From: Polyangium fumosum
Lineage (GTDB): Bacteria; Myxococcota_A; Polyangia; Polyangiales; Polyangiaceae
Direction of reading: 5' to 3'
Length of the DNA stretch: 64,000 nt
Assembly (NCBI RefSeq): GCF_005144585.1
Contig: NZ_SSMQ01000019.1
Location: 62,001-126,000, forward strand
This document shows, one piece after another, positions 1 through 64,000 of this stretch (position 1 is its first letter; every line of letters begins with the position of its first letter). A program made the position numbers and the translations under genes. A model generated the notes under the pieces. The model saw nothing but the letters and a program-made list of their open reading frames with translations, did no database searches and was not told the DNA's origin.

Positions 1-216
1 GAGGTCTTTTACGAGCGCATGATGCTGCTCGAAGACCTCGAGACCTCGCTTTGGGCGCTCTACGCGGACTTCGTGCGCCTGCGCCTCGCGGACCCGTGGG
101 ACGACGAGATCGTACCGCTCATGAAGAGCTGGGCGTACGGCGAGAAGCCGGACGCGGGCGCGTACCTCGCCACGAAACGCGCGGTGCTCGGCGAGAAGCG
201 GAAACGCAAGCGGTAA
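1..216 (+). CDS. C-terminal fragment of an unknown cytoplasmic protein
   Basis: The reading frame is open from the first base and ends at TAA 214-216, so this is the last 71 residues of a gene that begins upstream of the window. The piece is mostly charged and helical, rich in Leu, Asp and Arg, and ends in a basic tail (EKRKRKR). It has no membrane segment and no motif I recognise. A TTGACA-type promoter for the next gene starts about 20 bases after its stop. Confidence 0.6.
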   Translation, partial: EVFYERMMLLEDLETSLWALYADFVRLRLADPWDDEIVPLMKSWAYGEKPDAGAYLATKRAVLGEKRKRKR

Positions 217-237
217 CCAGCCCTCGGTTCCTGCTCC

Positions 238-266
238 TTGACAGGGAATGGCATAGACCGTTAGGA
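238..266 (+). promoter_or_regulatory. Sigma70-like promoter for the SGNH lipoprotein gene
   Basis: A perfect -35 hexamer TTGACA (238-243) is followed at 17-18 bases by TTAGGAC. The -10 resembles the TAAGGG/TAGGGG type reported for major-sigma promoters of Myxococcus (vegA) more than TATAAT. The predicted start site lies about 35 bases before the ATG at 310. Confidence 0.4.
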
Positions 267-309
267 CTCAAACGAGTCGTTACGGTTCTTGCTTTTTCTG
301 GAGGAGATC

Positions 310-1542
310 ATGAATCATCGTGGATGGAGGAGCCCGTGGATTGCGCTCGTGCTGGCGGGGGTGGCTGCCGTGGTCGCGGCGTCCGGATGCTCGGATGACC
401 CGCCGTCGTCGAATACGGGTGGTGCTGGCGGCACCGGCGCGGGCGGGAATGGCGGCGCGGGCGGCGGCGGCGCGGGCGGCGGCGGGATGGGCGGCACCGG
501 CGGGATGGGCGGCGGGGGCGGGGACTTCCCGGAGCGCATGTCGGCGCGCATGTTCCTGTCCGGGCACAGCCTCACGGACAATCCATTGCCGGACCACGTC
601 CTGACCATCGCGCAGAGCCTCGGCAAGGACTTCAATTTCAACGAGCAGATCGGCATCGGCTCGCCCATCCGCGTGAGGACCAAAGGCGGGAGCTTCGACG
701 CGCCGGGCTGGCCCGGCTACAGCACGGGGAAGAACCGCGAAGGCAGCGACATGAACGTGATCGAAGAGCTCCTCTCCCCGAAGACGCTCGGGCCCGGCGA
801 GCTCTACGATACGCTCGTGATCACGGAGCGACACGACATCCTGGGCACGATCTGGTGGGAGGACACGTTCGGCTTCCTGCGCCATTTCCACGACCGATTG
901 ATCGACGGCAACCCGGCCGGGCGTACGCTGTTTTACCATAGCTGGCTCGATGTCGACAAGAATGCCCCGACGACGTGGATCAACCACGAGAAGAACGCGC
1001 TTTACGCGTGGGAATGCGTGGCGACGAAGGTGAACCTCTCGCTCGCGGGCCATGCGGGGGGGAGGGTCGAGGTGCTCCCCGCGGGCGCGGCGCTCGTTGA
1101 TCTCGTGGAGCGGAGCCTGAACGACGAAGTGCAAGGCATCACGGGCACGACGCCGCAGAAGCTCGACAGGATCTTCAGCGACAACGTGCACATGACGCCG
1201 CTCGGCGCTTATTACCTGGCGCTCGTCACGTACGCGTCGATCTTCCGCGCCTCGCCGGTCGGCGCGGCCGTCCCCGCGGGCATCGACGCCGCGCCTGTGG
1301 CCGACATGCAGAGGATCGCCTGGGACTTCGTGCGCAACTATTACAGCCAGCCGACGCCGGGCGAGCACACGATGGAGGAATGCCGGACGCATATCTCGCA
1401 GAACGTCTGCGCCTCGTTCTGGACCTTGACGAACCAGCCCAACAACATCGCCTCCTGCCAGTCCGATTTCGCGAACGCGAACGCGGCGCAGAACCCCTTC
1501 CGCTGGCCGGATCCGCAGATGAAGTTGTGGCCGGATCCGTAG
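310..1542 (+). CDS. SGNH/GDSL-hydrolase-like lipoprotein
   Basis: 410 residues. The N-terminus is a lipoprotein signal with lipobox ASGC (Cys27), followed to about residue 75 by a Gly-rich GGxGG linker typical of myxobacterial surface lipoproteins. The mature part has a possible SGNH block I (SGHS, residues 84-87) and a D-x-x-H block V (DNVH, 291-294), the Asp-His pair of this esterase fold. The nucleophile block is GHS rather than GDS, so catalytic activity is uncertain. The ATG at 310 is chosen because GGAGGAG sits 5 bases upstream; a TTG 21 bases earlier is in frame but has no such site. Substrate unknown; it would act at the cell surface or in the periplasm. Confidence 0.7.
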   Translation: MNHRGWRSPWIALVLAGVAAVVAASGCSDDPPSSNTGGAGGTGAGGNGGAGGGGAGGGGMGGTGGMGGGGGDFPERMSARMFLSGHSLTDNPLPDHVLTIAQSLGKDFNFNEQIGIGSPIRVRTKGGSFDAPGWPGYSTGKNREGSDMNVIEELLSPKTLGPGELYDTLVITERHDILGTIWWEDTFGFLRHFHDRLIDGNPAGRTLFYHSWLDVDKNAPTTWINHEKNALYAWECVATKVNLSLAGHAGGRVEVLPAGAALVDLVERSLNDEVQGITGTTPQKLDRIFSDNVHMTPLGAYYLALVTYASIFRASPVGAAVPAGIDAAPVADMQRIAWDFVRNYYSQPTPGEHTMEECRTHISQNVCASFWTLTNQPNNIASCQSDFANANAAQNPFRWPDPQMKLWPDP

Positions 1543-1592
1543 TCGTCCCGGGGATGCTGTCCCCCACCGCGCGTTTTTCACGCAGGCCCATC

Positions 1593-1621
1593 TTGACATC
1601 GGGACGATATCCCTGGTAGGG
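1593..1621 (+). promoter_or_regulatory. Sigma70-like promoter for the lipoprotein gene at 1673
   Basis: TTGACA (1593-1598) is followed after 17-18 bases by GTAGGGG, the same -35/-10 style as the promoter at 238-266. It lies about 50 bases before the ATG. A short GGGGA/TCCCC hairpin (about 1548-1562) just upstream could terminate the preceding gene. Confidence 0.4.
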
Positions 1622-1672
1622 GGCGCCACCCTCGGTTCCACCGGGTCTGATCATTCCCCTTCGAGAGGATTC

Positions 1673-2386
1673 ATGCGCCTGCGAAACTCCCTGGTTCTCG
1701 TGCTCGCTCTCACCACGGCCGGCTACGGATGCAGCAAGTCCGATGGGGCTGCCGATTCGACGAAATCGGGAGGCGACTCCGCGAAGGGGGCGCTCTCGTC
1801 GAAGGGCGCGGAGGAGCGCCTGAAGAAGGCTGGCTGGACGATTGAATCGAGTGAAGACCAGCACGAGAACTGGTCCTCGCTTTACATCGACGTCAAGAAG
1901 GGCAAGGACGACGACCAGCGTTCGGCCACCATCTGGATCGACGCATTCGCGGAGACGGTCGAAGGCGCGCCGAAGCCCGAGCTCACGATGGGCAAGGGCG
2001 CGCTGATCCGGTTCGGCTGGGAGCCCACCCTGGACAAGAAGCCCGCGCCGGCGCTCGCGCCCTTCGTGAAGGACGTCGCGGCGATCTCCACCCCGGAAAA
2101 GGCCACGGACAACCTGTTCTCCGATACCAAGTTCGGTGATGCCGTGAAGAAATGGGACCTCGCCGAGATGGGCGACCGCTCCGGTGGCAGGCTCTCGCCG
2201 AGCGGCGTCGTGTACAACCACCGTTTTCTCGCGGGGGACGCCGGCGTGCTCGCGATCGAGACCGTCTACTACGAGAAGGCGATCGCGGAGGGGACTGCGC
2301 GGCTCGTGGGGACGACGCTCGTCGCCGTGAAGGCGGACGACGATGCCACGAAGAAGGAGCTGTACGACATCCTCGGCGGGAGCTGA
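1673..2386 (+). CDS. Lipoprotein of unknown function
   Basis: 237 residues. It starts with a classic lipoprotein signal (basic n-region MRLRN, hydrophobic core, Cys20 after AGYG) and a Ser/Gly/Lys-rich linker. The mature domain, from about residue 45, is a mixed alpha/beta fold with an amphipathic N-terminal helix (EERLKKAGW) and later strands. I recognise no catalytic motif. The gene stands alone with its own promoter and is followed by a gene on the opposite strand 15 bases past its stop. A periplasmic or surface role is inferred from the signal only. Confidence 0.75.
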   Translation: MRLRNSLVLVLALTTAGYGCSKSDGAADSTKSGGDSAKGALSSKGAEERLKKAGWTIESSEDQHENWSSLYIDVKKGKDDDQRSATIWIDAFAETVEGAPKPELTMGKGALIRFGWEPTLDKKPAPALAPFVKDVAAISTPEKATDNLFSDTKFGDAVKKWDLAEMGDRSGGRLSPSGVVYNHRFLAGDAGVLAIETVYYEKAIAEGTARLVGTTLVAVKADDDATKKELYDILGGS

Positions 2387-2401
2387 GGGCGCCCGCTCCG
2401 T

Positions 2402-3250
2402 TCAGGAAAACCCACGCAAAGGCAGGTCCGGCCGCTGGAGCCAGTTGTCCGCGGCGTACTTCGCGCCCGCCTCGACGACGTGCACCGTATACGCGTGCCG
2501 TGACCGCGCCGAGCGGTTCTCCTCGCTTCGATGGGGCAAGAGCCCGTGCAGCACGACCAGCGTGCCTGCCGGGACTTCGAGGGGGAAGGCGCCGTCCTCG
2601 ACGAGGGGGACCGGATCCAGCACCTCGAATCGCGTGTTCCCACGCGCATCCCGCAAAAAACGTTTCTTGAGCCCCTGCCGGTGCCCGCCGGGCACCACCC
2701 ACAAGCAGCCATTCTCGATCGTCGCGTCCTCCAGCGCGAACCACAGGCCCGTGACGGTCATGGGCTCGGTATAGAGGAACGTCGCGTCCTGGTGGCAAAC
2801 CACCTCGCCGCCGATGTGCGGCTGCTTGAAGATGTACATCGATTGCATGAGGACCGGGCGGGCGAGCCCGAGCTCGGCCGTCAGCGCCGCGAGGGCAGGC
2901 GTGCGCGAGAATCGATCGAAGACCGGATCGAGATCGTGCATCGCGTGGGCGATCTTGTTGAGCGCGCGCTCCTTGGGCACGCGCAGGCGCCCGTCCGGGC
3001 CGAGCGCGCCCTCCTCGTAGAAAAATCGGACCTTGTCGCCCGATGCGAGGAAATAGTCGTCGGAGGTGCGCGTCTGCTCGTGGGTGCTGAAGATCGAGCG
3101 GTGCGCCTCCGGGTCGAAGGCGTCGACGAGCTCCTCGGCGCGGCGCTTCAGCGCGAGGCACGACGCGGCCGAGACGAATCCGGGCAAGACGAGGAAACCG
3201 TCGCGCTCGAAGGCGTCGCGACGCTCGGACGGGGCGATGGGCCGGGGCAT
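2402..3250 (-). CDS. Phytanoyl-CoA dioxygenase (PhyH) family Fe(II)/2-oxoglutarate oxygenase
   Basis: 282 residues, normal for the family. The facial triad is visible: HQD (His153, Asp155) and the distal His240 in GLLPHRS, followed within ten residues by Arg for the 2-oxoglutarate carboxylate. Members hydroxylate aliphatic carbons of lipids or secondary metabolites using O2 and 2-oxoglutarate. The start MPRPIAPSE is preferred because the 45 extra in-frame residues upstream are Arg-rich and unlike the family; the domain begins about 12 residues later (FERDGFLVLPGF). It is cytoplasmic with no signal. Neighbours do not form a pathway with it, so the substrate is unknown. Confidence 0.85.
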   Translation of the reverse strand: MPRPIAPSERRDAFERDGFLVLPGFVSAASCLALKRRAEELVDAFDPEAHRSIFSTHEQTRTSDDYFLASGDKVRFFYEEGALGPDGRLRVPKERALNKIAHAMHDLDPVFDRFSRTPALAALTAELGLARPVLMQSMYIFKQPHIGGEVVCHQDATFLYTEPMTVTGLWFALEDATIENGCLWVVPGGHRQGLKKRFLRDARGNTRFEVLDPVPLVEDGAFPLEVPAGTLVVLHGLLPHRSEENRSARSRHAYTVHVVEAGAKYAADNWLQRPDLPLRGFS

Positions 3251-3338
3251 GGCTCGATTCTCGTAGCCCTCCCGGACCCGGCTGTCCACGGCTCCGCGGG
3301 GAAGCCCGCGCAGGCCGAGCCGTCGCGCGCGGCGGGTG

Positions 3339-3367
3339 TTGCGCCGGGGGGACGCTCGCCTTACGCT
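3339..3367 (+). promoter_or_regulatory. Promoter abutting the start codon of the gene at 3374
   Basis: TTGCGC (3339-3344), 17 bases, then TACGCT (3362-3367). Only six bases separate the -10 hexamer from ATG 3374, so transcription would begin at or next to the start codon and the mRNA would be leaderless. No Shine-Dalgarno sequence is visible. Confidence 0.4.
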
Positions 3368-3373
3368 CCGCCC

Positions 3374-3703
3374 ATGCATCCGCACCCCTGGCGAATCGTG
3401 CGCGCGCTCCGCGTGCTCCTCGCCTGCCTCATGCTGATGCTACCGGCGGCGCCGGCGCGCTCCGCGCAGGTCGTTCCGGACACGGTGGTGCTCATCGCGT
3501 ACGCGGGGGCGGCGGCACAATACGCCGCGGCGGCGCGCGAGGTCGCGCAAAACGCCGAGGCGCCAGAGGTCGAGGTCGAGGTCGAGGCCCGGCCCGCGCA
3601 GGCAGCCCCGTTCGTCCGGGCGACGACTGCGCGCCCGGCGGATTCGAGCGCCTCGTTCGTCCCCGCGGATCGCTGGCTCCTCCATTGCGCGCTCCTTTGC
3701 TGA
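3374..3703 (+). CDS. Small exported protein of unknown function
   Basis: 109 residues. Residues 1-32 look like a Sec signal peptide (basic start, Leu/Met-rich core, cleavage near ARSA). The rest is Ala-rich with a Val-Glu repeat (EVEVEVE, about residues 70-76) and ends in WLLHCALLC with two Cys. I recognise no family. It sits 49 bases before another tiny gene on the same strand, and the pair may be co-transcribed. Coding is supported by the signal peptide, the promoter placement and G/C-biased third positions; the short length keeps confidence moderate. Confidence 0.5.
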   Translation: MHPHPWRIVRALRVLLACLMLMLPAAPARSAQVVPDTVVLIAYAGAAAQYAAAAREVAQNAEAPEVEVEVEARPAQAAPFVRATTARPADSSASFVPADRWLLHCALLC

Positions 3704-3752
3704 ATTCGACGGCCATTCCCGCGGCCTTCGATTCCACAGCAAGGAGAAAGCG

Positions 3753-3953
3753 ATGTCGCCTTTGGTGCAAAGCCCTCGGAGAAGGGCCTGGCGGCGCTTC
3801 GTCCGTCGCCTGCTTCATTCGTTTCGCTCGATGGGCCGGATTGCCCTCGTGCTCGGCTCGGCCATGTTCCCCGGGATGCCGCCCCCGCCTCCGCCGCCAC
3901 CTCCGCCGATCGAGGAGCAGGCGTCCGGCGGGAAAAAACTGTCCGAGCTTTAG
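3753..3953 (+). CDS. Small basic protein with a polyproline tract
   Basis: 66 residues. AGGAG lies at ideal distance before ATG 3753. The first 30 residues are strongly basic (PRRRAWRRFVRRLL), then a hydrophobic stretch (GRIALVLGSAMFPG) that could be one membrane segment, ten consecutive prolines and an acidic/Lys tail. It could be a membrane-anchored small protein with a periplasmic polyproline stalk, or a membrane-active peptide. It follows the small exported protein by 49 bases. No family is recognised. Confidence 0.5.
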   Translation: MSPLVQSPRRRAWRRFVRRLLHSFRSMGRIALVLGSAMFPGMPPPPPPPPPPIEEQASGGKKLSEL

Positions 3954-4017
3954 ATCGCGCGGCGGCATAACGAGGGGCCCGTCCACGCGGCCGTCGTTCT
4001 GTGCTACTTCACGCCGC

Positions 4018-5517
4018 ATGCTGCTCACCCGCGCCGAGTCCACCTCCTTCCGCGAGACCTCCCTCCACGCCGACGTGATGCGTTTCGTGCGCGCGCTCGA
4101 AGCACGGAACGACCCGCGCCTGCACGTCACGACCTTTGGCACCTCGCCCGGCGGGCGCGATTTGCCGCTCCTGATCCTCTCGAAGGACCACGTGCGCACC
4201 CCCGAGGAGGCCCGGCGCAAAGAGCGCCCCGTCGTGCTCATGCTCGACGGCATTCACCCCGGCGAGGTCGAGGGCAAGGAGGCGAGCCTCGCGCTCGTCC
4301 GCGACCTGCTCGACGGCCGCCATCCCGATTGGCTCGACACGATCACGCTGCTCGTCGCCCCGCTCTTCAATCCGGACGGCAACGACGCGCTCGACCCCGT
4401 CAATCGACGGCTCGATTTGAAGAAGCTCAGCGGCCAGGTCGGCCCCGTGGTCGGGACGCGCACGCAGAGCCAGGGCATCAACCTGAACCGCGATTACATG
4501 CGCCAGGCCGCGCCCGAGATGCGGGCCTTGCAGGACAACGTCTGCCTTCCGTGGGCGCCCGACCTCACGATCGACAACCACGCGACGAACGGCTCGGTGC
4601 ATCGCTTCCACATGACCGTCGACGTGCCGCACACCGTCGCGTCCGGGCGGCGCGAGCCGATCGATTTCATGCGCGAGCGCCTCGTACCGGAGGTCATCGC
4701 CGCCGTGCGCGCCCGCGGGTTCGAGAGCGGATGGTATGGCAATTTCGTCGAGGACGAGCGCGTGCTCGACGCGGGCGGTGAGGTCGACGCGGGGACGGAC
4801 GTGGGCCTCGGTTGGATGACGTATCCGCACCATCCGCGCTTCGGCTCGAATTACCGCGGCCTCACGAACCGGCTCGATTTGCTCCTCGAATGTTATAGCT
4901 ACCTGCCGTTCGAGGAGCGCGTCCGCACCGCGACCGCGTGGCAGATCGAGACGCTCTCCTGGGCCGCGAAGCACGCGGACGACATTCGCCAGGTCGTCGC
5001 GTCGAGCGCCGCGCCGCCGGATCGGGTCGCCGTGCGTTATCGCCTCGATCGCATGGAGGCGCCCGTGGAGGTCCTCACGCGCTCGCCCCGCACCTTGGAA
5101 GGCGCGCCCGTCGCGGTGCAGATCCCTTATTTGGGGCGTTTCGAGGGCACCGTCGTCGTCGATCGGCCCCGCGCCTACCTCGTCCCGCCCGCCGTGGCCG
5201 AGCACCTGCGCCGCCACGGATTGCGCGTCGGGGCGGCCGAGGGCGCGTACGATGTCGAGGTCGCGCGCGTGACGTCGCTCGGGACGGAGGGAGGGCGCGG
5301 GATCCTGGAAGCGGCGGCCGTCGGCGAGGTGGCCGTGGAATGGCGGAAGGACCGCCGGACCGCGCCCGCGGGATGGTCACGCGTCGATACGGACCAGCCG
5401 CTCGGCGCGATCGCGGTGTACCTCTGCGAGCCGGAGAGCGACGACGGCGCCGTCGAAAACGGGCTCTTGCCGGTGCCCGCCGTCGGCGACGAGCACCCGG
5501 TGCTGCGCGTCCGCTAA
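4018..5517 (+). CDS. M14-family zinc carboxypeptidase
   Basis: 499 residues. Zinc-ligand pattern of the M14 family: H-x-x-E in IHPGEVEG (His80, Glu83) and His188 in DNHATN, with the substrate motifs FNPDGND and GINLNRDY between, and a candidate catalytic Glu291 in LLECYSYL. The catalytic domain spans about residues 10-310. The remaining roughly 190 residues look like one or two beta-rich domains. No signal peptide is seen, so it is probably cytoplasmic. The start is the ATG seven bases after TACTTC, a possible leaderless arrangement. The stop overlaps by four bases the stop of the convergent TPR gene. Such enzymes trim C-terminal residues or peptidoglycan-type peptides; the substrate is not predictable here. 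Confidence 0.85.
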   Translation: MLLTRAESTSFRETSLHADVMRFVRALEARNDPRLHVTTFGTSPGGRDLPLLILSKDHVRTPEEARRKERPVVLMLDGIHPGEVEGKEASLALVRDLLDGRHPDWLDTITLLVAPLFNPDGNDALDPVNRRLDLKKLSGQVGPVVGTRTQSQGINLNRDYMRQAAPEMRALQDNVCLPWAPDLTIDNHATNGSVHRFHMTVDVPHTVASGRREPIDFMRERLVPEVIAAVRARGFESGWYGNFVEDERVLDAGGEVDAGTDVGLGWMTYPHHPRFGSNYRGLTNRLDLLLECYSYLPFEERVRTATAWQIETLSWAAKHADDIRQVVASSAAPPDRVAVRYRLDRMEAPVEVLTRSPRTLEGAPVAVQIPYLGRFEGTVVVDRPRAYLVPPAVAEHLRRHGLRVGAAEGAYDVEVARVTSLGTEGGRGILEAAAVGEVAVEWRKDRRTAPAGWSRVDTDQPLGAIAVYLCEPESDDGAVENGLLPVPAVGDEHPVLRVR

Positions 5518-6701
5518 AACGGATTCTGCTGCGGTTCGTTCCGACGGCGCGGCGCCGCCGGGCCCGCCGAGGCCGAGGCGGAGGCGGGCGGCGGCGCCGC
5601 CGCGAGCGCCGTGATCCGGCTCTGCGCCTGCCGCTGCAGGTCCGCGACCATACCGCCGGGGCCGCTCGCCGGGAGCCCGAGGAGCTTTTGATAAAAGGCG
5701 AGGGCCTGCTCCTTTTGCCCGAGGTCCTCGCTTGCGACGCCGGCCCCGAGGAGCGCGGGCGCCGAGGCCACGTCGTCCGCGAGCACGCCGCGAAAGACGT
5801 CGAGCGCGGCCGCCGCCTTCTTCTGCCGCACGAGCGCGAAGCCGAGCGCATTTCGTGTCTCCGGATCCGGGCGTTTCAACGCCGCGGCCCGGAGCGCGCG
5901 CTCCGCTTCTTCGAGCCTGCCCGCGCCGAGCAAGGCCTGGCCGAGCGAAGCCACGGCCTCGGCGCTCTTCGGGTCGAGCTCCGCCGCGCGCTGAAAATGC
6001 GGGATCGCCTCGCCGCTCTTCTGCTGCGTGGCCCGCGCGCGCCCGAGGGCCAAGCGCGCGTCGAAGCTGTCCGTGATCCGGAGCGCCGCTTCCAGGTGCT
6101 CGGCCGCGCCCGCGATGTTGCCCTCGGCGAGCTCGATCTGGCCGAGCCCCACGAGCGCCCCGGCGTTTTCCGGCTTCACTTTCAGCGCGAGCTGGAATTC
6201 GGACTTTGCGCGCGCCGCGTCCTCCTTGCGGCTCATGAACACGAGCCCGAGCGCGGTATGCGCGAGCGTCGAGCTCGGGTCGATCGCGAGGGCCTCGGCG
6301 AACTTCATTTTCGCCCCCTCGGCGTCGCCCTGCCGGGAAAGGATGTTGCCGAGCGCGGTCAGATACACGGGCGCGCGTGGTTTGTCGGTCTCGAGGAGCA
6401 GCTCGGCCTCGTACCGAGCGTCGTCGATGGCCTCGGGCGCGATGCGCGCGGCGCTCTCCGCGATGAGGTGGACCCGCGCGCGCATGAGGGCGCGTTGCAC
6501 GTCCGGGTCCGTGGGCGCGAGCTCGCGGGCGTGGCCGTACGCCGCGAGCGCCTGCGGGTAACGGCCCGCTGCGAGGGCGACGTCGCCCTGCGCGAGGTGC
6601 TCCCGCGCGAGCTCGGGGGTGCGCTTGCAGGCCCAGAACATCGCGACGCAGAGGAGGAGCGAAGGCAGCCGCAGGGCGCGGGCGAGGGGCCTCGGGATCA
6701 T
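5514..6701 (-). CDS. TPR-repeat protein, membrane-anchored or lipoprotein
   Basis: 395 residues. The N-terminus has a signal-like hydrophobic segment ending in FWAC (Cys25), an imperfect lipobox, so it may be a lipoprotein or a signal-anchored protein. From about residue 35 to 375 the sequence is a continuous array of tetratricopeptide repeats (roughly nine to ten units, e.g. GDVALAAGRYPQALAAYGHA and later LGLVFMSRKEDAARA). It ends in an Ala/Ser/Pro-rich tail. TPR arrays of this kind are scaffolds for envelope assemblies. TAGAAC lies seven bases before the ATG, a possible leaderless promoter. Convergent with the M14 peptidase, stops overlapping. Confidence 0.85.
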   Translation of the reverse strand: MIPRPLARALRLPSLLLCVAMFWACKRTPELAREHLAQGDVALAAGRYPQALAAYGHARELAPTDPDVQRALMRARVHLIAESAARIAPEAIDDARYEAELLLETDKPRAPVYLTALGNILSRQGDAEGAKMKFAEALAIDPSSTLAHTALGLVFMSRKEDAARAKSEFQLALKVKPENAGALVGLGQIELAEGNIAGAAEHLEAALRITDSFDARLALGRARATQQKSGEAIPHFQRAAELDPKSAEAVASLGQALLGAGRLEEAERALRAAALKRPDPETRNALGFALVRQKKAAAALDVFRGVLADDVASAPALLGAGVASEDLGQKEQALAFYQKLLGLPASGPGGMVADLQRQAQSRITALAAAPPPASASASAGPAAPRRRNEPQQNPF

Positions 6702-6757
6702 CGGGGCCGTTCTACGCCCGAGGCGGCCGGGAGAAAAGGCCGCTCGGCGCCTTCGTT

Positions 6758-7231
6758 TCAGGGGTCCTGGGTCCCAGGCGGGAGTTCGAGGACCCGAGGT
6801 GGGAGCGGCTCCGTCGTCACGGCGTCGCGGGCGCCGACCTCGGCGTTCACCTCGAGGACACGTGGGACGAGCGGCTCGGCCGTCAGCACGCCGCGGGTGG
6901 AGACCTCGACGTCGACATGGAGCTCGCGCGGCACGAGGGGCTCCTTGGAGCCATTGCGCACGTAGTCGCTCGGATCGAGCGGCTTCCGTGGTTCCTCGGG
7001 TGCGGCGATTGCCGGCTCCGGGGTCGCCACGTTCGTCGCTGTCCTCGTCGTGGGCCTGGTCGTCACCGGGGACGCGACAGGCGCGTGCTCGACGCCCACG
7101 GGGCTCGCCGCCGGACCTCGCGCCTCCGGCGCCTCGGCGAGGCGCGCGTGGAGGAACAGGGCCGACCCGACGACAAGGCCTGCGAGCGCGACGATCGTCA
7201 TGACGCGCGCACGCCAGGCACGTTCATTCAT
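6758..7231 (-). CDS. Small membrane-anchored protein with internal repeats, coupled to the collagen-like gene
   Basis: 157 residues. Start ATG 7231 overlaps the stop of the upstream collagen-like gene in an ATGAATGA arrangement (8 bases), which implies translational coupling. Residues 9-28 form one hydrophobic segment ([20 protein letters not shown]), so the protein is type II anchored with most of it outside. An Ala/Thr/Pro-rich stalk follows. The last 60 residues carry three copies of a repeat with core EPLxPRxLxVxxEV, each about 22-24 residues long. No family is recognised. The coupling suggests it binds, anchors or processes the collagen-like protein. Confidence 0.7.
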
Positions 7232-10200
7232 TGTAATTCGAACTCTGGGCGCAGCGGAACCAGTGGGTTTCGTTCTTGTCGCAGTTGCCTTCGAAGTTGG
7301 TGAGGTTGCCCGTGTTGTTGATGCAGTACGCGTCGTCGTCGCCGGAGCGATTGCCGAGCCAGTCGCCGTTGAGCTGTCCACCGGTGCCGTACGTCTGCAG
7401 GATCCGGTAATGCTCGTTGTAGGTCGTGATGTGCCCGCCGAGCGCGGCGCAGACGTTTTGCGCGTTGTTGAAGTTTTGCTGGGAGAAATACGGCGTGACG
7501 CAGATCGTATTGGAGCGCGTGATGCCTCCGAGGTTCGTCGTGGTGGTGACGCCGTAGGCATTGAACGGAGCCGTGCAGTTCCTCGGGCCGGCGCCGATGA
7601 GCTGGAGCCAGGTCGTGGCGCCGGAGTTGTTCGTCTTGCGATACCAGAGGTCCTGGTCGAAGAAGCTGCCGCCGATCTGCATCGCGTAGTTGTTGCCGCC
7701 GTTCGAATGCCGCACGTCGATGAGGTGCTGCCAGCCCGACGCGTTCGGATAATAATTCGACGGCGCGGAGGTCTCGAAGAAGCCGCTCCGCGAGCCCGTC
7801 GCGTCGGCGTTGTCCTTCGTCTCGGTCCGCGTGAGGCCATTGCCCCAGTACACGATCCCGTCGGATCGGATGTTGCCGGTCGCGTGGACCTGCTCGGCCG
7901 GGTTCGCCGTGCCGACGCCGATGGTGCCGGGGAAATGGTTGATGCCCGACGTGCCGCCGTCGATGCGGAGCGCCGCGCCCGTGTCGTTGTGGATGCCGCC
8001 GCGGAACTGCGCCTGCGCCTCGAAGTACACAGTGCCCGAGTTGAAATAGGCGCCGCCGGGGACGTAGATGTACGAGCTCGCGACGATGTACGGGTTCGCC
8101 GCCGTGAACCGGATGTTGCCGCCGCCGTCGGCGCCGGCGGCGATGCGCAGGTAGCCGTTCGCGTGGATGTTCGACGCGGCGAACTGCTCGTAGCCCGTGC
8201 CGGGGTTGTTGTACGTGCGGACGATGCCGTCGCTGCCCATGCCGAGCTGCGAGGCGACGACGCCCGGCCAGTGGAACGCGATGCGCGGCGTCGCGGTCGT
8301 GCGGACCTCGATGGACGCCGTGTCGTAGACCGTGCCCACGCCGCCGGTGACGTCGAACCGGCCGGTGGTGGTCACCGTGGTGGCGTCGTCGGTGATGCTC
8401 GAATTGCCGCCGGTCGTGGCGCCGGTGAATTTGATGACGGTGTTGACCGTGCCATTGATGTTGGCCGAGCCGGCCGGGCCTTGCGGACCCTGCGCGCCTT
8501 GCGCGCCTTGCGGACCTTGCGCGCCTTGCGCGCCGGTGGCGCCGACAGGACCGGCGGGGCCCTGGGCGCCGGTGGCGCCAGCGGTACCTGCGGGGCCTTG
8601 CGGACCCATGGCGCCGGCGGGACCGATCGGGCCCTGGGTACCCTGGGGGCCTTGCGTGCCGGTGGGACCGATGGGGCCTTGGGGACCCACGGCGCCGGTC
8701 GCACCCACGGGACCGATCGGGCCCTGGGTACCCTGGGGGCCTTGCGTGCCGGTGGGACCGATGGGGCCTTGGGGACCCACGGCGCCGGTCGCACCCACGG
8801 GACCCACGGCGCCGGTCGCGCCGACGGGACCCTGGGGACCCACGGCGCCGGTCGCGCCTTGCGGACCGATGGGTCCAACCGCGCCGGTGGGGCCTACAGC
8901 CCCTTGCGGACCCATCGCACCCGTCGGGCCCATGGGTCCGATGCCTCCTTGAGCACCGGTGGCACCCTGTGGACCGATGGGTCCAACCGCGCCGGTGGGG
9001 CCTGCGACCCCTTGCGGACCCATCGCACCCGTCGGGCCCATGGGTCCGATGCCTCCTTGAGCACCGGTGGCACCCTGTGGACCGATGGGTCCAACCGCGC
9101 CGGTGGGGCCTACAGCCCCTTGCGGACCCATCGCACCCGTCGGGCCCATGGGTCCGACGTCTCCCTGAGCACCGGTGGCACCCTGTGGACCGATGGGTCC
9201 AACCGCGCCGGTGGGGCCTGCGACCCCCTGCGGACCCATCGCACCGGTCGGCCCCATGGGTCCGACGTCTCCCTGAGCACCGGTGGCACCCTGTGGACCG
9301 ATGGGTCCAACCGCGCCGGTGGGGCCTGCGACCCCTTGCGGACCCATCGCACCCGTCGGCCCCATGGGTCCGACGTCTCCCTGAGCACCGGTGGCACCCT
9401 GTGGACCGATGGGTCCAACCGCGCCGGTGGGGCCTGCGACCCCTTGCGGACCCATCGCGCCCGTCGGGCCCATCGGACCCACGGCGCCGGTCACGCCGGT
9501 CGCGCCGGTCGCGCCGGCCGGACCCATCGGGCCCATCGGACCCGCCGGACCCATCACGCCCGCCGGCCCCATGGGTCCCATCGGCCCGACCGGACCCGCG
9601 GGACCCATGGGCCCCATCGCCCCCGCCGGACCCACCGCGCCCGCCGCGCCCGTCGGACCCATCGGCCCGACCGGACCCATCACGCCCGTCGCACCCACGG
9701 GACCCGCCGCGCCCTCCGCGCCCGTCGGGCCTTGTGGACCCGTCGGACCCACGAGCCCCGTCGGCGGACCCACCCACTCGCCGTTGTTGTTGATGACCTC
9801 GGTCCCGTTGACCGTGACGCTCGTCGGGTGGATGTCCCCGTTCACGTCGTTCGCCAAGAGCGCATACGGCACGCTCTGGATCGGCGCGCGCGGCTCTAAC
9901 TCCGGATCGTCGGCGATCGTGATCCCCAGGTACCGCACCGACCCGTCGAACAGTTTGTCGAACGGCACGAGCGAGCCGAGCGAGACCGAGTAGAACCCCT
10001 CGTCGAAGTCGACCTTGTGCTCTTCGCTCCAGAGCGGCGTCTGCGCGTTCGGCGCGTCGTAGATCGCGAACCTCACCGTCAGCGAGCCGTGGATCGGCGC
10101 GTCGTCCGCGTCGAAGAGCCGCCCTTGGTTGGTGATCGTCAGGGGAACGGCCGCGTCCGCGCTCGAGGTGGCGCAGAGGCCACCCACCAGAACCGTGGCC

Positions 10201-10232
10201 GCGAGCAGACGGCGAATCGTGCGAAACCTCAT
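7224..10232 (-). CDS. Collagen-like exported protein with shufflon-type and lectin-like C-terminus
   Basis: 1002 residues. Residues 1-27 are a Sec signal peptide. Residues about 28-150 form a domain common in bacterial surface proteins ([29 protein letters not shown]). Residues about 157-592 are uninterrupted Gly-X-Y triplets with many Pro and Thr, so a collagen triple helix is expected. Next come beta-rich tail-fibre-like segments and, near residues 800-880, a region resembling the C-terminal domain of shufflon/PilV and phage fibre proteins ([27 protein letters not shown]). The last 120 residues are Cys-containing (C-x-[25 protein letters not shown]) and look like a C-type-lectin-like fold. 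Start chosen at [10 protein letters not shown]; 22 residues upstream are possible. A trimeric surface fibre or adhesin is inferred. Confidence 0.85.
8625..8804. repeat. Duplicated 90-bp unit inside the collagen-like gene
   Basis: Two nearly identical 90-bp copies start at 8625 and 8715 (anchor GATCGGGCCCTGGGTACC). Each encodes 30 residues, ten Gly-X-Y triplets, so copy-number change keeps the frame. Confidence 0.85.
8860..9473. repeat. Tandem array of 108-bp units inside the collagen-like gene
   Basis: The anchor GGGTCCAACCGCGCC recurs at 8871, 8979, 9087, 9195, 9303 and 9411, exactly 108 bases apart. Each unit encodes 36 residues (12 Gly-X-Y triplets) and copies differ at only a few bases, for example encoding GAQGDV versus GAQGGI. 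The sequence identity argues for recent expansion or gene conversion. Confidence 0.9.
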
Positions 10233-10402
10233 GGGCGTCTCGTCCTCGCGGAGGCCGCCGGGGAAAAACCCGCGCGAGATCCCCCTCGACATCGTCACGC
10301 TACGCGTGTCCAGGGAGTCGCGTCAATGGTGTCGCGTGATGCCGCGCGCGCCTGAGATCGACGCCCCGCGTCAGCATGCCGCCGGCGGTTTGGCGTCCGC
10401 GG

Positions 10403-11794
10403 TCAGCCCACCACCAGGCTCATCCCATCCGCGAGCTTTTCGAGCGCCTCGCGCCTCGTCATGGTGACGCGCGCGATGGCGCGGGCGAGCGCGGCGATCG
10501 GCGGGCAAGCCTGCGTGTTCAGCCAATCTCGCGCCGGGACCCGCCCGCGGATCCACGGCCGCGTGGATTCGAGCCGCTCCATCAGCGCGCGCTCGCCGAA
10601 CGCTCGGTAAAGGAACGCGGTATACGGGGAGGCGCCGAGGTCGAAGCTCGAAGGGCTCGCGCGCCCCTCTTCGAGCAGGCGGAGCAGGACGGGATCGAGG
10701 TCCGAGGAGGAATCCGGCGCCGGCTGCAGGAAGAGCTCGGCCCGCACGGGGTTCGTGTTGTTCTCGTCCGGAATGCCGCCGAGGAAAAGCTCGATGGGGG
10801 CGTCGCCGCCCGTGGCGCAGGCGAACGCCTCGATGAGCGCGATCGTATAAAGCTTCGCCCGCAGGTATCGCACGGCGAGCGAGATGTTGCGGCGGGCCTG
10901 GGCGATCCTCCGGGCGTGGACCTCCGGCGAGGGTTCGCCGCGGAACGCGTGGAAGACGCGCTCGGCGGCGAGGGTCGAGAGGAAGCCCTCCATGCGCTGC
11001 AAGGCGAGCCGATACTCCCCGTTTCGATAGACGTTCGGCATGTGGAGCGCGGGGTTGTTCTCGGGCAGGAGCCGCCAGGTATTGTCGAGGAACCGCGCCG
11101 GATCGGCCTCGGCGAAGTTCTCGACGTCGCGGTTCGCGAGCCGCACCGCCGCGCGCACCGCGTCTTCGCAGGCATTCGCGTCGAGCCCGGGGATCCCGAG
11201 GTCCCGCAGGCGCCCGGTCAGGCGATCGAACGTGGCCGTCTCGCGGAACGGCATCGTCGCCTCGATGGCGGCGGCGATCTCGGCGAGGTGGCGCGGCGGC
11301 AGGAAGGGCGCGAGGCACTTGGCCGCGACGAACGCGCTCGCGAGCTCGTTCAGGCCGGTCAGCGGCGTCAGCTCGTCGCCGGGCTCGCGGCCGAAGATCC
11401 GGGCGACGAGCGTCGCGGCCGGGTCTTCCAGCACGCCGAGCCCGATCCGATACCCCGTCCCATCCACGGGCGTGAGCAGCGGGCGGAGCAGATCGCTGAT
11501 CATCCGAGGAAATCCCTGATCCACCTGCACGTACACGACATCGTGGAAGATGCCCGCGAGGGTCTCGATCGGGCCCATCCCCTCCGTGAGGGTCAGCACG
11601 TGCGCGTGGCTGTGGAATTCGCGGGACTGCCCCGACAGGGCCTCATGGACGAGGAACGTGGGGCGCTCGAGCTCCAGCGCGCTCGGGCGACCGCCGAGCC
11701 GCGTGAGTGCCTCGTCGAACCGGACGAGGAGCCGGTGGATCGTGGGGAGCGCGGCGTCCACGGACGGCAGAGGGAGCATGCCGTCCCATAACAC
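10403..11794 (-). CDS. HD-like predicted metal-dependent hydrolase, function unknown
   Basis: 463 residues, no signal peptide. Near the N-terminus a His-rich pattern (EFHSHAHV, His61/63/65, then IFHDVVY, His84-Asp85) resembles the metal-binding core of HD-domain phosphohydrolases, which place a helix-borne His before an HD dyad. The rest is mostly alpha-helical, with long helices around residues 180-300 and no other recognisable motif. Starts at 11794 and 11779 are both possible; AGGGA stands about nine bases before the first. Its 5' end is 27 bases from the stop of the delta-60 gene, which is on the same strand upstream, so co-transcription is possible. Substrate unknown. Confidence 0.75.
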   Translation of the reverse strand: MLWDGMLPLPSVDAALPTIHRLLVRFDEALTRLGGRPSALELERPTFLVHEALSGQSREFHSHAHVLTLTEGMGPIETLAGIFHDVVYVQVDQGFPRMISDLLRPLLTPVDGTGYRIGLGVLEDPAATLVARIFGREPGDELTPLTGLNELASAFVAAKCLAPFLPPRHLAEIAAAIEATMPFRETATFDRLTGRLRDLGIPGLDANACEDAVRAAVRLANRDVENFAEADPARFLDNTWRLLPENNPALHMPNVYRNGEYRLALQRMEGFLSTLAAERVFHAFRGEPSPEVHARRIAQARRNISLAVRYLRAKLYTIALIEAFACATGGDAPIELFLGGIPDENNTNPVRAELFLQPAPDSSSDLDPVLLRLLEEGRASPSSFDLGASPYTAFLYRAFGERALMERLESTRPWIRGRVPARDWLNTQACPPIAALARAIARVTMTRREALEKLADGMSLVVG

Positions 11795-11821
11795 ACGTGT
11801 CCCTGCGCGTGGACCGTTTCT

Positions 11822-13183
11822 TTACATCCACATGCGAACGACCACTCCATACGTGCCCGGCCCCGGGCTCATCCCCACATCGGCGCCGCCGAGGAGGACC
11901 CGATGGTCCGCGTGGAGCCGGACGGTATGCAGGACCCCGTTCTCTCCCAGGTAAACCCGCAGGATTCCGTGCACCCCGAACGTGGTGTCGACCTTCCCGT
12001 CGCACGTGTAGCGCACGAGGACGGGCTCGACGATTGTTTCGATTTCCGGGGAATTGCCGACGACGAGGATACCTCCCCCGGGCAATACCACCATGTCCTC
12101 GGCTCGCATGTTGCCCGCGTGGCGTGGCCCTTCCGCGCGGCCCTCGGAGCCGAACGAGAGGTCGGGGCTGCCGTCCGCGAGGAAGCGGCGGACCACGAAA
12201 GCTGGGTCGTCCCCGCCGGTGTCGCCGGCCACGACCATGGTGCCGTCGGCAGAAGGCGCGACGGACACCGCGCGCTCGTGGTTCGTGTCACGGCCGGCTT
12301 CGATCACGCCATCGCCGCCGAACGAGGGATCGAGCACGCCGTCCGCCGTCAGGCGAAGCACGACCATGATGGTTCCCCCCTGGTCGAGGTCCGCGGTGCC
12401 GGCCACGAGAATGCGGCCGCTCGCGTCGAGGGCGACCGATTGGGCGTGCGCGGAGACGCCCACGGGGACGGTCACGTATCCCTTCGGTGCAGCGAACGTG
12501 GTATCGAGCGCGCCGGTCCGGGTGGCGCGGGCAATGAGAATCTCCTTGCTGCCGCGCCCACCGACCACGAGGATCTTGTCGTCCGGAAGAACCAGGCCAT
12601 CCGTGACGGACTCCTCGTCGCCGAGGTCGATCAGGCTTTTCCCGTCGGTGCCGAACCCGGAGCCCCCGATCGACCCGTCCGGCTCGAAACGCACGAGCGC
12701 GATGTTCGCGGATTCGCCGTGGAACTTGTCACGGTGGCCCATCGCGACGATGCCGCCGTCGCTCTGGTGCCCGACGGCGACGGCATAGGCGGCGTCGGCG
12801 GTCGACGACGCGAACCCCGTGCCGGCCGTGCCATTCGTGCCGAACGTAGGATCGAGCCTCCCGGACGGGGTGAACCGGGTCAGGCGAAAACGAACGCCCC
12901 CGAGCCCGCCCGCGCCCCAGCCTGCCGCGAGGATTCGATCCCCCGCGACATCCAGCCCGAAATACCCGCCGTCATCGTCGGCCCCAAAGCTCACGCGGGC
13001 CATTCCGTTCTCGCCGAACGTATCGTCGAGCCTGCCCGCACGAAGGCTGGTCGCGGGGCACGAGGCAACGGCCTCGCTTGCGAGGGGAGACGCGTGGTTT
13101 TCGGATGGATCCGCGCCGCATCCGGCAAGGGTTGCGAGGGACGAGACGACCAGACCGGAAATCGCTCTGCGGGACCACGTCAT
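11822..13183 (-). CDS. Delta-60-repeat lipoprotein
   Basis: 453 residues. Lipobox LAGC places Cys22 at the mature N-terminus. The body contains about seven delta-60 repeats, each near 50-60 residues with the signature (L/V/P)DxxFGxxG: LDDTFGENG, LDPTFGTNG, LDTTF, LDPSFGGDG, PDLSFGSEG and VDTTFGVHG are readable. Such repeats build a beta-propeller-like exported protein. An upstream in-frame ATG at 13231 would give a 38-residue signal and has GGAGG only two bases away, so the shorter start is preferred. It belongs to a run of same-strand surface-protein genes from 17.2 to 10.4 kb. Function unknown. Confidence 0.85.
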   Translation of the reverse strand: MTWSRRAISGLVVSSLATLAGCGADPSENHASPLASEAVASCPATSLRAGRLDDTFGENGMARVSFGADDDGGYFGLDVAGDRILAAGWGAGGLGGVRFRLTRFTPSGRLDPTFGTNGTAGTGFASSTADAAYAVAVGHQSDGGIVAMGHRDKFHGESANIALVRFEPDGSIGGSGFGTDGKSLIDLGDEESVTDGLVLPDDKILVVGGRGSKEILIARATRTGALDTTFAAPKGYVTVPVGVSAHAQSVALDASGRILVAGTADLDQGGTIMVVLRLTADGVLDPSFGGDGVIEAGRDTNHERAVSVAPSADGTMVVAGDTGGDDPAFVVRRFLADGSPDLSFGSEGRAEGPRHAGNMRAEDMVVLPGGGILVVGNSPEIETIVEPVLVRYTCDGKVDTTFGVHGILRVYLGENGVLHTVRLHADHRVLLGGADVGMSPGPGTYGVVVRMWM

Positions 13184-13273
13184 GCACGGGAACGTCGAGC
13201 CGCTCCGCGTGCACGTCAAAGTCGCATCCATGTCCTCCCGTGTTTTCCTCTTCAGGCGCGCCTCGCGAGGCCG

Positions 13274-15271
13274 CTACGGTTTTTTTCGTTCGACCCGCAA
13301 CCGATAGGGCCCCGCGTCCTTCTCTCTGTGCCCGTCGACGATGATCTTGTATTTTCGGGCCATGAGGTCCTGTTCTTTGATCAACGGGCGACGCGGCGTG
13401 CGCTCCACGACGCACGCATGCGTGTCCGTCTCGTCCTCGACGAGGATGTACAACACCGGCGTCCAGCCCGACGTCTCGACGCGGAAGAGGTAATCGCCGG
13501 CCTCCTTGATTTCGAGGAGCCATTCGTCGTCGTTGCCGTAGGCTGCGCAGACCGCGGAGTCGTCGGTGGATTTCGAGGTATCCCCCGCGACCTCTCGCCC
13601 GATCTCGAGGATGCCGCCATTCACGAGCGGCGCCTCCTCCTGGACGCGCAGCGTGTACGCGCCCGCGTCGCCGCCGAAGCCGTCGACGACGACCTGGACC
13701 TGCGCGCCTCGCGCGAGGGAAACGTGCACGATGGACGAGCTGTAGTAGCCGGCCCGATCATCATTGCAAGTGAGGAGCCCTCCGCCCGGCTGGTAAAGCG
13801 CGAGCGCACCGTCGTACTCGCTGTCGAGCTGCAAGGCATAAAGGCCGGCGTGCGGGGCCGTGAACGTCCAGGTCTCGTCCGGCGAGCCTTCCGCGATGAC
13901 ACAATTCAGGGAAAAACCGTCGTGCGCGCCGCTCGTATTTCCGCGCGCCGCGGCGCCGAGCGTCAACGCGCCACGCGCGCGTGACGGGCCTCGCGGGGCC
14001 GGCCGGGGGACGCCCCCTTCCGCGGAGTACCCGGCGACCCCGTCGGATACCAGGATCGCGAGATCGATCGCGCCTTGGCGCTGCCGTACGAGCACCGGCG
14101 CTAGCAGGGCCGTCACGCCGGCTCGCTCCATCGAAGGGGATCCCACGACCGCGGGGGCGTTGTTCGGACAACCCCGGAATCGATCGCTGAGCTTGTGATG
14201 CGTCGGCGGGGTGCAGAGGCGCACCGGGCCGGAAGCGCCGAAGACGAGCGCGCTGTCCACGAGCGACAGGCGGCCCTCCGGGAGCTCGTCGATCGGGAGG
14301 AGCGGCAGGCCCGTGTACGGCTCCGACGGACCCTCCAGCTTCGGCGCCTCGGTCCTCGGCTCGATGGGACCCGGCGCGAGCGGAGCGGGCTCGCCGATGG
14401 CGATACGCCCGTCGCTCAGCCGCGCGAAGAGATGCGCTTCGAGCGGAGCGTGGCCGTGGACCGATCGCCCCGCCGCGTCGTGCTCCGAGTCGAATCGACC
14501 GATCCCGGAGAGCCATCGCACCTTCTGGCGGAGCCAAGGCATATCGTCGTACGCGGGCTTGTCGGCGGACAGGACCGAGATGGCGCCCGAGCGCTGGACG
14601 ACGACCCATACGGCGCGCTCATTGTCGAGCGTGCGGAGGGCGAGATGGCCCCGCGGCGGGAGCGCGACCACGCCGAGCGGGGCAGGCAGGGAGGGGCGTT
14701 CGAGGGAAGCCATCGGAGGAGGCGTTCGAGACGGCGCCGACGCCTTCGGTTTCGCCGCCGGCAACTCGAATGCGTACGCCGCGTGGGGCGGATCCGCGAG
14801 GTACACGAACCGCGGCAGCAAGATCCGTCGAGGGACGGCGATGACCTGCGCGATGCCCATCGCGATCAAAATACACGCGCCGCCGAAATACTTCCTCGAA
14901 AGCCTCAACGTGCCCGCGGCGTCGACCTCGACCGCATCGATCTCCGGCTCGCAGGCGCCGCCTTCATACGCCGCGCCGAGCACCACGTGGGTCTCGAAAT
15001 CGACACGCGGCAGAGGGCCTTTGGCGTGGACGGCGCGCCAGAGCGAGCGCAGCTCGTCCTCGTTGGTCGCGAGCCACGCGCCCTCCGTCCCGTATTGCTG
15101 CGACCTGCCATTCGCGAGCACGCGCAGGCCGCCGGGCTCGGCGCTCGTCGCGCGGGCGATCACCCCGACGGGCTTCGGGACCTCCGAGAGCGGGCTGCCG
15201 CGGAGGGCGTCCGTGCAGCCCGCGAGCGAAAACGAGAGCGCGAGGAGGAGCGAACGGAACACGCGCGGCAT
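13274..15271 (-). CDS. Large lipoprotein with PPC-type C-terminal domains
   Basis: 665 residues. Lipobox SLAGC gives Cys19. The N-terminal third has a small compact domain with Cys-containing strands (GGACEPEIDAVEV, KYFGGACILIAMG). The central part holds segments that read like a degenerate beta-propeller. Around residues 450-560 a bacterial pre-peptidase C-terminal (PPC) domain is evident (DETWTFTAPHAGLYALQLDSEYD, CNDDRAGY, GAYTLRV), and a second, more divergent copy ends the protein (GDYLFRVETSG, AGPYRLRV). No catalytic site is visible. A TTGACA hexamer lies on the coding strand 29 bases before the ATG (15306-15301), so the leader would be very short. A 7-base T run (13280-13286) encodes the terminal Lys-Lys. 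Confidence 0.8.
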   Translation of the reverse strand: MPRVFRSLLLALSFSLAGCTDALRGSPLSEVPKPVGVIARATSAEPGGLRVLANGRSQQYGTEGAWLATNEDELRSLWRAVHAKGPLPRVDFETHVVLGAAYEGGACEPEIDAVEVDAAGTLRLSRKYFGGACILIAMGIAQVIAVPRRILLPRFVYLADPPHAAYAFELPAAKPKASAPSRTPPPMASLERPSLPAPLGVVALPPRGHLALRTLDNERAVWVVVQRSGAISVLSADKPAYDDMPWLRQKVRWLSGIGRFDSEHDAAGRSVHGHAPLEAHLFARLSDGRIAIGEPAPLAPGPIEPRTEAPKLEGPSEPYTGLPLLPIDELPEGRLSLVDSALVFGASGPVRLCTPPTHHKLSDRFRGCPNNAPAVVGSPSMERAGVTALLAPVLVRQRQGAIDLAILVSDGVAGYSAEGGVPRPAPRGPSRARGALTLGAAARGNTSGAHDGFSLNCVIAEGSPDETWTFTAPHAGLYALQLDSEYDGALALYQPGGGLLTCNDDRAGYYSSSIVHVSLARGAQVQVVVDGFGGDAGAYTLRVQEEAPLVNGGILEIGREVAGDTSKSTDDSAVCAAYGNDDEWLLEIKEAGDYLFRVETSGWTPVLYILVEDETDTHACVVERTPRRPLIKEQDLMARKYKIIVDGHREKDAGPYRLRVERKKP

Positions 15272-15379
15272 GCGGGCAGCAAGACAAACTTCGTCCGGCA
15301 TGTCAAGCGTGGCCCGGGGAGGGGGGAGGGGGGAGGGGAAGGCGCGAGCGCGCCCGCGGCCGAGCGCGCCCGTCCTCCG

Positions 15380-17209
15380 TCAGTTCTTGATGAATCCTTC
15401 GCGAATGTAGATCATCGGCGCGGCTGCCGTGTACTCGTATCGATAGTTGAAGCGCGATTGCTTGCGCGCCTCGGCGATGTACGCGTCGAGCGTGGCCTCC
15501 TTGCCGATCGCCCCGTGGTACGCGCCGAGGGTGCGCTCGGGATCCGGGTACGAGACGGCCGTGTTCGTGGCGTCCGTCTCCTTCGACGTCACGAGCCACT
15601 CGTCGTAGGATTGACCGGTCGCGTTCGCGCCGAATTCGAACCAGCCCTTCGCGGGCGCGCTCGAATGCCAGTGGTTCCCGAGGAAGCTCACGCCGGCGTT
15701 GTACGGCTGGTTGAAGAACCGCGCGAGCTCCTCGCCCCGGAGCGGCGATTGGACATCGTTGGCCTCGACCTTCACGTTCGTGAGCGCCGTCGTGGAGAAG
15801 CGGATCCCGCCGCGCCAGTCGTAGACGATGTTGTTCCGGATCGTGAGGTCCTTGATCGCCTCGTCCGGGACCTGCATCGGGTCGTACTTGCGCGTGAGTT
15901 CGAATGCGGCGTGGTTGCTCCCTACGGTCTTGTCGTGCGCGAGGATGTTGTTCTCGACGACCGCCGACTTGATGTTGCCGATCTGGATCCCGACCCCGCG
16001 CGTCTCGACCTCCGTGATGTCGCCCGATTCACCCACCACGTTGCCGGTCACGGTGCCGGTGACGCCGCCGGAGAGCGGGGTCGCCGGCCCATTCGTCAAG
16101 CCAAACGAGAAGCCGATGGGATTGGCGATGACGAGGTTATTGTCCACGGTGCCGCCCGCGCGCGCCTGGAGCCCGTGGCTCGCGGCGCGCGTCGTGATGT
16201 TGCCGCGGATCGTCACCTTCGAGCACGACGGCTGGATGTAGACGTTGTGGTTGGAGATCGTCGCATTCGCGCCGGGCACCTGCGAATTCCAGCCGTTGTG
16301 GTCGAAGACGTTCCCTTCGAGGACGAGCACGTCGACGTTCGTCGCCGTGAGGCCCTCGGCGTCGTCGGTGGTCACGCTCGGATTCGGATCCTCGAGTTTG
16401 TATGCGTCGACGATGACCGAGCGGCGCAGCCGGACATTGTTGATTTTGCCCTCGACCCCCTGGAGGCTCAGGTTGTTCGTGTAGGACTGGATCATCAGAT
16501 CCTCGAAGAGCAGGTCGCCGCCCTTCGCCAGCCACACCACGCCCTCGTCGCCCGCCGGGCCCACGAAATCGGGGCTGGCGGGGTCGCGGGTGTTCGCGTG
16601 GAAATGAATCCCCACGAAAGCGAGGTGCTGGAGCGTGGGGCCGGCGTCCGCGGAGAGCCCGCGCTTCGCGCCCGTCTTGAGGAGCGGGCGCGCGACGGCG
16701 TCGCCGTACGTCGAGACGACCATCAACTCCGACGTGCCTCGGCCCGAGAGCGTCCACGTGCCGAGCCCCTCGTTCCAGGCGTCGCCGCGCTTGAGGAGCA
16801 GCCAATCCGGGAAGCCGTCGCGCAGGAGCTGCTTGCCCTTGGCGATCGTCTTGACGGCCTTCTCCGGCGAAAGGCCGTCGTTGTCGTCGCTCCCATCCGA
16901 GCTCGATACGTAGATCTTTTGCGTGTCGTCGCTCTCCTTGAAGTTGGTCCACCCGAGGGTCGGATCCCAGGGCGGACCCGCGTCCGCGGCGCCACTCCCT
17001 CCGGCGCCCCCGTCGCCGCCCGTGCCTCCGACGCCGCCCGTGCCTCCGACGCCGCCCGCGCCGCCCGTGTGGGTCCCCGTGGAGTTCGATCCGCTTGCGC
17101 TCGGGCCGGGATCCGTGCCGCAGCCCTGCGTGAAAGCGAACGCTCCGAGGAGCCCCAGGAGCACGGGGGCCGCGGCGAATGAAGTCGAACGAGTGATCTT
17201 CGAAAGCAT
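15380..17209 (-). CDS. Right-handed parallel beta-helix lipoprotein
   Basis: 609 residues. GGAG precedes ATG 17209 at good distance. The signal ends in a lipobox-like TQGC (Cys30), followed by a Ser/Thr and GGxGG linker. From about residue 110 onward the sequence is a series of parallel beta-helix coils (e.g. NVRLRRSVIVDAY, LEGNVFDHNGW, KVTIRGNITTRAA, TVDNNLVIAN, LTIRNNIVYDWRGGI). This fold is shared by pectate lyases and other polysaccharide-active enzymes, but I cannot point to a catalytic triad. Divergent from the Kelch gene 209 bases away, with separate promoters facing outward. Likely surface-exposed carbohydrate binding or cleavage; inference from fold only. Confidence 0.85.
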   Translation of the reverse strand: MLSKITRSTSFAAAPVLLGLLGAFAFTQGCGTDPGPSASGSNSTGTHTGGAGGVGGTGGVGGTGGDGGAGGSGAADAGPPWDPTLGWTNFKESDDTQKIYVSSSDGSDDNDGLSPEKAVKTIAKGKQLLRDGFPDWLLLKRGDAWNEGLGTWTLSGRGTSELMVVSTYGDAVARPLLKTGAKRGLSADAGPTLQHLAFVGIHFHANTRDPASPDFVGPAGDEGVVWLAKGGDLLFEDLMIQSYTNNLSLQGVEGKINNVRLRRSVIVDAYKLEDPNPSVTTDDAEGLTATNVDVLVLEGNVFDHNGWNSQVPGANATISNHNVYIQPSCSKVTIRGNITTRAASHGLQARAGGTVDNNLVIANPIGFSFGLTNGPATPLSGGVTGTVTGNVVGESGDITEVETRGVGIQIGNIKSAVVENNILAHDKTVGSNHAAFELTRKYDPMQVPDEAIKDLTIRNNIVYDWRGGIRFSTTALTNVKVEANDVQSPLRGEELARFFNQPYNAGVSFLGNHWHSSAPAKGWFEFGANATGQSYDEWLVTSKETDATNTAVSYPDPERTLGAYHGAIGKEATLDAYIAEARKQSRFNYRYEYTAAAPMIYIREGFIKN

Positions 17210-17258
17210 GAAATTCTCCAGCGCGCGCCCCTCGCCGGGATGACGAGGGAAGGAATCG

Positions 17259-17287
17259 ATCTCACGGAGTTTTGCGCAGTCCGTCAA
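17259..17287 (-). promoter_or_regulatory. Promoter for the beta-helix lipoprotein gene
   Basis: On the minus strand TTGACG (17287-17282), 17 bases, then TGAGAT (17264-17259). The predicted start lies about 43 bases before ATG 17209, leaving room for its GGAG ribosome-binding site. Confidence 0.4.
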
Positions 17288-17353
17288 GCGTCGTGGAGGT
17301 CGTTTCCGTGCGATACGAAAACGTGGTGTCTGGCCATTGACGCGGGGAGGGGC

Positions 17354-17382
17354 TTGACACCGCGCGTCCTCGGGTCTTCGAT
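17354..17382 (+). promoter_or_regulatory. Promoter for the Kelch/MYXO-CTERM gene
   Basis: Perfect TTGACA (17354-17359), 17 bases, then TTCGAT (17377-17382), 36 bases before ATG 17419. It is back to back with the minus-strand promoter at 17259-17287. Confidence 0.45.
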
Positions 17383-17418
17383 GCACCCCTTTCGGACCTG
17401 CTTCAGGAGATCCACCGC

Positions 17419-20403
17419 ATGCAATCGATTCGCCCGTGCCGGCGTGCCCTGCTCGCGCCGCTCCTCCTGCTTCCGTTCAGCGCTGCCTGGGGCGGCGCGG
17501 GGTGCAGCGGCGAGGAGCCGCCGGGGGCGTCGTCCGGGCCCGCGCGAGCCGAATTCACGCCCCGCGAGATCCCGCGCGAGGCGGCGGCGCTGCGCGCGCG
17601 TTTCCCGGCGCAGGCGGCGCGGATCCTCGACGCGGACGCGCTCTTCGTGGGCGGCGAGGAGGGGTTTTCCCCGGCGCCGAGCGGCGCGCAAAACGCGCGC
17701 TGGGTCCGGTCGCCGGCCTTCCCGGGCGAAGATGCGATCGAGGAGGCTCATGCGGAGACGAGGCCTTTGCCGAGCGGCCTCCGCGTGCAGCTCCCGCGTC
17801 GCGCCGAGGATCCGGTGCGCTTCGAGCTGCCCGGGGATGTTTCGGTGCACGTGCGGGAGATCGGCGCGGGGGGCGAGGGCGCGATCGCCGCGCACGCGGT
17901 CGTGTACGGGCGAGCGGACGGGACTTCGTTCTGGACGGCGACCGGAGCGGGATACGAGGAATGGTTGTGGCTGGAGCAGGGCGTCGCGGCGGCCGATCAC
18001 GCGGCGGTCGCGTGGACGATCGAGGGCGCCGAGGTGCGGCAGGCGGGCGACGCGGTGGAGCTCTTCGATGGCCGCGGCGCCTCGCGAATCCGCGTGACGG
18101 CGCCGGAGGCGTTCGCGGCTTCGGGCCGGGCCGTCGCGGCGCGGCTCGTCGCGCGCGGCGATACGATCGAGTTATGGGTCGACGCAAACGGGGAGGAGGT
18201 GCTCGTCGATCCGGCGTGGGCGCCGACCGGGGCCCTCAATGAGGTACGAGCCTATCACACCACGAATTTGCTCCCGAACGGCAATGTCCTCGTGGCCTCG
18301 GGGCACAATGGGGTGAGTTATGTGGCGTCCAGCGAGCTCTACGATCCCGCCACCGGGACCTGGACGTATGCGGGGTCCTTGATGTATGGGCGCGCCGGGC
18401 ACCAGTCGGCCGTCCTCGCGGGGGGGCGGGTGCTCATCACCGGAGGCTGGGACGGCGGCGCGGATTGCCTCCGGTTCACCGAAATCTATACACCTTCGAC
18501 GAAGACGTGGTCCCTCGCGGCCCCCCTCGGCGTCGCGCGATGCTCCGTCTCGGTCACGCTGATGGCCAATGGCAAGGTGATGGCCGCGGGCGGCATGCCG
18601 TACAACGGCCAGATGGCGATGGCCACGGCAGAGGTGTACGATCCGATCTCGAACATCTGGACGCCGACCGGGCCCATGAACGAGCCGCGCGTCACGCACG
18701 CGCTCCAGGCGCTCCCGAATGGCAAGGTGCTCGCCATCGGCGGCGCGCCGAGCCCGACCTCGCCGGCCTATGTCTCCGCAGAGATCTACGATCCGACGAC
18801 GAACACCTGGACCACCGTCTCGTCGATGAGCGCGGCGCGCGCGCAGCACACGTCGACGCTCCTGCCGACGGGCCACGTCCTCGTCGCGGGCGGGACGAGC
18901 TCGTCGAATGGCGCCATCGACACCGCGGAGCTTTATGATCCGGCGACGAACGCCTGGACGTCCGCGGGCGTGATGAGCGAGGCGCGGCGCCTCCACACGG
19001 CCACGTTGCTCCCAGGCAACCAGGTGCTCGTCACGGGCGGGATGCGCCCCGACACTTCGTCGTCGGACACCACGGACATCTATCATGTCGAGCTGAACAC
19101 CTGGACCCCGGCCGGCGCGCTGGTCGGCGCGCGCCATCGCCATGGGGCGGCGCTGCTCGGGATGGGCACAGTCCTCGTCGCAGGGGGGCAGCATGGCCTG
19201 GGGTACATTGGCACCGCGGAGCTGCTGACCGGGGCCGACGCGCTCGGCGCGGCCTGCGGCATTGGCCTCGATTGCCAGAGCGGCTTCTGCGTCGACGGCG
19301 TCTGCTGCGATACTGCGTGTCATGCCGGCGCCTGTGATGCCTGCTCCGTCGCCGCCGGCGCCGCCGCGGATGGCACCTGCGCGCCGCTCACCGGCCCCAG
19401 TTGCGACGACGGCAATGCATGCAGCGAGAAGGACGTCTGCCAGAGCGGCGTGTGTGTCGGGACGGACGTCGTCGTTTGTCCTTCGCCGAGCGACGCCTGC
19501 CATGTGCAGGGCACCTGCGATCCGCAGACCGGTTTCTGCTCGACCCCGAGCGCGCCGGACGGGACGGCTTGCAGCGATGAGAATGTCTGCACCACGGAAG
19601 ACGTTTGCCAGGCGGGGACCTGCACGGGCAAAAGCTCCGTCGTTTGCGCCCCGTCGGACGATTGCCACGTCGCCGGCGTGTGTGATCCGGTGACCGGCTG
19701 CTCGAATCCCGCGAAGCCCGACGGCGCGGCCTGCAACGATGCCAACGCGTGCAGCAAGACGGACATTTGCCAGGCGGGCATATGCGTCGGGACGAGCCCG
19801 GTCGTCTGCGCCCCGATCGACGCTTGCCATGACATCGGCACGTGCGACCCCGTCACCGGGCAATGCTCCACGCCGCTCAAACCGGAGGGCGCGGCTTGCG
19901 ACGACGGCAATGCCTGCACGCAGACGGACGCGTGCCAGGCCGGCGTTTGCCTCGGCGAGGATCCGATCACGTGCGCGCCGCCCGACGCCTGCCACGAGGA
20001 GGGCGCTTGCAATGTCGCGAGCGGCATGTGCGCATATCCCGCCAAACCCGAAGGCGCGGCCTGCCCGGGGGGCACGTGCGCGGCGGGCGTGTGCGTGCAC
20101 GACGGCGTTGGCGGAGGCGGCGGCACGGGCGGCGCGGGTGGTTTGGGAGGCGCTGGCGGCAGCGGCGGCGAAGGCGGCACGGGCGGCGCCGGCGGGAATG
20201 GGAGCGGCGTCGGCGGGGGCATGGGCGGCTCGAATGCCGGCACAGGCGGGGACGCGGGCACCGGCGCGGGCGGGAGCGACCTGATCATGGGCGGCGGCTG
20301 TAGTTGCAGGACGAACGGAATCACGCCGACGGGCTTCCCGGCGGCGACGGCGGCGCTCCTTCTCGGGTTTGCCGTGCGGCGTCGACGCGGGCGAGCGAGG
20401 TAG
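17419..20403 (+). CDS. Kelch-propeller, Cys-rich repeat surface protein with MYXO-CTERM tail
   Basis: 994 residues. GGAG precedes the ATG. The signal has a lipobox-like GAGC (Cys29). Residues about 270-605 contain six Kelch blades, each with a motif such as ELYDPATGTW or EVYDPISNIW, predicting a six-bladed propeller. Residues about 609-894 are five Cys-rich repeats of about 55 residues (CDDGNAC, CQSGVC, CDPQTGFC), probably disulfide-bonded. A Gly-rich linker (895-954) leads to a C-terminal CSC motif, a hydrophobic segment and an Arg-rich end, the layout of MYXO-CTERM signals recognised by myxosortase, which implies attachment at the outer surface. Having both a lipobox and a MYXO-CTERM is unusual; the lipobox may be fortuitous. 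Confidence 0.9.
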   Translation: MQSIRPCRRALLAPLLLLPFSAAWGGAGCSGEEPPGASSGPARAEFTPREIPREAAALRARFPAQAARILDADALFVGGEEGFSPAPSGAQNARWVRSPAFPGEDAIEEAHAETRPLPSGLRVQLPRRAEDPVRFELPGDVSVHVREIGAGGEGAIAAHAVVYGRADGTSFWTATGAGYEEWLWLEQGVAAADHAAVAWTIEGAEVRQAGDAVELFDGRGASRIRVTAPEAFAASGRAVAARLVARGDTIELWVDANGEEVLVDPAWAPTGALNEVRAYHTTNLLPNGNVLVASGHNGVSYVASSELYDPATGTWTYAGSLMYGRAGHQSAVLAGGRVLITGGWDGGADCLRFTEIYTPSTKTWSLAAPLGVARCSVSVTLMANGKVMAAGGMPYNGQMAMATAEVYDPISNIWTPTGPMNEPRVTHALQALPNGKVLAIGGAPSPTSPAYVSAEIYDPTTNTWTTVSSMSAARAQHTSTLLPTGHVLVAGGTSSSNGAIDTAELYDPATNAWTSAGVMSEARRLHTATLLPGNQVLVTGGMRPDTSSSDTTDIYHVELNTWTPAGALVGARHRHGAALLGMGTVLVAGGQHGLGYIGTAELLTGADALGAACGIGLDCQSGFCVDGVCCDTACHAGACDACSVAAGAAADGTCAPLTGPSCDDGNACSEKDVCQSGVCVGTDVVVCPSPSDACHVQGTCDPQTGFCSTPSAPDGTACSDENVCTTEDVCQAGTCTGKSSVVCAPSDDCHVAGVCDPVTGCSNPAKPDGAACNDANACSKTDICQAGICVGTSPVVCAPIDACHDIGTCDPVTGQCSTPLKPEGAACDDGNACTQTDACQAGVCLGEDPITCAPPDACHEEGACNVASGMCAYPAKPEGAACPGGTCAAGVCVHDGVGGGGGTGGAGGLGGAGGSGGEGGTGGAGGNGSGVGGGMGGSNAGTGGDAGTGAGGSDLIMGGGCSCRTNGITPTGFPAATAALLLGFAVRRRRGRAR

Positions 20404-20444
20404 ACCGTTCCGTATCGGAGAGTCGTGTTCGGGCGCAAAATCGC

Positions 20445-20473
20445 TTGACAAGGGCTGGTCACTTCGCAGACGG
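20445..20473 (+). promoter_or_regulatory. Possible promoter for the lipoprotein gene at 20483
   Basis: Perfect TTGACA (20445-20450) with a poor -10 (AGACGG) 17 bases on. The predicted start site is next to ATG 20483, so the leader would be very short or absent. Confidence 0.3.
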
Positions 20474-20482
20474 TGGCCCGCA

Positions 20483-22237
20483 ATGCGTCCGGACAATCAC
20501 ATTCGCATGAGCTGGGTCCTCCTTGCCGCCCTTGTCGGGGCCGGCATGGGGTGCGGAAACAAGGAGGGCGCCGGGGGGGGCGCTGCGCCGGGAACTTCCG
20601 TTGCTTCGTCGGCCGCCGCGCCTGCATCCACGGGGGCGGCGCCCGCTGGCGGGAGTGAGGGGGCGGCCGTGCAGCCGACGACGCCCCCCTCGACGAAGAG
20701 CATTCAGGTCAGCATCAAGGACCTTCAGCTCTTCCACCCGTACTCGTCCGAGCGCGCGATGCCGAGCGTGCGCGACAATGGCACGTTCAGCACGCGCGAC
20801 CAGAATTCCGCGTATGGCCTCGGCATCATCATCGAGGCGACGAACGACACGGGCGAGGTGCTCTCCGACGCGTGGTTCGAGGGCAGCCTGCGCTTCGTCA
20901 ATGGCGACCGCGAGGTCGAGTGCAAGTTCAGCCCCGATTCGGTCGGCGACCTCTACAACACCACGTACACCCTCCATTTCAACAACGTGCCCGACGACGC
21001 GAAGGCCGACCCGTTCACGGGCGAGAAGCCCTCGGCCTGGCGGAACGAGAGCAACTCGACGAACGAGAGCGTCTGGCGGCCGGGGGAGAAGATCCGGCTC
21101 GTGTCGCGGAAGAACGAGTGCGAATCGGTCGTGATCGCGGACATGCCGCCCTCGCAGATCCGGGGTCGCATCGTGGTCAAGGCGAACAAGGTGTTCGTGA
21201 AATCGTACGCCTCGGTGTTCGACGAGGGGGCCTTCGATCTGGCGCTCGTCGGGGATTCCGTGCGCATCCGCGACAAGGCGTCGGGCCACGTCGCCTTCGT
21301 GCCCGTCCGCGAGGAGGCGGAGGGCAATCGGAGCGCGCGCAACAACGTCCTCACGATGACGGCGGCCAAGGACGCGTCGAAGGACGCCCCTGCCGTGCCG
21401 CTGACGCACCTCGAGCTGCGTTATCCGATCCGCTACACGCGGGCGGACATCCTCGAGGCCGCGCCGCTCGAATTCGACCTGCCGCCGCCGTCGATGACGA
21501 TGCAAATGGTCAAGCTCCCGAGCGGGGAGATGGTGCACGCGTCGGGCAACGTCCTCGTGTACGTCAAGGAAAACAAGGTCGTCTACCAGGACATGGCGAA
21601 GGCGAAGCTCAGCCTGCTCGGCGTCTCCCGCGAGGACGTGCCGGGGGCGAGGCCCGAGGTGTCGTTCACGAAGAACGAGCTCTCCGGCTCGGTGAAGAAC
21701 GCGACGATCACCGATCACGTGGACGATTCGGCGCTTTCGAAGGGGCAACGCAAGCTCAGCGTGACGTGGAACCTGCACCTGCAGGGCGACGGCATTGATC
21801 GGCGCCTGCGGGTTCCGTTCGACATCGCGTCGAGCGAATACGAGAAGGCGGCTGCGGACCTCCAGAAGGCCGACGGCGGAGACGCCGCCGCGGTGGCGGA
21901 CGCGAAAGCGGCCGAGGCGAAGGCGAAGGCCGCGAAGAGCGCGGCGGAGACGAAATACAAGAGCGGCATGAAAGGCGAGCGCGAGAAGCTCGCGAAGGCC
22001 TTCGTGTGCGCCGAGGTGAAGATCGCGACGAACCGCGGGACGAAGAGCCCGTCCAATGGAAAGGCCGTGGGCGAGGCGTGCAAGGCGCTCGTCACGGGCA
22101 GCGACGACCTCGAGGTGACGATCACGTACACGCTCGATCGGTACGAGATCCCGGTCGCGCTCGTGTACTCGCTCGGCGGTGATTTCACCTGGAACCCCAT
22201 CGCGAGCGCGCCCCTGCTCCGGCTCGATCCTCGCTGA
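20483..22237 (+). CDS. Large lipoprotein of unknown function
   Basis: 584 residues. Lipobox MGC gives Cys24; start at MRPDNHIR is preferred over the ATG eight codons later because it supplies the basic n-region. A low-complexity Ala/Gly/Ser/Pro linker runs to about residue 70. The mature part has a beta-rich segment (about 75-330) with pairs of Cys, and near residues 450-510 an Ala/Lys-rich helix likely to be a coiled coil. It ends in a beta segment (FTWNPIASAPLL). No family is recognised. The gene ends at a perfect hairpin (22244-22273). Confidence 0.75.
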   Translation: MRPDNHIRMSWVLLAALVGAGMGCGNKEGAGGGAAPGTSVASSAAAPASTGAAPAGGSEGAAVQPTTPPSTKSIQVSIKDLQLFHPYSSERAMPSVRDNGTFSTRDQNSAYGLGIIIEATNDTGEVLSDAWFEGSLRFVNGDREVECKFSPDSVGDLYNTTYTLHFNNVPDDAKADPFTGEKPSAWRNESNSTNESVWRPGEKIRLVSRKNECESVVIADMPPSQIRGRIVVKANKVFVKSYASVFDEGAFDLALVGDSVRIRDKASGHVAFVPVREEAEGNRSARNNVLTMTAAKDASKDAPAVPLTHLELRYPIRYTRADILEAAPLEFDLPPPSMTMQMVKLPSGEMVHASGNVLVYVKENKVVYQDMAKAKLSLLGVSREDVPGARPEVSFTKNELSGSVKNATITDHVDDSALSKGQRKLSVTWNLHLQGDGIDRRLRVPFDIASSEYEKAAADLQKADGGDAAAVADAKAAEAKAKAAKSAAETKYKSGMKGEREKLAKAFVCAEVKIATNRGTKSPSNGKAVGEACKALVTGSDDLEVTITYTLDRYEIPVALVYSLGGDFTWNPIASAPLLRLDPR

Positions 22238-22243
22238 GCGGGA

Positions 22244-22273
22244 GTTCCCCAGGCTGCTGCGCGCCTGGGGAAC
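22244..22273. terminator. Perfect 10-bp hairpin after the lipoprotein gene
   Basis: GTTCCCCAGG (22244-22253) and CCTGGGGAAC (22264-22273) pair perfectly around a 10-base loop, seven bases past the stop at 22237. There is no T run, so termination may be weak or factor-assisted. Confidence 0.5.
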
Positions 22274-22293
22274 ACCCTCGGAGCCGTTTTTGG

Positions 22294-22319
22294 GCGGCTC
22301 TGCGTGTCAGCAGAGCCGC
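22294..22319. terminator. Perfect 10-bp hairpin containing the KTSC stop codon
   Basis: GCGGCTCTGC (22294-22303) pairs with GCAGAGCCGC (22310-22319) around a 6-base loop. The minus-strand stop codon 22309-22307 lies in the loop. Together with the hairpin at 22244-22273 it could form a bidirectional terminator between the two convergent genes. Confidence 0.5.
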
Positions 22320-22504
22320 TCGCATGGGTACTGTCCACGCACGTTCGCCAGGAAATACCGCCCGAGCGAGGGTGCGTGGAGCAGCTCGTCGTGCACCTCC
22401 GGGGGCACGCCGCTGTAGCGGTAGAGCCTGCCGTCCTTGAATTCGAGGTCGAGCTCGTGCGCCTCGGGGTTGTACCCGACGCTGCGCAGGCTCGTGGACG
22501 TCAC
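22307..22504 (-). CDS. KTSC-domain small protein
   Basis: 65 residues from GTG 22504. Almost the whole protein matches the KTSC domain: STSLRSVGYN near the start, an EF-DGRLYRYSGVPPEVHDEL core and SLGRYFLANVRGQYP at the end. KTSC proteins are short, cytoplasmic and found alone or fused to nucleic-acid enzymes; their biochemical role is poorly defined, with RNA or nucleotide binding proposed. An in-frame ATG at 22606 would add 34 poorly conserved-looking residues; neither start has a strong ribosome site. The stop codon is embedded in a hairpin. Confidence 0.75.
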   Translation of the reverse strand: MTSTSLRSVGYNPEAHELDLEFKDGRLYRYSGVPPEVHDELLHAPSLGRYFLANVRGQYPCERLC

Positions 22505-22738
22505 CGAGACGCGCGGCGGGAAGTCCTCGGCTGCCTCCGTTTCACACGGACGAACCCAGTCCGTGGGCAAACCCTGATCACCGATGCTGGAGCGGCGGTT
22601 CTGCATGCAGACCACGTTCCGCGACGAACGTGCCCTCGCCGGGACGAACCTGCTTGTCTCGTTTGTCCGCGGGCGTTTGCCGCAGGTCCCCTCACGGAGC
22701 CCTCCGTCGGACGCGTCGGCCGAGACGGGCGAGCAGGG

Positions 22739-22767
22739 TTGACGGCGCCGGGGGGCCTGGGATACGC
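22739..22767 (+). promoter_or_regulatory. Possible promoter for the lipoprotein gene at 22776
   Basis: TTGACG (22739-22744) followed by ATACGC at 17 bases (or GATACG at 16). The -10 is within ten bases of ATG 22776, again implying a very short leader. Confidence 0.3.
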
Positions 22768-22775
22768 CAAAGAGC

Positions 22776-23501
22776 ATGTTCGTTCGTGCTCGAAGCATGC
22801 TCCTCGTCGCGCTCGCCCTGTCGCCGTCCGCTTGCACGAAAAAAAAGGACGACGCCGTGGACCTCGCGGGGTTGCGGCCGATCACGATGGAGATCGTGGT
22901 GGTCGACGATGAGCTCGAACCTTTCGCGAAGCCCACGGGCACGCTGCCCGAAAGTGTTTCCGTGCGTGCCGAGCAGAGGCTCTCGCGGTCGGGTCTTCCC
23001 GTGACGCTCCAATACGCCATGCTCATCAAGAAGCCGGGCGAGACGTACGTCCAGGCAAAGGAGCGCTTCTCGCCGTGGCTCTCGACGTTGCCTCTCCCGG
23101 CCGGCCACAGGTTCGTCCTCGGCGACGTGATGGAGGAAGACGAGACGGGGGAGCCGCGGCCCATTGGCCTTCGCACGTACGTGGTCGCGGGAGGAGCGAT
23201 CGTGACCCACGCAAACGTGGTCGACGCGATGGTGCTCGAGGACGACGGAAAAGGGCCGGTGCAGGCGCCGGTCGTGCTCGTGACGCTCGACGCCGCGGGC
23301 GGCGAGCGGTTTCACGCGGCCACGCGGGAGCATGTGAAGGAGCGACTCGCCATCGTGGTGAACGACAAGGCGATGAGCGTGCCCGTCGTGCAGGGGCCCA
23401 TTCCGGGCGGGCGGGTGTCGATTTCGATGCATGGCTACGACGAACACGCGGTGGCCGAGGCCCGGCGGCTCGCCGCGGTGCTGCGCCGCAAACCGAATTG
23501 A
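22776..23501 (+). CDS. Lipoprotein of unknown function
   Basis: 241 residues. The signal MFVRARSMLL ends in a lipobox-like SPSAC (Cys20), and the mature N-terminus reads CTKKKDD, where the Lys codons form a run of eight A (22839-22846). The mature domain has alternating strands and helices with conserved-looking segments (ITMEIVVVDDELEPF, FVLGDVMEEDETG) and ends in a helix. I recognise no catalytic residues. A later in-frame ATG at 22797 is possible but lacks a basic n-region. Transcribed alone, from a promoter close to the start. Confidence 0.7.
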   Translation: MFVRARSMLLVALALSPSACTKKKDDAVDLAGLRPITMEIVVVDDELEPFAKPTGTLPESVSVRAEQRLSRSGLPVTLQYAMLIKKPGETYVQAKERFSPWLSTLPLPAGHRFVLGDVMEEDETGEPRPIGLRTYVVAGGAIVTHANVVDAMVLEDDGKGPVQAPVVLVTLDAAGGERFHAATREHVKERLAIVVNDKAMSVPVVQGPIPGGRVSISMHGYDEHAVAEARRLAAVLRRKPN

Positions 23502-23599
23502 CGCGGGTCGTTGCGAGCAGACGCGAGGGGCGCCGGCATGACCTCTGCATCCCGGGGCGCGTCCGGGCGCACGAGGGTGCGTCCGCGGCAGACTGGAGC

Positions 23600-23803
23600 A
23601 TGAAGGTGATAGGGAAGGAGAAATCGAGACCCGACGATCGAAGCGAGCCGGAGGTCCCCCCGAGCGGCCCGCCTCGGTCGCCGCAGGCCGACGCCGAGGG
23701 CCACATTCCCCCGAACGCCCTGCATACGCCGACGCCCCCAGAGACACAGCCCTCGAACCCGAGGCATTACGAAAAAATACCCAAGCTGCCGGGGGACCCG
23801 TAG
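23600..23803 (+). CDS. Small Pro-rich, probably disordered protein
   Basis: 67 residues, about 20 per cent proline, with charged N-terminus (MKVIGKEKSRPDDR) and many Pro-Ser/Pro-Thr pairs; no hydrophobic segment. GGAG lies directly before the ATG, closer than ideal. It ends two bases before the stop of the convergent XRE gene. It could be an intrinsically disordered cytoplasmic peptide or a spurious frame; codon bias supports coding only weakly. Confidence 0.4.
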   Translation: MKVIGKEKSRPDDRSEPEVPPSGPPRSPQADAEGHIPPNALHTPTPPETQPSNPRHYEKIPKLPGDP

Positions 23804-23805
23804 GT

Positions 23806-24177
23806 CTAAGCGCGCGCGCTGGTACGGCGACGCGTCGGGGCCTGGGCCTCTGCCGGGGCGCGCGCCAGCATTTCGCGGCGCAGCTTCGGCAGCTCCTTCT
23901 TCGGCAACCTGCGCACGAGATCCGCGATCCGGCCTCGATCGTCCTCTTCGGGGAACGTCACGAGATCCATCGGGAGCGCTTCGAGCGCACGCGCGATGCG
24001 CTCCAGCGTCTCGACCGTGATCGCCGCGAGCCCGTGCTCGACGCTGGAAAGATGGCCTTTGGATAGACCACCCGCGTCCGCGAGCTGGGCCAGAGACAGG
24101 TTCCGCTCGACGCGCAGCGCGCGGATACGGGCACCAATCTTGGAAGTGAAGGGAGCAGCCGTCTTTCTTCTAGGCAT
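23806..24177 (-). CDS. XRE-family helix-turn-helix regulator
   Basis: 123 residues. An HTH_XRE (Cro/C1-type) domain occupies about residues 13-68: GARIRALRVERNLSLAQLADAGGLSKGHLSSVEHG, with the recognition helix LSKGHLSSVEHG and the family end-pattern TLERIARALE. The remaining half is Arg/Pro/Ala-rich without a ligand or peptidase domain. Start at MPRRKTAAPF is chosen since 13 upstream residues are not part of the domain. It is divergent from the erythromycin-esterase homologue 260 bases away in a stretch of noticeably lower GC, and might regulate that gene or itself. Confidence 0.85.
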   Translation of the reverse strand: MPRRKTAAPFTSKIGARIRALRVERNLSLAQLADAGGLSKGHLSSVEHGLAAITVETLERIARALEALPMDLVTFPEEDDRGRIADLVRRLPKKELPKLRREMLARAPAEAQAPTRRRTSARA

Positions 24178-24437
24178 GTTCGAGACTATGCCACAACCAA
24201 GATCCCAGCCAAACATGATTTCGTCATGCGCAACGAAGTTTTACTTAGGCGAACATTCATTGTTGTCACGGCCGACGCGCACATCCACGGCTCTGGATCG
24301 CGGGCGCGGAGCGAGCGCGCAGGCCGCGCTTTTGCGCGCGAGCGGCTTCGGGCGCGCGCGGCGCCCGCGCGGCCTCCACACGCGTGATGCCTCAATGGTG
24401 TCTTGTGATTCCGACCGTGACGTACCATGACGCGAAC

Positions 24438-25781
24438 ATGGCTACGCATGCGCCGCTCGAGAGGGCACTACCTCGCACCGTGGCGGCGTGCGCTCTCCCG
24501 CTCGCGGGGACGCGGCACGACCATGATGCATTGCTCCATGCCATCGGAGATTCGACGCTCGTTCTTCTCGGCGAGGCGTCGCATGGGACGCACGAGTTCT
24601 ACAGCGAGCGCGCGCGCCTGACGCGCCGGCTCATCGAGGACAAGGGTTTCTGCGCGGTCGCGGTCGAGGCCGACTGGCCGGACGCCTATCGTATCAATCG
24701 TTTCGTCCGAGGCAGGGGCCCGGACCCCGGGCCCCTCGAAGCGCTCGGCGGATTCGAGCGGTTCCCCGCGTGGATGTGGCGAAACACGGACGTCCTCGAT
24801 TTCGTGAAGTGGTTACGGGAGCACAACGACGCGCACCCGCACCGCGCCGCCGGGTTCTACGGGCTCGATCTCTACAGCATGAACACGTCGATCGATGCCG
24901 TGCTCGCTTATCTCGACCGGATCGATCCCGAAGGGGCCGAGGTCGCGCGGCGGCGGTACGGGTGTTTCGAGCTTTTCGGCCACGACACGCAGGCGTACGG
25001 GTATGCGACGAGCCTCGGGATGGCGGCGTCGTGCGAGGACGAGGTCGTCCGGCAGCTCATGGAGATCGAGCGGCGCGCGCCCGAGTACGCTCGCCGCGGC
25101 CCGGACGAGGAGGGCGAGGACGAGGCCTTTTTCGCAGAGCAGAACGCGCGCCTCGTGAGGAACGCGGAGCGGTATTATCGCGCGATGTTCCGCGGCGGGG
25201 CCGCCTCGTGGAACCTGCGCGACGAGCACATGGTCGAGACGCTCGATGCGCTGCGGGCGCACCTCGGGCGTCGTCGCGGCGCCCCCGCGAAGGTCGTCGT
25301 GTGGGCGCACAACTCGCACCTCGGCGACGCGCGGGCGACGCAGATGTCCCGCGAGGGCGAGCTCAATGTCGGTCAGATCGTGAAGGAGCGCCACCCGGAC
25401 GTGTTTTCGATCGGGTTCACCACGTATGCGGGGATGGTCTCCGCGGCGTCGGGTTGGGGCTCCGAGGTGGAGCAAAAACGCGTGCGTCCCGCCCGTCCCG
25501 ACAGCTACGAGGCGATCCTGCATGCCACGGGGCTCGAACAGTTCGCGCTCCTCTTGCGGGATCCGAGGCTCTCGCCGCTCCATGCAGAGCGGCTCGAGCG
25601 GGCGATCGGGGTCGTGTATCTGCCAGCGAGCGAGCGGGCGAGTCATTATTTTTATGCCGATCTCGCCGCCCAGTTCGACGCGGTCATTCATTTCGATCTG
25701 ACGCGCGCCGTCGAGCCCCTCGAAAAGACCGCGCGCTGGGAGGCCGGCGAGGCGCCGGAGACGTACCCGACGGGGCTCTGA
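24438..25781 (+). CDS. Erythromycin esterase-family hydrolase
   Basis: 447 residues, typical for the family. The signature [14 protein letters not shown] (residues 45-58, with Glu46 and His49) and Glu77 in VEADWP correspond to catalytic positions of EreA/EreB-type enzymes; a further His pair is in WAHNSHLGD (about 293-296). True Ere enzymes hydrolyse the macrolide lactone; many environmental homologues have unknown substrates, so resistance should not be assumed. Cytoplasmic, no signal. TACCAT lies nine bases before the ATG with no Shine-Dalgarno site. Divergent from an XRE regulator; alone on its transcript, with the Glf gene 117 bases on. Confidence 0.85.
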
Positions 25782-25898
25782 GCCGCCTCTTCGAACGAAG
25801 GGGCTTCCCGCCCGCGTAGCGAGCCCTAGGAGGGCACCCATGCCCCCTTCGATGCCTTGCGCCGCGGTGTTCGTCCGGAGCGGCGCCCCGGAGGAACC

Positions 25899-27017
25899 AT
25901 GTTCGATTGGCTGATCGTGGGCGCTGGGTTCGCAGGCAGCGTTCTGGCGGAGCGGCTCGCGCGCGGCTCGGGCAAGCGGGTCCTCCTCCTCGACAAGCGC
26001 CGGCACATCGGCGGCAACGCGTACGACCATTACGACGACGAGGGCCTGCTCGTCCCCAAGTACGGGCCGCACATCTTCCACACGAGCTCGAAGGAGGTCT
26101 TCGAGTACCTCTCGCATTTCACCACGTGGCGGCCGTACCAGCACCGGGTGCTCGCGTCCGTGGACGGGCAGCTCGTCCCGATCCCGATCAACCTCGATAC
26201 CATCAATCGCCTGTACAACCTCCGCCTGACGTCGTTCGAGCTCGAAGCGTTCTTCGCCGCGCGGGCCGAGAAGGCCCCGCGCGTGCGGACGAGCGAGGAC
26301 GTCATCGTCGGCAAGGTCGGGCGCGAGCTTTACGAGAAGTTCTTCCGGAACTACACGCGCAAGCAATGGGGCCTCGATCCCTCCGAGCTCGACGCCTCGG
26401 TGACCGCGCACATCCCGGTCCGGACGAGCCGCGACGATCGGTATTTCACGGACACGTTCCAGGCGATGCCGCTCCGCGGCTACACGCGGATGTTCGAGCG
26501 CATGCTCGACCACCCGAAGATCAAGGTCATGCTCGGCGTGGATTTTCACGAGGTGAAGGAATCGATCCCGCACGCTCAGGTCATCTACACGGGGCCGATC
26601 GACGCGTATTTCGAGGATTGTTACGGCAAGCTCCCGTACCGCTCGCTCGAGTTCCGGTTCGAGACGAAGAACACACAGGTCTTCCAGCCGGCGCCCGTCG
26701 TGAACCACCCGAACGAGCACCCGTACACGCGCGTGACCGAATGCAAGTACCTGACGGGGCAGGAGCACCCGAAGACGACGCTCGTCTATGAATATCCGCG
26801 CGCCGAGGGCGAGCCGTACTATCCGATCCCGCGGCCCGAGAACGCGGAGCTCTACCGGAAATACGAGGCGCTCGCGGCGGCCACGCCCGGCGTCCATTTC
26901 GTCGGCCGGCTCGCGACGTACCGGTATTCCAACATGGATCAGGTGGTCGCGCAGGCGCTCGAGCTCTACGCGAAGCTCACCGGCCTGCCGCGTGAGCGGA
27001 CGCCCCTCGCGGCGTAG
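25899..27017 (+). CDS. glf: UDP-galactopyranose mutase
   Basis: 372 residues, the usual length. FAD-binding GxGxxG is present at the N-terminus (VGAGFAGSV, Gly8/10/13) followed by LLLDKRRHIGGNAYD, a Glf signature. Other family motifs are readable: KYGPHIFHTS, FFRNYTRKQWG, RDDRYFTD, LPYRSLEFRF and RLATYRYSNMDQ near the C-terminus. The enzyme interconverts UDP-galactopyranose and UDP-galactofuranose, providing Galf for surface polysaccharides. A good GGAGG precedes ATG 25899. No glycosyltransferase cluster surrounds it here, so its polysaccharide is encoded elsewhere, though an acyltransferase and a glycosyltransferase-like protein lie within 7 kb. Confidence 0.95.
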   Translation: MFDWLIVGAGFAGSVLAERLARGSGKRVLLLDKRRHIGGNAYDHYDDEGLLVPKYGPHIFHTSSKEVFEYLSHFTTWRPYQHRVLASVDGQLVPIPINLDTINRLYNLRLTSFELEAFFAARAEKAPRVRTSEDVIVGKVGRELYEKFFRNYTRKQWGLDPSELDASVTAHIPVRTSRDDRYFTDTFQAMPLRGYTRMFERMLDHPKIKVMLGVDFHEVKESIPHAQVIYTGPIDAYFEDCYGKLPYRSLEFRFETKNTQVFQPAPVVNHPNEHPYTRVTECKYLTGQEHPKTTLVYEYPRAEGEPYYPIPRPENAELYRKYEALAAATPGVHFVGRLATYRYSNMDQVVAQALELYAKLTGLPRERTPLAA

Positions 27018-27194
27018 GCATCTCTGGCATTCCGGGAATCTGCGGCTGCGCCGGACCGTGCGTTCGACGCTCCCTGCCTCGATATCACTCCATCACGAAA
27101 GTTCCTTTTATTTCCGAGGATCGAAAGCCTCGCGCCCTGACGAACGAGCTTGCTCGTCGTCGAAGTCGTGCTGATGATATGGACGGACTCAGCC

Positions 27195-28667
27195 ATGGCA
27201 CGACGAAATTCTCTGCGAGGGCTCACGGGACAGGTGTCTCGCCGCGCGGCGCTGAAAGGGCTCGGGGCAGGCATCGGCGCCGCGGCGCTCGGGAGCGGGT
27301 GCGCGGCGGGGCCCGATCGTTGCGAGGCCGGACCCGCGGCGCCGGCCGTGGGCCCCGATTTCGACGCGAGCGGCGCGCCCACGCCGAGGCGATTGCTCGC
27401 CGGGATCGACACGTTCGTGGTCGTCATGATGGAGAACCGCTCCTTCGACCACTTCTTCGGGGCGCTCGCGTTCGACCCCGATTACCCCGCGCGGCAAGCC
27501 ATCGACGGGCTCGCCGGTGGCGAGACGAACGCGGACGACGACGGCACCACCATGGCCATGCACTGGGCGGCGGCCCCGTGCGCGCACCACGGCCCGCTGC
27601 ACACCTGGGACGCGGCGCACGTGGCCTTCGCCGGAGGGCGAAACGACGGGTTTTTGCGGGCGAACACGGGGGCCCGGTGGCGGCAACGCGACGCGATGAC
27701 GTACCACGATCGGAGCCAGATTCCGCTCTTTTATGCGCTGGCCGATCAATACGTGGTCTGCGATCGGTGGTTTGCATCCGTGCTCGGGCCGACCTGGCCG
27801 AATCGGTTTTTCCTGCACGCCGCGACGTCGCAGGGCATCACGACGAACGATCCGATCACGGACGGGCCGGCGACGTTATGGGAAAAGCTCGGCAAGGGCT
27901 GCTGGTCCGCGAAGGCATACACCGCTGGGCCCGCGCACTGGTATCACGCGGCCTTCCGGGGGCGCCCGCTCGGGGGCAATGAGCCGATGGTCAGCACGCG
28001 GATCGAGACCTTCTTCCACGACGCCCGCACCGGCAACCTGCCCAACTTTTCCCTCATCGATCCCGATTTCTGGTCCTCCGACCTCCACCCGCCGCACAGC
28101 CTGGCCCTCGGCGAGGCCCTGGTCGGTAGCATCGTGCGGTCGATGCAGGAGAGCCCGCAATGGGGGCGTTCGCTGCTGATCATCACGTTCGACGAATACG
28201 GCGGGTTCTTCGACCACGTGCCCCCGCCGACCACGGAGGACCCGCGCCCGGCGTTCCGCCAGCTCGGCTTCCGCGTCCCCTCGTTGGTGATCGGCCCGTC
28301 CGTGCGCGCGGGGAAGGTCGTCTCCACGCCCTTCGAGCACGTCTCGATCGCGGCCACGCTGGCCACGCGGTTCGGCATCGAGAGCCTCGGGCCTCGCATG
28401 GATGCGGCGGAAGATCTCGCGTCGTGCATCGACCCTGCGCGGGCGGGTTTGCGCCCGGGGCGCGTGGGCAGGCTGCCCCGCATCGAGATCGACCGGCGGC
28501 GCGTGGAGGAGGTGAGCTTCCGTTTTACGAGCCAACCGGGGATCGAAGCGGCGCTCCGCGCGGGCGTCATTCCGCAGGATCGAATCGACACGCGCTCGCA
28601 CGAGGAGCGTCTCCGCTCGCTCCTGCGCCACGCCGAGGAGCTCGAGGTCGCGAGGGTCCGCGGATGA
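27195..28667 (+). CDS. Tat-exported phosphoesterase (phospholipase C/acid phosphatase family)
   Basis: 490 residues. Twin-arginine signal SRRAALKGLG (Arg16-Arg17) followed by GSGC (Cys36), so possibly a Tat-exported lipoprotein. The mature domain has the phosphoesterase-family signature MMENRSFDHFFG (from residue 78) and the late metal motif ITFDEYGGFFDHVPPP. These enzymes cleave phospholipid head groups or phosphate monoesters outside the cytoplasm. An upstream in-frame ATG at 27174 is less likely. Stop overlaps the start of the next gene (ATGA), so the outer-membrane-like protein is co-translated. Confidence 0.9.
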   Translation: MARRNSLRGLTGQVSRRAALKGLGAGIGAAALGSGCAAGPDRCEAGPAAPAVGPDFDASGAPTPRRLLAGIDTFVVVMMENRSFDHFFGALAFDPDYPARQAIDGLAGGETNADDDGTTMAMHWAAAPCAHHGPLHTWDAAHVAFAGGRNDGFLRANTGARWRQRDAMTYHDRSQIPLFYALADQYVVCDRWFASVLGPTWPNRFFLHAATSQGITTNDPITDGPATLWEKLGKGCWSAKAYTAGPAHWYHAAFRGRPLGGNEPMVSTRIETFFHDARTGNLPNFSLIDPDFWSSDLHPPHSLALGEALVGSIVRSMQESPQWGRSLLIITFDEYGGFFDHVPPPTTEDPRPAFRQLGFRVPSLVIGPSVRAGKVVSTPFEHVSIAATLATRFGIESLGPRMDAAEDLASCIDPARAGLRPGRVGRLPRIEIDRRRVEEVSFRFTSQPGIEAALRAGVIPQDRIDTRSHEERLRSLLRHAEELEVARVRG

Positions 28668-29452
28668 GGCAAACACGCTTGCATGCGGCCGCCCTCGTGG
28701 TCGCCCTCGCCGCGGGGGCGACGCGGGCCGAGGCTGCCGAGGAAACGGGCGCGCCCGAGGTCGAGCGGTCGTGGATGCTCCCGCCGCTCGCGCGGAACAT
28801 GGTCCGCGTGCAGGGCACCGTGCGCCCGTTCTTCAACATGATCGGGCCGGGCGGGGGCGCGATCGGGGATCTCTCGGTCGAGTATTATTTCCAGCGGCCC
28901 TTCAAGCTCGGCTTCGAGCTCTCTCCGTTCGCGTTCGTCCTCGTCCCCGAAGGGCCGGGCACCATCGTGCATGCCCGGCTGCGCGGGGCGTTCGCCTCCG
29001 ATTACGTCGAGGTCGGCCTCGGCATCGGAGGGCGAATGCAATATTTTGGTCCGAGTGGCCTCTCCGTGGCCCCGGCGGTGCGGCTCGGCAGCCTGGATGG
29101 CGCGCATTTGCGGGCGGAGCTCGGGTATTCGCTGATCCGGAACTATTACACGCAGCAGGCGCAGTTCGCGCTCTCGCACGTGACCGGCGGGCTCGACGTG
29201 CCGGTGACGCGACGATTGGCCATCACCCTGGACGGCGGATACGGCCTCGATTTATGGGCCTATGCGACCCTCGGCGTTCGGCACTGGATCCACGGGCACG
29301 GCGAGCCGGGCTCGCTCGCGATTGGCGCATCGGCCGGCGCCGCGTGGGTGGTGGATCGGTTTCCCTGCCAGTATGGTGACATCGACCCATGCCGCGGAGC
29401 CGCTTGGGGGCTCGGGCCGACGATTGCCGTCCGGGTCGATCGACGCTTTTGA
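28664..29452 (+). CDS. Predicted outer-membrane beta-barrel protein
   Basis: 262 residues. A Sec signal (1-25, ending AEA) precedes repeated amphipathic strands alternating Gly/Tyr/aromatic residues (KLGFELSPFAFVL, YVEVGLGIGGRMQYFG, LRAELGYSLIRNYY, AITLDGGYGLDLWAY) and a terminal Phe (RVDRRF), the usual signature of BAM-inserted barrels. Two Cys (CQYGDIDPC) may form a loop disulfide. ATG is within the stop of the phosphoesterase gene, implying coupled production. Followed by a hairpin terminator. Function as porin or anchor unknown. Confidence 0.75.
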   Translation: MRQTRLHAAALVVALAAGATRAEAAEETGAPEVERSWMLPPLARNMVRVQGTVRPFFNMIGPGGGAIGDLSVEYYFQRPFKLGFELSPFAFVLVPEGPGTIVHARLRGAFASDYVEVGLGIGGRMQYFGPSGLSVAPAVRLGSLDGAHLRAELGYSLIRNYYTQQAQFALSHVTGGLDVPVTRRLAITLDGGYGLDLWAYATLGVRHWIHGHGEPGSLAIGASAGAAWVVDRFPCQYGDIDPCRGAAWGLGPTIAVRVDRRF

Positions 29453-29470
29453 AGAAGTCTTGCGGGGGGT

Positions 29471-29490
29471 GTGGGGGGACGAGCCCCCAC
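29471..29490. terminator. Hairpin between convergent genes
   Basis: GTGGGGG (29471-29477) pairs with CCCCCAC (29484-29490) over a 6-base loop, between the stops of the beta-barrel gene and the minus-strand lipoprotein. It could end both transcripts. Confidence 0.45.
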
Positions 29491-29505
29491 GTTGACCGAG
29501 AACCG

Positions 29506-29907
29506 TCAATACATGGGCGTGCCGCCGCTGCCGCCCTGGCCCGTCGGGCAGGACAACGAGCCGACGATGTAGCAGCCATGGGTCGGGACGTCGCAGCAGT
29601 TGGCGCCGCCTTGCGGGGCTGCGGGACAGCTATTCTGGCAGTCCGCGTCGGAGTTGCACTGGTCCACGCAGACCGCGCCCCCGCCGCTGCTGCTGCTGCT
29701 GCTGGAACTCGACGCCGTGCTCCCGCCGCCGCCGCCGGTTCCGACATCACCGCCGGCCCCGCCGCCGCCGGTTCCGACGTCACCGCCGGAGCCGCCGTCG
29801 CCGCCGGAAGGCTGGTTGCCGAACTCCGGCCGCTCGGAGGTGGCGCAAGCGGAGAAGCTCACTGCGAAGAGACCAAGGACCAACCAGGTGACGCTAGCGT
29901 ATTTCAC
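29506..29907 (-). CDS. Small Cys-rich lipoprotein with Gly and Ser tracts
   Basis: 133 residues from GTG 29907; an ATG further upstream would add an Arg-rich leader of 36 residues. The signal ends in SFSAC (Cys21). A Gly-rich linker (GGDGGSGGDVG), then nine serines, six of them coded by a perfect AGC run (29686-29703), lead to a compact C-terminal domain of about 50 residues with eight Cys (CVDQCNSDADCQNSC, CCDVPTHGC), a pattern common in myxobacterial extracellular Cys-rich modules. Function unknown; surface-located. Confidence 0.7.
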   Translation of the reverse strand: MKYASVTWLVLGLFAVSFSACATSERPEFGNQPSGGDGGSGGDVGTGGGGAGGDVGTGGGGGSTASSSSSSSSSGGGAVCVDQCNSDADCQNSCPAAPQGGANCCDVPTHGCYIVGSLSCPTGQGGSGGTPMY

Positions 29908-29973
29908 GAGTTTGTGGTCTGAGAGTACCCGAATGCCGCGCTCTCCACAACTCTCTCCTTGTGGCTCTCGACA

Positions 29974-31791
29974 ATGACGAACGACGCGGCCCCTCGTTCT
30001 TCCCGCGCGCCGCAACCCCGCGCGACAATTGCAGCGTTGTCAGAAGTCATGCAACGTCGACGCACTTGGCTCGGGCTCGGGCTCATTTTGCTGCTCGGCG
30101 TCATCGTCTACCTCCCCGCGATCCGCACGCCTTTCCTGCTCGACGATTACCTCCAGGCCTCGATGATCGAGGGGACGTTCCCCGGCAAGCGGGGCCCGTT
30201 CGACCTGTACGACTTCATCAACGACACCGATCGCGCGGCCCTCACCGCGCGCGGCATGCTCCCCTGGTGGGCGCACCCCGAGCTTCAGATCCGCTTCTTC
30301 CGCCCGCTCGCGAGCGCGCTTCACTACTTTGAACACCAAGCGTTTCGCGGCGCGCCGCTCCTGATGCACCTGCACTCGTTCGCCTGGTGGGCGGCGATGG
30401 TGCTCGGCGCGCGCGCCCTCTTCCGGCGCGCGCTTTCGGGGCGGGCCGCGGCGATCGCGACGGCCGTGTTCGCGCTCGCGCCCGCCCACGCGATTCCACT
30501 GGCCTGGCTCGCCAACCGCGAGGCGCTTCTCTCGCTCACGTGCGGGATCACGGCCCTCGCCGCGCACGCGCGTTTTCGCGAGGAACGAAGGGTGCGGGAT
30601 GCCGCGCTCGCGACGCTGCTCTTCACGCTGGCGCTCCTCTCCGGCGAGTACGCCGTGTGCTTCGGCGGTTACGTGCTCGCCCTGGAAATCGTGGGCAAAC
30701 GCGAGAGCCTGCTCCGGCGCGCCGCGTTCGTCTCGACGTTCGTGTGGCCCACGGCCGTGTACCTCTACGTGCGTCACCGGGGCGGGTATGGCTCGTTCGG
30801 CTCGGGCTTCTACACGGATCCGTTCCGCGAGACGGGCTTGTTTTTGCGCGCCGTGCCGCAGAGGTTCGCCACGCTCCTCGCGGATGGTTGGCTCGCGCTC
30901 GACGACGAGATCTTGTTGCCCAACACCACCCCGCTCGTGCTGCCCGTGCTTGTCGTGATCGGCACCGCGGCCTTGCTCTACGTGCCGCTGCGGCGCGCGT
31001 ACGCGGCGCAGGACGAGGCGCGCCGCCCGCAGATCGCGTGGCTCCTCCTCGGTTCGGTGCTCGCGCTCGTGCCGGTGCTTCCCGTGGTGCCCTCGCCGCG
31101 CGTGCTCGGCGCGAGCTTGCTCGGCATCGCGCCGGCGGTCGGCATGCTGCTCGAATACGCGTGGTTCTCCCCCGCGAGCGAGGAGGCGGCGCGCGGGCCG
31201 AGGAGCGCAGCGGCGCAGCTCACGGGGCTCGCCGCGGTGGCGCTCGGCTTCGCGCACCTCGTGCACGGGCCCGGGACCGCGTGGCTCATGGCGCGGAGGC
31301 AGCAGCGATCCGCCGATGATTTCACGAAGCACTCGGCCGAGCTGCGCGGGCAGATCGAGGCGCCGGAGGACGCCGAGGTGGTCGTGATCCGCTGCATGGC
31401 GAGCGCGTTTTTCCTGCCGTTCGCGCTCGACGATCGGGGCCGCTTGCCCGCGCGCTGGCGGATCCTCGCGCAGACGGGGCACGCGCTCGTGCTGCGGCGC
31501 GACGCGCGCACGCTCGACATCCGCGTGCCCCCGGAGCACAGCCTCTTCCCGATGGGCCCGGGCGCGCTCTTCCGCAGCCAAGACGCCCCGCTCAAGCCGG
31601 GCGAGGTCTTCACCGTGCCCGGCGTCCGCGTGACGGTCCTCGACGTCGGCCCGCGCGGCCCGCGCTCGGCGCGCTTCGAGCTCGATCGTGATCTCGATTC
31701 GCCGTCGCTCTCGTGGATCACCGAGGGCCGGAAGGGTTTCTCCTTCGCGGAGCTGCCGCCGCGCGGATTCGGAAAGCCCTTTGATCCCTAG
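29974..31791 (+). CDS. Multi-pass membrane protein, GT-C glycosyltransferase-like
   Basis: 605 residues. The first transmembrane segment (about 33-50) is followed by LLDDYLQ (Asp57-Asp58), the acidic dyad placement of GT-C lipid-sugar-dependent glycosyltransferases. About nine more membrane segments extend to residue 415, then a soluble C-terminal domain of about 180 residues. GT-C enzymes transfer sugars from lipid carriers on the periplasmic side. Neither the ATG at 29974 nor that at 30049 has a strong ribosome site. Convergent with an acyltransferase 3 gene, with stops overlapping by four bases, so the two may modify the same envelope glycan (inference). Confidence 0.7.
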   Translation: MTNDAAPRSSRAPQPRATIAALSEVMQRRRTWLGLGLILLLGVIVYLPAIRTPFLLDDYLQASMIEGTFPGKRGPFDLYDFINDTDRAALTARGMLPWWAHPELQIRFFRPLASALHYFEHQAFRGAPLLMHLHSFAWWAAMVLGARALFRRALSGRAAAIATAVFALAPAHAIPLAWLANREALLSLTCGITALAAHARFREERRVRDAALATLLFTLALLSGEYAVCFGGYVLALEIVGKRESLLRRAAFVSTFVWPTAVYLYVRHRGGYGSFGSGFYTDPFRETGLFLRAVPQRFATLLADGWLALDDEILLPNTTPLVLPVLVVIGTAALLYVPLRRAYAAQDEARRPQIAWLLLGSVLALVPVLPVVPSPRVLGASLLGIAPAVGMLLEYAWFSPASEEAARGPRSAAAQLTGLAAVALGFAHLVHGPGTAWLMARRQQRSADDFTKHSAELRGQIEAPEDAEVVVIRCMASAFFLPFALDDRGRLPARWRILAQTGHALVLRRDARTLDIRVPPEHSLFPMGPGALFRSQDAPLKPGEVFTVPGVRVTVLDVGPRGPRSARFELDRDLDSPSLSWITEGRKGFSFAELPPRGFGKPFDP

Positions 31792-32996
31792 CCCGCGAAG
31801 CGCTCCCGGAGGCGGAGCGAGGGTTTTTCGATGAGCACGTGCATCGCGTAGCCGATGAGGAACGAGATCAGCATCGTCGCGGCGAGGGACGCGGGCCAGA
31901 CGAGGAGGAGCGAGACGCGCTTCGCGTGGAGGGCCTTCGCGGCGGGCAGGACGACGTGGTCGATGATCGGGATGTGCACGAGGTAGACGCCGTAGCCGAG
32001 CGTCGCGGCTCGGCGGAAGAAGGGCGCCGAGAGGCCGCGGTGGATCCAGCCGTCACCGTGGAGCAGGAGCGGCAGGGCGCAGAGGTACATGAGGCTCGTC
32101 ACGGTGCCCCAGGCGAAGACATGCACGAGCTGGACGTGCTCTTCGCCGAACATCGCGGGGTTCAAGAGGAGCCAGAGGCACGTGAGCGCCGGGATCGCGA
32201 GGAGGGCGCGGTGGAAGGGCCGCGCGAGGAAGCGGCCCACGGCCTCGCCGTGGCGCTGGTGGAGGAAGGCGAGCAGGATCCCCGCGACGAGCGTGTCGAA
32301 GCGCGTGTGCGTGCGGAAGTAGAGCGCGCCGTAGAGGATGAAATCATTCCATGGGCGGTAACGGAAGTAGATGACGAGCCGCACGACGAGCGCCGCGAAG
32401 AAGAGCGCGCCGAGGAGCCAGAAGCGCGCGCGCTCGCTTCGCAGGCGGTGGAGCACGAAAAAGAGGAGCGGGACCGTCAGGTAAAACTGCTCTTCGAGCG
32501 AGAGCGACCAGCCCCAGAACATGATGATGTCGGGGCGGTGCAAGGAGACGAAGTTCGTGAGGTACGTGTACTCGTAGGGCAGGTGCGCGCGTTGCGTCGC
32601 CGTGAGCGGGAGCGCGAGCGCGAGGGTCGTGAGCACGACGTAGTACGAGGGGAACGTGCGCAGGACGCGGCGTAGATAGAAGCGGCGCAGGTCCTGGGTG
32701 CCGTTCTTCTGGAGGGAGCGGAGCAGGATCGAGCCGATGAGGAAGCCGCTCAGGAGGAAGAAGAGATCCATCCCGAAGAAGATCGAGAGGGATCGGTCGA
32801 CGAAGCCGCGATCGAGGGGGATGCCCTGCTCGCCCCAGAAGATCCACGTGACGTGGTACTGGACGACGGTGACGATCGCGAGGACGCGCAGGCCGTGGAG
32901 CGCGGGGTAACGGTTGTCGAGGAGATCGAGGCCAAAGAAGGCGCGGAGCCCGGAGGGTTTCGCGGGCGCGCCGAGGGCTTGGGCAGGCGCGGACAT
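31788..32996 (-). CDS. Acyltransferase 3 family membrane protein
   Basis: 402 residues, ten or so hydrophobic segments. The family motif R-x10-H is exact: Arg37 in HGLRVLA and His48 in VVQYHV. Other features are FFLLSGFLIG and WSLSLEEQFYL, typical of OafA/YrhL proteins that O-acetylate or otherwise O-acylate cell-surface glycans or lipids, moving acyl groups across the membrane. No SGNH domain is fused. Ends by overlapping the stop of the GT-C-like gene. A 28-base gap separates it from the upstream lipoprotein gene on the same strand, so the two are probably co-transcribed. Confidence 0.9.
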   Translation of the reverse strand: MSAPAQALGAPAKPSGLRAFFGLDLLDNRYPALHGLRVLAIVTVVQYHVTWIFWGEQGIPLDRGFVDRSLSIFFGMDLFFLLSGFLIGSILLRSLQKNGTQDLRRFYLRRVLRTFPSYYVVLTTLALALPLTATQRAHLPYEYTYLTNFVSLHRPDIIMFWGWSLSLEEQFYLTVPLLFFVLHRLRSERARFWLLGALFFAALVVRLVIYFRYRPWNDFILYGALYFRTHTRFDTLVAGILLAFLHQRHGEAVGRFLARPFHRALLAIPALTCLWLLLNPAMFGEEHVQLVHVFAWGTVTSLMYLCALPLLLHGDGWIHRGLSAPFFRRAATLGYGVYLVHIPIIDHVVLPAAKALHAKRVSLLLVWPASLAATMLISFLIGYAMHVLIEKPSLRLRERFAG

Positions 32997-33024
32997 CGAG
33001 GGGCGATGGCGAGCGAGGAGAGGC

Positions 33025-33786
33025 TCACTCCTCCGGCTTCACGCCGCACATCGCCGCGACGCGGTTCACCTGGGCCTTGAACTCCTCGCCCGCGGGGTCG
33101 ACCTTCTTCGACTCGTTGAGCAGGGTCGCGAACCGACGCATGGGCGGGATGCCCTCCTTGAGCGCGCCGAGCATGGTCGTGAGGCTCGACTTCACCTTCG
33201 CGTCCTTGACCTGGAGCTTCTCCATCGCCGCGATGAACTTCTCGATCGCGGCCGCGTGCTCGGCGAACTTCTCGCCCTCGATGCGGGGGACCTTCTGGAG
33301 CTCGACGCCGAGGGCATCACACTCGGCCTTCGGCCCGTTGTTGCACGTCGTGTCGAACGCGTTCGCCGTGGACGTGACCTTCTTCTCCCACGCGCTGAGC
33401 TGGCCCTGGATCTGCTCCATCTCGTCGACGATCGGGCCCATCGACTTGAGCTGGTTGCCAAAGCTCTCGGCCTGGGCTGCGAGCTCGGCGACGGCCTTCT
33501 TGAAGTCGGGCGTCTCGATGGGCTCTTTTTTGAGCGCGTCGGAGAGGCGGAGGAACGCGCCCGTGAGCGAGCGCATTTCATCGGCCGGGCCCTTGCCTTT
33601 AGGCCGATCTTCGAGGGCCACGAGGTGCTTGCCGATCGCCTCGCACTCGGGCGGCCGGGGCTGGCCATCGCCGCTGCCCTCGCTCGTGTTCGCGTCCGCG
33701 GACGTCTTCGGTTCCTGGGCGGCGGCGCCGCCGCAGGCGACGACGAGGAAGAAAAAGGGGGCGAGGAGGGCCGAGCGCGTTCGCAT
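33025..33786 (-). CDS. Helical lipoprotein of unknown function
   Basis: 253 residues. Signal with lipobox VVAC (Cys18) and a Ser/Thr/Asp-rich linker. From residue 45 on it is predicted to be almost wholly alpha-helical with heptad-like spacing, and contains four Cys, two of them in TTCNNGPKAECDALG. It resembles small helical-bundle lipoproteins seen widely in myxobacteria. TAGGAT stands 11 bases before the ATG. Likely co-transcribed with the acyltransferase gene. Confidence 0.7.
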   Translation of the reverse strand: MRTRSALLAPFFFLVVACGGAAAQEPKTSADANTSEGSGDGQPRPPECEAIGKHLVALEDRPKGKGPADEMRSLTGAFLRLSDALKKEPIETPDFKKAVAELAAQAESFGNQLKSMGPIVDEMEQIQGQLSAWEKKVTSTANAFDTTCNNGPKAECDALGVELQKVPRIEGEKFAEHAAAIEKFIAAMEKLQVKDAKVKSSLTTMLGALKEGIPPMRRFATLLNESKKVDPAGEEFKAQVNRVAAMCGVKPEE

Positions 33787-33885
33787 CGCGCGGGGATATC
33801 CTAGCCCCGGGGCGCGGTCAACCACGGGAGCGGGCGGGCGTCGGCGGGAAAACCGATCGTCATCGCGGGGGATCCGGGAAAAGCG

Positions 33886-33924
33886 GCAGCTCCGCGCGGC
33901 GGGAGGGGCGCCGCGCGGAGCTGC
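33886..33924 (-). terminator. Perfect 15-bp-stem terminator after the metalloprotease gene
   Basis: Arms 33886-33900 and 33910-33924 are perfectly complementary over 15 bases with a 9-base loop. Read on the minus strand the hairpin follows the stop at 33940 by 15 bases and is followed by CTTTT, so it fits an intrinsic terminator. Confidence 0.7.
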
Positions 33925-33939
33925 GAAGGCGCATCGGCC

Positions 33940-35151
33940 TCAGGGCGCCGTATAGGTCACGGAGAGCTGATACTGGCCCCAGTTGTATCCATACACGGCG
34001 ACGAACGCCTGGGATTGTCCGGCAGGAACGGTCAGGCTGCAGGCTTCGTTCGGGCCGGTCTTGTACGGGCGGCAATTCCATTTCGAGGCCGTGGGCTGCG
34101 CGCCGAACCGCACATAAAGATCGGGGTCGCCCTTTCCGGTCATCGTGACCTGGAACGTCGTCCCGGCGGCCACGGAAAGCGGGGCGAGCTGCACGAGCTG
34201 CGTCTTGCTCACGGTGCCGCTGAAGCTCTGCGTGGTCGGCGAACCGCCCGGCGCCGGAGGATTGCCGGGGTCGCCGGGGCCGGGATCGCCCGGGTTCGGG
34301 GCCGGGGGGGCGCCGCCGGGCGCGCCATAGACCAGAACGGCGCCTTGCTTGTCCTTCTCGGTCAGGCTCAACGTCTTGTCGCCCGTCCCATTGCATTGCG
34401 GGTAATGCATGACCGACTTGGAGTCGTAGGACGTGAGCTCACGCCACTGGTTGTCCTCGAAGCACGTGCCGGCCTCGGGGCGGGTGTGCTCGTGGCGGAA
34501 GCCGAGGGTGTGGCCGAGTTCGTGCCGCAGAATGCCTGTGAGCGTGGTCGGCCCGTTGTTGCCGAACGCGCTGGTGTCGACGAGCACGTTGCGGCTGCTG
34601 CGGGAGTCGCCGGGGAAAAACGCGCGCGCGAGGTACTGGCCGCCCGAATTCGTGGGACGCACGTCGAAGAGGACATTGCTGTTCTGCGCGGTGCAGCTCC
34701 CATCCTGGGCGGACACGTGCTGGTATTTCACGTTCGTCACGGCCTCCCAGGCGGCCGTCGCGTCCTTCATGGCCTGGACCGCCGCGTCGTAGCGGTTGCC
34801 GAAGGTCGTGCTCACGCAGTACGTGAGGTTGAGCTTCTGGGTGTCGTTCCACTTTGCATCCTGGCCGCCCGCGCGGTGGATGATGAGCGCCCCGTGGCGG
34901 ACGTACGTCTCGTAAAACTCCTCCAGCTTCTTGATGTCGTCGATGGGCGTGTCGCCGTCGACGATGTAGATGCCCGTGTCAGGCTCACGATACGTAACGG
35001 CCTCGAATTCTTCGAAGCTCGCGTACGTGTCGGCCACGGCCTCGTCGCCGCTCGGCGTTCCCGCACACCCGGCGCCGAGCGCGCCGGAGACGAGGACGAA
35101 AGCAACCACGGATCGGCCCGCAAGGCCGAAGTTCTTCGTACCAGCGCTCAT
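33940..35151 (-). CDS. M12-type zinc metalloprotease lipoprotein with PPC domain
   Basis: 403 residues. GGAG precedes ATG 35151. Signal with GAGC (Cys29). The zinc motif HELGHTLGFRHE (His210, Glu211, His214, His220) is the HExxHxxGxxHE form of the metzincins, and the Met-turn is SVMHYP further on. A Pro/Gly hinge (about 270-300) leads to a C-terminal PPC-like domain (DPDLYVRFGAQPT, FVAVYGYNWGQYQLSVTY). It should be a secreted or surface protease; the PPC domain is often removed on maturation. Strong terminator follows. Divergent from the Nudix gene across a 405-base gap. Confidence 0.9.
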   Translation of the reverse strand: MSAGTKNFGLAGRSVVAFVLVSGALGAGCAGTPSGDEAVADTYASFEEFEAVTYREPDTGIYIVDGDTPIDDIKKLEEFYETYVRHGALIIHRAGGQDAKWNDTQKLNLTYCVSTTFGNRYDAAVQAMKDATAAWEAVTNVKYQHVSAQDGSCTAQNSNVLFDVRPTNSGGQYLARAFFPGDSRSSRNVLVDTSAFGNNGPTTLTGILRHELGHTLGFRHEHTRPEAGTCFEDNQWRELTSYDSKSVMHYPQCNGTGDKTLSLTEKDKQGAVLVYGAPGGAPPAPNPGDPGPGDPGNPPAPGGSPTTQSFSGTVSKTQLVQLAPLSVAAGTTFQVTMTGKGDPDLYVRFGAQPTASKWNCRPYKTGPNEACSLTVPAGQSQAFVAVYGYNWGQYQLSVTYTAP

Positions 35152-35556
35152 CGTATTTTCTCCATGGCCCCGGCACCCACGGTGGAGCCATCGGGACATT
35201 GAATGTGGATGACGCAAGGAAGCAGGGCGCGAGCAGGCACGTCAATGCAAGCGCACGATTTCACCGGTCCGGGTGCCGACGCCAACGAAGTTCCATTGGG
35301 CACCCCAGGGTTCGTCGAAATCGGGTAGAACCGTGAAAAGCACGTATAAAGAAGAAGTGTAGTTGTCCGGTCCACGCCCGGGTGGCGTAGGCTCCTGGTG
35401 TGCTGCGCGTCCTGACAAACCCGTGGGCGGAATGAAACGTTGCATTGGTCGCGGGGCTCCGCCCGATGCAATCGTGGGGGGGCCGGGCGCCTCTCGGATG
35501 CGCGGATCGCGACGGCGGCCTTGCGGGGGCCGCGGAGGGAGGGTAGGGAAGGGCGC
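35152..35556. other. Intergenic region between metalloprotease and Nudix genes
   Basis: 405 bases without a supported gene. It should carry divergent promoters. There is an AT-rich pocket around 35332-35366 with TATAAA (35345-35350), and on the minus strand TTGACG (35242-35237) about 90 bases before the protease ATG. I find no convincing complete promoter, RNA gene or repeat. Confidence 0.5.
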
Positions 35557-36105
35557 ATGAAGCCCTGGTCCGTGATGCAGAGCCGCCCGATCGTCGCGCG
35601 TCGATGGTTGACCGTCCACGAGCAGCGCATCGCATTGCCGCACGGCGGCGAGATCGACGAGTTCCACGTGATCGAGGCGCCCGACTGGGCCTCGGTGCTG
35701 GCGGTGACGGAGGAGGGGCAGGTGGTGTTCGTCGATCAGTACCGGCACGGCGCGGCGCGCGTGAGCCGGGAGCTGCCGGCAGGCGTGATCGACGCAGGCG
35801 AGACGCCCGAGCAGGCGGCGCGGCGCGAACTCGAGGAGGAGACGGGGTTCGTCGCGGCGACCTGGCTGCCGCTCCTGACCACGAACACGGAGCCGAGCCG
35901 GCACACGAACCGCGCCCATTTTTTTTTCGCCGCGGGCGCGCGCCGGGCCTCGGAGCAGCGGATGGATCCCACGGAGAACATTCACGTGGCGCTGATGGAG
36001 CCGAAAGAAATCGTGCCTGCAATCGAGCGCGGGCAGATCCTCCACGGCGTGCACGTGGGCGCGATCCTGCTCGCGGTGCGGCGGGGGCTCTTGTCGCTCG
36101 ATTGA
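35557..36105 (+). CDS. Nudix hydrolase
   Basis: 182 residues. The Nudix box is perfect, residues 76-98: G-x5-E-x7-REL-x-EE-x-G-F (starting GVIDAGE and ending EEETGF), which binds Mg2+ and hydrolyses nucleoside diphosphate linked to X. The preceding VFVDQYRHG and overall length fit the ADP-ribose/ADP-sugar pyrophosphatase group, but substrate class is inference. GGGAAGGG precedes the ATG. A run of nine T (35919-35927) encodes Phe-Phe-Phe in the middle of the domain, exceptional in such GC-rich DNA and a possible slippage point. Confidence 0.92.
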   Translation: MKPWSVMQSRPIVARRWLTVHEQRIALPHGGEIDEFHVIEAPDWASVLAVTEEGQVVFVDQYRHGAARVSRELPAGVIDAGETPEQAARRELEEETGFVAATWLPLLTTNTEPSRHTNRAHFFFAAGARRASEQRMDPTENIHVALMEPKEIVPAIERGQILHGVHVGAILLAVRRGLLSLD

Positions 36106-36159
36106 GGCGGGGAGAGGGGGCGGCTCACGCGCGGGCGAGCGTGAGCCGTTCGGGGAGGG

Positions 36160-37395
36160 TCACTTCGCGAGGCAGGCTTCGAACTCGGTCTTGCAGATCA
36201 TCGCCGGATCCTGGCCCGGGCCGATCTTGAAGAAACAACGCAAGGCGTCGGAGAACTCCCGCGAGACCGCTTCGGCGGAGTTCGTCACGCAGGGCGTCAT
36301 GGCCTCGAGGCCGCCCCCATTGAGGGCCTGCTGCACGCAGGCGAACGACTCGGCGCACGTCGCCTGGCCATTGCCCACCCACTCGCCGCCGAGGAAGTTC
36401 GGCGTGTTGGGAGAGGAGGGCTCGGCGAGGCAGTTCGAGGTGGCCGGATCCGCCGGGTAATACGAGCCGATGAGCATACACATCTCGTCGGTCGATCGCG
36501 GTCCCTGGAAGACGTCCTTCGCCTGCGCGTTCGAGTAGTCACACCAGTAATCGAAGCGCTCGCCCGCCTTGACCTGGAGGCCCTCGCCGAAATCCTTGAC
36601 GGTCACGTTCTCCCATTCGGTGCTCGTGTAGAACGGCTCCGCCTTCCCCTCGATCGACGCGGCATACCCGACGCCGCGCGCGTGCATGTGGGATTGCACG
36701 TTCGCGATCGTGATGTCCTTGTGCACGGGGCAACGCATGCGCGCGCGGCCCTCGGCCTGCGCCCCGACGTGGATGAAGGGGTTGTAGAGGAAGAGGATGT
36801 CGCCCTCCGTCTTCACCTCGGCCTCGGGGACCGTGTAGAGGTTCACGCGGACCTCGGGCTCGATGGTCTTCATCGAGGCATTGATGTAATGCGCGTTCAT
36901 GAGGAGCACGGCGCCCGGGCGCACCTTCATGGCCACGCCCTCGGGGAAGCGCAGCATGGACTCGCCGTCGGCGTTCTGCGAGCCGGCGACGAGCTTCTCC
37001 ACGGCCCAGCCATTCGTGGCGCCGTCGGAGCAGTCGAACACGCCGCTCGTGTCGACCACGGTCCCGTCCTCTTTCTGGGTCGGGATCTCTTCGTAGCTCG
37101 TCTGGTAGAGCAGGAAGTGGTGGCTGCCCTTCGAGTAGCGCACCTCGTCGCGGCTGACGAAGAGCCCTTCGGCGGGCGCCTGCACGAACATGCAATGCTC
37201 GCCCTCGGTGCCGGCGTCGAGCTTCGTGACCATCTTGAACTGCACGCCCTTGCCCGCCTCCGGGGGCGCGAGCAGCTCTTCCTGTCCAGGCTGATCGGGC
37301 GTCGCGGGCTCCGTGCCGCCACAGCCCACGAGGGCCGGCAGGGCGAAGGCGAGGGAAGGGATGGCGGTCCTGATTAAGAAGTGGCGAAGATGCAT
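36160..37395 (-). CDS. Copper type II, ascorbate-dependent monooxygenase-like lipoprotein (PHM/DBH fold)
   Basis: 411 residues. Lipobox LVGC gives Cys25. Both copper sites of the peptidylglycine-hydroxylating/dopamine-beta monooxygenase family are visible: CuH ligands His92-His93 (GSHHFLLY) and His169 (NAHY), CuM ligands His236 and His238 (SHMHARG) and Met305 (DEMCML). The spacing closely parallels rat PHM (107/108/172, 242/244, 314). Such enzymes hydroxylate carbon using O2 and an external reductant. Cys are paired as expected for disulfides. The promoter region carries a long palindrome (37412-37448) starting 17 bases before the ATG. Substrate unknown; acts outside the cytoplasm. Confidence 0.88.
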   Translation of the reverse strand: MHLRHFLIRTAIPSLAFALPALVGCGGTEPATPDQPGQEELLAPPEAGKGVQFKMVTKLDAGTEGEHCMFVQAPAEGLFVSRDEVRYSKGSHHFLLYQTSYEEIPTQKEDGTVVDTSGVFDCSDGATNGWAVEKLVAGSQNADGESMLRFPEGVAMKVRPGAVLLMNAHYINASMKTIEPEVRVNLYTVPEAEVKTEGDILFLYNPFIHVGAQAEGRARMRCPVHKDITIANVQSHMHARGVGYAASIEGKAEPFYTSTEWENVTVKDFGEGLQVKAGERFDYWCDYSNAQAKDVFQGPRSTDEMCMLIGSYYPADPATSNCLAEPSSPNTPNFLGGEWVGNGQATCAESFACVQQALNGGGLEAMTPCVTNSAEAVSREFSDALRCFFKIGPGQDPAMICKTEFEACLAK

Positions 37396-37411
37396 GACCC
37401 GTCCTTGGTAA

Positions 37412-37448
37412 TGACCGGTGGTCACCCCGTGTTAGTGACCACCGGTCA
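37412..37448. promoter_or_regulatory. Large palindromic operator between divergent genes
   Basis: Two perfect 14-base inverted arms, TGACCGGTGGTCAC (37412-37425) and its complement (37435-37448), are separated by nine bases. Each arm is itself an interrupted palindrome TGACC-n3-GGTCA, so the site looks like two dimer-binding sites, as for TetR-type repressors. It lies 17-53 bases upstream of the monooxygenase ATG and about 120 upstream of the divergent gene. Confidence 0.8.
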
Positions 37449-37568
37449 CAAAGTCAACTCCCGGCAGGTGAAGAATTGTTGCCCGGGTGGGTGTTGCCTT
37501 TGGTACCCGGTCGCGGTAAAAAGTTCATCGGTCTCGCAACTTCGTACATGGGTGTGGGGATGGGCGAC

Positions 37569-38639
37569 ATGGCGGACCCGACGACGAGCAAGCTCCTCGG
37601 TCAGCTCCCTCCGGGGGTGGAGCTTCGTGACATTGGTTTGTCCTTCACGCTGCCCCGCGGCAAGAACCTCAGCCGGACGTGGACCCGCGCGCTCCGGACC
37701 GAGCTCGCGAGCCGCGTGCGGCTGCGGATCGCGCAGGATCGGCTGACCTTGCGGTGTGATCCGCCCATCGTCGTCGACGCATTGTGGCCTGCGAAGAACA
37801 TGCTGTTCGGTGGCGCGGATGTGCACTTTTCGGACGCGCGCGTCGAGGCGTGGGTCTCCTCGATCGACGGTCCGGGCGAGGGGCTCCTGGATTTCACGGG
37901 GGAGGCCAAAAAGCAGATCGTGGAGATCTTCGCCGCGGGCCTGCGCGGCACGAAGATGGCGGTCCCCGGCTACGATCCGATGCAGGACGAGACCGCGCTC
38001 GCCACGCTCGAGGCCATCGCCGACAATTTCCGGAGCGCGCCTTCGAGCGGGAAGTCGGACGTATCCATTGCGGATCTCGGGGATCCCGCGGTCGAGGCGA
38101 CGCTCGTGTTGCGCGCGCCCTTCGTGCACGAGCAGAACGGCACGGGGCTCTCGGCGTCGGCCGGCGGGGCGATCCACGTGCAAATCAAGGGGAGCGGGAA
38201 CGTCGCGACGATCGCCGCCGGTGCGTCGAACGCGGAGCGCGTCCGGGCCGCGAACCTGCAATCGATCACGATCACGAGCGAGGCGCTTTCGGTCGTCCAA
38301 AGCGGCAGCCCGCTCGTGGAGCTCGGGTGCATTCGTATCGATCGCGGCGGGGCCGTGACGCTGTCGCAGTTGCGGCTGCGCGGGACGCTGGAGGAGGTCG
38401 CAGGGCTCGAATCGCTGGTGCGCGTGGTCGCAGGGGTGGTGCGCTTCGCCGGGGGCGAGGTGGCGCTCGACGCGGGGCTCGCGCTCGCGGTCCAGGATCC
38501 TGCGTCCGAGGCCACGCTCGTCCCCGGGCTCGTTCGGGGAAAGATCGAGGAAGTGCTGGCCGAGGGCGTTCGGCGGCTCGTGCACGAGCACGCGGAGGCG
38601 ATTCCGGGGCTGGATCTGCGCGACGTCCTCGAGGTCTGA
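37569..38639 (+). CDS. Unknown cytoplasmic protein
   Basis: 356 residues from ATG 37569 (in-frame ATGs at 37560 and 37548 are alternatives, with GGGG near). No signal peptide or membrane segment. The sequence alternates strands and helices, with a segment LRLRIAQDRLTLRCDPPIVV, a helix near FTGEAKKQIVEIFAAGLRGTK and a beta-rich central part; it ends in a helix. I recognise no family. It shares the intergenic region, and possibly the operator, with the copper monooxygenase gene. CapA-like gene follows 50 bases on. Confidence 0.7.
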   Translation: MADPTTSKLLGQLPPGVELRDIGLSFTLPRGKNLSRTWTRALRTELASRVRLRIAQDRLTLRCDPPIVVDALWPAKNMLFGGADVHFSDARVEAWVSSIDGPGEGLLDFTGEAKKQIVEIFAAGLRGTKMAVPGYDPMQDETALATLEAIADNFRSAPSSGKSDVSIADLGDPAVEATLVLRAPFVHEQNGTGLSASAGGAIHVQIKGSGNVATIAAGASNAERVRAANLQSITITSEALSVVQSGSPLVELGCIRIDRGGAVTLSQLRLRGTLEEVAGLESLVRVVAGVVRFAGGEVALDAGLALAVQDPASEATLVPGLVRGKIEEVLAEGVRRLVHEHAEAIPGLDLRDVLEV

Positions 38640-38689
38640 GCGCTCGAGAATTTTCGCGCGGGGAGGGGATGGTGTAGGGTCTCGGCGGA

Positions 38690-39718
38690 ATGCAAGCGCG
38701 CCGCGCCTCGGCTCTGACGCTCCTCGGGCTCGTGCTCGCGGCGGCGTGGTTTTCGAGCGGCGCGTCGGGGGCGCCCGGCTCCCCGGTCCCTCTCGCGAGC
38801 GCCATTCGGAGGCCCATGCCGCCGCCCGTGTCCCTGGAGGCGCCGCCCGCGGCCCGGGCGCCGCGCGCGACTGTCGCTTTCGTGGGCGACGTGTCGATGG
38901 CGCTCGGCGTCGGGGTGGTGATCAAGAAAGGTCAGGAGCCGGGGTTTCCCTTTGCGCAGGTGGCCGAGCGGCTGCGGTCGTACGATCTTCTCGTGGGAAA
39001 CCTCGAATGCGTGGTGACATCGCAGGGCGAGGCCGCGATCCCCGAGCCCTTGGTCGCGCCGCTGGAGACGCCGCGCCTGCTCCTGGATGCAGGCTTCGAT
39101 ATGGTGTCGGTGGCGAACAACCACACGCTGGACATGTCCGAGGCGGGGTATTTCGAGATGCTCGAGCGCCTCGATTCGGCGGGGCTCGGTGCTTTTGGAA
39201 CGACGCAGGCGAGCCCCGGGCGCGAGGCGTTCGTGGTGCGGGAGGTGTCCGGGATACGAATTGCGCTGATCGGTCACGTGGATCGAGGTCGTGCCCGGTC
39301 GCGTCAGGACGTGGCGCGGGCGCGGGAGCGGGCCGATGTCGTGATCGTGTTCGTTCACTGGGGGATCGAATACATGCTCACGCCCACGAAGTATCAGCGC
39401 GAGGCGAGCCGCGAGCTCATCGACGCCGGGGCGGACGCGGTCATCGCGGCGCACGCCCACGTGGTGCAGCCGGCGGAGCGGTATCGAGGGCGGCTGATCG
39501 CGCACGGGATCGGCAATTTCGTGTTTTCGGGCATGACGCGGACGGGGAGCCACACGGGCACGCTCCTCGCGCTCGACGTGAGCCGGGAGGGGGTGACCGG
39601 GCATCGGTTTTTGCGGGTCGCGATTGATGATCGAGGAGCGCCGCGTTTCGTGGGGGAGCCGAGCGAGGAGCCGCCGCTCGATCCGCCCGGTCCGCGGCCG
39701 CTGCCGCCGATCGATTGA
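38690..39718 (+). CDS. CapA-family (poly-gamma-glutamate synthesis-like) metallophosphatase
   Basis: 342 residues. One N-terminal hydrophobic segment (about 8-27) serves as signal or anchor. The CapA domain shows the metallophosphatase-like series FVGDVSMA (Asp), GNLECVVT, VANNHTLDM, FVHWGIEY and AAHAHVVQP, in order. CapA-type proteins are associated with capsule polyglutamate export or act as envelope phosphatases; most non-Bacillus members have no assigned substrate. TAGGGT lies nine bases before the ATG, without a ribosome site, so a leaderless mRNA is possible. Convergent with the MYXO-CTERM gene, nine bases apart. Confidence 0.88.
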   Translation: MQARRASALTLLGLVLAAAWFSSGASGAPGSPVPLASAIRRPMPPPVSLEAPPAARAPRATVAFVGDVSMALGVGVVIKKGQEPGFPFAQVAERLRSYDLLVGNLECVVTSQGEAAIPEPLVAPLETPRLLLDAGFDMVSVANNHTLDMSEAGYFEMLERLDSAGLGAFGTTQASPGREAFVVREVSGIRIALIGHVDRGRARSRQDVARARERADVVIVFVHWGIEYMLTPTKYQREASRELIDAGADAVIAAHAHVVQPAERYRGRLIAHGIGNFVFSGMTRTGSHTGTLLALDVSREGVTGHRFLRVAIDDRGAPRFVGEPSEEPPLDPPGPRPLPPID

Positions 39719-39727
39719 ATGGCGGTA

Positions 39728-40762
39728 TTATCGGCGCCGCCGATGCCGCGCGGCGAACACGAGCACGCCGAAGATTGGCAAGAAAAACGCAGATGCGTCT
39801 ACGTTTCCCGGCGTGCCCATCGTGCACGCGCCGCTCGGAGGCTTGGCCGGCGTGAGGTCGCCGCCTTCGCCGCCTTCACCCCCCTCGCCCCAGCCGCCTC
39901 CACCCGCGCCGCCGGCGCCCGACGTCGAGGAGCTCGCGCCGCCGGGGACGACGGGTTGCGGGTCGTCCACGAGATAAAGCGCGCCACGAATGAAAAGCAC
40001 GGGCCGCGGGCGGAGGGGCGTTCCCTCGACGAGGGCATTCACCTCGGCCGCGGGGCGCACGGCGGCCGTGCCGAGGTCGAAGCGCCAGGTCGCCGCGGCG
40101 CCCGGCGTGACGAGCCGGCGCACGCCGCCGTCCACGAGCCACACCTGCCCCGTGCCGTCGTCGGCCTGGACGAGCTCGGGGTTGTCGGGGATATTCGGGC
40201 CGTCGGGGAGGAGGTCGGCGTTGGCCGCGGGCAGGGGCAAGAGGTCCCAAAACGACGAGAATCGCCAGGCGTCGTACGTGGGGGCGCCGTCGATCTTGCG
40301 CCGCACGCCGGATTGTGCGGCGGGCGGGCACTGGAGCGTGCGAGGGCTGTTGCCGAGCGCCGGATTGCCCTCGCCGCCGGTGTCGATCCCGTAGGCGTAG
40401 ACGTCGCGGGCATTGCCGTCGTGCAAAGCGAGCGGCGAGGGGGCGAAGAAGCCGTGCTCGCACGAGCCGATGGCCGCGCAGAGATCGTCGCGGTGGACGT
40501 TCGCGCGGACGGCGATGGCAGGCGCGCCCGGAGTGCCCGCCGGACCTCCATAATAGACGTGGACGTCGATGGGCTGGTTCGGGACGTCGGGATCCTGGGC
40601 CCAGCCGGCGATGGCGTCGCACCCGGCGTTATCGATGTAACCCGTCGGCTGGACGGCGAACGCCGCCCGCGGGACGAGGAGCGATGACGCGAGGAGCCAT
40701 GCCGCGGCGGCGAGGGGTCGCAAAATCGAGGAAGGATCGGAAGGCAATGGCACGCGCCTCAC
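39728..40762 (-). CDS. Exported protein with MYXO-CTERM-like tail
   Basis: 344 residues from GTG 40762, which overlaps the stop of the DUF1552 gene (GTGA). A Sec signal ends near AAFA (residue 36). The first mature domain (GYIDNAGCDAIAGWAQDP, IDVHVYYGG) has paired Cys and resembles domains that precede sugar- or cell-wall-binding modules. The next segment has VRRLVTPGAAATWRFD, resembling bacterial surface repeat motifs. A Gly/Ser linker then leads to ACTMGTPGN, a hydrophobic helix and an RHRRRR end, a MYXO-CTERM-like sorting signal with a single Cys. The protein is probably displayed on the outer surface. Last gene of a three-gene coupled operon. Confidence 0.8.
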   Translation of the reverse strand: MRRVPLPSDPSSILRPLAAAAWLLASSLLVPRAAFAVQPTGYIDNAGCDAIAGWAQDPDVPNQPIDVHVYYGGPAGTPGAPAIAVRANVHRDDLCAAIGSCEHGFFAPSPLALHDGNARDVYAYGIDTGGEGNPALGNSPRTLQCPPAAQSGVRRKIDGAPTYDAWRFSSFWDLLPLPAANADLLPDGPNIPDNPELVQADDGTGQVWLVDGGVRRLVTPGAAATWRFDLGTAAVRPAAEVNALVEGTPLRPRPVLFIRGALYLVDDPQPVVPGGASSSTSGAGGAGGGGWGEGGEGGEGGDLTPAKPPSGACTMGTPGNVDASAFFLPIFGVLVFAARHRRRR

Positions 40763-42114
40763 ACGAGGATGTCGCCGAAGGCTTCGGACGTCTGGCCGCC
40801 GTTCCAGCCGAAGCTCGGCGTCTCCAGGCCGACCCCGCGCAGCATGGTGACGTGGGCCTTGCTGTAATTGCCGCCGGGATCGCGGACGTGGACGTTGCGG
40901 CGGATCTTCCCATGGGCGCCGCCCGCGAGGACGCAGGGCATTTCGGCGACGCTGTGCTGATAGCCCTCGCCATATTCGGAGAGGCCAAAGACGAGCGCGC
41001 GATCGAGCAGCGTGCCGCCCGTCGGCTCAACGACGGCCTGCAGCCGGCCGAGGAACGCCGCAAAGGCCTGCATTTGATAGAGGATACCCGCGCGGGCGTG
41101 CTCCCAGGCGCCCTCGTGGACGGTGGTATGAAAATCGTTGGGCACGCCGAGGTTCCCGAAGACGTGGGTCGTCGCGGGGGAGCTCAGCATGAACGAGAAG
41201 ACCCGCGTCATGTTGCACGCGAGCGCCGAGGCGAGCAGCGAGCCCATGATGTCGGTCTTCGCGACGAGCTCGTCGTTCGGCGCGGGTTTGCCCGGGGGCG
41301 CGCACGACTCGCCCGAGAATTCGAGGCGGTTCTTGACGGTGTGGAGGTGTTCGAGGTGCGCCTCGATGCGCTGCTTGTCCGCCGCGCCGACGCGGCCCGA
41401 GAGGCTCTTCGCGTCCTCCAGGACCGCGTCGAGCAGGAGCGCCCGGCGCTTCATGCCGGCCGTGTCCGCCGCGACGCCGAACAGGAGATCGTAAAGCTGC
41501 CCCGGATCGAGGATCGGCGGGTTCAGGTCGTCCGGGCCATTGTACGAGATCGCGTTCCAGTGTCCGTAATCGTGGAAGCGCGCGGTGCTCGCGCCGAGGA
41601 CGAGGGAGCGGAAGCGCGGGATTTCCGGGCCGTAGAAATTCGGGTGTTTCGCGACGTACTGGTCGAGCGTCGGGCGCAGCGCGGTGAGCGTGTGCGAGGG
41701 GTGATCGAATCCCTCGGGGCGAATGCGATCGCCGGTCATCGAGACCATGAAGCCACGCATGTGCCCGTCACTCTGGCCCGCCGGGAGATCCGGCACTTCG
41801 GTGTGCGGGGTCAAGCCCGTCACGAGGCTCGGTTGGTAGGGCGCGAGCGGCGCGAGCAGCTCGCTCGGCGTATAGTCCTTGCCGGTCGTGGCGGGCGTCC
41901 AGAGATCGGGGTGGCCGGCCTGGGGCGCGCCGTGGCCATCGTGCCAGGGCAAACCGCCGCCCCAGAAAAAGATGCCGAAGATCGGCCCGGTGGACGCGGC
42001 CTCGGCGCCGCGGGCACCGAGCATTGCTTCGAGCGTGGGCAAAGCGAGGGCGACGGCCGTGCCGCCCACGGCGCCCCGGAGGAAGGTTCGTCGGGACAGG
42101 GGCGTGGTCTTCAC
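40759..42114 (-). CDS. DUF1552-family protein with Tat signal
   Basis: 451 residues from GTG 42114, with GAGGAG six bases upstream. A canonical twin-arginine motif SRRTFLRG (Arg8-Arg9) indicates folded export. The body matches DUF1552: the opening IFGIFFWGGGLPWHDG, SDGHMRGF, and the end-part VFGLSEYGEGYQHS. The family belongs to the sulfatase/alkaline-phosphatase-like group, often paired with DUF1592/PSD-type cytochrome proteins in Planctomycetes and myxobacteria; its reaction is unknown. It overlaps both neighbours by four bases (GTGA), so stoichiometric synthesis of the three proteins is likely. Confidence 0.9.
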   Translation of the reverse strand: MKTTPLSRRTFLRGAVGGTAVALALPTLEAMLGARGAEAASTGPIFGIFFWGGGLPWHDGHGAPQAGHPDLWTPATTGKDYTPSELLAPLAPYQPSLVTGLTPHTEVPDLPAGQSDGHMRGFMVSMTGDRIRPEGFDHPSHTLTALRPTLDQYVAKHPNFYGPEIPRFRSLVLGASTARFHDYGHWNAISYNGPDDLNPPILDPGQLYDLLFGVAADTAGMKRRALLLDAVLEDAKSLSGRVGAADKQRIEAHLEHLHTVKNRLEFSGESCAPPGKPAPNDELVAKTDIMGSLLASALACNMTRVFSFMLSSPATTHVFGNLGVPNDFHTTVHEGAWEHARAGILYQMQAFAAFLGRLQAVVEPTGGTLLDRALVFGLSEYGEGYQHSVAEMPCVLAGGAHGKIRRNVHVRDPGGNYSKAHVTMLRGVGLETPSFGWNGGQTSEAFGDILV

Positions 42115-43778
42115 GGGCTCTCCTCTTCGCCGATGTAACGGAAGGCGTCGTGCGTGACGAGCTCGATCAAGAGGGTGCGGAAATCGAAGGAGGCGCCGGC
42201 GAAGCGCGAGGCGAGGTCTTCGAGCGCGAGCCGCTCGCCCTTCGTCTCGACGCGCCCCTGCGCGTGGCGATAAAGCTGCTGGACCATGCAGCGGCCGACG
42301 CGCGGCTCGGTTTCGAGAACCGTGGCGAGATCGCGCGCATTCGCGAGGGGTTTGCCGTCGAGGTCGCCGGATGAATCGATGGGCACGTCGTCCGCGAAGA
42401 CGGTGCGGTAATACCCCGACGAGTCGAAATGCTCGAAGAGGAAGCCGGGCGAGTCCATGAAGTTGTGGCACGCGGCGCAGGCGGGGTTCGTGCGGTGCGC
42501 CTCCATTTGCTCGCGCACCGTTTTGGGGTCGCCCATCGGCGGATCGAGGGTCGTGTCGACGCCCGGGGGCGGGGCCGGGACCTCCAGGCAAAGGACACGC
42601 TCGCGGACGTATTTGCCGCGCGCCGTGGGTGAGGTGCGGGTCTCGTGGGCATTCATGGTGAGGAACGCGCCGAGCGTGAGCAGGCCAGCGCGCGGGCCGT
42701 CCGCGGGCAGCTCCACCGGGACGAACGTGTCCGTCGTCGCGCCGGGCGCCTCGATGCCATACAGCGCCGCGAGGTCCGCATTCACGAACGTCTTGCGGGT
42801 GCTGAAGATGCTGCGCGCGTCGCCGCGGCTCCCGAAGACGACGTCGTCGACGAGGAGCTCGACCTCGCGGCGCATGGCCTCCTTGAGGGTGGGCGTGAAA
42901 TACGGATACGCGGCCGGGTCGCGCTGGACGCCGTCGAGGCGGCCGAGGTCGAGGTATTGCCGGAAAAACGCCTGCATGGCCGAGCGCGCGCGCGGGTCGT
43001 CGAGCAGGCGCTCGGCCGCCGCGGCGACGCCCTCGGGTTTGTCGAGGTCACCTTGTTCGGCGGCGTCGAGGAGCGCGTCGTCCGGGCCCTGGTTCCAGAG
43101 GAGGAACGAGAGGCGCGTGGCCATTTCGTATCCCGTGAGCTTGCGCCGGCCGGGGGCCGCGTCGTCGGGGACGCCGACCTCGGCCCGATAAAGGAAATGA
43201 GGGGACTGGAGCACGCCCGAGACGGCGAGGCGCAGGCCCTCCCACGCGCTCGGATCCGCGAGGGTCTGCGCGATTCCGACCCAGCGAGTGACCTCCTCGT
43301 CCGTGAGCGGGCGGCGGAAGACGCGCCGGCCGAAGCGACGCAGGAAGCTCTCGACGCAGGCGTCGCCGGGCGCGGCGGGCTCGCAGCCGACGAAGGCCGC
43401 GCGGCGGGCCGGATCGGCGAACGCGTAACGCGTGATGGCGTCAGCGGACTCCTCGTACTGCTGCACGCCGAACTCGGAGAGCGTCGTGCTCGAAGCGCCG
43501 ATGTTGTAGAAGAGGAATGGCTTCGTGTCGTCTTCGAGCGGCGCCTTGGGCATGCTCGCGCCGAAGAGCTCGGCGAGCGAGCTCTGGTACTGCGCAGCCG
43601 TGAGGCGCGGGAGCGCGGGCGCGGCGAGGACGAGCGACTCCGCTTCGGTCGTGTCTTCGTCCGCGTCGCCGATGACGCCGACGCATGCGGTGAGCGAAGC
43701 GCCGAAGACGGCGATTGCGGCTGAAAACCCGAGCCACCGCGCTCGGGAGCGCCCAGGATGCGGACGTCTTTGGACCAT
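42111..43778 (-). CDS. DUF1587/1595/1592/1588/1585 lipoprotein with c-type heme motif
   Basis: 555 residues. Signal with LTAC (Cys32). In order: DUF1587-like (LPRLTAAQYQSSLAELFG), DUF1595 (FLRRFGRRVFRRPLTDEE), DUF1592 (LQSPHFLYRAEVG, ATRLSFLLWNQGPDD), DUF1588 (ETRTSPTARGKYVRERVLC) and DUF1585 at the end (DLASRFAGASFDFRTLL). A CAACH motif (Cys434, Cys437, His438) can bind one heme c. The family is exported and always seen near DUF1552; a redox role in breaking down or binding an extracellular polymer has been suggested but not shown. First gene of the operon; the start at 43778 is preceded by TAAGG. Confidence 0.9.
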   Translation of the reverse strand: MVQRRPHPGRSRARWLGFSAAIAVFGASLTACVGVIGDADEDTTEAESLVLAAPALPRLTAAQYQSSLAELFGASMPKAPLEDDTKPFLFYNIGASSTTLSEFGVQQYEESADAITRYAFADPARRAAFVGCEPAAPGDACVESFLRRFGRRVFRRPLTDEEVTRWVGIAQTLADPSAWEGLRLAVSGVLQSPHFLYRAEVGVPDDAAPGRRKLTGYEMATRLSFLLWNQGPDDALLDAAEQGDLDKPEGVAAAAERLLDDPRARSAMQAFFRQYLDLGRLDGVQRDPAAYPYFTPTLKEAMRREVELLVDDVVFGSRGDARSIFSTRKTFVNADLAALYGIEAPGATTDTFVPVELPADGPRAGLLTLGAFLTMNAHETRTSPTARGKYVRERVLCLEVPAPPPGVDTTLDPPMGDPKTVREQMEAHRTNPACAACHNFMDSPGFLFEHFDSSGYYRTVFADDVPIDSSGDLDGKPLANARDLATVLETEPRVGRCMVQQLYRHAQGRVETKGERLALEDLASRFAGASFDFRTLLIELVTHDAFRYIGEEESP

Positions 43779-43935
43779 GGCCTTACCCACAAGGTACAGC
43801 GGAGCCGAGGGGCATGGAAGAGACAAGGGAGGAACCTTGTCCACGCTTTCCGGAGGCGCGCGGACACGTCGGTGGAAGACGGCACGCGAAGCCGGAGGAC
43901 CTCCCGCGAAGCGTGGATTCGCGTATCGTGCGCGG

Positions 43936-45645
43936 GTGGCTTCTGTCCCCGTGACGTTTTTCTACCGGCCGGAGCGACCCGCGGCGTTCGCGTCGATCTG
44001 CGGGGAATGGTCGGCGTTTCATCCGACGCCGATGGCGCGGCGCGAGGACGGGTCGTTCGAGGCGACGATCGAGGCGGCGATCGGGGTGCACGAGTACAAG
44101 CTGCACGTGGAAGGCGCGCGCTGGGAGCTCGACCCGGCAAACCCGCGGACGCGGGCGCGGGGCGGCCTGCGGAACAACGTGCTCGTGGTGGGCGGCGCGG
44201 ACGAGCCGATCCTGCACGCGCCGGTGCGCCCCTTCGTGGGCGTGGTGGAGGACGGTCGGCTCTGCATTCGCGCGGCGCTGCGTCGCGGGCACGGGAGCGG
44301 CCTCGTCGTGCGGTGGGACGAGGGCGCAGGGGGGCGCGAGGAGGCCATGCAGGTCGCGGCGGAGGAGGACGAGCACGTCGTCTTCGAGGCGCGGCTGCCA
44401 GCGTCGGCGCGGCGCGTCTCGTACGTGTTTCGATTGGAATCGGGGCGGCTCGTCGGGCGCGCGGGCGGGGCGGGGCAATGGTTCACGATTCCGCGGCCGG
44501 AGGCGCCCAAAAGCGCGGGGCGGGGTGAGGGCGCGGCGGCGATTTCGATCGAGGGGCCATCGGCGTCGGAGACGTCCGGCGACGCGTTTCGCGCGGGGCG
44601 CGTGGTCGCGCCCTTGCCCGTGCGGCTTTACGTGACCGTGACCGAGCGGTGCAACCTGCGCTGCGCCCATTGCATCACGGACGCGCCGGAGAAGACGCGG
44701 AGCGGGCGCGCACGCACGATGCAGCGGTGGCTGCTCGACGCGCTGCGGGAGCCGTTCGCGGCCGCCGAATACGTGGGCTTCGTGCACGGCGGCGAGGCGC
44801 TCGTGGCGCCGATCTTCCCGGAGGTGCTCGCGGCGATCCAGAGAGGCCGCGCGGGTCGTCCGGGCCGCACGAACGTGCATTTGCTGTCGAATGGAATGGC
44901 GCTCGACGAGGCGCGGTTCGATGCGCTCTGTGATCTCGGGCTGACGAGCCTTTCCCTTTCGCTCGACGGCGCGACGGCGGGGACCAACGACGGGCTCCGG
45001 ATCGGCGGGCGGTTCGCGACCCTCGTGAAGAACATCGAGGGCATGGTCCGGCGGCGCGCGGCGCGTGGGGTCGACGTGCGGATCGGGATCTCGACGGTCG
45101 TGACGGCCTCGAACGTGGACGAATTGCCCGCGCTCGGGAGGCTCGTGGCTTCGCTCGGGGTCGATTGGTTGAAGGTCGAGGAGGTTTTCCCGTGCACGAC
45201 GCGGGCGCAGGCCGAATGGATCGATCCGCGGGGGGAGCGGGTGTTCCGTGGGGTCCGTGCGCTCGGGGCGATCCTCGCGCCTGCGGGCGTCGTGCTCGTG
45301 GATCACCTCGATCCCCGCGGCGCCTGCCCTTGCGTTGCCGGCGAAGATCCCGCGTTTCGGGTGTTTCGCGCGGCCGACGATTTCGCCAACCGCACGCGTT
45401 TTCTGACGTGTCGCATGGAATGGGAGCAGGCGTGCATCGATCCGGATGGCAGCGTGCATCCCGTGGCGTACGAGGCGCCGGTGATCGGCTCGCTCGCGTC
45501 GTCGTCGCTCGTTTCCCTCTGGAACGGAGAGGGGATGCAGAGCCTGCGTCGTGCCGCGCTTTCCAGGACGTCGGCGTCGATCCGGCAGGGCTGCCCCGAG
45601 GCGGCTTGCGTCCCGACGCCGCGGCGTGCCACGATCGCGCCATGA
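43936..45645 (+). CDS. Radical SAM/SPASM-like enzyme fused to amylase-type N-terminal modules
   Basis: 569 residues from GTG 43936 (no clear ribosome site; the start is uncertain). Residues about 3-65 read like an AMPK/CBM48 early-set domain (FASICGEWSAFHPTPM, FEATIEAAIGVHEYKLHV). Residues about 95-185 resemble the N-terminal domain of neopullulanase/maltogenic amylases (CIRAALRRGHG, VSYVFRLESG, then WFTIPRPEAP). The radical SAM cluster motif follows, CNLRCAHC (Cys239, 243, 246), with a TIM-barrel core including FVHGGEAL and LSLSLDGAT. The C-terminal part has Cys492, Cys500, Cys553 and Cys558 in a SPASM-like arrangement, ending GCPEAAC, though the usual Cys after DGSVHP is Val. It should perform SAM-radical chemistry on a peptide or glycan. 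Coupled to a CAP lipoprotein (ATGA). Confidence 0.85.
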   Translation: MASVPVTFFYRPERPAAFASICGEWSAFHPTPMARREDGSFEATIEAAIGVHEYKLHVEGARWELDPANPRTRARGGLRNNVLVVGGADEPILHAPVRPFVGVVEDGRLCIRAALRRGHGSGLVVRWDEGAGGREEAMQVAAEEDEHVVFEARLPASARRVSYVFRLESGRLVGRAGGAGQWFTIPRPEAPKSAGRGEGAAAISIEGPSASETSGDAFRAGRVVAPLPVRLYVTVTERCNLRCAHCITDAPEKTRSGRARTMQRWLLDALREPFAAAEYVGFVHGGEALVAPIFPEVLAAIQRGRAGRPGRTNVHLLSNGMALDEARFDALCDLGLTSLSLSLDGATAGTNDGLRIGGRFATLVKNIEGMVRRRAARGVDVRIGISTVVTASNVDELPALGRLVASLGVDWLKVEEVFPCTTRAQAEWIDPRGERVFRGVRALGAILAPAGVVLVDHLDPRGACPCVAGEDPAFRVFRAADDFANRTRFLTCRMEWEQACIDPDGSVHPVAYEAPVIGSLASSSLVSLWNGEGMQSLRRAALSRTSASIRQGCPEAACVPTPRRATIAP

Positions 45646-46181
45646 AACGCATTTCACCTTTCTATGGGCTCGTGCTCGTTCCTTTCCTCCTGACCGCCGC
45701 GGGCTGCTCCGACGACGAGGGAGACGGCAACACGAATGCAGGCGAGCCAGCCTCGATGCAAGGGATCACGGAGGCCCACAACGCGGCGCGCGCGTCCGTC
45801 GATCCGCCGCCCGCAGAGCCGCTGCCGCCCCTCGTCTGGTCGTCCGAGATCGCCGCCGTCGCCCAGGCCTACGCGGAGAAATGCGTATGGGAGCACAGCA
45901 GCAACGACTACGGCGAGAACCTCTACGCGAGCTCCAATGGCTCGACCGCGGAGAAGGTCGTCTCGAACTGGGTCTCCGAGAAGGCCGATTACATCTATTC
46001 GTCGAACGAGTGTTCGGCCGTCTGCGGCCATTACACCCAGGTCGTTTGGGCGAAAACGACGAGGCTCGGCTGCGGCATGGCGAAGTGCAGCACAGGCTCG
46101 CCGCTCGGCGGCGGGGATTGGGAATTCTGGGTTTGCAACTACGATCCGCCCGGGAACTTCGTCGGGCAGAAGCCTTATTGA
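45642..46181 (+). CDS. CAP-domain (SCP/PR-1) lipoprotein
   Basis: 179 residues. Lipobox TAAGC gives Cys22, then a short Asp/Asn linker. The CAP domain is complete: ITEAHNAAR (His46), AQAYAEKC, WEHSSNDYGENLY, GHYTQVVWAKTTRLGCG and WVCNYDPPGNFVGQKPY. CAP proteins are secreted; some bind lipids or carbohydrates, and most bacterial ones have no defined activity. Its ATG lies in the stop of the radical SAM gene, so both proteins are made together. It might be a substrate of that enzyme or work on the same surface target (inference). It abuts the stop of the CBS gene directly. Confidence 0.92.
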   Translation: MKRISPFYGLVLVPFLLTAAGCSDDEGDGNTNAGEPASMQGITEAHNAARASVDPPPAEPLPPLVWSSEIAAVAQAYAEKCVWEHSSNDYGENLYASSNGSTAEKVVSNWVSEKADYIYSSNECSAVCGHYTQVVWAKTTRLGCGMAKCSTGSPLGGGDWEFWVCNYDPPGNFVGQKPY

Positions 46182-46967
46182 TCAGGACCTGGCGAGCATG
46201 CGCGCGAAGTCGAGGCCCGTGATCAGGCCGACGAGCTCGCCGTTCTCCAGCACGAGCACGCGGCGCGCGCGCGATTCGAAGGCGTGCGCCGCCGCGCGGT
46301 AGAGCGGCGTCTTCACGTGCTGCGTGAGGATGCCGTAGTTCATCACGTCCTCGACCTTCGTCTCGGGCGCGAAGCTGCGCGCCGCGAGCGCCTCGACCTG
46401 CGTGAAGACGCCGACCGGGTGGCGGTATTCGTCGACGATCACGACGCCCGTCACTTGTGCGCGGTCGAGCCGCGACGTGGCGTCGGCGATCGTGGCCGTG
46501 AGGGGGAGCGAGATCACGGGCTTCGTCATCACGTCGCCGATCGGCGCTTCGAGGCGCAGCGCGCGCACGGAGGAGAGCACCTCCTCGATGCTGAAGACGC
46601 CGATGAGCTTGCCTTCCTGCTCGACGTACACGCGATGCACGTGCTCGTCGGCCATGATCCGCGCCGCCGCCGTCACGGGCGCGTTCGGCGAGACCGTGAG
46701 CACGCCCTTGTGCATGTGATCCGAGACGGGCTCGGTGGGCAGGTCGATCGGCTGGATGCCCGCGAGCGAGGCCGGTTGCAGGCGGCCGATGCGCAGGAGG
46801 TCGGTCAACGAGACGACGCCGAGCGCCTTGCCCGTGTCGTCGACGACGGGCGCCGACGAGATGCGGCGCGACGCGAGCAGCAGGTAAGCCTCATCCACGA
46901 GCGTGTCGGGGGTCACCGACAGCACGGGGGATTTCATCAGCGTCGAGACGAGGAGGGGCGTGGTCAT
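46182..46967 (-). CDS. CBS-domain protein with two Bateman modules
   Basis: 261 residues made of four CBS motifs in two pairs: LMKSPVLSVTPDTLVDEAY, SDHMHKGVLTVSPNAPV, GDVMTKPVISLPLTATI and EDVMNYGILTQHVKTPL, each followed by a (P/R)VVD or VLEN strand. CBS pairs bind adenosine nucleotides (AMP, ATP, SAM or c-di-AMP) and act as energy or signal sensors. No enzyme or channel is fused, so it should regulate a partner in trans. Stop and the stop of the CAP gene are adjacent. Upstream lies a rich control region (46980-47071) with operator-like palindrome, promoter and paired direct repeats. Confidence 0.92.
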   Translation of the reverse strand: MTTPLLVSTLMKSPVLSVTPDTLVDEAYLLLASRRISSAPVVDDTGKALGVVSLTDLLRIGRLQPASLAGIQPIDLPTEPVSDHMHKGVLTVSPNAPVTAAARIMADEHVHRVYVEQEGKLIGVFSIEEVLSSVRALRLEAPIGDVMTKPVISLPLTATIADATSRLDRAQVTGVVIVDEYRHPVGVFTQVEALAARSFAPETKVEDVMNYGILTQHVKTPLYRAAAHAFESRARRVLVLENGELVGLITGLDFARMLARS

Positions 46968-46979
46968 AGGGGCGGCGCC

Positions 46980-46996
46980 TGGCAAGACGTTTGCCA
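46980..46996. promoter_or_regulatory. Operator-like palindrome at the CBS gene start site
   Basis: TGGCAA (46980-46985) and TTGCCA (46991-46996) form a perfect palindrome with five bases between. It covers the predicted transcription start of the CBS gene, a position suited to repression. Confidence 0.5.
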
Positions 46997-46999
46997 AGT

Positions 47000-47029
47000 C
47001 ATATACAAGCCTCCCGTCCCGCTTGTCGA
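47000..47029 (-). promoter_or_regulatory. Promoter of the CBS-domain gene
   Basis: On the minus strand TCGACA (47029-47024), 18 bases, then TATATG (47005-47000). It matches the sigma70 consensus at five of six -35 positions and has a good TATA-like -10. Predicted leader is about 26 bases. Confidence 0.5.
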
Positions 47030-47036
47030 GCCCCTT

Positions 47037-47071
47037 CCTGCAACCTTTGCGTGAAGCCTGCAACCCTTGCG
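47037..47071. promoter_or_regulatory. Paired direct repeats upstream of the CBS promoter
   Basis: CCTGCAACCTTTGCG (47037-47051) and CCTGCAACCCTTGCG (47057-47071) differ at one base and begin exactly 20 bases apart, two helical turns. They end seven bases from the -35 box. Each contains GCAA-n3-TTGC on the minus strand, related to the palindrome at 46980. Confidence 0.6.
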
Positions 47072-47533
47072 CTCCCCGCGGCGAGGCAACGCACATGGAG
47101 TCTCCATCCAGCTTCACACGAAAGTGGTGAATCCTGCGGAGGCTCGTTGCAAAAGGAGATGGTGGGTTTTTCGTTTCGTTCGTTGGGGCGCCTCGCGAAC
47201 GAAAACGTCGGCATGTTCGATTCTTCGGTCGCTGCGGGATGGCGTGACCGACGACGACTCGTGATCTCGAAACGGTGTGTCTGGGCCACCAAAATGGTAA
47301 AGAAGCGGCGAAGCTCGGAATCTCCCGAATGCCATTCGCGAAATGTCGTGGGATCTGGGGGCGCGACGTCATTGCGCTGACGCTCGATGGGCCGCGCGTC
47401 CTTCGAAGATTCACGGCGCCCTCGGAATGCATACGTCCTGGGTGCTTCCGTGCCGTAAAGTAAACCCTGGGCTGCTCTCGAAATCGGCGCAGGGCCGCGA
47501 GGGGAGCTCGCAAGCGGTCGGAGGATGGGACGC

Positions 47534-49027
47534 ATGGCAGGGTCGAGGACCTGGACAGTAGGCAAGCAGTTCAGCGCGGCCATCGCGCTTCCTCTCCTTT
47601 TTTTGGTGCTCATCGGCTCGTACGCCTACGTGACGACCCAGCGGCTCCTCGTGGCCACGGGTGCCGTGGGGCACACCCGCGAGGTCCTGACGGCGCTGTC
47701 GAGCACGCTCTCCGCGTTTCAGGACATGGAGACCGGCCAGCGCGGCTACGTGATCACCGGGAACGAGTCGTTCCTGGATCCTTACCGCGAGGGAGACGAG
47801 GCCATCGAGCGAGCGCTCGCCGAGGTCGAGCGCCTGACGAGCGACAACGAGCGCCAGCAGCAGCGCCTTCCGGAGCTGAAAAAGCTCGTCGATGAGGAGC
47901 GGGTCGCGCTCTCCGGCGCCATCGACGTGCGCAAGAACGAGGGGCTCGAGTCCGCGGTGAAGGTCGTCTCCGCGGGGCGTGGCAAACGCACGATGGACGC
48001 GGTGCGGGCCATCATCGACGCGATGATCGCCGAGGAGCGCACGCTGCTCGGGATACGGGCTGCGGTCGTCGACGAGCTCGTGCGTTCGTTCGCCCAGACG
48101 CTCGTGGGCGCGTGTGTTCTCGCGTTCGTCTGCGTGAGCGGCCTGGGCGCCTACATCGTCCGCGCGCTGAACCGGCAGATCGGGGCTGCCGCCGCGCGCA
48201 TGCGCGCCGCCGCGCGCGAGCTCGAGGCCGCCGCGACACAACAAGCGAGCTCGACGAACGAGCAGGTCGCGACCTCGCAGCAGGTGTCCGTGACGATCCG
48301 CGAGCTGACGGCCACCTCGCGCCAGATCGCCGAGAGCGCCGTGCAGGTGAGTCGCATCGCGGAGGACACGTCTTCGGCCGCGCGAGGCGGCGATCAGACC
48401 GTGACCGCGGCGCGCGAGACCGTCGATGGGACCCGCAAGCATGTCGATCGGGTCGTCGCGCACATGCTCGGCTTGAACCAGCGATCCCAGGAGATCGGGG
48501 GCATCGTGGACATCATCCGCGAGCTCGCCGAGCAGACGAACATCCTTGCGATCAACGCGACGATCGAGGCGGCGGGCGCGGGAGACGCGGGGCGGCGCTT
48601 CGGCGTGGTCGCCGACGAGATCCGGAAGCTCGCCGATCGCGTGTCCGGCGCGGCGCGGGACATCCAGCACCTGGTCGAGCAGGTGCGAGGCGCGACGAAC
48701 ACGACCGTGATGGCCACGGAGGACGGCGCAAAAGCCGTGGAGGCGAGCACGCGCAGCTTCGAGGACGTGGGCGCGAGCTTCGAGCGCATCCGCACGTACG
48801 TGGTGGACACGGCGCGATCGTCGCGTGAGATCGAGGCGAGCACGCGGCACCAGACGACGGCGATGGAGCAGGTGAACCAGGCGATGCAGTCCGTGTCGGA
48901 GGCCGCGCGCGAGGTGCAGACGAGCGCGAAACAGACGCTCCAGACGGCCTCGGAGCTGTCGAGTGTGTCCGAGGAGCTCTTGCGGCTCGTACGATCGAAC
49001 GAGGCCGGTCGGGCGGCGCTCGTGTAG
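47534..49027 (+). CDS. Methyl-accepting chemotaxis protein with CHASE3 sensor
   Basis: 497 residues. GGAGG lies nine bases before ATG 47534 (the ATG at 47525 overlaps it). TM1 at about 12-34, a CHASE3 domain about 40-175 (FQDMETGQRGYVITGNESFLDPY is its hallmark), TM2 about 180-205, then the signalling domain. No clear HAMP domain separates TM2 from the cytoplasmic helices. The conserved hairpin tip is present (DIIRELAEQTNILAINATIEAAGAG). Glu/Gln-rich methylation-type helices flank it. No CheW or CheB pentapeptide tail. It stands alone without che genes and could control motility or gene expression. Confidence 0.93.
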   Translation: MAGSRTWTVGKQFSAAIALPLLFLVLIGSYAYVTTQRLLVATGAVGHTREVLTALSSTLSAFQDMETGQRGYVITGNESFLDPYREGDEAIERALAEVERLTSDNERQQQRLPELKKLVDEERVALSGAIDVRKNEGLESAVKVVSAGRGKRTMDAVRAIIDAMIAEERTLLGIRAAVVDELVRSFAQTLVGACVLAFVCVSGLGAYIVRALNRQIGAAAARMRAAARELEAAATQQASSTNEQVATSQQVSVTIRELTATSRQIAESAVQVSRIAEDTSSAARGGDQTVTAARETVDGTRKHVDRVVAHMLGLNQRSQEIGGIVDIIRELAEQTNILAINATIEAAGAGDAGRRFGVVADEIRKLADRVSGAARDIQHLVEQVRGATNTTVMATEDGAKAVEASTRSFEDVGASFERIRTYVVDTARSSREIEASTRHQTTAMEQVNQAMQSVSEAAREVQTSAKQTLQTASELSSVSEELLRLVRSNEAGRAALV

Positions 49028-49029
49028 CG

Positions 49030-50661
49030 TCAGCGCGCGCGGCGGCGGCTGCGTTGATCTTCGTAGAGCGAAGGCGGGTCGAGCGCGTCGCCTTCGTCGA
49101 GGCCCTCGACCCAGTCGACGGGCTGGGTGCCGAGGGCCATCGGCAGCGGCGACTCGGTCGTGACGTAGAGGCCCTCGGTCCCGATCACGTACCCCGTGCC
49201 GAACTGGAGCGATCGGAGCGCGCCCTTGCCGCGGTTGTTCCAGAGCACGTTCTCGGTGCCCGTGTGGCCGGCGCCCGTGCTCTCGTCGTTGCGGTTCACG
49301 ATGGAGAAGCCGTCGTCGAAGGTCGAGGCGTCGATGAGGTTCGCCGTGGCGAGCGAGTGGTGGAACTCGGACAAACCCGTGAAGCCCGAGGCGTCGTTCA
49401 TGTCGGTGAGCGATTCCCCGTTCTTGCTTTGAATGCGTAAGAAGACGCAGCCGGTCGTGCCGAAGCCCCAGTTCTGGATGAAGTTGTGCCTCCCGCCGTC
49501 GCCTTCGCTGTCGGCGATGAGGATCTCGTTCGAGCGGCGGATCTCGAAGAGATAGCCGTTTCCGCCGCCGCCGCGGTTTTGCGCGAGGCCGAGCGAGACA
49601 TGCTGGACGGTGACGCGCGTGGTCTCTTCGAGGAGGATGCCGCCCGAGGCGAGGTGCGCGCCGCTGCCCGGGCCCTCGGCAGGCGCGGCGGGCGAGGGGA
49701 ACGAGGCGACGTCCTTGATCCAGCAGTCGACGACACGCCGGAGGTCGATCGCGTGGACCTGCGACGCGGCCCAGGCCTCGGCCCAGGAGACGGCGTTCGA
49801 CACGCCGAGCGACTCGACGCCGCACTCGCGGAGCAGGCCCGTGACGCGCTTCAGGCTCGCGCCGTCGCGGAGCTTGGCCGGGTAGCGCAGCGGCACGTCG
49901 AGCGTGATCCGGTGCGGCGAGGAGGTCTTGTCGACGGCGGCGACGGTCCGGCGGAAGAAGGGCTGCCAGGTGTCGTTGAAGGCCGTCCACGTGCCCGTCA
50001 TGCCGTGCTCTTCGAGGAAGGCAGGCGTGATGCTCCAGCCGAGGAGGACGTCGTCACCCGGCGCGAGGTCCTCGGCGCTCGCGACCTCGACGACGTCGGC
50101 GCGCGAGGTCGCGTCCACGGCGAGCGGGAGCTCGAGGTTCGGCTCGGCCTTGCCTAGGAAGGCGAGGTGCGCGTCGTAGTCCATGCCCGCCGATCGCGTG
50201 AAGTGGAGCCGCGATTTCGTGGCGCCCGCGCCGCGCAGGACAACACCGGACGCGGAGACGACGAGCTTGTCGTCGATCCGATAAAGGCCCTCGGGGAACG
50301 TGACGATCCCGCCTCCTTGGGCCGCGGCCGCGTCGATGGCAGCCTGCACGGCCAAGGTCGCGTCCATCTGCCCGGTGGGATCCGCGCCCTGCGTGACGAC
50401 GTCGAAGATCGGCGCCGCGGCGGGCGCGCCGGGCGGGGCCTCGGCGTGGTGGTAGCCCGCGTAGGAGAAGTCGTGGAGGAAGTGGCCTTCGGCGTCCGTG
50501 AACGAGGGCGTCCAGTCCTCGGGGTAGAGGGCGCTGCGGAACGAGGCGGGGCCGGCGTCGGTGCCCGCGTCGGGCGCGGGCGGCGGGGCGCCTCCGGGCG
50601 GCTCGTCGCTGCACGCGGCGAGGCACGGGAGGAAGGCGAGCAAGCCGAGGAGCGGGCGCAT
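49030..50661 (-). CDS. Pectate-lyase-like beta-helix lipoprotein
   Basis: 543 residues. Lipobox LAAC gives Cys17, followed by Pro/Ala linker. The start of the catalytic-type region carries the Pfam Pectate_lyase_3 opening, DVVTQGADPTGQMDATLAVQAAIDAAAAQGGGIVTFPEGLYRI, broken here as GADPTGQMDAT, AVQAAIDAAAAQGGG and FPEGLYRI. Parallel beta-helix coils follow with AGATKSRLHF and HNFIQNWGFG. It should bind or cleave polysaccharide at the surface. TATCCT stands eight bases before the ATG, a possible leaderless promoter. Sixteen bases upstream the dolichol-kinase-like gene ends, so readthrough is possible too. Confidence 0.85.
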   Translation of the reverse strand: MRPLLGLLAFLPCLAACSDEPPGGAPPPAPDAGTDAGPASFRSALYPEDWTPSFTDAEGHFLHDFSYAGYHHAEAPPGAPAAAPIFDVVTQGADPTGQMDATLAVQAAIDAAAAQGGGIVTFPEGLYRIDDKLVVSASGVVLRGAGATKSRLHFTRSAGMDYDAHLAFLGKAEPNLELPLAVDATSRADVVEVASAEDLAPGDDVLLGWSITPAFLEEHGMTGTWTAFNDTWQPFFRRTVAAVDKTSSPHRITLDVPLRYPAKLRDGASLKRVTGLLRECGVESLGVSNAVSWAEAWAASQVHAIDLRRVVDCWIKDVASFPSPAAPAEGPGSGAHLASGGILLEETTRVTVQHVSLGLAQNRGGGGNGYLFEIRRSNEILIADSEGDGGRHNFIQNWGFGTTGCVFLRIQSKNGESLTDMNDASGFTGLSEFHHSLATANLIDASTFDDGFSIVNRNDESTGAGHTGTENVLWNNRGKGALRSLQFGTGYVIGTEGLYVTTESPLPMALGTQPVDWVEGLDEGDALDPPSLYEDQRSRRRAR

Positions 50662-50677
50662 GGGCGCCCAGGATAGA

Positions 50678-51385
50678 TCAGGACGCCGGGGCGAACGCGC
50701 CTGCGATGGAGCTGGCGATCGCGACCGTGACGGGGATGGTGAAGTTGTCGTCGAGGCGCGAGGAGACGAGCTCGGCGATCGCGCCCGCGGCCGCGCCGGC
50801 GGAGGCGATGAGCAGCATCGCGGGGAGCGGCAGGCCGTGGAAGGCCATGAGCGTCGCGAGCGCGGCGAGCGTGCCGACGGCGAAGAAGCCGAGCGTGCCT
50901 TCGAGCGAGCGGTTCGCGAGGATCTTCGTGCGTCCGATGCGGCGGCCGATGAAGCCCGCCGCCGGGTCGGCGAGGCCGAGGATCACGACGCCGAGCTCGG
51001 CCGCCTGCAAGGGCGCGAAGAGCGAGAGGCCGACCAGGGCCGTGAGATACCAGGTGGACGAGTTCACCCGGTGCCGCTCCATCGGGTGGGCGACGCGCGA
51101 GAAGAACTTCATCATCCGCTCATTGACGGCCGGGCTCAGGCGACGGGCGATCTCGCAGGACCAGGCCCAGGCGCAAAGCGATACGCTCGCGGCGATCAAC
51201 CACCCGCGGCTCGGCACGATGCGGAGCATGACGAGCGCGACCAGCGCGGAGAGGACGTGGAAGAGGCTGCGCGTCCAGTTCTCGGGCCGTGCGGGCGGCA
51301 CGGGCGCCGACGCGGAGACCGAGGAAAAAGGCACCGTGGGGAGCTCGATGTCGAGCGCGGTCGGATCAACGGTGGACTTGGACAA
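50678..51385 (-). CDS. Dolichol/phytol-kinase-like membrane protein
   Basis: 235 residues from TTG 51385. After a Pro-rich cytoplasmic start there are six to seven membrane segments. The CTP-dependent polyprenol/phytol kinase and CDP-alcohol cytidylyltransferase signature is visible as LADPAAGFIGRRIGRTKI followed by SLEGTLGFFAVG. Such proteins phosphorylate isoprenoid alcohols with CTP. No other motif limits the substrate. TAGCCT lies eight bases before the TTG, consistent with a leaderless start; a longer or shorter N-terminus cannot be excluded. Followed at 16 bases by the pectate-lyase-like gene. Confidence 0.8.
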   Translation of the reverse strand: MSKSTVDPTALDIELPTVPFSSVSASAPVPPARPENWTRSLFHVLSALVALVMLRIVPSRGWLIAASVSLCAWAWSCEIARRLSPAVNERMMKFFSRVAHPMERHRVNSSTWYLTALVGLSLFAPLQAAELGVVILGLADPAAGFIGRRIGRTKILANRSLEGTLGFFAVGTLAALATLMAFHGLPLPAMLLIASAGAAAGAIAELVSSRLDDNFTIPVTVAIASSIAGAFAPAS

Positions 51386-51464
51386 GGCAACGAAGGCTAC
51401 CCGCCGCCTCCGCCCAGGAGTTTCAGCTTTCTGTCATTTCGGTGGGGGTGAACCCACGAATGGT

Positions 51465-52322
51465 TCAGGCGCCTCGCGCGAGCCGACGCACGGCGTCAAT
51501 CGTGGCAATCGGAATTTTGCTGCTCGATGAAACGGAAGGCGAGGCTTCTTCGACCAGCCTGTGCACCATGACATCGGCCACGGTGCTCGGCTCGATCGTG
51601 CGAGGCATGACCAGCGCGGAGGCGAGGGCCGCGTTGCGCTTCGCGGTCGCCACGGGAGGCCAGGTGGCCGAGGGAGAATCGTCGAGCACGATCATGGGCA
51701 CGCCGTTCGGCTGCTTCGCCCGGAGGAGGCCGAGCACGCGGAGGAAGCACCTCCGGTCGACCACGGCGCCGTCGACGCCCGCGCCTTCGAGGTCGAGGAA
51801 CTGGGCGGCCTGGTCGACGCTCTCCAGCGAGACGATGTCGCAGCCGTGCCCGATGCGGAGGACCTTTCCGAGCGCCTCGCGCAGGGCGCCGTCGGCGTCG
51901 ACGAGGAGCACGCGAAAGGCGCGCGGGGCGGCCTCGGTCTGCGGATTGCCGGTGAGGGCGTGGGCGCGGTTGATCAGATACGATTTCGAGTGGGGTTTGC
52001 CCACGAAGTCGTCGGCGCCCACGCCGAGGCCGCGGAGGCGCGAGCCGAAGCGCGCGTCGCTCGAGAGGATCATGACCGGCAGGCGCTCGAGCGCCGGATC
52101 CCGGCGAATCTCGCGGAGCAGGTCGATCCCGTCGCCGTCGGGCAGGAGGACGTCGAGGATGGCGAGCTGGAACGGGTCACGCTCGCGGTACTGCGCGATC
52201 GCGCGCCGGGCTGCGTCGAGCGTGGGCACGGGGGTTACCCGGAAGCCGGCTTCCCGCAGCTCCGCGGCGATGACCATACGAACGGTGGTGCTGTCATCGA
52301 CGAGCAGGACGTGCGGAGCCAT
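51465..52322 (-). CDS. Response regulator with two receiver domains
   Basis: 285 residues. A perfect AGGAGG lies nine bases before the ATG. The first receiver (4-125) has all key residues: Asp9-Asp10, phospho-acceptor Asp57 in LAILDVLLP, Ser87 and Lys109 in VGKPH. The second (about 134-260) begins RVLLVDADG but lacks the Lys-Pro pair (it has MPRT) and has VVDRRC at the acceptor strand, so it is probably a pseudo-receiver. No output domain follows; it would act by protein contact or as phosphate sink. No histidine kinase is nearby. Confidence 0.9.
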   Translation of the reverse strand: MAPHVLLVDDSTTVRMVIAAELREAGFRVTPVPTLDAARRAIAQYRERDPFQLAILDVLLPDGDGIDLLREIRRDPALERLPVMILSSDARFGSRLRGLGVGADDFVGKPHSKSYLINRAHALTGNPQTEAAPRAFRVLLVDADGALREALGKVLRIGHGCDIVSLESVDQAAQFLDLEGAGVDGAVVDRRCFLRVLGLLRAKQPNGVPMIVLDDSPSATWPPVATAKRNAALASALVMPRTIEPSTVADVMVHRLVEEASPSVSSSSKIPIATIDAVRRLARGA

Positions 52323-52554
52323 TGATACGGACCTCCTGGTGAATCACACCCCAGCAGGCAGCCTACATGGTTTTTACCCGCTGCATAGTCTGTCTCGACA
52401 CGCTCGTGAAACAGTCACAGGAAAGTGTACGCCATTCCGTTGACAATTCCGTAGGGGAACACCCACCTGCGACGAGACACTGCGCGCTCACGTCCTGCTG
52501 GCGGTGCGATGCGCCTGTCCCAGGCAGAAGGTCGACGTCCGCTCGGGCGGAGGA

Positions 52555-55500
52555 TCAGGCCGCCCCTGTCCAGGGCTTCGGCTGATAGAAGAGGTTCGGC
52601 TTGAGCATGACATCGGGATGACGGTCCTCATCCATGTAGAACACCGACGTCGCGCTGCCGCCGATGGGAGGGACGATCCAGCTCCAGCGCATGTGCACGC
52701 AGCGGCCCTGGCCTTGTTCGGCCTGGGCAAACTGCACGAAGTCCTCGGAGGCCGTGTGGTGGTCGACGATCTTCACGCCCGCGCGCTCGAACGAATGTAC
52801 GACGGCCCGCACGAGCTCGACCTGCGCGCGGTCGCGCCAGAGCGAGGAGGAGCGCTGGATGTCGAGCCCGAGCCGCTCGGCGATCACGGGGAGCATGTTG
52901 TAGCGATAGGGATCACTGAAATTGCGCGCGCCGATCTCGGTCGCCATGTACCAGCCGTTGAAAGGCGCGGCCGGATACTTCACGCCGCCGATGTCGAGCA
53001 GGAGCTCGGAGACGGCCGGAAGCGCGTACCAGCGGAGCCCGAGCGAGGCGAACCACGGCAGATCGGGGTGCACGAGCGGCACCTCGCGCACGACGCGCCG
53101 CGGGATCTCCATCCAGCGCGGCTCGCGGCCGGGGAGCTTCACGATGAGCGGGAGCAGGTCGAAGCGCGTGCGGGCGCCGCCTTTCCAGCCGAGCTCGAGC
53201 GCCTTCGTGGTGAGCTCGACGTTCATCGGATCCCCGGTGACGGTGCCGTCCGGATTCGGGTATCCCGCATAACGCAGGAGCTGACCGTTCCAGATACGTG
53301 GACCCTCGCCGGCGCGGCTGGCCGGGGCGAGGACGGTCATCATGGCGCGTAGGTTTCCGCCGTGCGTGGCGAGCTCGATGTGCTCGACCAGGGCCGAGAG
53401 GATCTCGTCCTCGTCCGTGAGATGGCGCATATCGCGCACTTCGAGCCCGTTCCAGAAGAGGCGCCCGATGCAGCGGGTGGAGTTGCGCCAGGCGAGCTTG
53501 GCGCCGAAGGAGAGCTCGTCGTAGGTCTGGACATAGGTGCCCGTGCGCTGGAGCTCGGCGGAGACCTGGGCCCATCGGACCTCGAATGCCCGAGGTGCCC
53601 CCTTTTCCCGGTAAAACTGGGCGAGATAAGCCCGCGCTTCTTCGGCGACGCTCGTCTCCTGCCCCGCGACGACGGGCGGAATGACGCCGAGGCCGTCCTC
53701 CCGGTGGGTGCCGTGCGCGAAGGGACAAACGCCGTCCGCGCGTGATCTGGAGGAGGGAATCGGCGAGGAAGCGGGGGCGGACGAGGGCGGCGCGATGGTG
53801 CCCGGGGCCGGCGGGAGCATGCCCGAGGCGTGTGGTGGAGGGGCGCTCGGCGGCGTCGTGGGAGGCGGCGCGGCGGGGCGCGCGGACGAGCCCGGTGCAT
53901 AAGAGATGTCGACGGCCGGCGGCGGTTTCGGCAGGAGGCTCGTGGGGAACGAGGGCGGCAGGTGCAAGGGCGGCACGTGCGCGGGGGGGACGAGCGTCGC
54001 GGGCGCGAGCAAGGAGGGCCTGCGGCCGGGCTGCGCGACGACGACGCTGCCCGCGATGAACTCCTCGATGTGGAGGTGTGTATCGAGCACGCCCTGTTCG
54101 AGCAGGAGTTTGCTCATCGCGCGGAGATACGGGATGGGGCCGCAGAGGAACCAATCGGCGTCGGGGTGGGTCTCGACGAGCGAGGCGACCTCGGCGGCGC
54201 CGAGCCGGCCCCATACCTCGGTGAAACGAATGCGGGCCGTGACGTTCGGGCAAGCGGCGGCGAGCGCGTGGAGCTCGTCGGCATAAGGGGCCGAGGCGGG
54301 GCTGTGCGCCGAGTAATCGACGTGGACGCGGCGCGCGCTGCCCTTTTCGCGGATCGCGCGGCACGCCGCGATGGCGGGTGTCACGCCGATGCCGGCGACG
54401 AGGTACACGACGGGGCGATCGTTCGGCGGCATCGTGAAATGGCCGCCGGGCGCGGAGATGCGGATGAGCGCGTCCTCGGGGCGGCGCTCGAAGAGCCAGG
54501 TGGAGAACACGCCGCCCGGGAGCCGCTTGACCGTGATCTCGTACTGGCCGCTCGACGTGGGCGCCGAGAGGGTATACGGGCGCTCGATGAAGCGGCCGTC
54601 GATTTCGGCCTGGATGACGACGTGCTGGCCCGGCTCGGCGGGGAGGACCTCGCCGTCGCGAGGGACGAGGCGGAAGGCGCGTACGCCCGGACAAACATCG
54701 GTGGCGGACACGATCTCGGCCGAGGTCCAGGCGCTCTTGCCGAGCATGTCGGCGATGCGGGGCAGGCACGCGCCGCACGCGCTGCCGGCGCGGGTGCGGT
54801 CGCGAATGGCCTCGGGCGTATTGCAGCCGGCGAGGATGGCGCGGCGGAGGTCGCGCCTGCGCACGCGCATGCAGGTGCAGACGATCTCGTCGTCGGGCCG
54901 GAGCGAGGGCGGCGATTCGAGGTCGATGGAGCCCGTCTCGGTGAAGGCCGCGCATTGCCAGGGCGAGAGGGAGCCGCCTTCGAGGGCGAGCGCGTAGAGC
55001 TTGGGGAGATCGACCCAGTCGCCGCGGGCCGTGAACGAGAGGATGCGGCCGTCGTTGGGCGTGACCACGATTTCGCGTTCGAGGCCGCGGCGCGCGTCGA
55101 TGAATCGGTATTTTCCGCGCTCGTCGGGCGGGCCTTCGAGCCCCGGCTCGCTGACGGCGAGGTGGTGCAGCTCCTCGCCCGGGACGTGCGAGGCGACGGC
55201 GTGACGGCCGCGGGGCAGGTGATAAAGCGAGGTGATGCAGGGTTTGCCCAGGAACCTGCCCGCGAAGATGGTGACGAACCCGCGGTGGGGCAGCTCGTAC
55301 ACGCTCTCCAGGCTGTCGAAGTATTCCCGCAGCTCGGCGGATTGCTCGAGGATCGCGAGGAATCGATCGCCGGGCACGCGGAAGGCCGTGACCGGGTCCT
55401 CGGCGACGGCGGTGGCCGAGCGGGATTCGCGGCGCAAGAGGCCCCGTTCGCCGACGCAATGGCCGGCCTCGACGCGCGACAGGAGCTGCGGGCGCCCGTC

Positions 55501-56106
55501 TTTCTCGACGTACACGCCGACGGCCCCGGTGACGACGACGTACACCGCGTCGGCGGGCTCGCCCTGATAAAAAAGCGCCTCGCCGCGCTCGTACGTGACG
55601 AGCTTGGCGCCGAGCCCGTCGTGCTCGCCGCCCTCGGCGCCGCCGAGCTCACGCAATGCCCGAAACAAGCTCGACTGCTGCACGAGCCGGTCGCGGAGCT
55701 GCGCCTCGCCGAGGCGCACGAGCGCCTCGCGGCGGGGGTCGTCGGGCGGGAGGGTATTGCGGAAATCCTGGGCGGCGATGCGGGCCACGGCGACGGGGCC
55801 CGTCGCGCGCACGGTGGCCGCCCTGCGCCCGCCCGAGCGACCAAGCAGAGCTTGCTCGCCGAAAAGCGCGCCGGGTTCGAGGCGCGCCAGGCGGATGACG
55901 CCGCCGCCCGGCCGCGCGCCGAACACCTGGCAAATGCCCTCGACCAGGACGAAGGCCGCGTCCCCGATTTCACCCTCCCGCACGATCTGCGCGCCGGATT
56001 CGTAACGCTGGACGACGATCCCTTCGAGCAGGCTGTTCGTCGCGTCCTGCCCGAGGCCTTCGAGCAGGCCGGCCCCGCGGATCAAGCCTTCGACGTCGTG
56101 GGTCAT
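52555..56106 (-). CDS. Self-sufficient nitric oxide synthase with two cNMP-binding domains and built-in reductase
   Basis: 1183 residues. Two cyclic-nucleotide-binding folds come first: one at about 15-125 (phosphate cassette FGEQALL with RRAATV) and one at about 150-275 (GERGLL with RSATAV). An unidentified domain fills about 275-395. A BFD-type [2Fe-2S] site follows (CTCMR, then CGAC near residues 407-446). A ferredoxin-reductase module has FAD motif RPYTLS and NAD motif GIGVTPA to FLCGPIPY (about 460-690). A Pro-rich linker leads to the oxygenase domain, about 808-1183, with heme ligand Cys879 in WRNSTRCIGR and arginine-binding Glu1057 in GWYMATEIG. It converts L-arginine to citrulline and NO. 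Similar fused architecture is known from Sorangium cellulosum NOS. ATG 56127 is an alternative start. Confidence 0.93.
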   Translation of the reverse strand: MTHDVEGLIRGAGLLEGLGQDATNSLLEGIVVQRYESGAQIVREGEIGDAAFVLVEGICQVFGARPGGGVIRLARLEPGALFGEQALLGRSGGRRAATVRATGPVAVARIAAQDFRNTLPPDDPRREALVRLGEAQLRDRLVQQSSLFRALRELGGAEGGEHDGLGAKLVTYERGEALFYQGEPADAVYVVVTGAVGVYVEKDGRPQLLSRVEAGHCVGERGLLRRESRSATAVAEDPVTAFRVPGDRFLAILEQSAELREYFDSLESVYELPHRGFVTIFAGRFLGKPCITSLYHLPRGRHAVASHVPGEELHHLAVSEPGLEGPPDERGKYRFIDARRGLEREIVVTPNDGRILSFTARGDWVDLPKLYALALEGGSLSPWQCAAFTETGSIDLESPPSLRPDDEIVCTCMRVRRRDLRRAILAGCNTPEAIRDRTRAGSACGACLPRIADMLGKSAWTSAEIVSATDVCPGVRAFRLVPRDGEVLPAEPGQHVVIQAEIDGRFIERPYTLSAPTSSGQYEITVKRLPGGVFSTWLFERRPEDALIRISAPGGHFTMPPNDRPVVYLVAGIGVTPAIAACRAIREKGSARRVHVDYSAHSPASAPYADELHALAAACPNVTARIRFTEVWGRLGAAEVASLVETHPDADWFLCGPIPYLRAMSKLLLEQGVLDTHLHIEEFIAGSVVVAQPGRRPSLLAPATLVPPAHVPPLHLPPSFPTSLLPKPPPAVDISYAPGSSARPAAPPPTTPPSAPPPHASGMLPPAPGTIAPPSSAPASSPIPSSRSRADGVCPFAHGTHREDGLGVIPPVVAGQETSVAEEARAYLAQFYREKGAPRAFEVRWAQVSAELQRTGTYVQTYDELSFGAKLAWRNSTRCIGRLFWNGLEVRDMRHLTDEDEILSALVEHIELATHGGNLRAMMTVLAPASRAGEGPRIWNGQLLRYAGYPNPDGTVTGDPMNVELTTKALELGWKGGARTRFDLLPLIVKLPGREPRWMEIPRRVVREVPLVHPDLPWFASLGLRWYALPAVSELLLDIGGVKYPAAPFNGWYMATEIGARNFSDPYRYNMLPVIAERLGLDIQRSSSLWRDRAQVELVRAVVHSFERAGVKIVDHHTASEDFVQFAQAEQGQGRCVHMRWSWIVPPIGGSATSVFYMDEDRHPDVMLKPNLFYQPKPWTGAA

Positions 56107-56200
56107 TATCGCCACGTCCCTTACCATCCATGCGCGCGGCCTCGCAAGGTCGCCGGAAATGTGGGACAACACCGCACGCTCGCGTGAACGAGCTTGTCCC

Positions 56201-56225
56201 GAGGGGGACGCCTCGCGTCCCCCTC
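56201..56225. other. Perfect 11-bp hairpin upstream of the esterase gene
   Basis: GAGGGGGACGC (56201-56211) pairs with GCGTCCCCCTC (56215-56225) around a 3-base loop. It is the first of three hairpins in this short gap; another, CCGGGC/GCCCGG, is at 56230-56244. Confidence 0.7.
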
Positions 56226-56285
56226 TCGCCCGGGCAAAGCCCGGTCGATTCACCCCCCGAGGCGATCTCGCTTCGCGATCTCGCA

Positions 56286-56308
56286 GAGCGCCGAACGGGT
56301 CGGCGCTC
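56286..56308. other. Perfect 9-bp hairpin upstream of the esterase gene
   Basis: GAGCGCCGA (56286-56294) pairs with TCGGCGCTC (56300-56308) around a 5-base loop, 35 bases before the esterase ATG. Confidence 0.7.
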
Positions 56309-56343
56309 CAGGTGTGTCCTGTTCGCGCAATCTCGACTACCTC

Positions 56344-57102
56344 ATGTCCGAACCCACCGTTCATCTCCTCGGCCCGTTTCACGTCCCCGGCCTTTCGGCG
56401 CGTCATGTCCGCGTGTACGTCCCGCCGCGCCGCGCGCCGATGAAGCCGCCCGTGCTCTACCTTTTCGACGGGCAGAACCTCTTCCACGACGAACCTTCGT
56501 TCGTCGGCGGCTGGCACCTGCACGAGGTGGGGGCGCGGCTCGCGGCGCGCGGCGAGCGTGTGCCCGTGATCGTGGGCATCGACCACGGCGGGCACGAGCG
56601 CATCGAGGAGCTCTCGCCGTTCCCGACGCGCGCGGGTCCCGGCAGGCTCGAGCTTTTGCTCGACTGGATGCGCGGCGGGCTCGGCCCCCATATCGAACAT
56701 CATTTCGGGGTGTCGACGGATCCGGCCGACACGGGCGTCGGCGGCTCCTCGATGGGCGGGCTCGCCGCGCTTTATGTGCACCTCCGCGCGCCGGAGCGGT
56801 TCGGGCTGGCGATGAGCATGTCGCCGTCGCTCCAGATCGGGCAAGGCGCGATCTTCGACTGGATCGACGCGCACCCGCGCCCGCGCGCCTCGCGCATTTA
56901 CCTCGACGCGGGCGCGCTCGAGGCGGGCGGCGGCCTCTTGCGGGCGGCCGAGCGCCTCGCAACCAGGTTCGTCGAGCGCGGCTACGATCCGCATTCGCTG
57001 AAGTTCGTCGCGGCAAAACGCGGCGCCCACAACGAAAAAAACTGGCGCCGGCGAGCGCCCGGCGCGATTCGATTCCTGTTCGGCCGGAAGTGGCGGCGCT
57101 GA
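56344..57102 (+). CDS. Putative esterase (esterase D/EstA-type alpha-beta hydrolase)
   Basis: 252 residues, no signal peptide. The nucleophile elbow GGSSMGG is typical of the putative-esterase family, preceded by VLYLFDGQNLFHDEPSF, an early motif of this group, and followed by a candidate acid in IYLDAGALE and His in RGAHNEKNW at the end. These proteins hydrolyse simple carboxylic or siderophore esters. Length matches the family. It begins after a gap full of hairpins and is not obviously in an operon with the flanking genes. Confidence 0.88.
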   Translation: MSEPTVHLLGPFHVPGLSARHVRVYVPPRRAPMKPPVLYLFDGQNLFHDEPSFVGGWHLHEVGARLAARGERVPVIVGIDHGGHERIEELSPFPTRAGPGRLELLLDWMRGGLGPHIEHHFGVSTDPADTGVGGSSMGGLAALYVHLRAPERFGLAMSMSPSLQIGQGAIFDWIDAHPRPRASRIYLDAGALEAGGGLLRAAERLATRFVERGYDPHSLKFVAAKRGAHNEKNWRRRAPGAIRFLFGRKWRR

Positions 57103-57114
57103 TCGTATTTCCCC

Positions 57115-57143
57115 TTGCCCGGGGCGCGTTTCGCCAGTATCGG
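57115..57143 (+). promoter_or_regulatory. Promoter for the envelope protein gene at 57152
   Basis: TTGCCC (57115-57120), exactly 17 bases, then TATCGG (57138-57143), eight bases before ATG 57152. A GGAG is also present, so initiation could be conventional or leaderless. Confidence 0.4.
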
Positions 57144-57151
57144 AGAGCCTC

Positions 57152-57976
57152 ATGCGCTCTGCCTGCCTCGCCTCCGTCCTTGCCGCCCTTGCCTTCGCGC
57201 CGCCCGCGTTTGCCCAGGCCATCCCGGGCCCGCCCGATGCGCCCGTCGCGCCGCCCGACGCCCCGCCTGCGCCGCCCGCGCCGGGGCAGGAGCCGGCGTC
57301 GCCGAAGGTGCCCGAGGCCGCCGAGCCCATGGCGCCGCCGTCCGGCATTGCCAAACCCGAGGCGCCGAAGCCCGCGGTGCCCGCCGCGGAGCCGGCGAAG
57401 GAGCCCGCGCAAGCGCCGGGGAAAGGCACGCCGCGGATTCACATCGAGGCGGACCGGCCGGGGGTGAAGCTCTTGCGGATCGCGGGGGTGGTCTCGGATC
57501 AGGCGGGCGAGGGGATCTTCGTGCGGACGGCGTGCGAGGCGCCCTGCGATCGGATCGTGGACGGCCGCAAAAACGAGGTCTTTTTCTTCGGCGCCGACGG
57601 AATGGTGCCCTCGCGGGGTTTTTTGCTGTCGAACGTGGGCGGCGACGTCGTGGCGAACGTGGACGGCGGGAGCTTCCTGGGCCGGCAGCTCGGGTTTCTT
57701 TTTGGCGGCTTCGGCGGCGCGGCCGTCCTCGGCGGCGCGATCATGCTGGGCATTGGATACAGCGCCGACGGCGCGACGCTGAACAGCGAAGGAAAGGTGA
57801 CCCAGGGCGAAAACAAAGCCCTCACGACGGGCGGCTTCGTCACGCTCGGCGTGGGCGCGGCGCTGGTGGCCACGGGGATCACGCTCGTCCTCTTGAACAA
57901 GACCGAGATCAAGCTCGTGCAAGCGACGCCGAAATCGGCGGGCGTGCGGCTTTTGATGGGGCGCATCGTGTTCTGA
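57152..57976 (+). CDS. Exported Pro-rich envelope protein of unknown function
   Basis: 274 residues. A Sec signal ends near AFAQA (residue 22). About 70 residues of Pro/Ala repeats follow. The domain at about 95-170 has two Cys in RTACEAPCDR and a GDVVANVDGG strand, then two hydrophobic segments (GFLFGGFGGAAVLGGAIMLG and a second near TLGVGAALVATGITLVLLN) span about 180-255. This signal, Pro-rich, two-helix layout is common among uncharacterised myxobacterial proteins, possibly PEGA-like in the beta part. Inner-membrane location inferred. Possibly transcribed with the DedA gene 23 bases on. Confidence 0.75.
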   Translation: MRSACLASVLAALAFAPPAFAQAIPGPPDAPVAPPDAPPAPPAPGQEPASPKVPEAAEPMAPPSGIAKPEAPKPAVPAAEPAKEPAQAPGKGTPRIHIEADRPGVKLLRIAGVVSDQAGEGIFVRTACEAPCDRIVDGRKNEVFFFGADGMVPSRGFLLSNVGGDVVANVDGGSFLGRQLGFLFGGFGGAAVLGGAIMLGIGYSADGATLNSEGKVTQGENKALTTGGFVTLGVGAALVATGITLVLLNKTEIKLVQATPKSAGVRLLMGRIVF

Positions 57977-57999
57977 GCGGGTGACGCCACGGGGGGGAC

Positions 58000-58578
58000 G
58001 TGGAGCATCTCATTCAAGTGTACGGGTACGTCGCCGTGCTCATCGGCACGTTCTTCGAGGGCGAGACCGTGGCGATGCTCGGGGGGTTTGCGGCCCATCA
58101 GCAGCATCTGCGGTTTTCGTGGGTCGTCTTGACGGCGTTCGTAGGCTCCGCCATGGGCGACCAGGTCGCGTATTTCCTCGGCAAGCGCTTCGGGCGTTCC
58201 TTCGTCGATCGGCGTCCGAAGCTCGCGTCGCACATCGGGCGGGCGACGTCGCTCCTGGAGCGGCACCCGGTGCTGTTCATTCTGGGATTCCGGTTCATTT
58301 ATGGACTTCGCAACGTGGCGCCGGTCGCGATCGCCCTGAGCCGCATTCCGACGGCCCGTTTTCTCGTGCTGAATGTGATCTCGGCGGCGGTGTGGGCCGT
58401 GCTCGTCACCGGGGCGGGGTATCTGTTCGGGCAGGCGGTCGAGGCGGCGCGGGGGAAGCTGCACGCCTGGGACGAGCGGCTCGCGATGGGCGCGGTGCTC
58501 GCGGCGATTTCGATCTTCGGGTTCAATCTGCTGCGGGAGAGGGTCTCCCGGCGGCAGACGGCTTCGAAGGGGCGGTGA
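58000..58578 (+). CDS. DedA/SNARE-associated family membrane protein
   Basis: 192 residues from GTG 58000 with GGGGGGAC directly before it. The family pattern is clear: FFEGETVAMLGGFAA, a GDQVAYFLGKRFG segment, and the amphipathic helix FRFIYGLRNVAPVAIALSR with the key Arg and Gly. Five or so hydrophobic segments. DedA proteins are lipid-carrier or polyprenyl-phosphate scramblases/flippases important for envelope integrity. Its last 56 bases overlap the 3' end of the convergent membrane-protein gene, both frames being coding. Confidence 0.92.
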   Translation: MEHLIQVYGYVAVLIGTFFEGETVAMLGGFAAHQQHLRFSWVVLTAFVGSAMGDQVAYFLGKRFGRSFVDRRPKLASHIGRATSLLERHPVLFILGFRFIYGLRNVAPVAIALSRIPTARFLVLNVISAAVWAVLVTGAGYLFGQAVEAARGKLHAWDERLAMGAVLAAISIFGFNLLRERVSRRQTASKGR

Positions 58579-59395
58579 TGCGGGGCGGGAAACGTCGAGC
58601 GAGGTAGACGACGGAGAAGAGCGCGAAGGCGAAGACGGGGAGGTTGCGGGAGAGGTAGAGGGGGTCGTAGGCCGTGCCGTAGGCCTCGTCCTGGTAGCTG
58701 TCCATGATGAGGTGGGTGAAATTGAAGAAGGCCGTGAGCGTCGAGCCGATGAGGCCGAGCGAGACGAAGGTCGACCACTTCTTTCGGACGCCCGCGAGGA
58801 ACGCGCAGCCCAGCAAAACCGCGACCAGCGCCTGGGCGAGGAACCAGGAACACGAATGCCCGTGAGGGCTCTCTTCCGTCACGTGCCTGCGGAGTTCGGG
58901 AGCTATATCGATGGCGATGGCCGCGGCGACGAGGAGGAGGCCGCCTTGAAGCACGCGGAGCGCGATGGGGGCTCGACCGGAGAGGGCCTGGACATCGGGC
59001 GGGTATTTGCGAGAAAGGTAAATCAAAAGGGTCGTCGAGAGTGCGACACAGAGAAAGTTCCAGGCGAGGTAATCGGGGTGCTTGGTCGAATAGAACATCG
59101 AACTCGGCAGCGCCATCCTGAGGAAATACAGGAGCGCGCCGAAGCCGCTGATGGCTCGATCGACGATTGCAAGGAGAACGAACGTCCGAAAATGACCACG
59201 CCACGCCGCCACACACGCGCCTCCCATGAGCGGCAGGAGCACGAGGTGGTAAAGCATGTCGAAGGGGGGGCCTCCTGCGTCGGGCGTTCGCCACGCACGG
59301 GCGGCAGAGTAGACCCCGAGGACGACGAAGATCGTGAAGAGGCGGCGCAGCCAGAGGAGATCCCTCGGCGGGGATGCCAGGTTGTGATGTCTCAT
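58523..59395 (-). CDS. Multi-pass membrane protein of unknown function
   Basis: 290 residues with about seven or eight hydrophobic segments from residue 16 to 270, charged loops between, and a Pro/Ser-rich tail. GGGGG lies five bases before ATG 59395. I recognise no family motif; the spacing of aromatic and His residues in helices (e.g. MLYHLVLLPLMGG, FNFTHLIMDSYQDE) is unremarkable. Its 3' end overlaps the DedA gene on the other strand by 56 bases, so the tail of each protein is coded by both strands. Confidence 0.75.
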   Translation of the reverse strand: MRHHNLASPPRDLLWLRRLFTIFVVLGVYSAARAWRTPDAGGPPFDMLYHLVLLPLMGGACVAAWRGHFRTFVLLAIVDRAISGFGALLYFLRMALPSSMFYSTKHPDYLAWNFLCVALSTTLLIYLSRKYPPDVQALSGRAPIALRVLQGGLLLVAAAIAIDIAPELRRHVTEESPHGHSCSWFLAQALVAVLLGCAFLAGVRKKWSTFVSLGLIGSTLTAFFNFTHLIMDSYQDEAYGTAYDPLYLSRNLPVFAFALFSVVYLARRFPPRITAPSKPSAAGRPSPAAD

Positions 59396-59616
59396 GAGTA
59401 CCCCCTAAAATGTGATCTGGAAAGCACAACGGCTTCCCGATCAGGTTGAAACCACTTCAGAACAGCCGATCCTCCTTCCCTCGTCCCGTACGCGGCTCGT
59501 TTCGGAGACCTTCCTGCCTCCCGAGACCCCTCGAAGCCGCGCCTTCGAGGCCCATCGACCTCCTCGCGCGCCTCGCAAGGGCCTCGGCCAGACCGATCGG
59601 CCTCCGCGGCCCGCCT

Positions 59617-60387
59617 TCACCCGTTCTCGGGAGACCCTTCGGCCTCTGCGGCCGTGCTCCCGCCCGAGGGCCGCTTCTGCGTGGCCTCCCGGAACGCGTC
59701 GATCGGCCGTAGCGCCGTCCGGGCCCGCGTGATCGTCGCCGGCTCGTCTCGCTCCACCGTGGCGAGCACCTTCGTCGCGTACTCGACGAGCTCTTCCCCC
59801 ATGGCCCGCACGTGCGCGCCGAGATCCTGGGTCAGCGCCGTTTCGCGCTGGAGGAGCCCCGCGACCATCTTGCCATAAGCGACGTGCTGCACGCGCACGT
59901 TGTCGAGGAACTCCTTGCCCGCGATGCGCTCGATATCGGTCGCAAAATGCTCGCCGTCGATGCGCCGGAGCACGGACTCCGCGATGGCATATTGCTCGGG
60001 GTAGGACTCGGTCAAGAACAAGAGCCCGGCCTCGCCGAACAGCTCCGCGAGGATCTGCGCGGCGCGCCGCGCGTCCGGATACGTGGCCTCGGGGAGCATC
60101 GCATAGGATTGGAGCCGCCCGCGCAGCGCGCTCCACGAATTGTCACCAGCTCGATCGATGGGCCGCGAATCCTCGTCCGTTCCCTTGCCGAGCGCCTTCT
60201 TGCGCGCCGTATGCGCGACCTGCGCGGCTTCGGCCGTCTCGACGAGCCGTTTGGCGGCCTTCGTCACCGAGGAAGGCATCCCCGCGGGGCAAGACTCCGC
60301 GAGGACGCGGCACAAGGTGATGCCACCCTCCAGGGTCATGATCGGGGCGCGGGCATAAAGGGCGAGATCGAGGGAAGATTGGGACAT
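59617..60387 (-). CDS. Unknown alpha-helical cytoplasmic protein
   Basis: 256 residues from ATG 60387 (a longer frame upstream is Arg/Pro-rich and unlikely). No signal or membrane segment. Predicted to be nearly all helical, with conserved-looking aromatic and Arg residues in SYPEQYAIAESVLRRID and HFATDIERIAGKEFL. It ends in a disordered Gly/Ser/Ala tail. I do not recognise the family. It stands alone; a 130-base gap separates it from the divergent lipoprotein gene. Confidence 0.7.
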   Translation of the reverse strand: MSQSSLDLALYARAPIMTLEGGITLCRVLAESCPAGMPSSVTKAAKRLVETAEAAQVAHTARKKALGKGTDEDSRPIDRAGDNSWSALRGRLQSYAMLPEATYPDARRAAQILAELFGEAGLLFLTESYPEQYAIAESVLRRIDGEHFATDIERIAGKEFLDNVRVQHVAYGKMVAGLLQRETALTQDLGAHVRAMGEELVEYATKVLATVERDEPATITRARTALRPIDAFREATQKRPSGGSTAAEAEGSPENG

Positions 60388-60518
60388 GTGAGGGCGCTTA
60401 ACACAGATGGCGAGCGAGGGGAAGGGCGGCGAGGCACGTCGAAGGGGGCGAGCCGGCAAGCAATCCGGTGTCGCCTCGAGATTTTAACCTTTCACCCCTC
60501 CCGGGTGACGAAGCCGCC

Positions 60519-61979
60519 ATGACCAAGCACCTCCCTCTCCTTTTCTTCGGCCTCACCCTGGCCGCCTGTGGTTCCTCCGGCTCCGGCACGCCCGGGGGCT
60601 CGGGCGGCGCCGGCGGCCAAGGCCAAGGCGGCGCGGGCGGCTCCGGCCAAGGCGGCTCCGGTGGCGCGCCCATCGATTTCGTCGCGGCGCTCGAAGCCGA
60701 CAGCTTCTCCGTGCGCGAAGGGACGTTCAAGCTCCTCGACCTCGCCGATTGTTGCGCCGAGGGCAAATCCTGCGCCGGAAACAATCCTTCGAGCCCCTAT
60801 GCCGCGTATTACCTCCCCCGCGCTCCTGGGCAAACCACGCCGAACCCCGACGAGGACGCGGCCGGGCTCGCCAATACCTACCGCCTCCGCGCGGACGAGG
60901 CCGTGGTATGGCTCGGGGAAACGCCGCCGTCGGTCGCTTACTTCGGATTCACCGATTACCTCATGGCCCGCGACGACGGCACCGGCACGAAGACGCGCAC
61001 GCCGGTCTTCGCGAGCCTCGCCGAGACGCTCAACATCGGCGTGATCGGCGTCGACGGGCCCATGGACGGCGTCAAGTACGGCCGCCGCGCGCTCATCGTG
61101 CACACGCCCGACGCCACCATCGCCGAGCGCGTGAAGAAGGCGGCCATCGCGGCCGGCATTCCCGCCTCGGCCGTGAACATCGCGCCCATCGATTCCATGA
61201 ACACGCACCTCGGGCTCGAGGAGACCGACGATACATTGGGTGTCCTCTTCCGCTCCGCGATCTTCGAGGACGAGGCCGCCGGAGACGCCTGGTTGAACGC
61301 GCCGCCGGCCACGGTCTATCGATTGACCCCCTCCACGCCGCCCGCCGCGGCCGAGCCTTATGCGAAAGCGACGCCGCGACCCAAGGACGCGATGAACGAC
61401 GAGAACCCGACCTACGCCGCGGCCGCCGCGGAGCTCGAGCAAGCGATCCTCGCGGCGTACGCCGGCACGCATGACGCGACGGTCGAGACGATGACGGAAG
61501 GGACGCCCGATCCGTATGCCTGCATCGCCGGGGAGAAGAGCTGCGCCGGCGACAATCGCGACACGATTTATCCGGCCACGGGGCCCTTCCTGTGGCCCGT
61601 GAATGCAAAAGACTTCATCATCGTCCACGGGGTCGACCATTCGCAGACGGGCAAGGCGACGTACGCGAATGCAAGCGTCTACGCGCTCCAGCACCTCGTC
61701 GGGGTCGCCGCCGTCTCGAGCAAGAGCTGGAAAGGCAGCGCAGCGAAGTACCTGCCGAACCACCCGCTCGTGGACAAGCTCTACGCGTACAAGATCGCGC
61801 GAAGCTGCAATGGCGAGGCGTTTTGCCTCGAGGTCCCGGACGCGCCGTGCCCGAACGGCATTGCACCGGGCAGCGTCGCGGTCATCGCGTTCCGCGCCTA
61901 CCTCGAGCCCGGCACGAAGACCGCGCCGAACCCCGCCTTGCTCGTGCCCGACGGGGTCCTGCGGTTCAAGACGAAATGA
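60519..61979 (+). CDS. Lipoprotein with GGxGG linker, unknown function
   Basis: 486 residues. Lipobox LAAC gives Cys17, then SSGSG and a Gly/Gln-rich linker to about residue 50. The mature protein has two related regions, each with a C-AGxxSCAG(N/D)N motif (CCAEGKSCAGNN at about 86-97 and CIAGEKSCAGDNRD at about 338-351), suggesting an internal duplication or paired binding sites. Between them is an alpha/beta stretch with YFGFTDYLMAR and GRRALIVHTPDATI. No known family is assigned. Convergent with the beta-barrel gene. Surface or periplasmic. Confidence 0.78.
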   Translation: MTKHLPLLFFGLTLAACGSSGSGTPGGSGGAGGQGQGGAGGSGQGGSGGAPIDFVAALEADSFSVREGTFKLLDLADCCAEGKSCAGNNPSSPYAAYYLPRAPGQTTPNPDEDAAGLANTYRLRADEAVVWLGETPPSVAYFGFTDYLMARDDGTGTKTRTPVFASLAETLNIGVIGVDGPMDGVKYGRRALIVHTPDATIAERVKKAAIAAGIPASAVNIAPIDSMNTHLGLEETDDTLGVLFRSAIFEDEAAGDAWLNAPPATVYRLTPSTPPAAAEPYAKATPRPKDAMNDENPTYAAAAAELEQAILAAYAGTHDATVETMTEGTPDPYACIAGEKSCAGDNRDTIYPATGPFLWPVNAKDFIIVHGVDHSQTGKATYANASVYALQHLVGVAAVSSKSWKGSAAKYLPNHPLVDKLYAYKIARSCNGEAFCLEVPDAPCPNGIAPGSVAVIAFRAYLEPGTKTAPNPALLVPDGVLRFKTK

Positions 61980-62012
61980 GGATCGGGGCCGAACCCCTGA
62001 TCGGCGGATCGC

Positions 62013-63164
62013 TCAGAACGTCACCCCGAGCCCGAACGTCCCCAGAATCTGGATCGCGCCTTCCTTGTCGTAAAACGTCACCCCGACGCTCGGGAAGCGT
62101 GGATCCTTCGACTCCGCAATGATCGTGACCGGATCGGCCAATGCCACGCCGATGCCGATGCCGCCGGAGAGCGAGAATCCGCCGTCGCGCGTGAAGACCG
62201 TGGTGTTGCCGATCATGCCGCCGAGGATCATCGAGCTCACGTTTTGCGTCGCGCTCACGTTCGTGAGCTGCGGGTGCGTCACCGTCGCGTCGAAGCTCTC
62301 GTAGCCGACGTGGCCCTTGAGCCAGAAGCCACGCAGCGCTTTGCCCTCGAAATACACGCCGATATCGCCGGCCAGCGCCCAGCCGCTCGCGTCGAGGTTC
62401 TCCGTGGGCGAACCCCAGATCCACGTCGGCGAGATTTGCACCGCGATCGGACCCCACACAGCGACCTCCGCCTCGAAGCTCAGGCGCCGGAAGAGCAGGT
62501 CGAACGGATTCACGCGCGCCGACCAGCGACAGCATTTCGGCGGCGGCGGCGGCGGAGGCGGCGTCGGGCCCGTGCCTGCCGCGTTCGGATAACCGGCCGG
62601 CGGCGGATAGCCTTGCGGATAGCCCTGCGGATACCCTTGCGGATAGCCTTGCGGGTATCCCTGCTGCGGATACCCCGGTTGCTGCTGCGGATAGCCGGGC
62701 TGTTGCTGCGGGTACCCGGGCTGCTGCTGCGGATAGCCGGGCTGTTGCTGGGGGTAGCCGGGTTGCTGCTGCGGGTAGCCCGGCTGTTGCTGCGGATACC
62801 CCTGCGGATATTGTTGCGGATATCCCGGTTGTTGCTGCGGGTAGCCCGGTTGTTGCTGCGGGTACCCTTGTGGGTATTGTTGCGGATATCCCGGCTGCTG
62901 CGGAGGATACCCCGGCTGCTGCGGCGGGTAGCCGGGCTGCTGCGGCGGCGTGCCCTGCGGCGGTTGTCCTTGCGGCGGTTGCCCTTGCGGCGGCGTGCCC
63001 TGCGGCGGTTGTCCCTGCGCCGGCGGAGGCGGCGGGGTCGGGAGCGCGGTGGGGGCTGTCGCCGTCCCCGAGGGGGAAGGCTGCTGCGCCGGCGCGGCCG
63101 CGGTCACGCTGAGCGCCGCGGTGACCGTGGCGAGCAAGATCCAAGGCGAAGAACGACGTGCCAT
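62013..63164 (-). CDS. Outer-membrane barrel protein with Pro-Gln-Tyr repeat stalk
   Basis: 383 residues. Sec signal ends near APAQQ (residue 27). Residues about 45-185 are low-complexity repeats, first GTPPQGQPP, then many copies of QQPGYPQ (7 residues), rich in Pro, Gln, Tyr and Gly. After a short Pro run and CCRW the last 185 residues alternate amphipathic strands ([38 protein letters not shown]) and end in Phe, matching an 8-10 strand outer-membrane beta-barrel. TACATT lies eight bases before the ATG. Stalk may span the periplasm or lie outside. Confidence 0.8.
62600..62990. repeat. Tandem 21-bp repeats coding for QQPGYPQ-type units
   Basis: Many near-identical 21-bp copies with the plus-strand core CGGGTTGCTGCTGCGGATA-type units, separated by occasional GYPQG-coding variants. 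All lengths are multiples of three, so expansion or contraction would not break the frame. Confidence 0.8.
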
Positions 63165-63321
63165 CGTCTGCGAATGTACCGGAGCCCGGCCCCACGCGCC
63201 ACGACACAAGCAACGCTCCCGCGCGTCCTCGACGTTTGGGGGCTCCGCTTCGAGATCGGACCTCCGCCCCCCAAGCCCCCTGTCGAATCCCTCGGCCGCC
63301 TGGGCTACCCTCCCGCCCCTC

Positions 63322-64000
63322 ATGACCGTCAGCGTCGCCGAAGACCGCCCCATCTCCCGCGTGGAGCCCAGCCCCAACGACCTCGACCGCGCCCTCGCCG
63401 AGCTCGGGGATAACGCCCGCGCCTTCGCGCGTTTGCCCCCGCGGGACAAGGCCCGGCTCCTGCGCGAGGAGGTCCTGCCTCGCGTCGAGGCCGCCGCCCT
63501 GCGAATGGTCCAGGCGAGCTGCCTCGAAAAAGGCATCGACCCCGCCGCCCCCATCGCCGGCGAGGAGTGGCTCGCCGGCCCTTGCACCATCGCGAGCAAC
63601 GTCTCCGCCCTCGCCGACGCCCTCGACCAGATCGCCACGCGCGGCGCGCCCCGCCTGCCCTTCCGCGCCGTCCGCGAGGACGACGGCCGCACGAAGGTCC
63701 GCGTCTTCCCCATGCGCGGCGCGGACGGCGCGCTGCTCTCGGGGTTCACCTGCGACGTGCACCTCGAGCGTGGCGTCCGACGCGCCGATGTCCGCGCCGA
63801 GCAGGCCACGTTTTACAGGCAAGCCGACCCCGAAGGCGGCGTCTCGCTCGTGCTCGGCGCGGGCAACGTCGCGAGCATCGGGCCGATGGATACGCTGCAC
63901 ACGCTCTTCAACGAGGGGCGCGTCGTCGTCTTGAAGACGAGCCCGGTCAACGCGTACCTCGGGCCGATCCTCGAGGACATGCTCGCGCCGCTCGTCTCGC
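63322..64000 (+). CDS. Aldehyde dehydrogenase family protein, N-terminal part
   Basis: 226 residues are inside the window; the frame is open at base 64000, so the catalytic Cys region lies beyond it. After a 35-residue start, the NAD-binding part reads [37 protein letters not shown], which fits the aldehyde dehydrogenase superfamily ([17 protein letters not shown] and YLGPILE are the telling pieces). Cytoplasmic oxidoreductase using NAD(P)+; substrate not predictable. TACCCT is ten bases before the ATG, with no ribosome site visible. Confidence 0.85.

Follow-up and report, generated by a model that had tools for sequence, protein, structure and literature searches.

The window analysed here, a 64,000-nucleotide stretch of the 13-Mb genome of Polyangium fumosum, carries a gene for a protein with the domain order CBM48/AMPK-type, CBM34-like, short disordered linker, radical SAM barrel and SPASM-type tail, and the start codon of a gene for a CAP-domain protein overlaps its stop codon (Table 1). 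The reading frame, its coordinates, the CNLRCAHC motif (Cys239/243/246) and the FTIPRPEAP end of the second domain, all given by an initial annotation of this DNA, agreed with the sequence when checked, and the two amylase-type accessory domains that it had placed ahead of the radical SAM/SPASM part were recovered by Pfam, by matches to AMPK beta-1 chains and by AlphaFold2. The whole protein is also encoded in five further Polyangium genomes with 82-95% identity. Structure prediction, which had been proposed as a check of the N-terminal part, gave a model of the 569-aa protein (pLDDT 90.1, pTM 0.87) with two groups of beta strands at about residues 3-186, a stretch with pLDDT below 50 at residues 193-210 and then the radical SAM barrel. 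A true start near residue 200 is excluded, because residues 2-567 or 2-569 are retained in the five other Polyangium genomes, the N-terminal domains have dN/dS values of 0.23-0.26, the open frame in two of the genomes (G003 and G005) starts just 20 codons upstream of residue 1, and the N-terminal domains are folded in the AlphaFold2 model. The GH13 catalytic barrel is absent from the protein, with no Pfam Alpha-amylase match and none in the alignment with the fused relatives described below. As judged from its sequence, the protein is not a GH13 enzyme.

Table 1. Features of the radical SAM gene and the adjoining CAP gene, in window positions.
Feature	Position	Strand	Basis or remark
CBM48-CBM34-radical SAM/SPASM protein, 569 aa, GTG start	43936..45645	+	Open and conserved in 6 Polyangium genomes (own and five others)
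CBM48/AMPK-type domain, residues 3-86	43942..44193	+	Pfam AMPK1_CBM, AMPK beta-1 chains, AlphaFold2 model
CBM34-like domain, residues 90-186	44203..44493	+	Pfam Alpha-amylase_N below cut-off; equivalent domain of a fusion aligns with TVAII N-domain
Linker, residues 189-212	44500..44571	+	Relatives carry GH13 barrel and its C-domain, about 500 residues, here (alignment with fusions)
Radical SAM barrel, residues 227-457	44614..45306	+	Pfam; fold matches SuiB, SkfB, BlsE
CX3CX2C motif (C239, C243, C246), expected ligands of the SAM-cleaving 4Fe-4S cluster	44650..44673	+	Cys in 43/43 family rows
SPASM-type tail; C464, C466, C492 and C553 likely ligands of one auxiliary Fe-S cluster	45307..45603	+	Pfam SPASM; Cys pattern
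CAP-domain protein, lipobox-like N-terminus	45642..46181	+	Pfam CAP E 2.9e-23; start codon overlaps radical SAM stop (ATGA)

The first domain belongs to CBM48, as found from the profile match and the early-set fold, the model having beta domains there. Pfam AMPK1_CBM matches residues 19-86 with E 2e-6 and 28.3 bits (cut-off 26.8) when the N-terminal part is searched alone, and with E 1e-5 and 26.1 bits, slightly below the cut-off, in the whole protein. The nearest solved sequences are the glycogen-binding domains of AMPK beta-1, which align with residues 21-89 (best E 5.4e-5, 1z0n). Among 47 family rows, which include one duplicate (L048 and L056 are the same contig), K55 and W63 are each kept in 46 and N80 in 45, and we take the equivalents of these three residues to contact glycogen in AMPK beta. 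Position 28 is Trp in 34 of the 47 rows and Phe in all Polyangium radical SAM rows. Most of the glycogen-contact positions are retained, and the domain would be expected to bind glycogen. For the second domain, Pfam Alpha-amylase_N (PF02903, CBM34-type) matches residues 90-169 below its cut-off of 23 bits, with E 0.0012 and 19.5 bits in the N-terminal part alone and E 0.007 in the whole protein. Residues 90-186 are called CBM34-like mainly because a related fusion aligns with TVAII and maltogenic amylase, N-domain included, so that the structural equivalence with a TVAII-type N-domain was found on the homologous domain of the fusion L060 and not on the window model. The matches listed in the fold comparison of the window model (VIA-align) mainly cover residues 211-561, and the CBM domains are therefore outside its reach. 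Across the six Polyangium orthologues, dN/dS is 0.23 for CBM48, 0.26 for the CBM34-like domain and 0.24 for the radical SAM part, and 0.90 for the linker (residues 189-226). The CBM domains are thus constrained about as strongly as the radical SAM part, which indicates that they are still in use.

The protein belongs to the radical SAM superfamily, since Pfam, Cys conservation and the fold agree on a partial TIM barrel that opens with a CX3CX2C motif (Pfam Radical_SAM 234-369, E 2.3e-11; SPASM 492-540, E 3.5e-6). The cysteines of the tail were compared in 43 rows, of which 42 are distinct since L048 is the contig of L056, and from which L053, L090, L091 and one weak L081 frame were left out. 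C466 and C492 are present in 43/43 and C553 in 41/43. The fourth auxiliary ligand differs among the clades A, B and C into which the family divides: clade A uses C464, whereas clades B and C use a Cys near the C-terminus. All 24 clade A rows have Cys464 and are without the C-terminal Cys, which is present in all 19 rows of clades B and C. SPASM domains with two auxiliary clusters have a seven-Cys pattern. This pattern is not seen here, where each clade has four conserved tail cysteines and a fifth, C500, occurs in 29 of the 43 rows. In PMC9012708, Twitch-type domains are described as shortened C-terminal domains with one auxiliary Fe-S cluster, and the four-Cys auxiliary cluster of BtrN is associated with two-electron oxidation. 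Four conserved cysteines in each clade would suffice to ligate one auxiliary cluster entirely by Cys, as in BtrN, and a single auxiliary Fe-S cluster is predicted for the window protein. With a BtrN-like four-Cys cluster an oxidation is expected, and two-electron oxidation is probably the chemistry.

The best fold matches of the window model are SuiB (Z 22.3), SkfB (22.2), BlsE (21.8), anSME (21.2), DesII (21.1) and viperin (20.5), and SPASM/Twitch enzymes overall give Z 15.7 to 22.3 with 14-20% identity. We take SuiB, SkfB and anSME to act on peptides or proteins, BlsE, DesII and BtrN on sugars or cyclitols, and viperin on a nucleotide. Because peptide-, sugar- and nucleotide-acting enzymes are mixed among the matches, the fold does not pick the substrate. 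The barrel, the CX3CX2C motif and the C-terminal domain are shared with these SPASM/Twitch enzymes, whereas the four auxiliary cysteines with a relocated fourth ligand and the N-terminal CBM48-CBM34 pair distinguish the window family from them. Among NCBIfam models, the best match of the radical SAM domain is TIGR04311 (rSAM_Geo_metal, a putative metalloenzyme maturase). Membership is rejected, since the score of 88.7 bits (98.2 and 99.6 in two relatives) is far under the cut-off of 400 and only about 195 of 423 positions match. Of the marks of a RiPP maturase system, an RRE domain or a short precursor peptide beside the gene, no RRE domain was found among the listed Pfam hits or the best 25 of 59 NCBIfam hits, and the ORFs that were clustered had lengths of at least 70 aa.

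The same architecture was sought in other myxobacteria, as the initial annotation had advised, and the relatives found are mostly fusions of about 1000 aa with a GH13 barrel inserted. In other genera of the family and order, seven proteins of 993-1481 aa contain both ends of the window protein in a single open frame, separated by about 1.5 kb. This separating stretch encodes a GH13 catalytic domain, which PF00128 matches in all seven fusions with E 3.4e-29 to 1.8e-39. GH13 membership was found for the relatives and for a free Polyangium enzyme discussed below, and L107 matches PF00128 with E 9.8e-29. Scanning 84,980 species genomes yielded 40 loci with titles that refer to Myxococcota groups or Deltaproteobacteria; the scan rests on two short patterns and may miss divergent members, including any outside Myxococcota. 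All other genome searches were restricted to the phylum of the window. Most of the 40 loci are full fusions, three in Polyangium have the CBMs and the radical SAM domain without the barrel, and a few are cut by contig ends. At four clade C loci (L077, L083, L084 and L088) the radical SAM gene and a CBM-GH13 gene are separate, on the same strand and within about 1 kb, and in clade C the radical SAM protein itself lacks a CBM.

In an alignment of 25 fusions (A6, drawn from 28 with L063, L090 and L091 omitted), no variation occurs in the catalytic residues of GH13 or in the three cysteines of the radical SAM motif. Among 42 GH13 rows, 41 retain the Arg, Asp and Glu and 40 the His-Asp, with gaps in the remainder. 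The model of the 1019-aa fusion L060 (pLDDT 90.9, pTM 0.89) aligns over residues 91-659 with residues 3-585 of the TVAII-type enzyme 1jf5 (Z 46.5, 3.1 A, 547 residues), and its second domain is therefore a CBM34-type N-domain and its barrel neopullulanase-like. This is similar to the GH13 neopullulanases, maltogenic amylases and cyclomaltodextrinases (TVAII, 1sma, 1j0h) in the second domain and, for the relatives, in the barrel, C-domain and catalytic residues. Compared with these enzymes, the relatives add a CBM48-type domain in front and a radical SAM/SPASM part behind, and the window protein is without the barrel.

The genome containing the window also has a free GH13 gene (C88) at another locus, and the N-terminus of its product is alike, with 47% over residues 21-161. 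In the GH13 tree, the free GH13 and its Polyangium orthologues lie inside fusion clade B (19 rows, 100/99). The radical SAM tree places the window protein in clade A (23 rows, 93/98), next to the G036 fusion (82/88), and its Cys464 pattern agrees with this placement. The N-terminal tree puts the Polyangium radical SAM rows outside clade B, in a fork without resolution. The radical SAM tree was built without L048, L053, L090, L091 and the weak L081 frame, and the other two trees without L048. AU tests rejected a placement of the Polyangium radical SAM proteins with clade B (p 8.9e-5), a clade A position for the free GH13 of Polyangium (p 0.0081) and an all-fusion clade excluding the free GH13 (p 0.0065). 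One genome, G027, retains two fusions, one of clade A and one of clade B. The simplest history starts from two paralogous fusions, with loss in Polyangium of the amylase barrel from the A copy and of the radical SAM domain from the B copy. A barrel-less architecture as the ancestral state is rejected, since Polyangium lies inside the fused clades on both the GH13 and the radical SAM trees and by the AU tests. The initial annotation had seen a radical SAM domain in place of the amylase barrel; the barrel is indeed absent, but the arrangement is derived, by loss of the barrel from a CBM48-CBM34-GH13-radical SAM fusion. We hold the architecture and this account of its origin to be almost certain. 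The Polyangium case clearly illustrates, in nature, how two paralogous fusions can each lose the opposite half.

Most fusions are accompanied by a gene for a lipoprotein-like partner. Among the 18 clade A loci that are intact upstream, 13 have a same-strand frame of 335-434 aa that lies within about 1 kb upstream of the fusion's first recognisable domain. The product has a lipobox-like N-terminus; the L065 copy is divergent, and L059, L061, L063 and L069 have none in the locus. Its C-terminal part is a CBM21 by profile (PPP1R3B, E 7.5e-10), and in single sequences Pfam CBM_21 is above the cut-off for L038 (E 2e-12) and L060 (1e-7) and below it for L064 (1.7e-6) and L091 (0.0025). A WDNNxGxNY motif in the partner corresponds to WxNxGxNYx(I/L), which PMC9287172 describes as conserved throughout CBM21. 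The C-terminal domain is thus like that of the PPP1R3 glycogen-targeting subunits, with WxNxGxNY kept; unlike these, the clade A partner is bacterial, has a lipobox-like N-terminus and is tied to a radical SAM-GH13 enzyme. At clade B fusions the locus contains a different lipoprotein-like gene, which in 7 of 11 cases runs on the opposite strand, and its product ends in a similar WDNxxGxxNY. Five clade B lipoproteins that were scanned had no Pfam match, and the best PDB profile match was a YceI-like protein with E 0.078. The clade A and B lipoprotein profiles align weakly (probability 28%, E 6e-4), profiles A2 and A3 gave a probability of 0.4%, and no peptide segment common to the two clades was seen by eye in the alignments. 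The candidate partner of clade C has no visible signal sequence and no PDB match, and it had no hit in 377 genomes, a weak test since the set held no known positive. From their N-termini, judged by eye, the partner lipoproteins are predicted to be exported and lipidated.

A partner is present at 27 of the 33 non-Polyangium loci that are intact upstream (14 of A, 10 of B and 3 of clade C type) and missing at L059, L061, L063, L069, L083 and L092. For all 38 non-Polyangium loci (37 of the scan plus L038) the count is 28, the upstream-cut L058, L076, L085, L086 and L089 having been left out for the 33. Among 377 Myxococcota genomes, which overlap with the 40 loci because several named loci are the same assemblies, 16 carry the radical SAM family, 9 an A partner and 7 a B partner. 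The A and B genomes do not overlap and together are exactly the 16 radical SAM genomes. No exception was seen at the thresholds used (E 1e-35 and 1e-20), and the count is inflated by kinship, 5 of the 16 genomes being Polyangium and the 16 representing 10 of 233 genera. G300 and G353 have the A partner and the radical SAM gene on different contigs. At the seven Polyangium loci, in six genomes, the radical SAM gene has no partner lipoprotein nearby, and a search of the six genomes for the clade A lipoprotein gave nothing beyond one weak match (G002, E 2.4e-4). The free GH13 gene adjoins a B-type lipoprotein gene in all six Polyangium genomes, and the system therefore looks complete. The ATGA overlap of the radical SAM and CAP genes is kept in 6 of 6 Polyangium genomes, and no CAP match was found near non-Polyangium members in the loci examined. 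That the radical SAM protein forms a functional unit with a GH13 enzyme and a lipoprotein is, in our view, very likely.

Radical SAM enzymes act on peptides, proteins, nucleotides, cofactors and small sugars, and we know of no polysaccharide-directed radical SAM system and of no activity for any member of the present family. The starch systems of the Sus type have the starch-binding lipoproteins SusE and SusF and the neopullulanase SusA. Their likeness to the genes described here lies in the combination of a glucan-binding lipoprotein with a neopullulanase; the difference is that the GH13 enzyme here is predicted to be cytoplasmic and is fused to a radical SAM enzyme. The initial annotation knew of no characterised radical SAM enzyme with this arrangement, and we likewise found no counterpart: among the matches listed from 5.39 million open papers, a set that leaves out most subscription journals and preprints, no radical SAM protein with CBM48, CBM34 or GH13 appears. 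The passages of PMC1249566, PMC7996765 and PMC8841776 that mention 'radical SAM' deal with other subjects, with no radical SAM-GH13 or radical SAM-CBM protein in them. Fusion, gene neighbourhood and exact co-occurrence here tie a radical SAM enzyme to alpha-glucan machinery, and its substrate and product are directly testable. If the substrate is the glucan, this would be a new way of modifying a storage or surface polysaccharide; if it is the lipoprotein, it would be a new class of protein maturation.

We tentatively favour a myxobacterial alpha-glucan system that combines a GH13 enzyme of neopullulanase type, a radical SAM enzyme having a single auxiliary cluster and a glucan-binding lipoprotein that is exported; the first two of these three parts are one polypeptide in most relatives found and separate in Polyangium. 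The CBM48-CBM34 pair would tether the enzyme to glycogen or maltodextrin. The barrel would cleave SAM and abstract hydrogen from a glucosyl unit, the auxiliary cluster would accept the second electron to give an oxidised (keto or aldehyde) sugar, the GH13 enzyme may trim or transfer the product, and the lipoprotein would bind glucan outside the cytoplasm. The glucan is taken as the common factor because the GH13 site is intact, the CBMs were kept after loss of the barrel and the clade A partner has a glycogen-type binding domain. The initial annotation had suggested SAM-radical chemistry directed to glycogen, another alpha-glucan or a glycopeptide; the glucan theme stands, with the GH13 fusion, the CBM48 contact positions and the clade A CBM21, and nothing was found for a glycopeptide. 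That the radical SAM protein is a component of an alpha-glucan system in which the glucan itself is oxidised has, as a whole, a little less than an even chance. The full form of this reading, in which the enzyme acts on an alpha-glucan polymer or oligomer held by CBM48-CBM34, in concert with the GH13 enzyme and a product-binding lipoprotein at the surface, is somewhat more doubtful. The action of the radical on the glucan, and the identity of the product, are conjecture.

The radical SAM enzyme may instead be a maturase of the partner lipoprotein. The partner would be oxidised or cross-linked while still in the cytoplasm, ahead of its export, and the CBMs together with the CBM21 would bring enzyme and substrate into contact on glycogen. 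Anaerobic sulfatase-maturating enzymes, which modify exported sulfatases, provide a model. We rank this closely behind glucan oxidation, because exact pairing with one exported protein usually marks an enzyme and its protein substrate, and regard it as a serious possibility that is nevertheless probably wrong. It would account for the exact co-occurrence with the lipoprotein and the adjacency in clades A and B, and it is consistent with SuiB, SkfB and anSME among the best fold matches, with a weak match to TIGR04133 'rSAM_w_lipo' (58 bits, cut-off 425) and with the coupling of the Polyangium gene to another lipoprotein-like gene, that of the CAP protein. However, it leaves unexplained the intact GH13 domain fused in most members found and the retention of the CBMs after barrel loss, the clade A and B profiles match weakly, their alignments show no common peptide segment by eye, and the clade C candidate lacks a visible signal sequence.

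It is unlikely that the enzyme acts on some other small molecule or, in Polyangium, on the coupled CAP lipoprotein, with the CBMs just positioning it on glycogen, for example for storage or regulation. The rewiring in Polyangium, where the clade A lipoprotein was not found and the CAP gene is ATGA-coupled throughout, would fit this, but the GH13 and B-type lipoprotein genes are adjacent in all six genomes and the CAP match is confined to Polyangium in the loci examined. Very improbable is a CBM pair that persists in Polyangium as a functionless remnant of the lost amylase. The barrel is gone and the linker is near-neutral, as such a remnant would suggest, but the CBM domains (dN/dS 0.23 and 0.26) are about as constrained as the radical SAM part (0.24), the three contact positions are kept and the domains are folded in the model.

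Some further observations bear on the oxidation of glucan. Phe at CBM48 position 28 in Polyangium and the clade C radical SAM protein without a CBM speak against it, as does the Polyangium gene, which is coupled to the CAP-domain lipoprotein instead of having a partner lipoprotein nearby. The obligate pairing with a neighbouring exported protein also resembles a pair of enzyme and substrate protein. In its favour, the window model reaches almost as high a Z with the sugar-acting BlsE and DesII as with the peptide-acting SuiB and SkfB.

The radical SAM gene of the window is followed by a CAP-domain gene, and the ATGA overlap between the stop of the former and the start of the latter is present in all six Polyangium genomes (6/6). 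In its own genome the CAP-domain protein matched only itself. The immediate upstream neighbour of the radical SAM gene lies in reverse orientation to it, and the domains of its product carry the Pfam names PSD/PSCyt.

Features of the window and of loci with radical SAM family members
Sequence	Positions	Strand	Feature	Remark
Window	42114-43802	-	DUF1592 + DUF1588 + DUF1595 + DUF1585 + DUF1587 protein	Pfam
Window	45642-46181	+	CAP-domain lipoprotein-like gene	ATG shares bases with radical SAM gene stop (ATGA)
L060	11037-11897	+	Clade A partner, second copy	Immediately 3' of fusion
L077	7387-8565	-	PHP-domain gene	Upstream of radical SAM gene, opposite strand
L079	6111-7907	-	Long B-type partner with extra C-terminal domain	Residues 383-587
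L084	8997-9914	-	PHP-domain gene	Upstream of radical SAM gene, opposite strand
L088	11422-11952	+	DcrB-domain protein	PF08786, E 7.2e-8 (Pfam)
L090	7796-10327 and 9676-10995	+	Split radical SAM domain, two frames	Sandaracinus MAG

The N-terminus of the second clade A partner in L060 has no lipobox-like sequence, and this copy is possibly a cytoplasmic version. Long B-type partners have an extra C-terminal domain, and the one in L079 has further matches in proteins encoded by G006 and G016, two Myxococcota genomes in which a search with the window radical SAM protein found no strong relative.

In the clade C locus L088, the DcrB-domain gene has the radical SAM gene on one side and the GH13 gene on the other, and it follows the gene of a conserved protein of 137-152 aa (alignment A3) without a match in the Pfam scan. 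In two other clade C loci, L077 and L084, the radical SAM gene has a gene for a PHP-domain protein on its upstream side.

The two-frame radical SAM domain of L090 is a frameshift or sequencing error. The GH13 profile match is broken into at least two pieces in L064, L066 and L091, as is the radical SAM match in L091, which suggests inserts or divergent stretches in these sequences.
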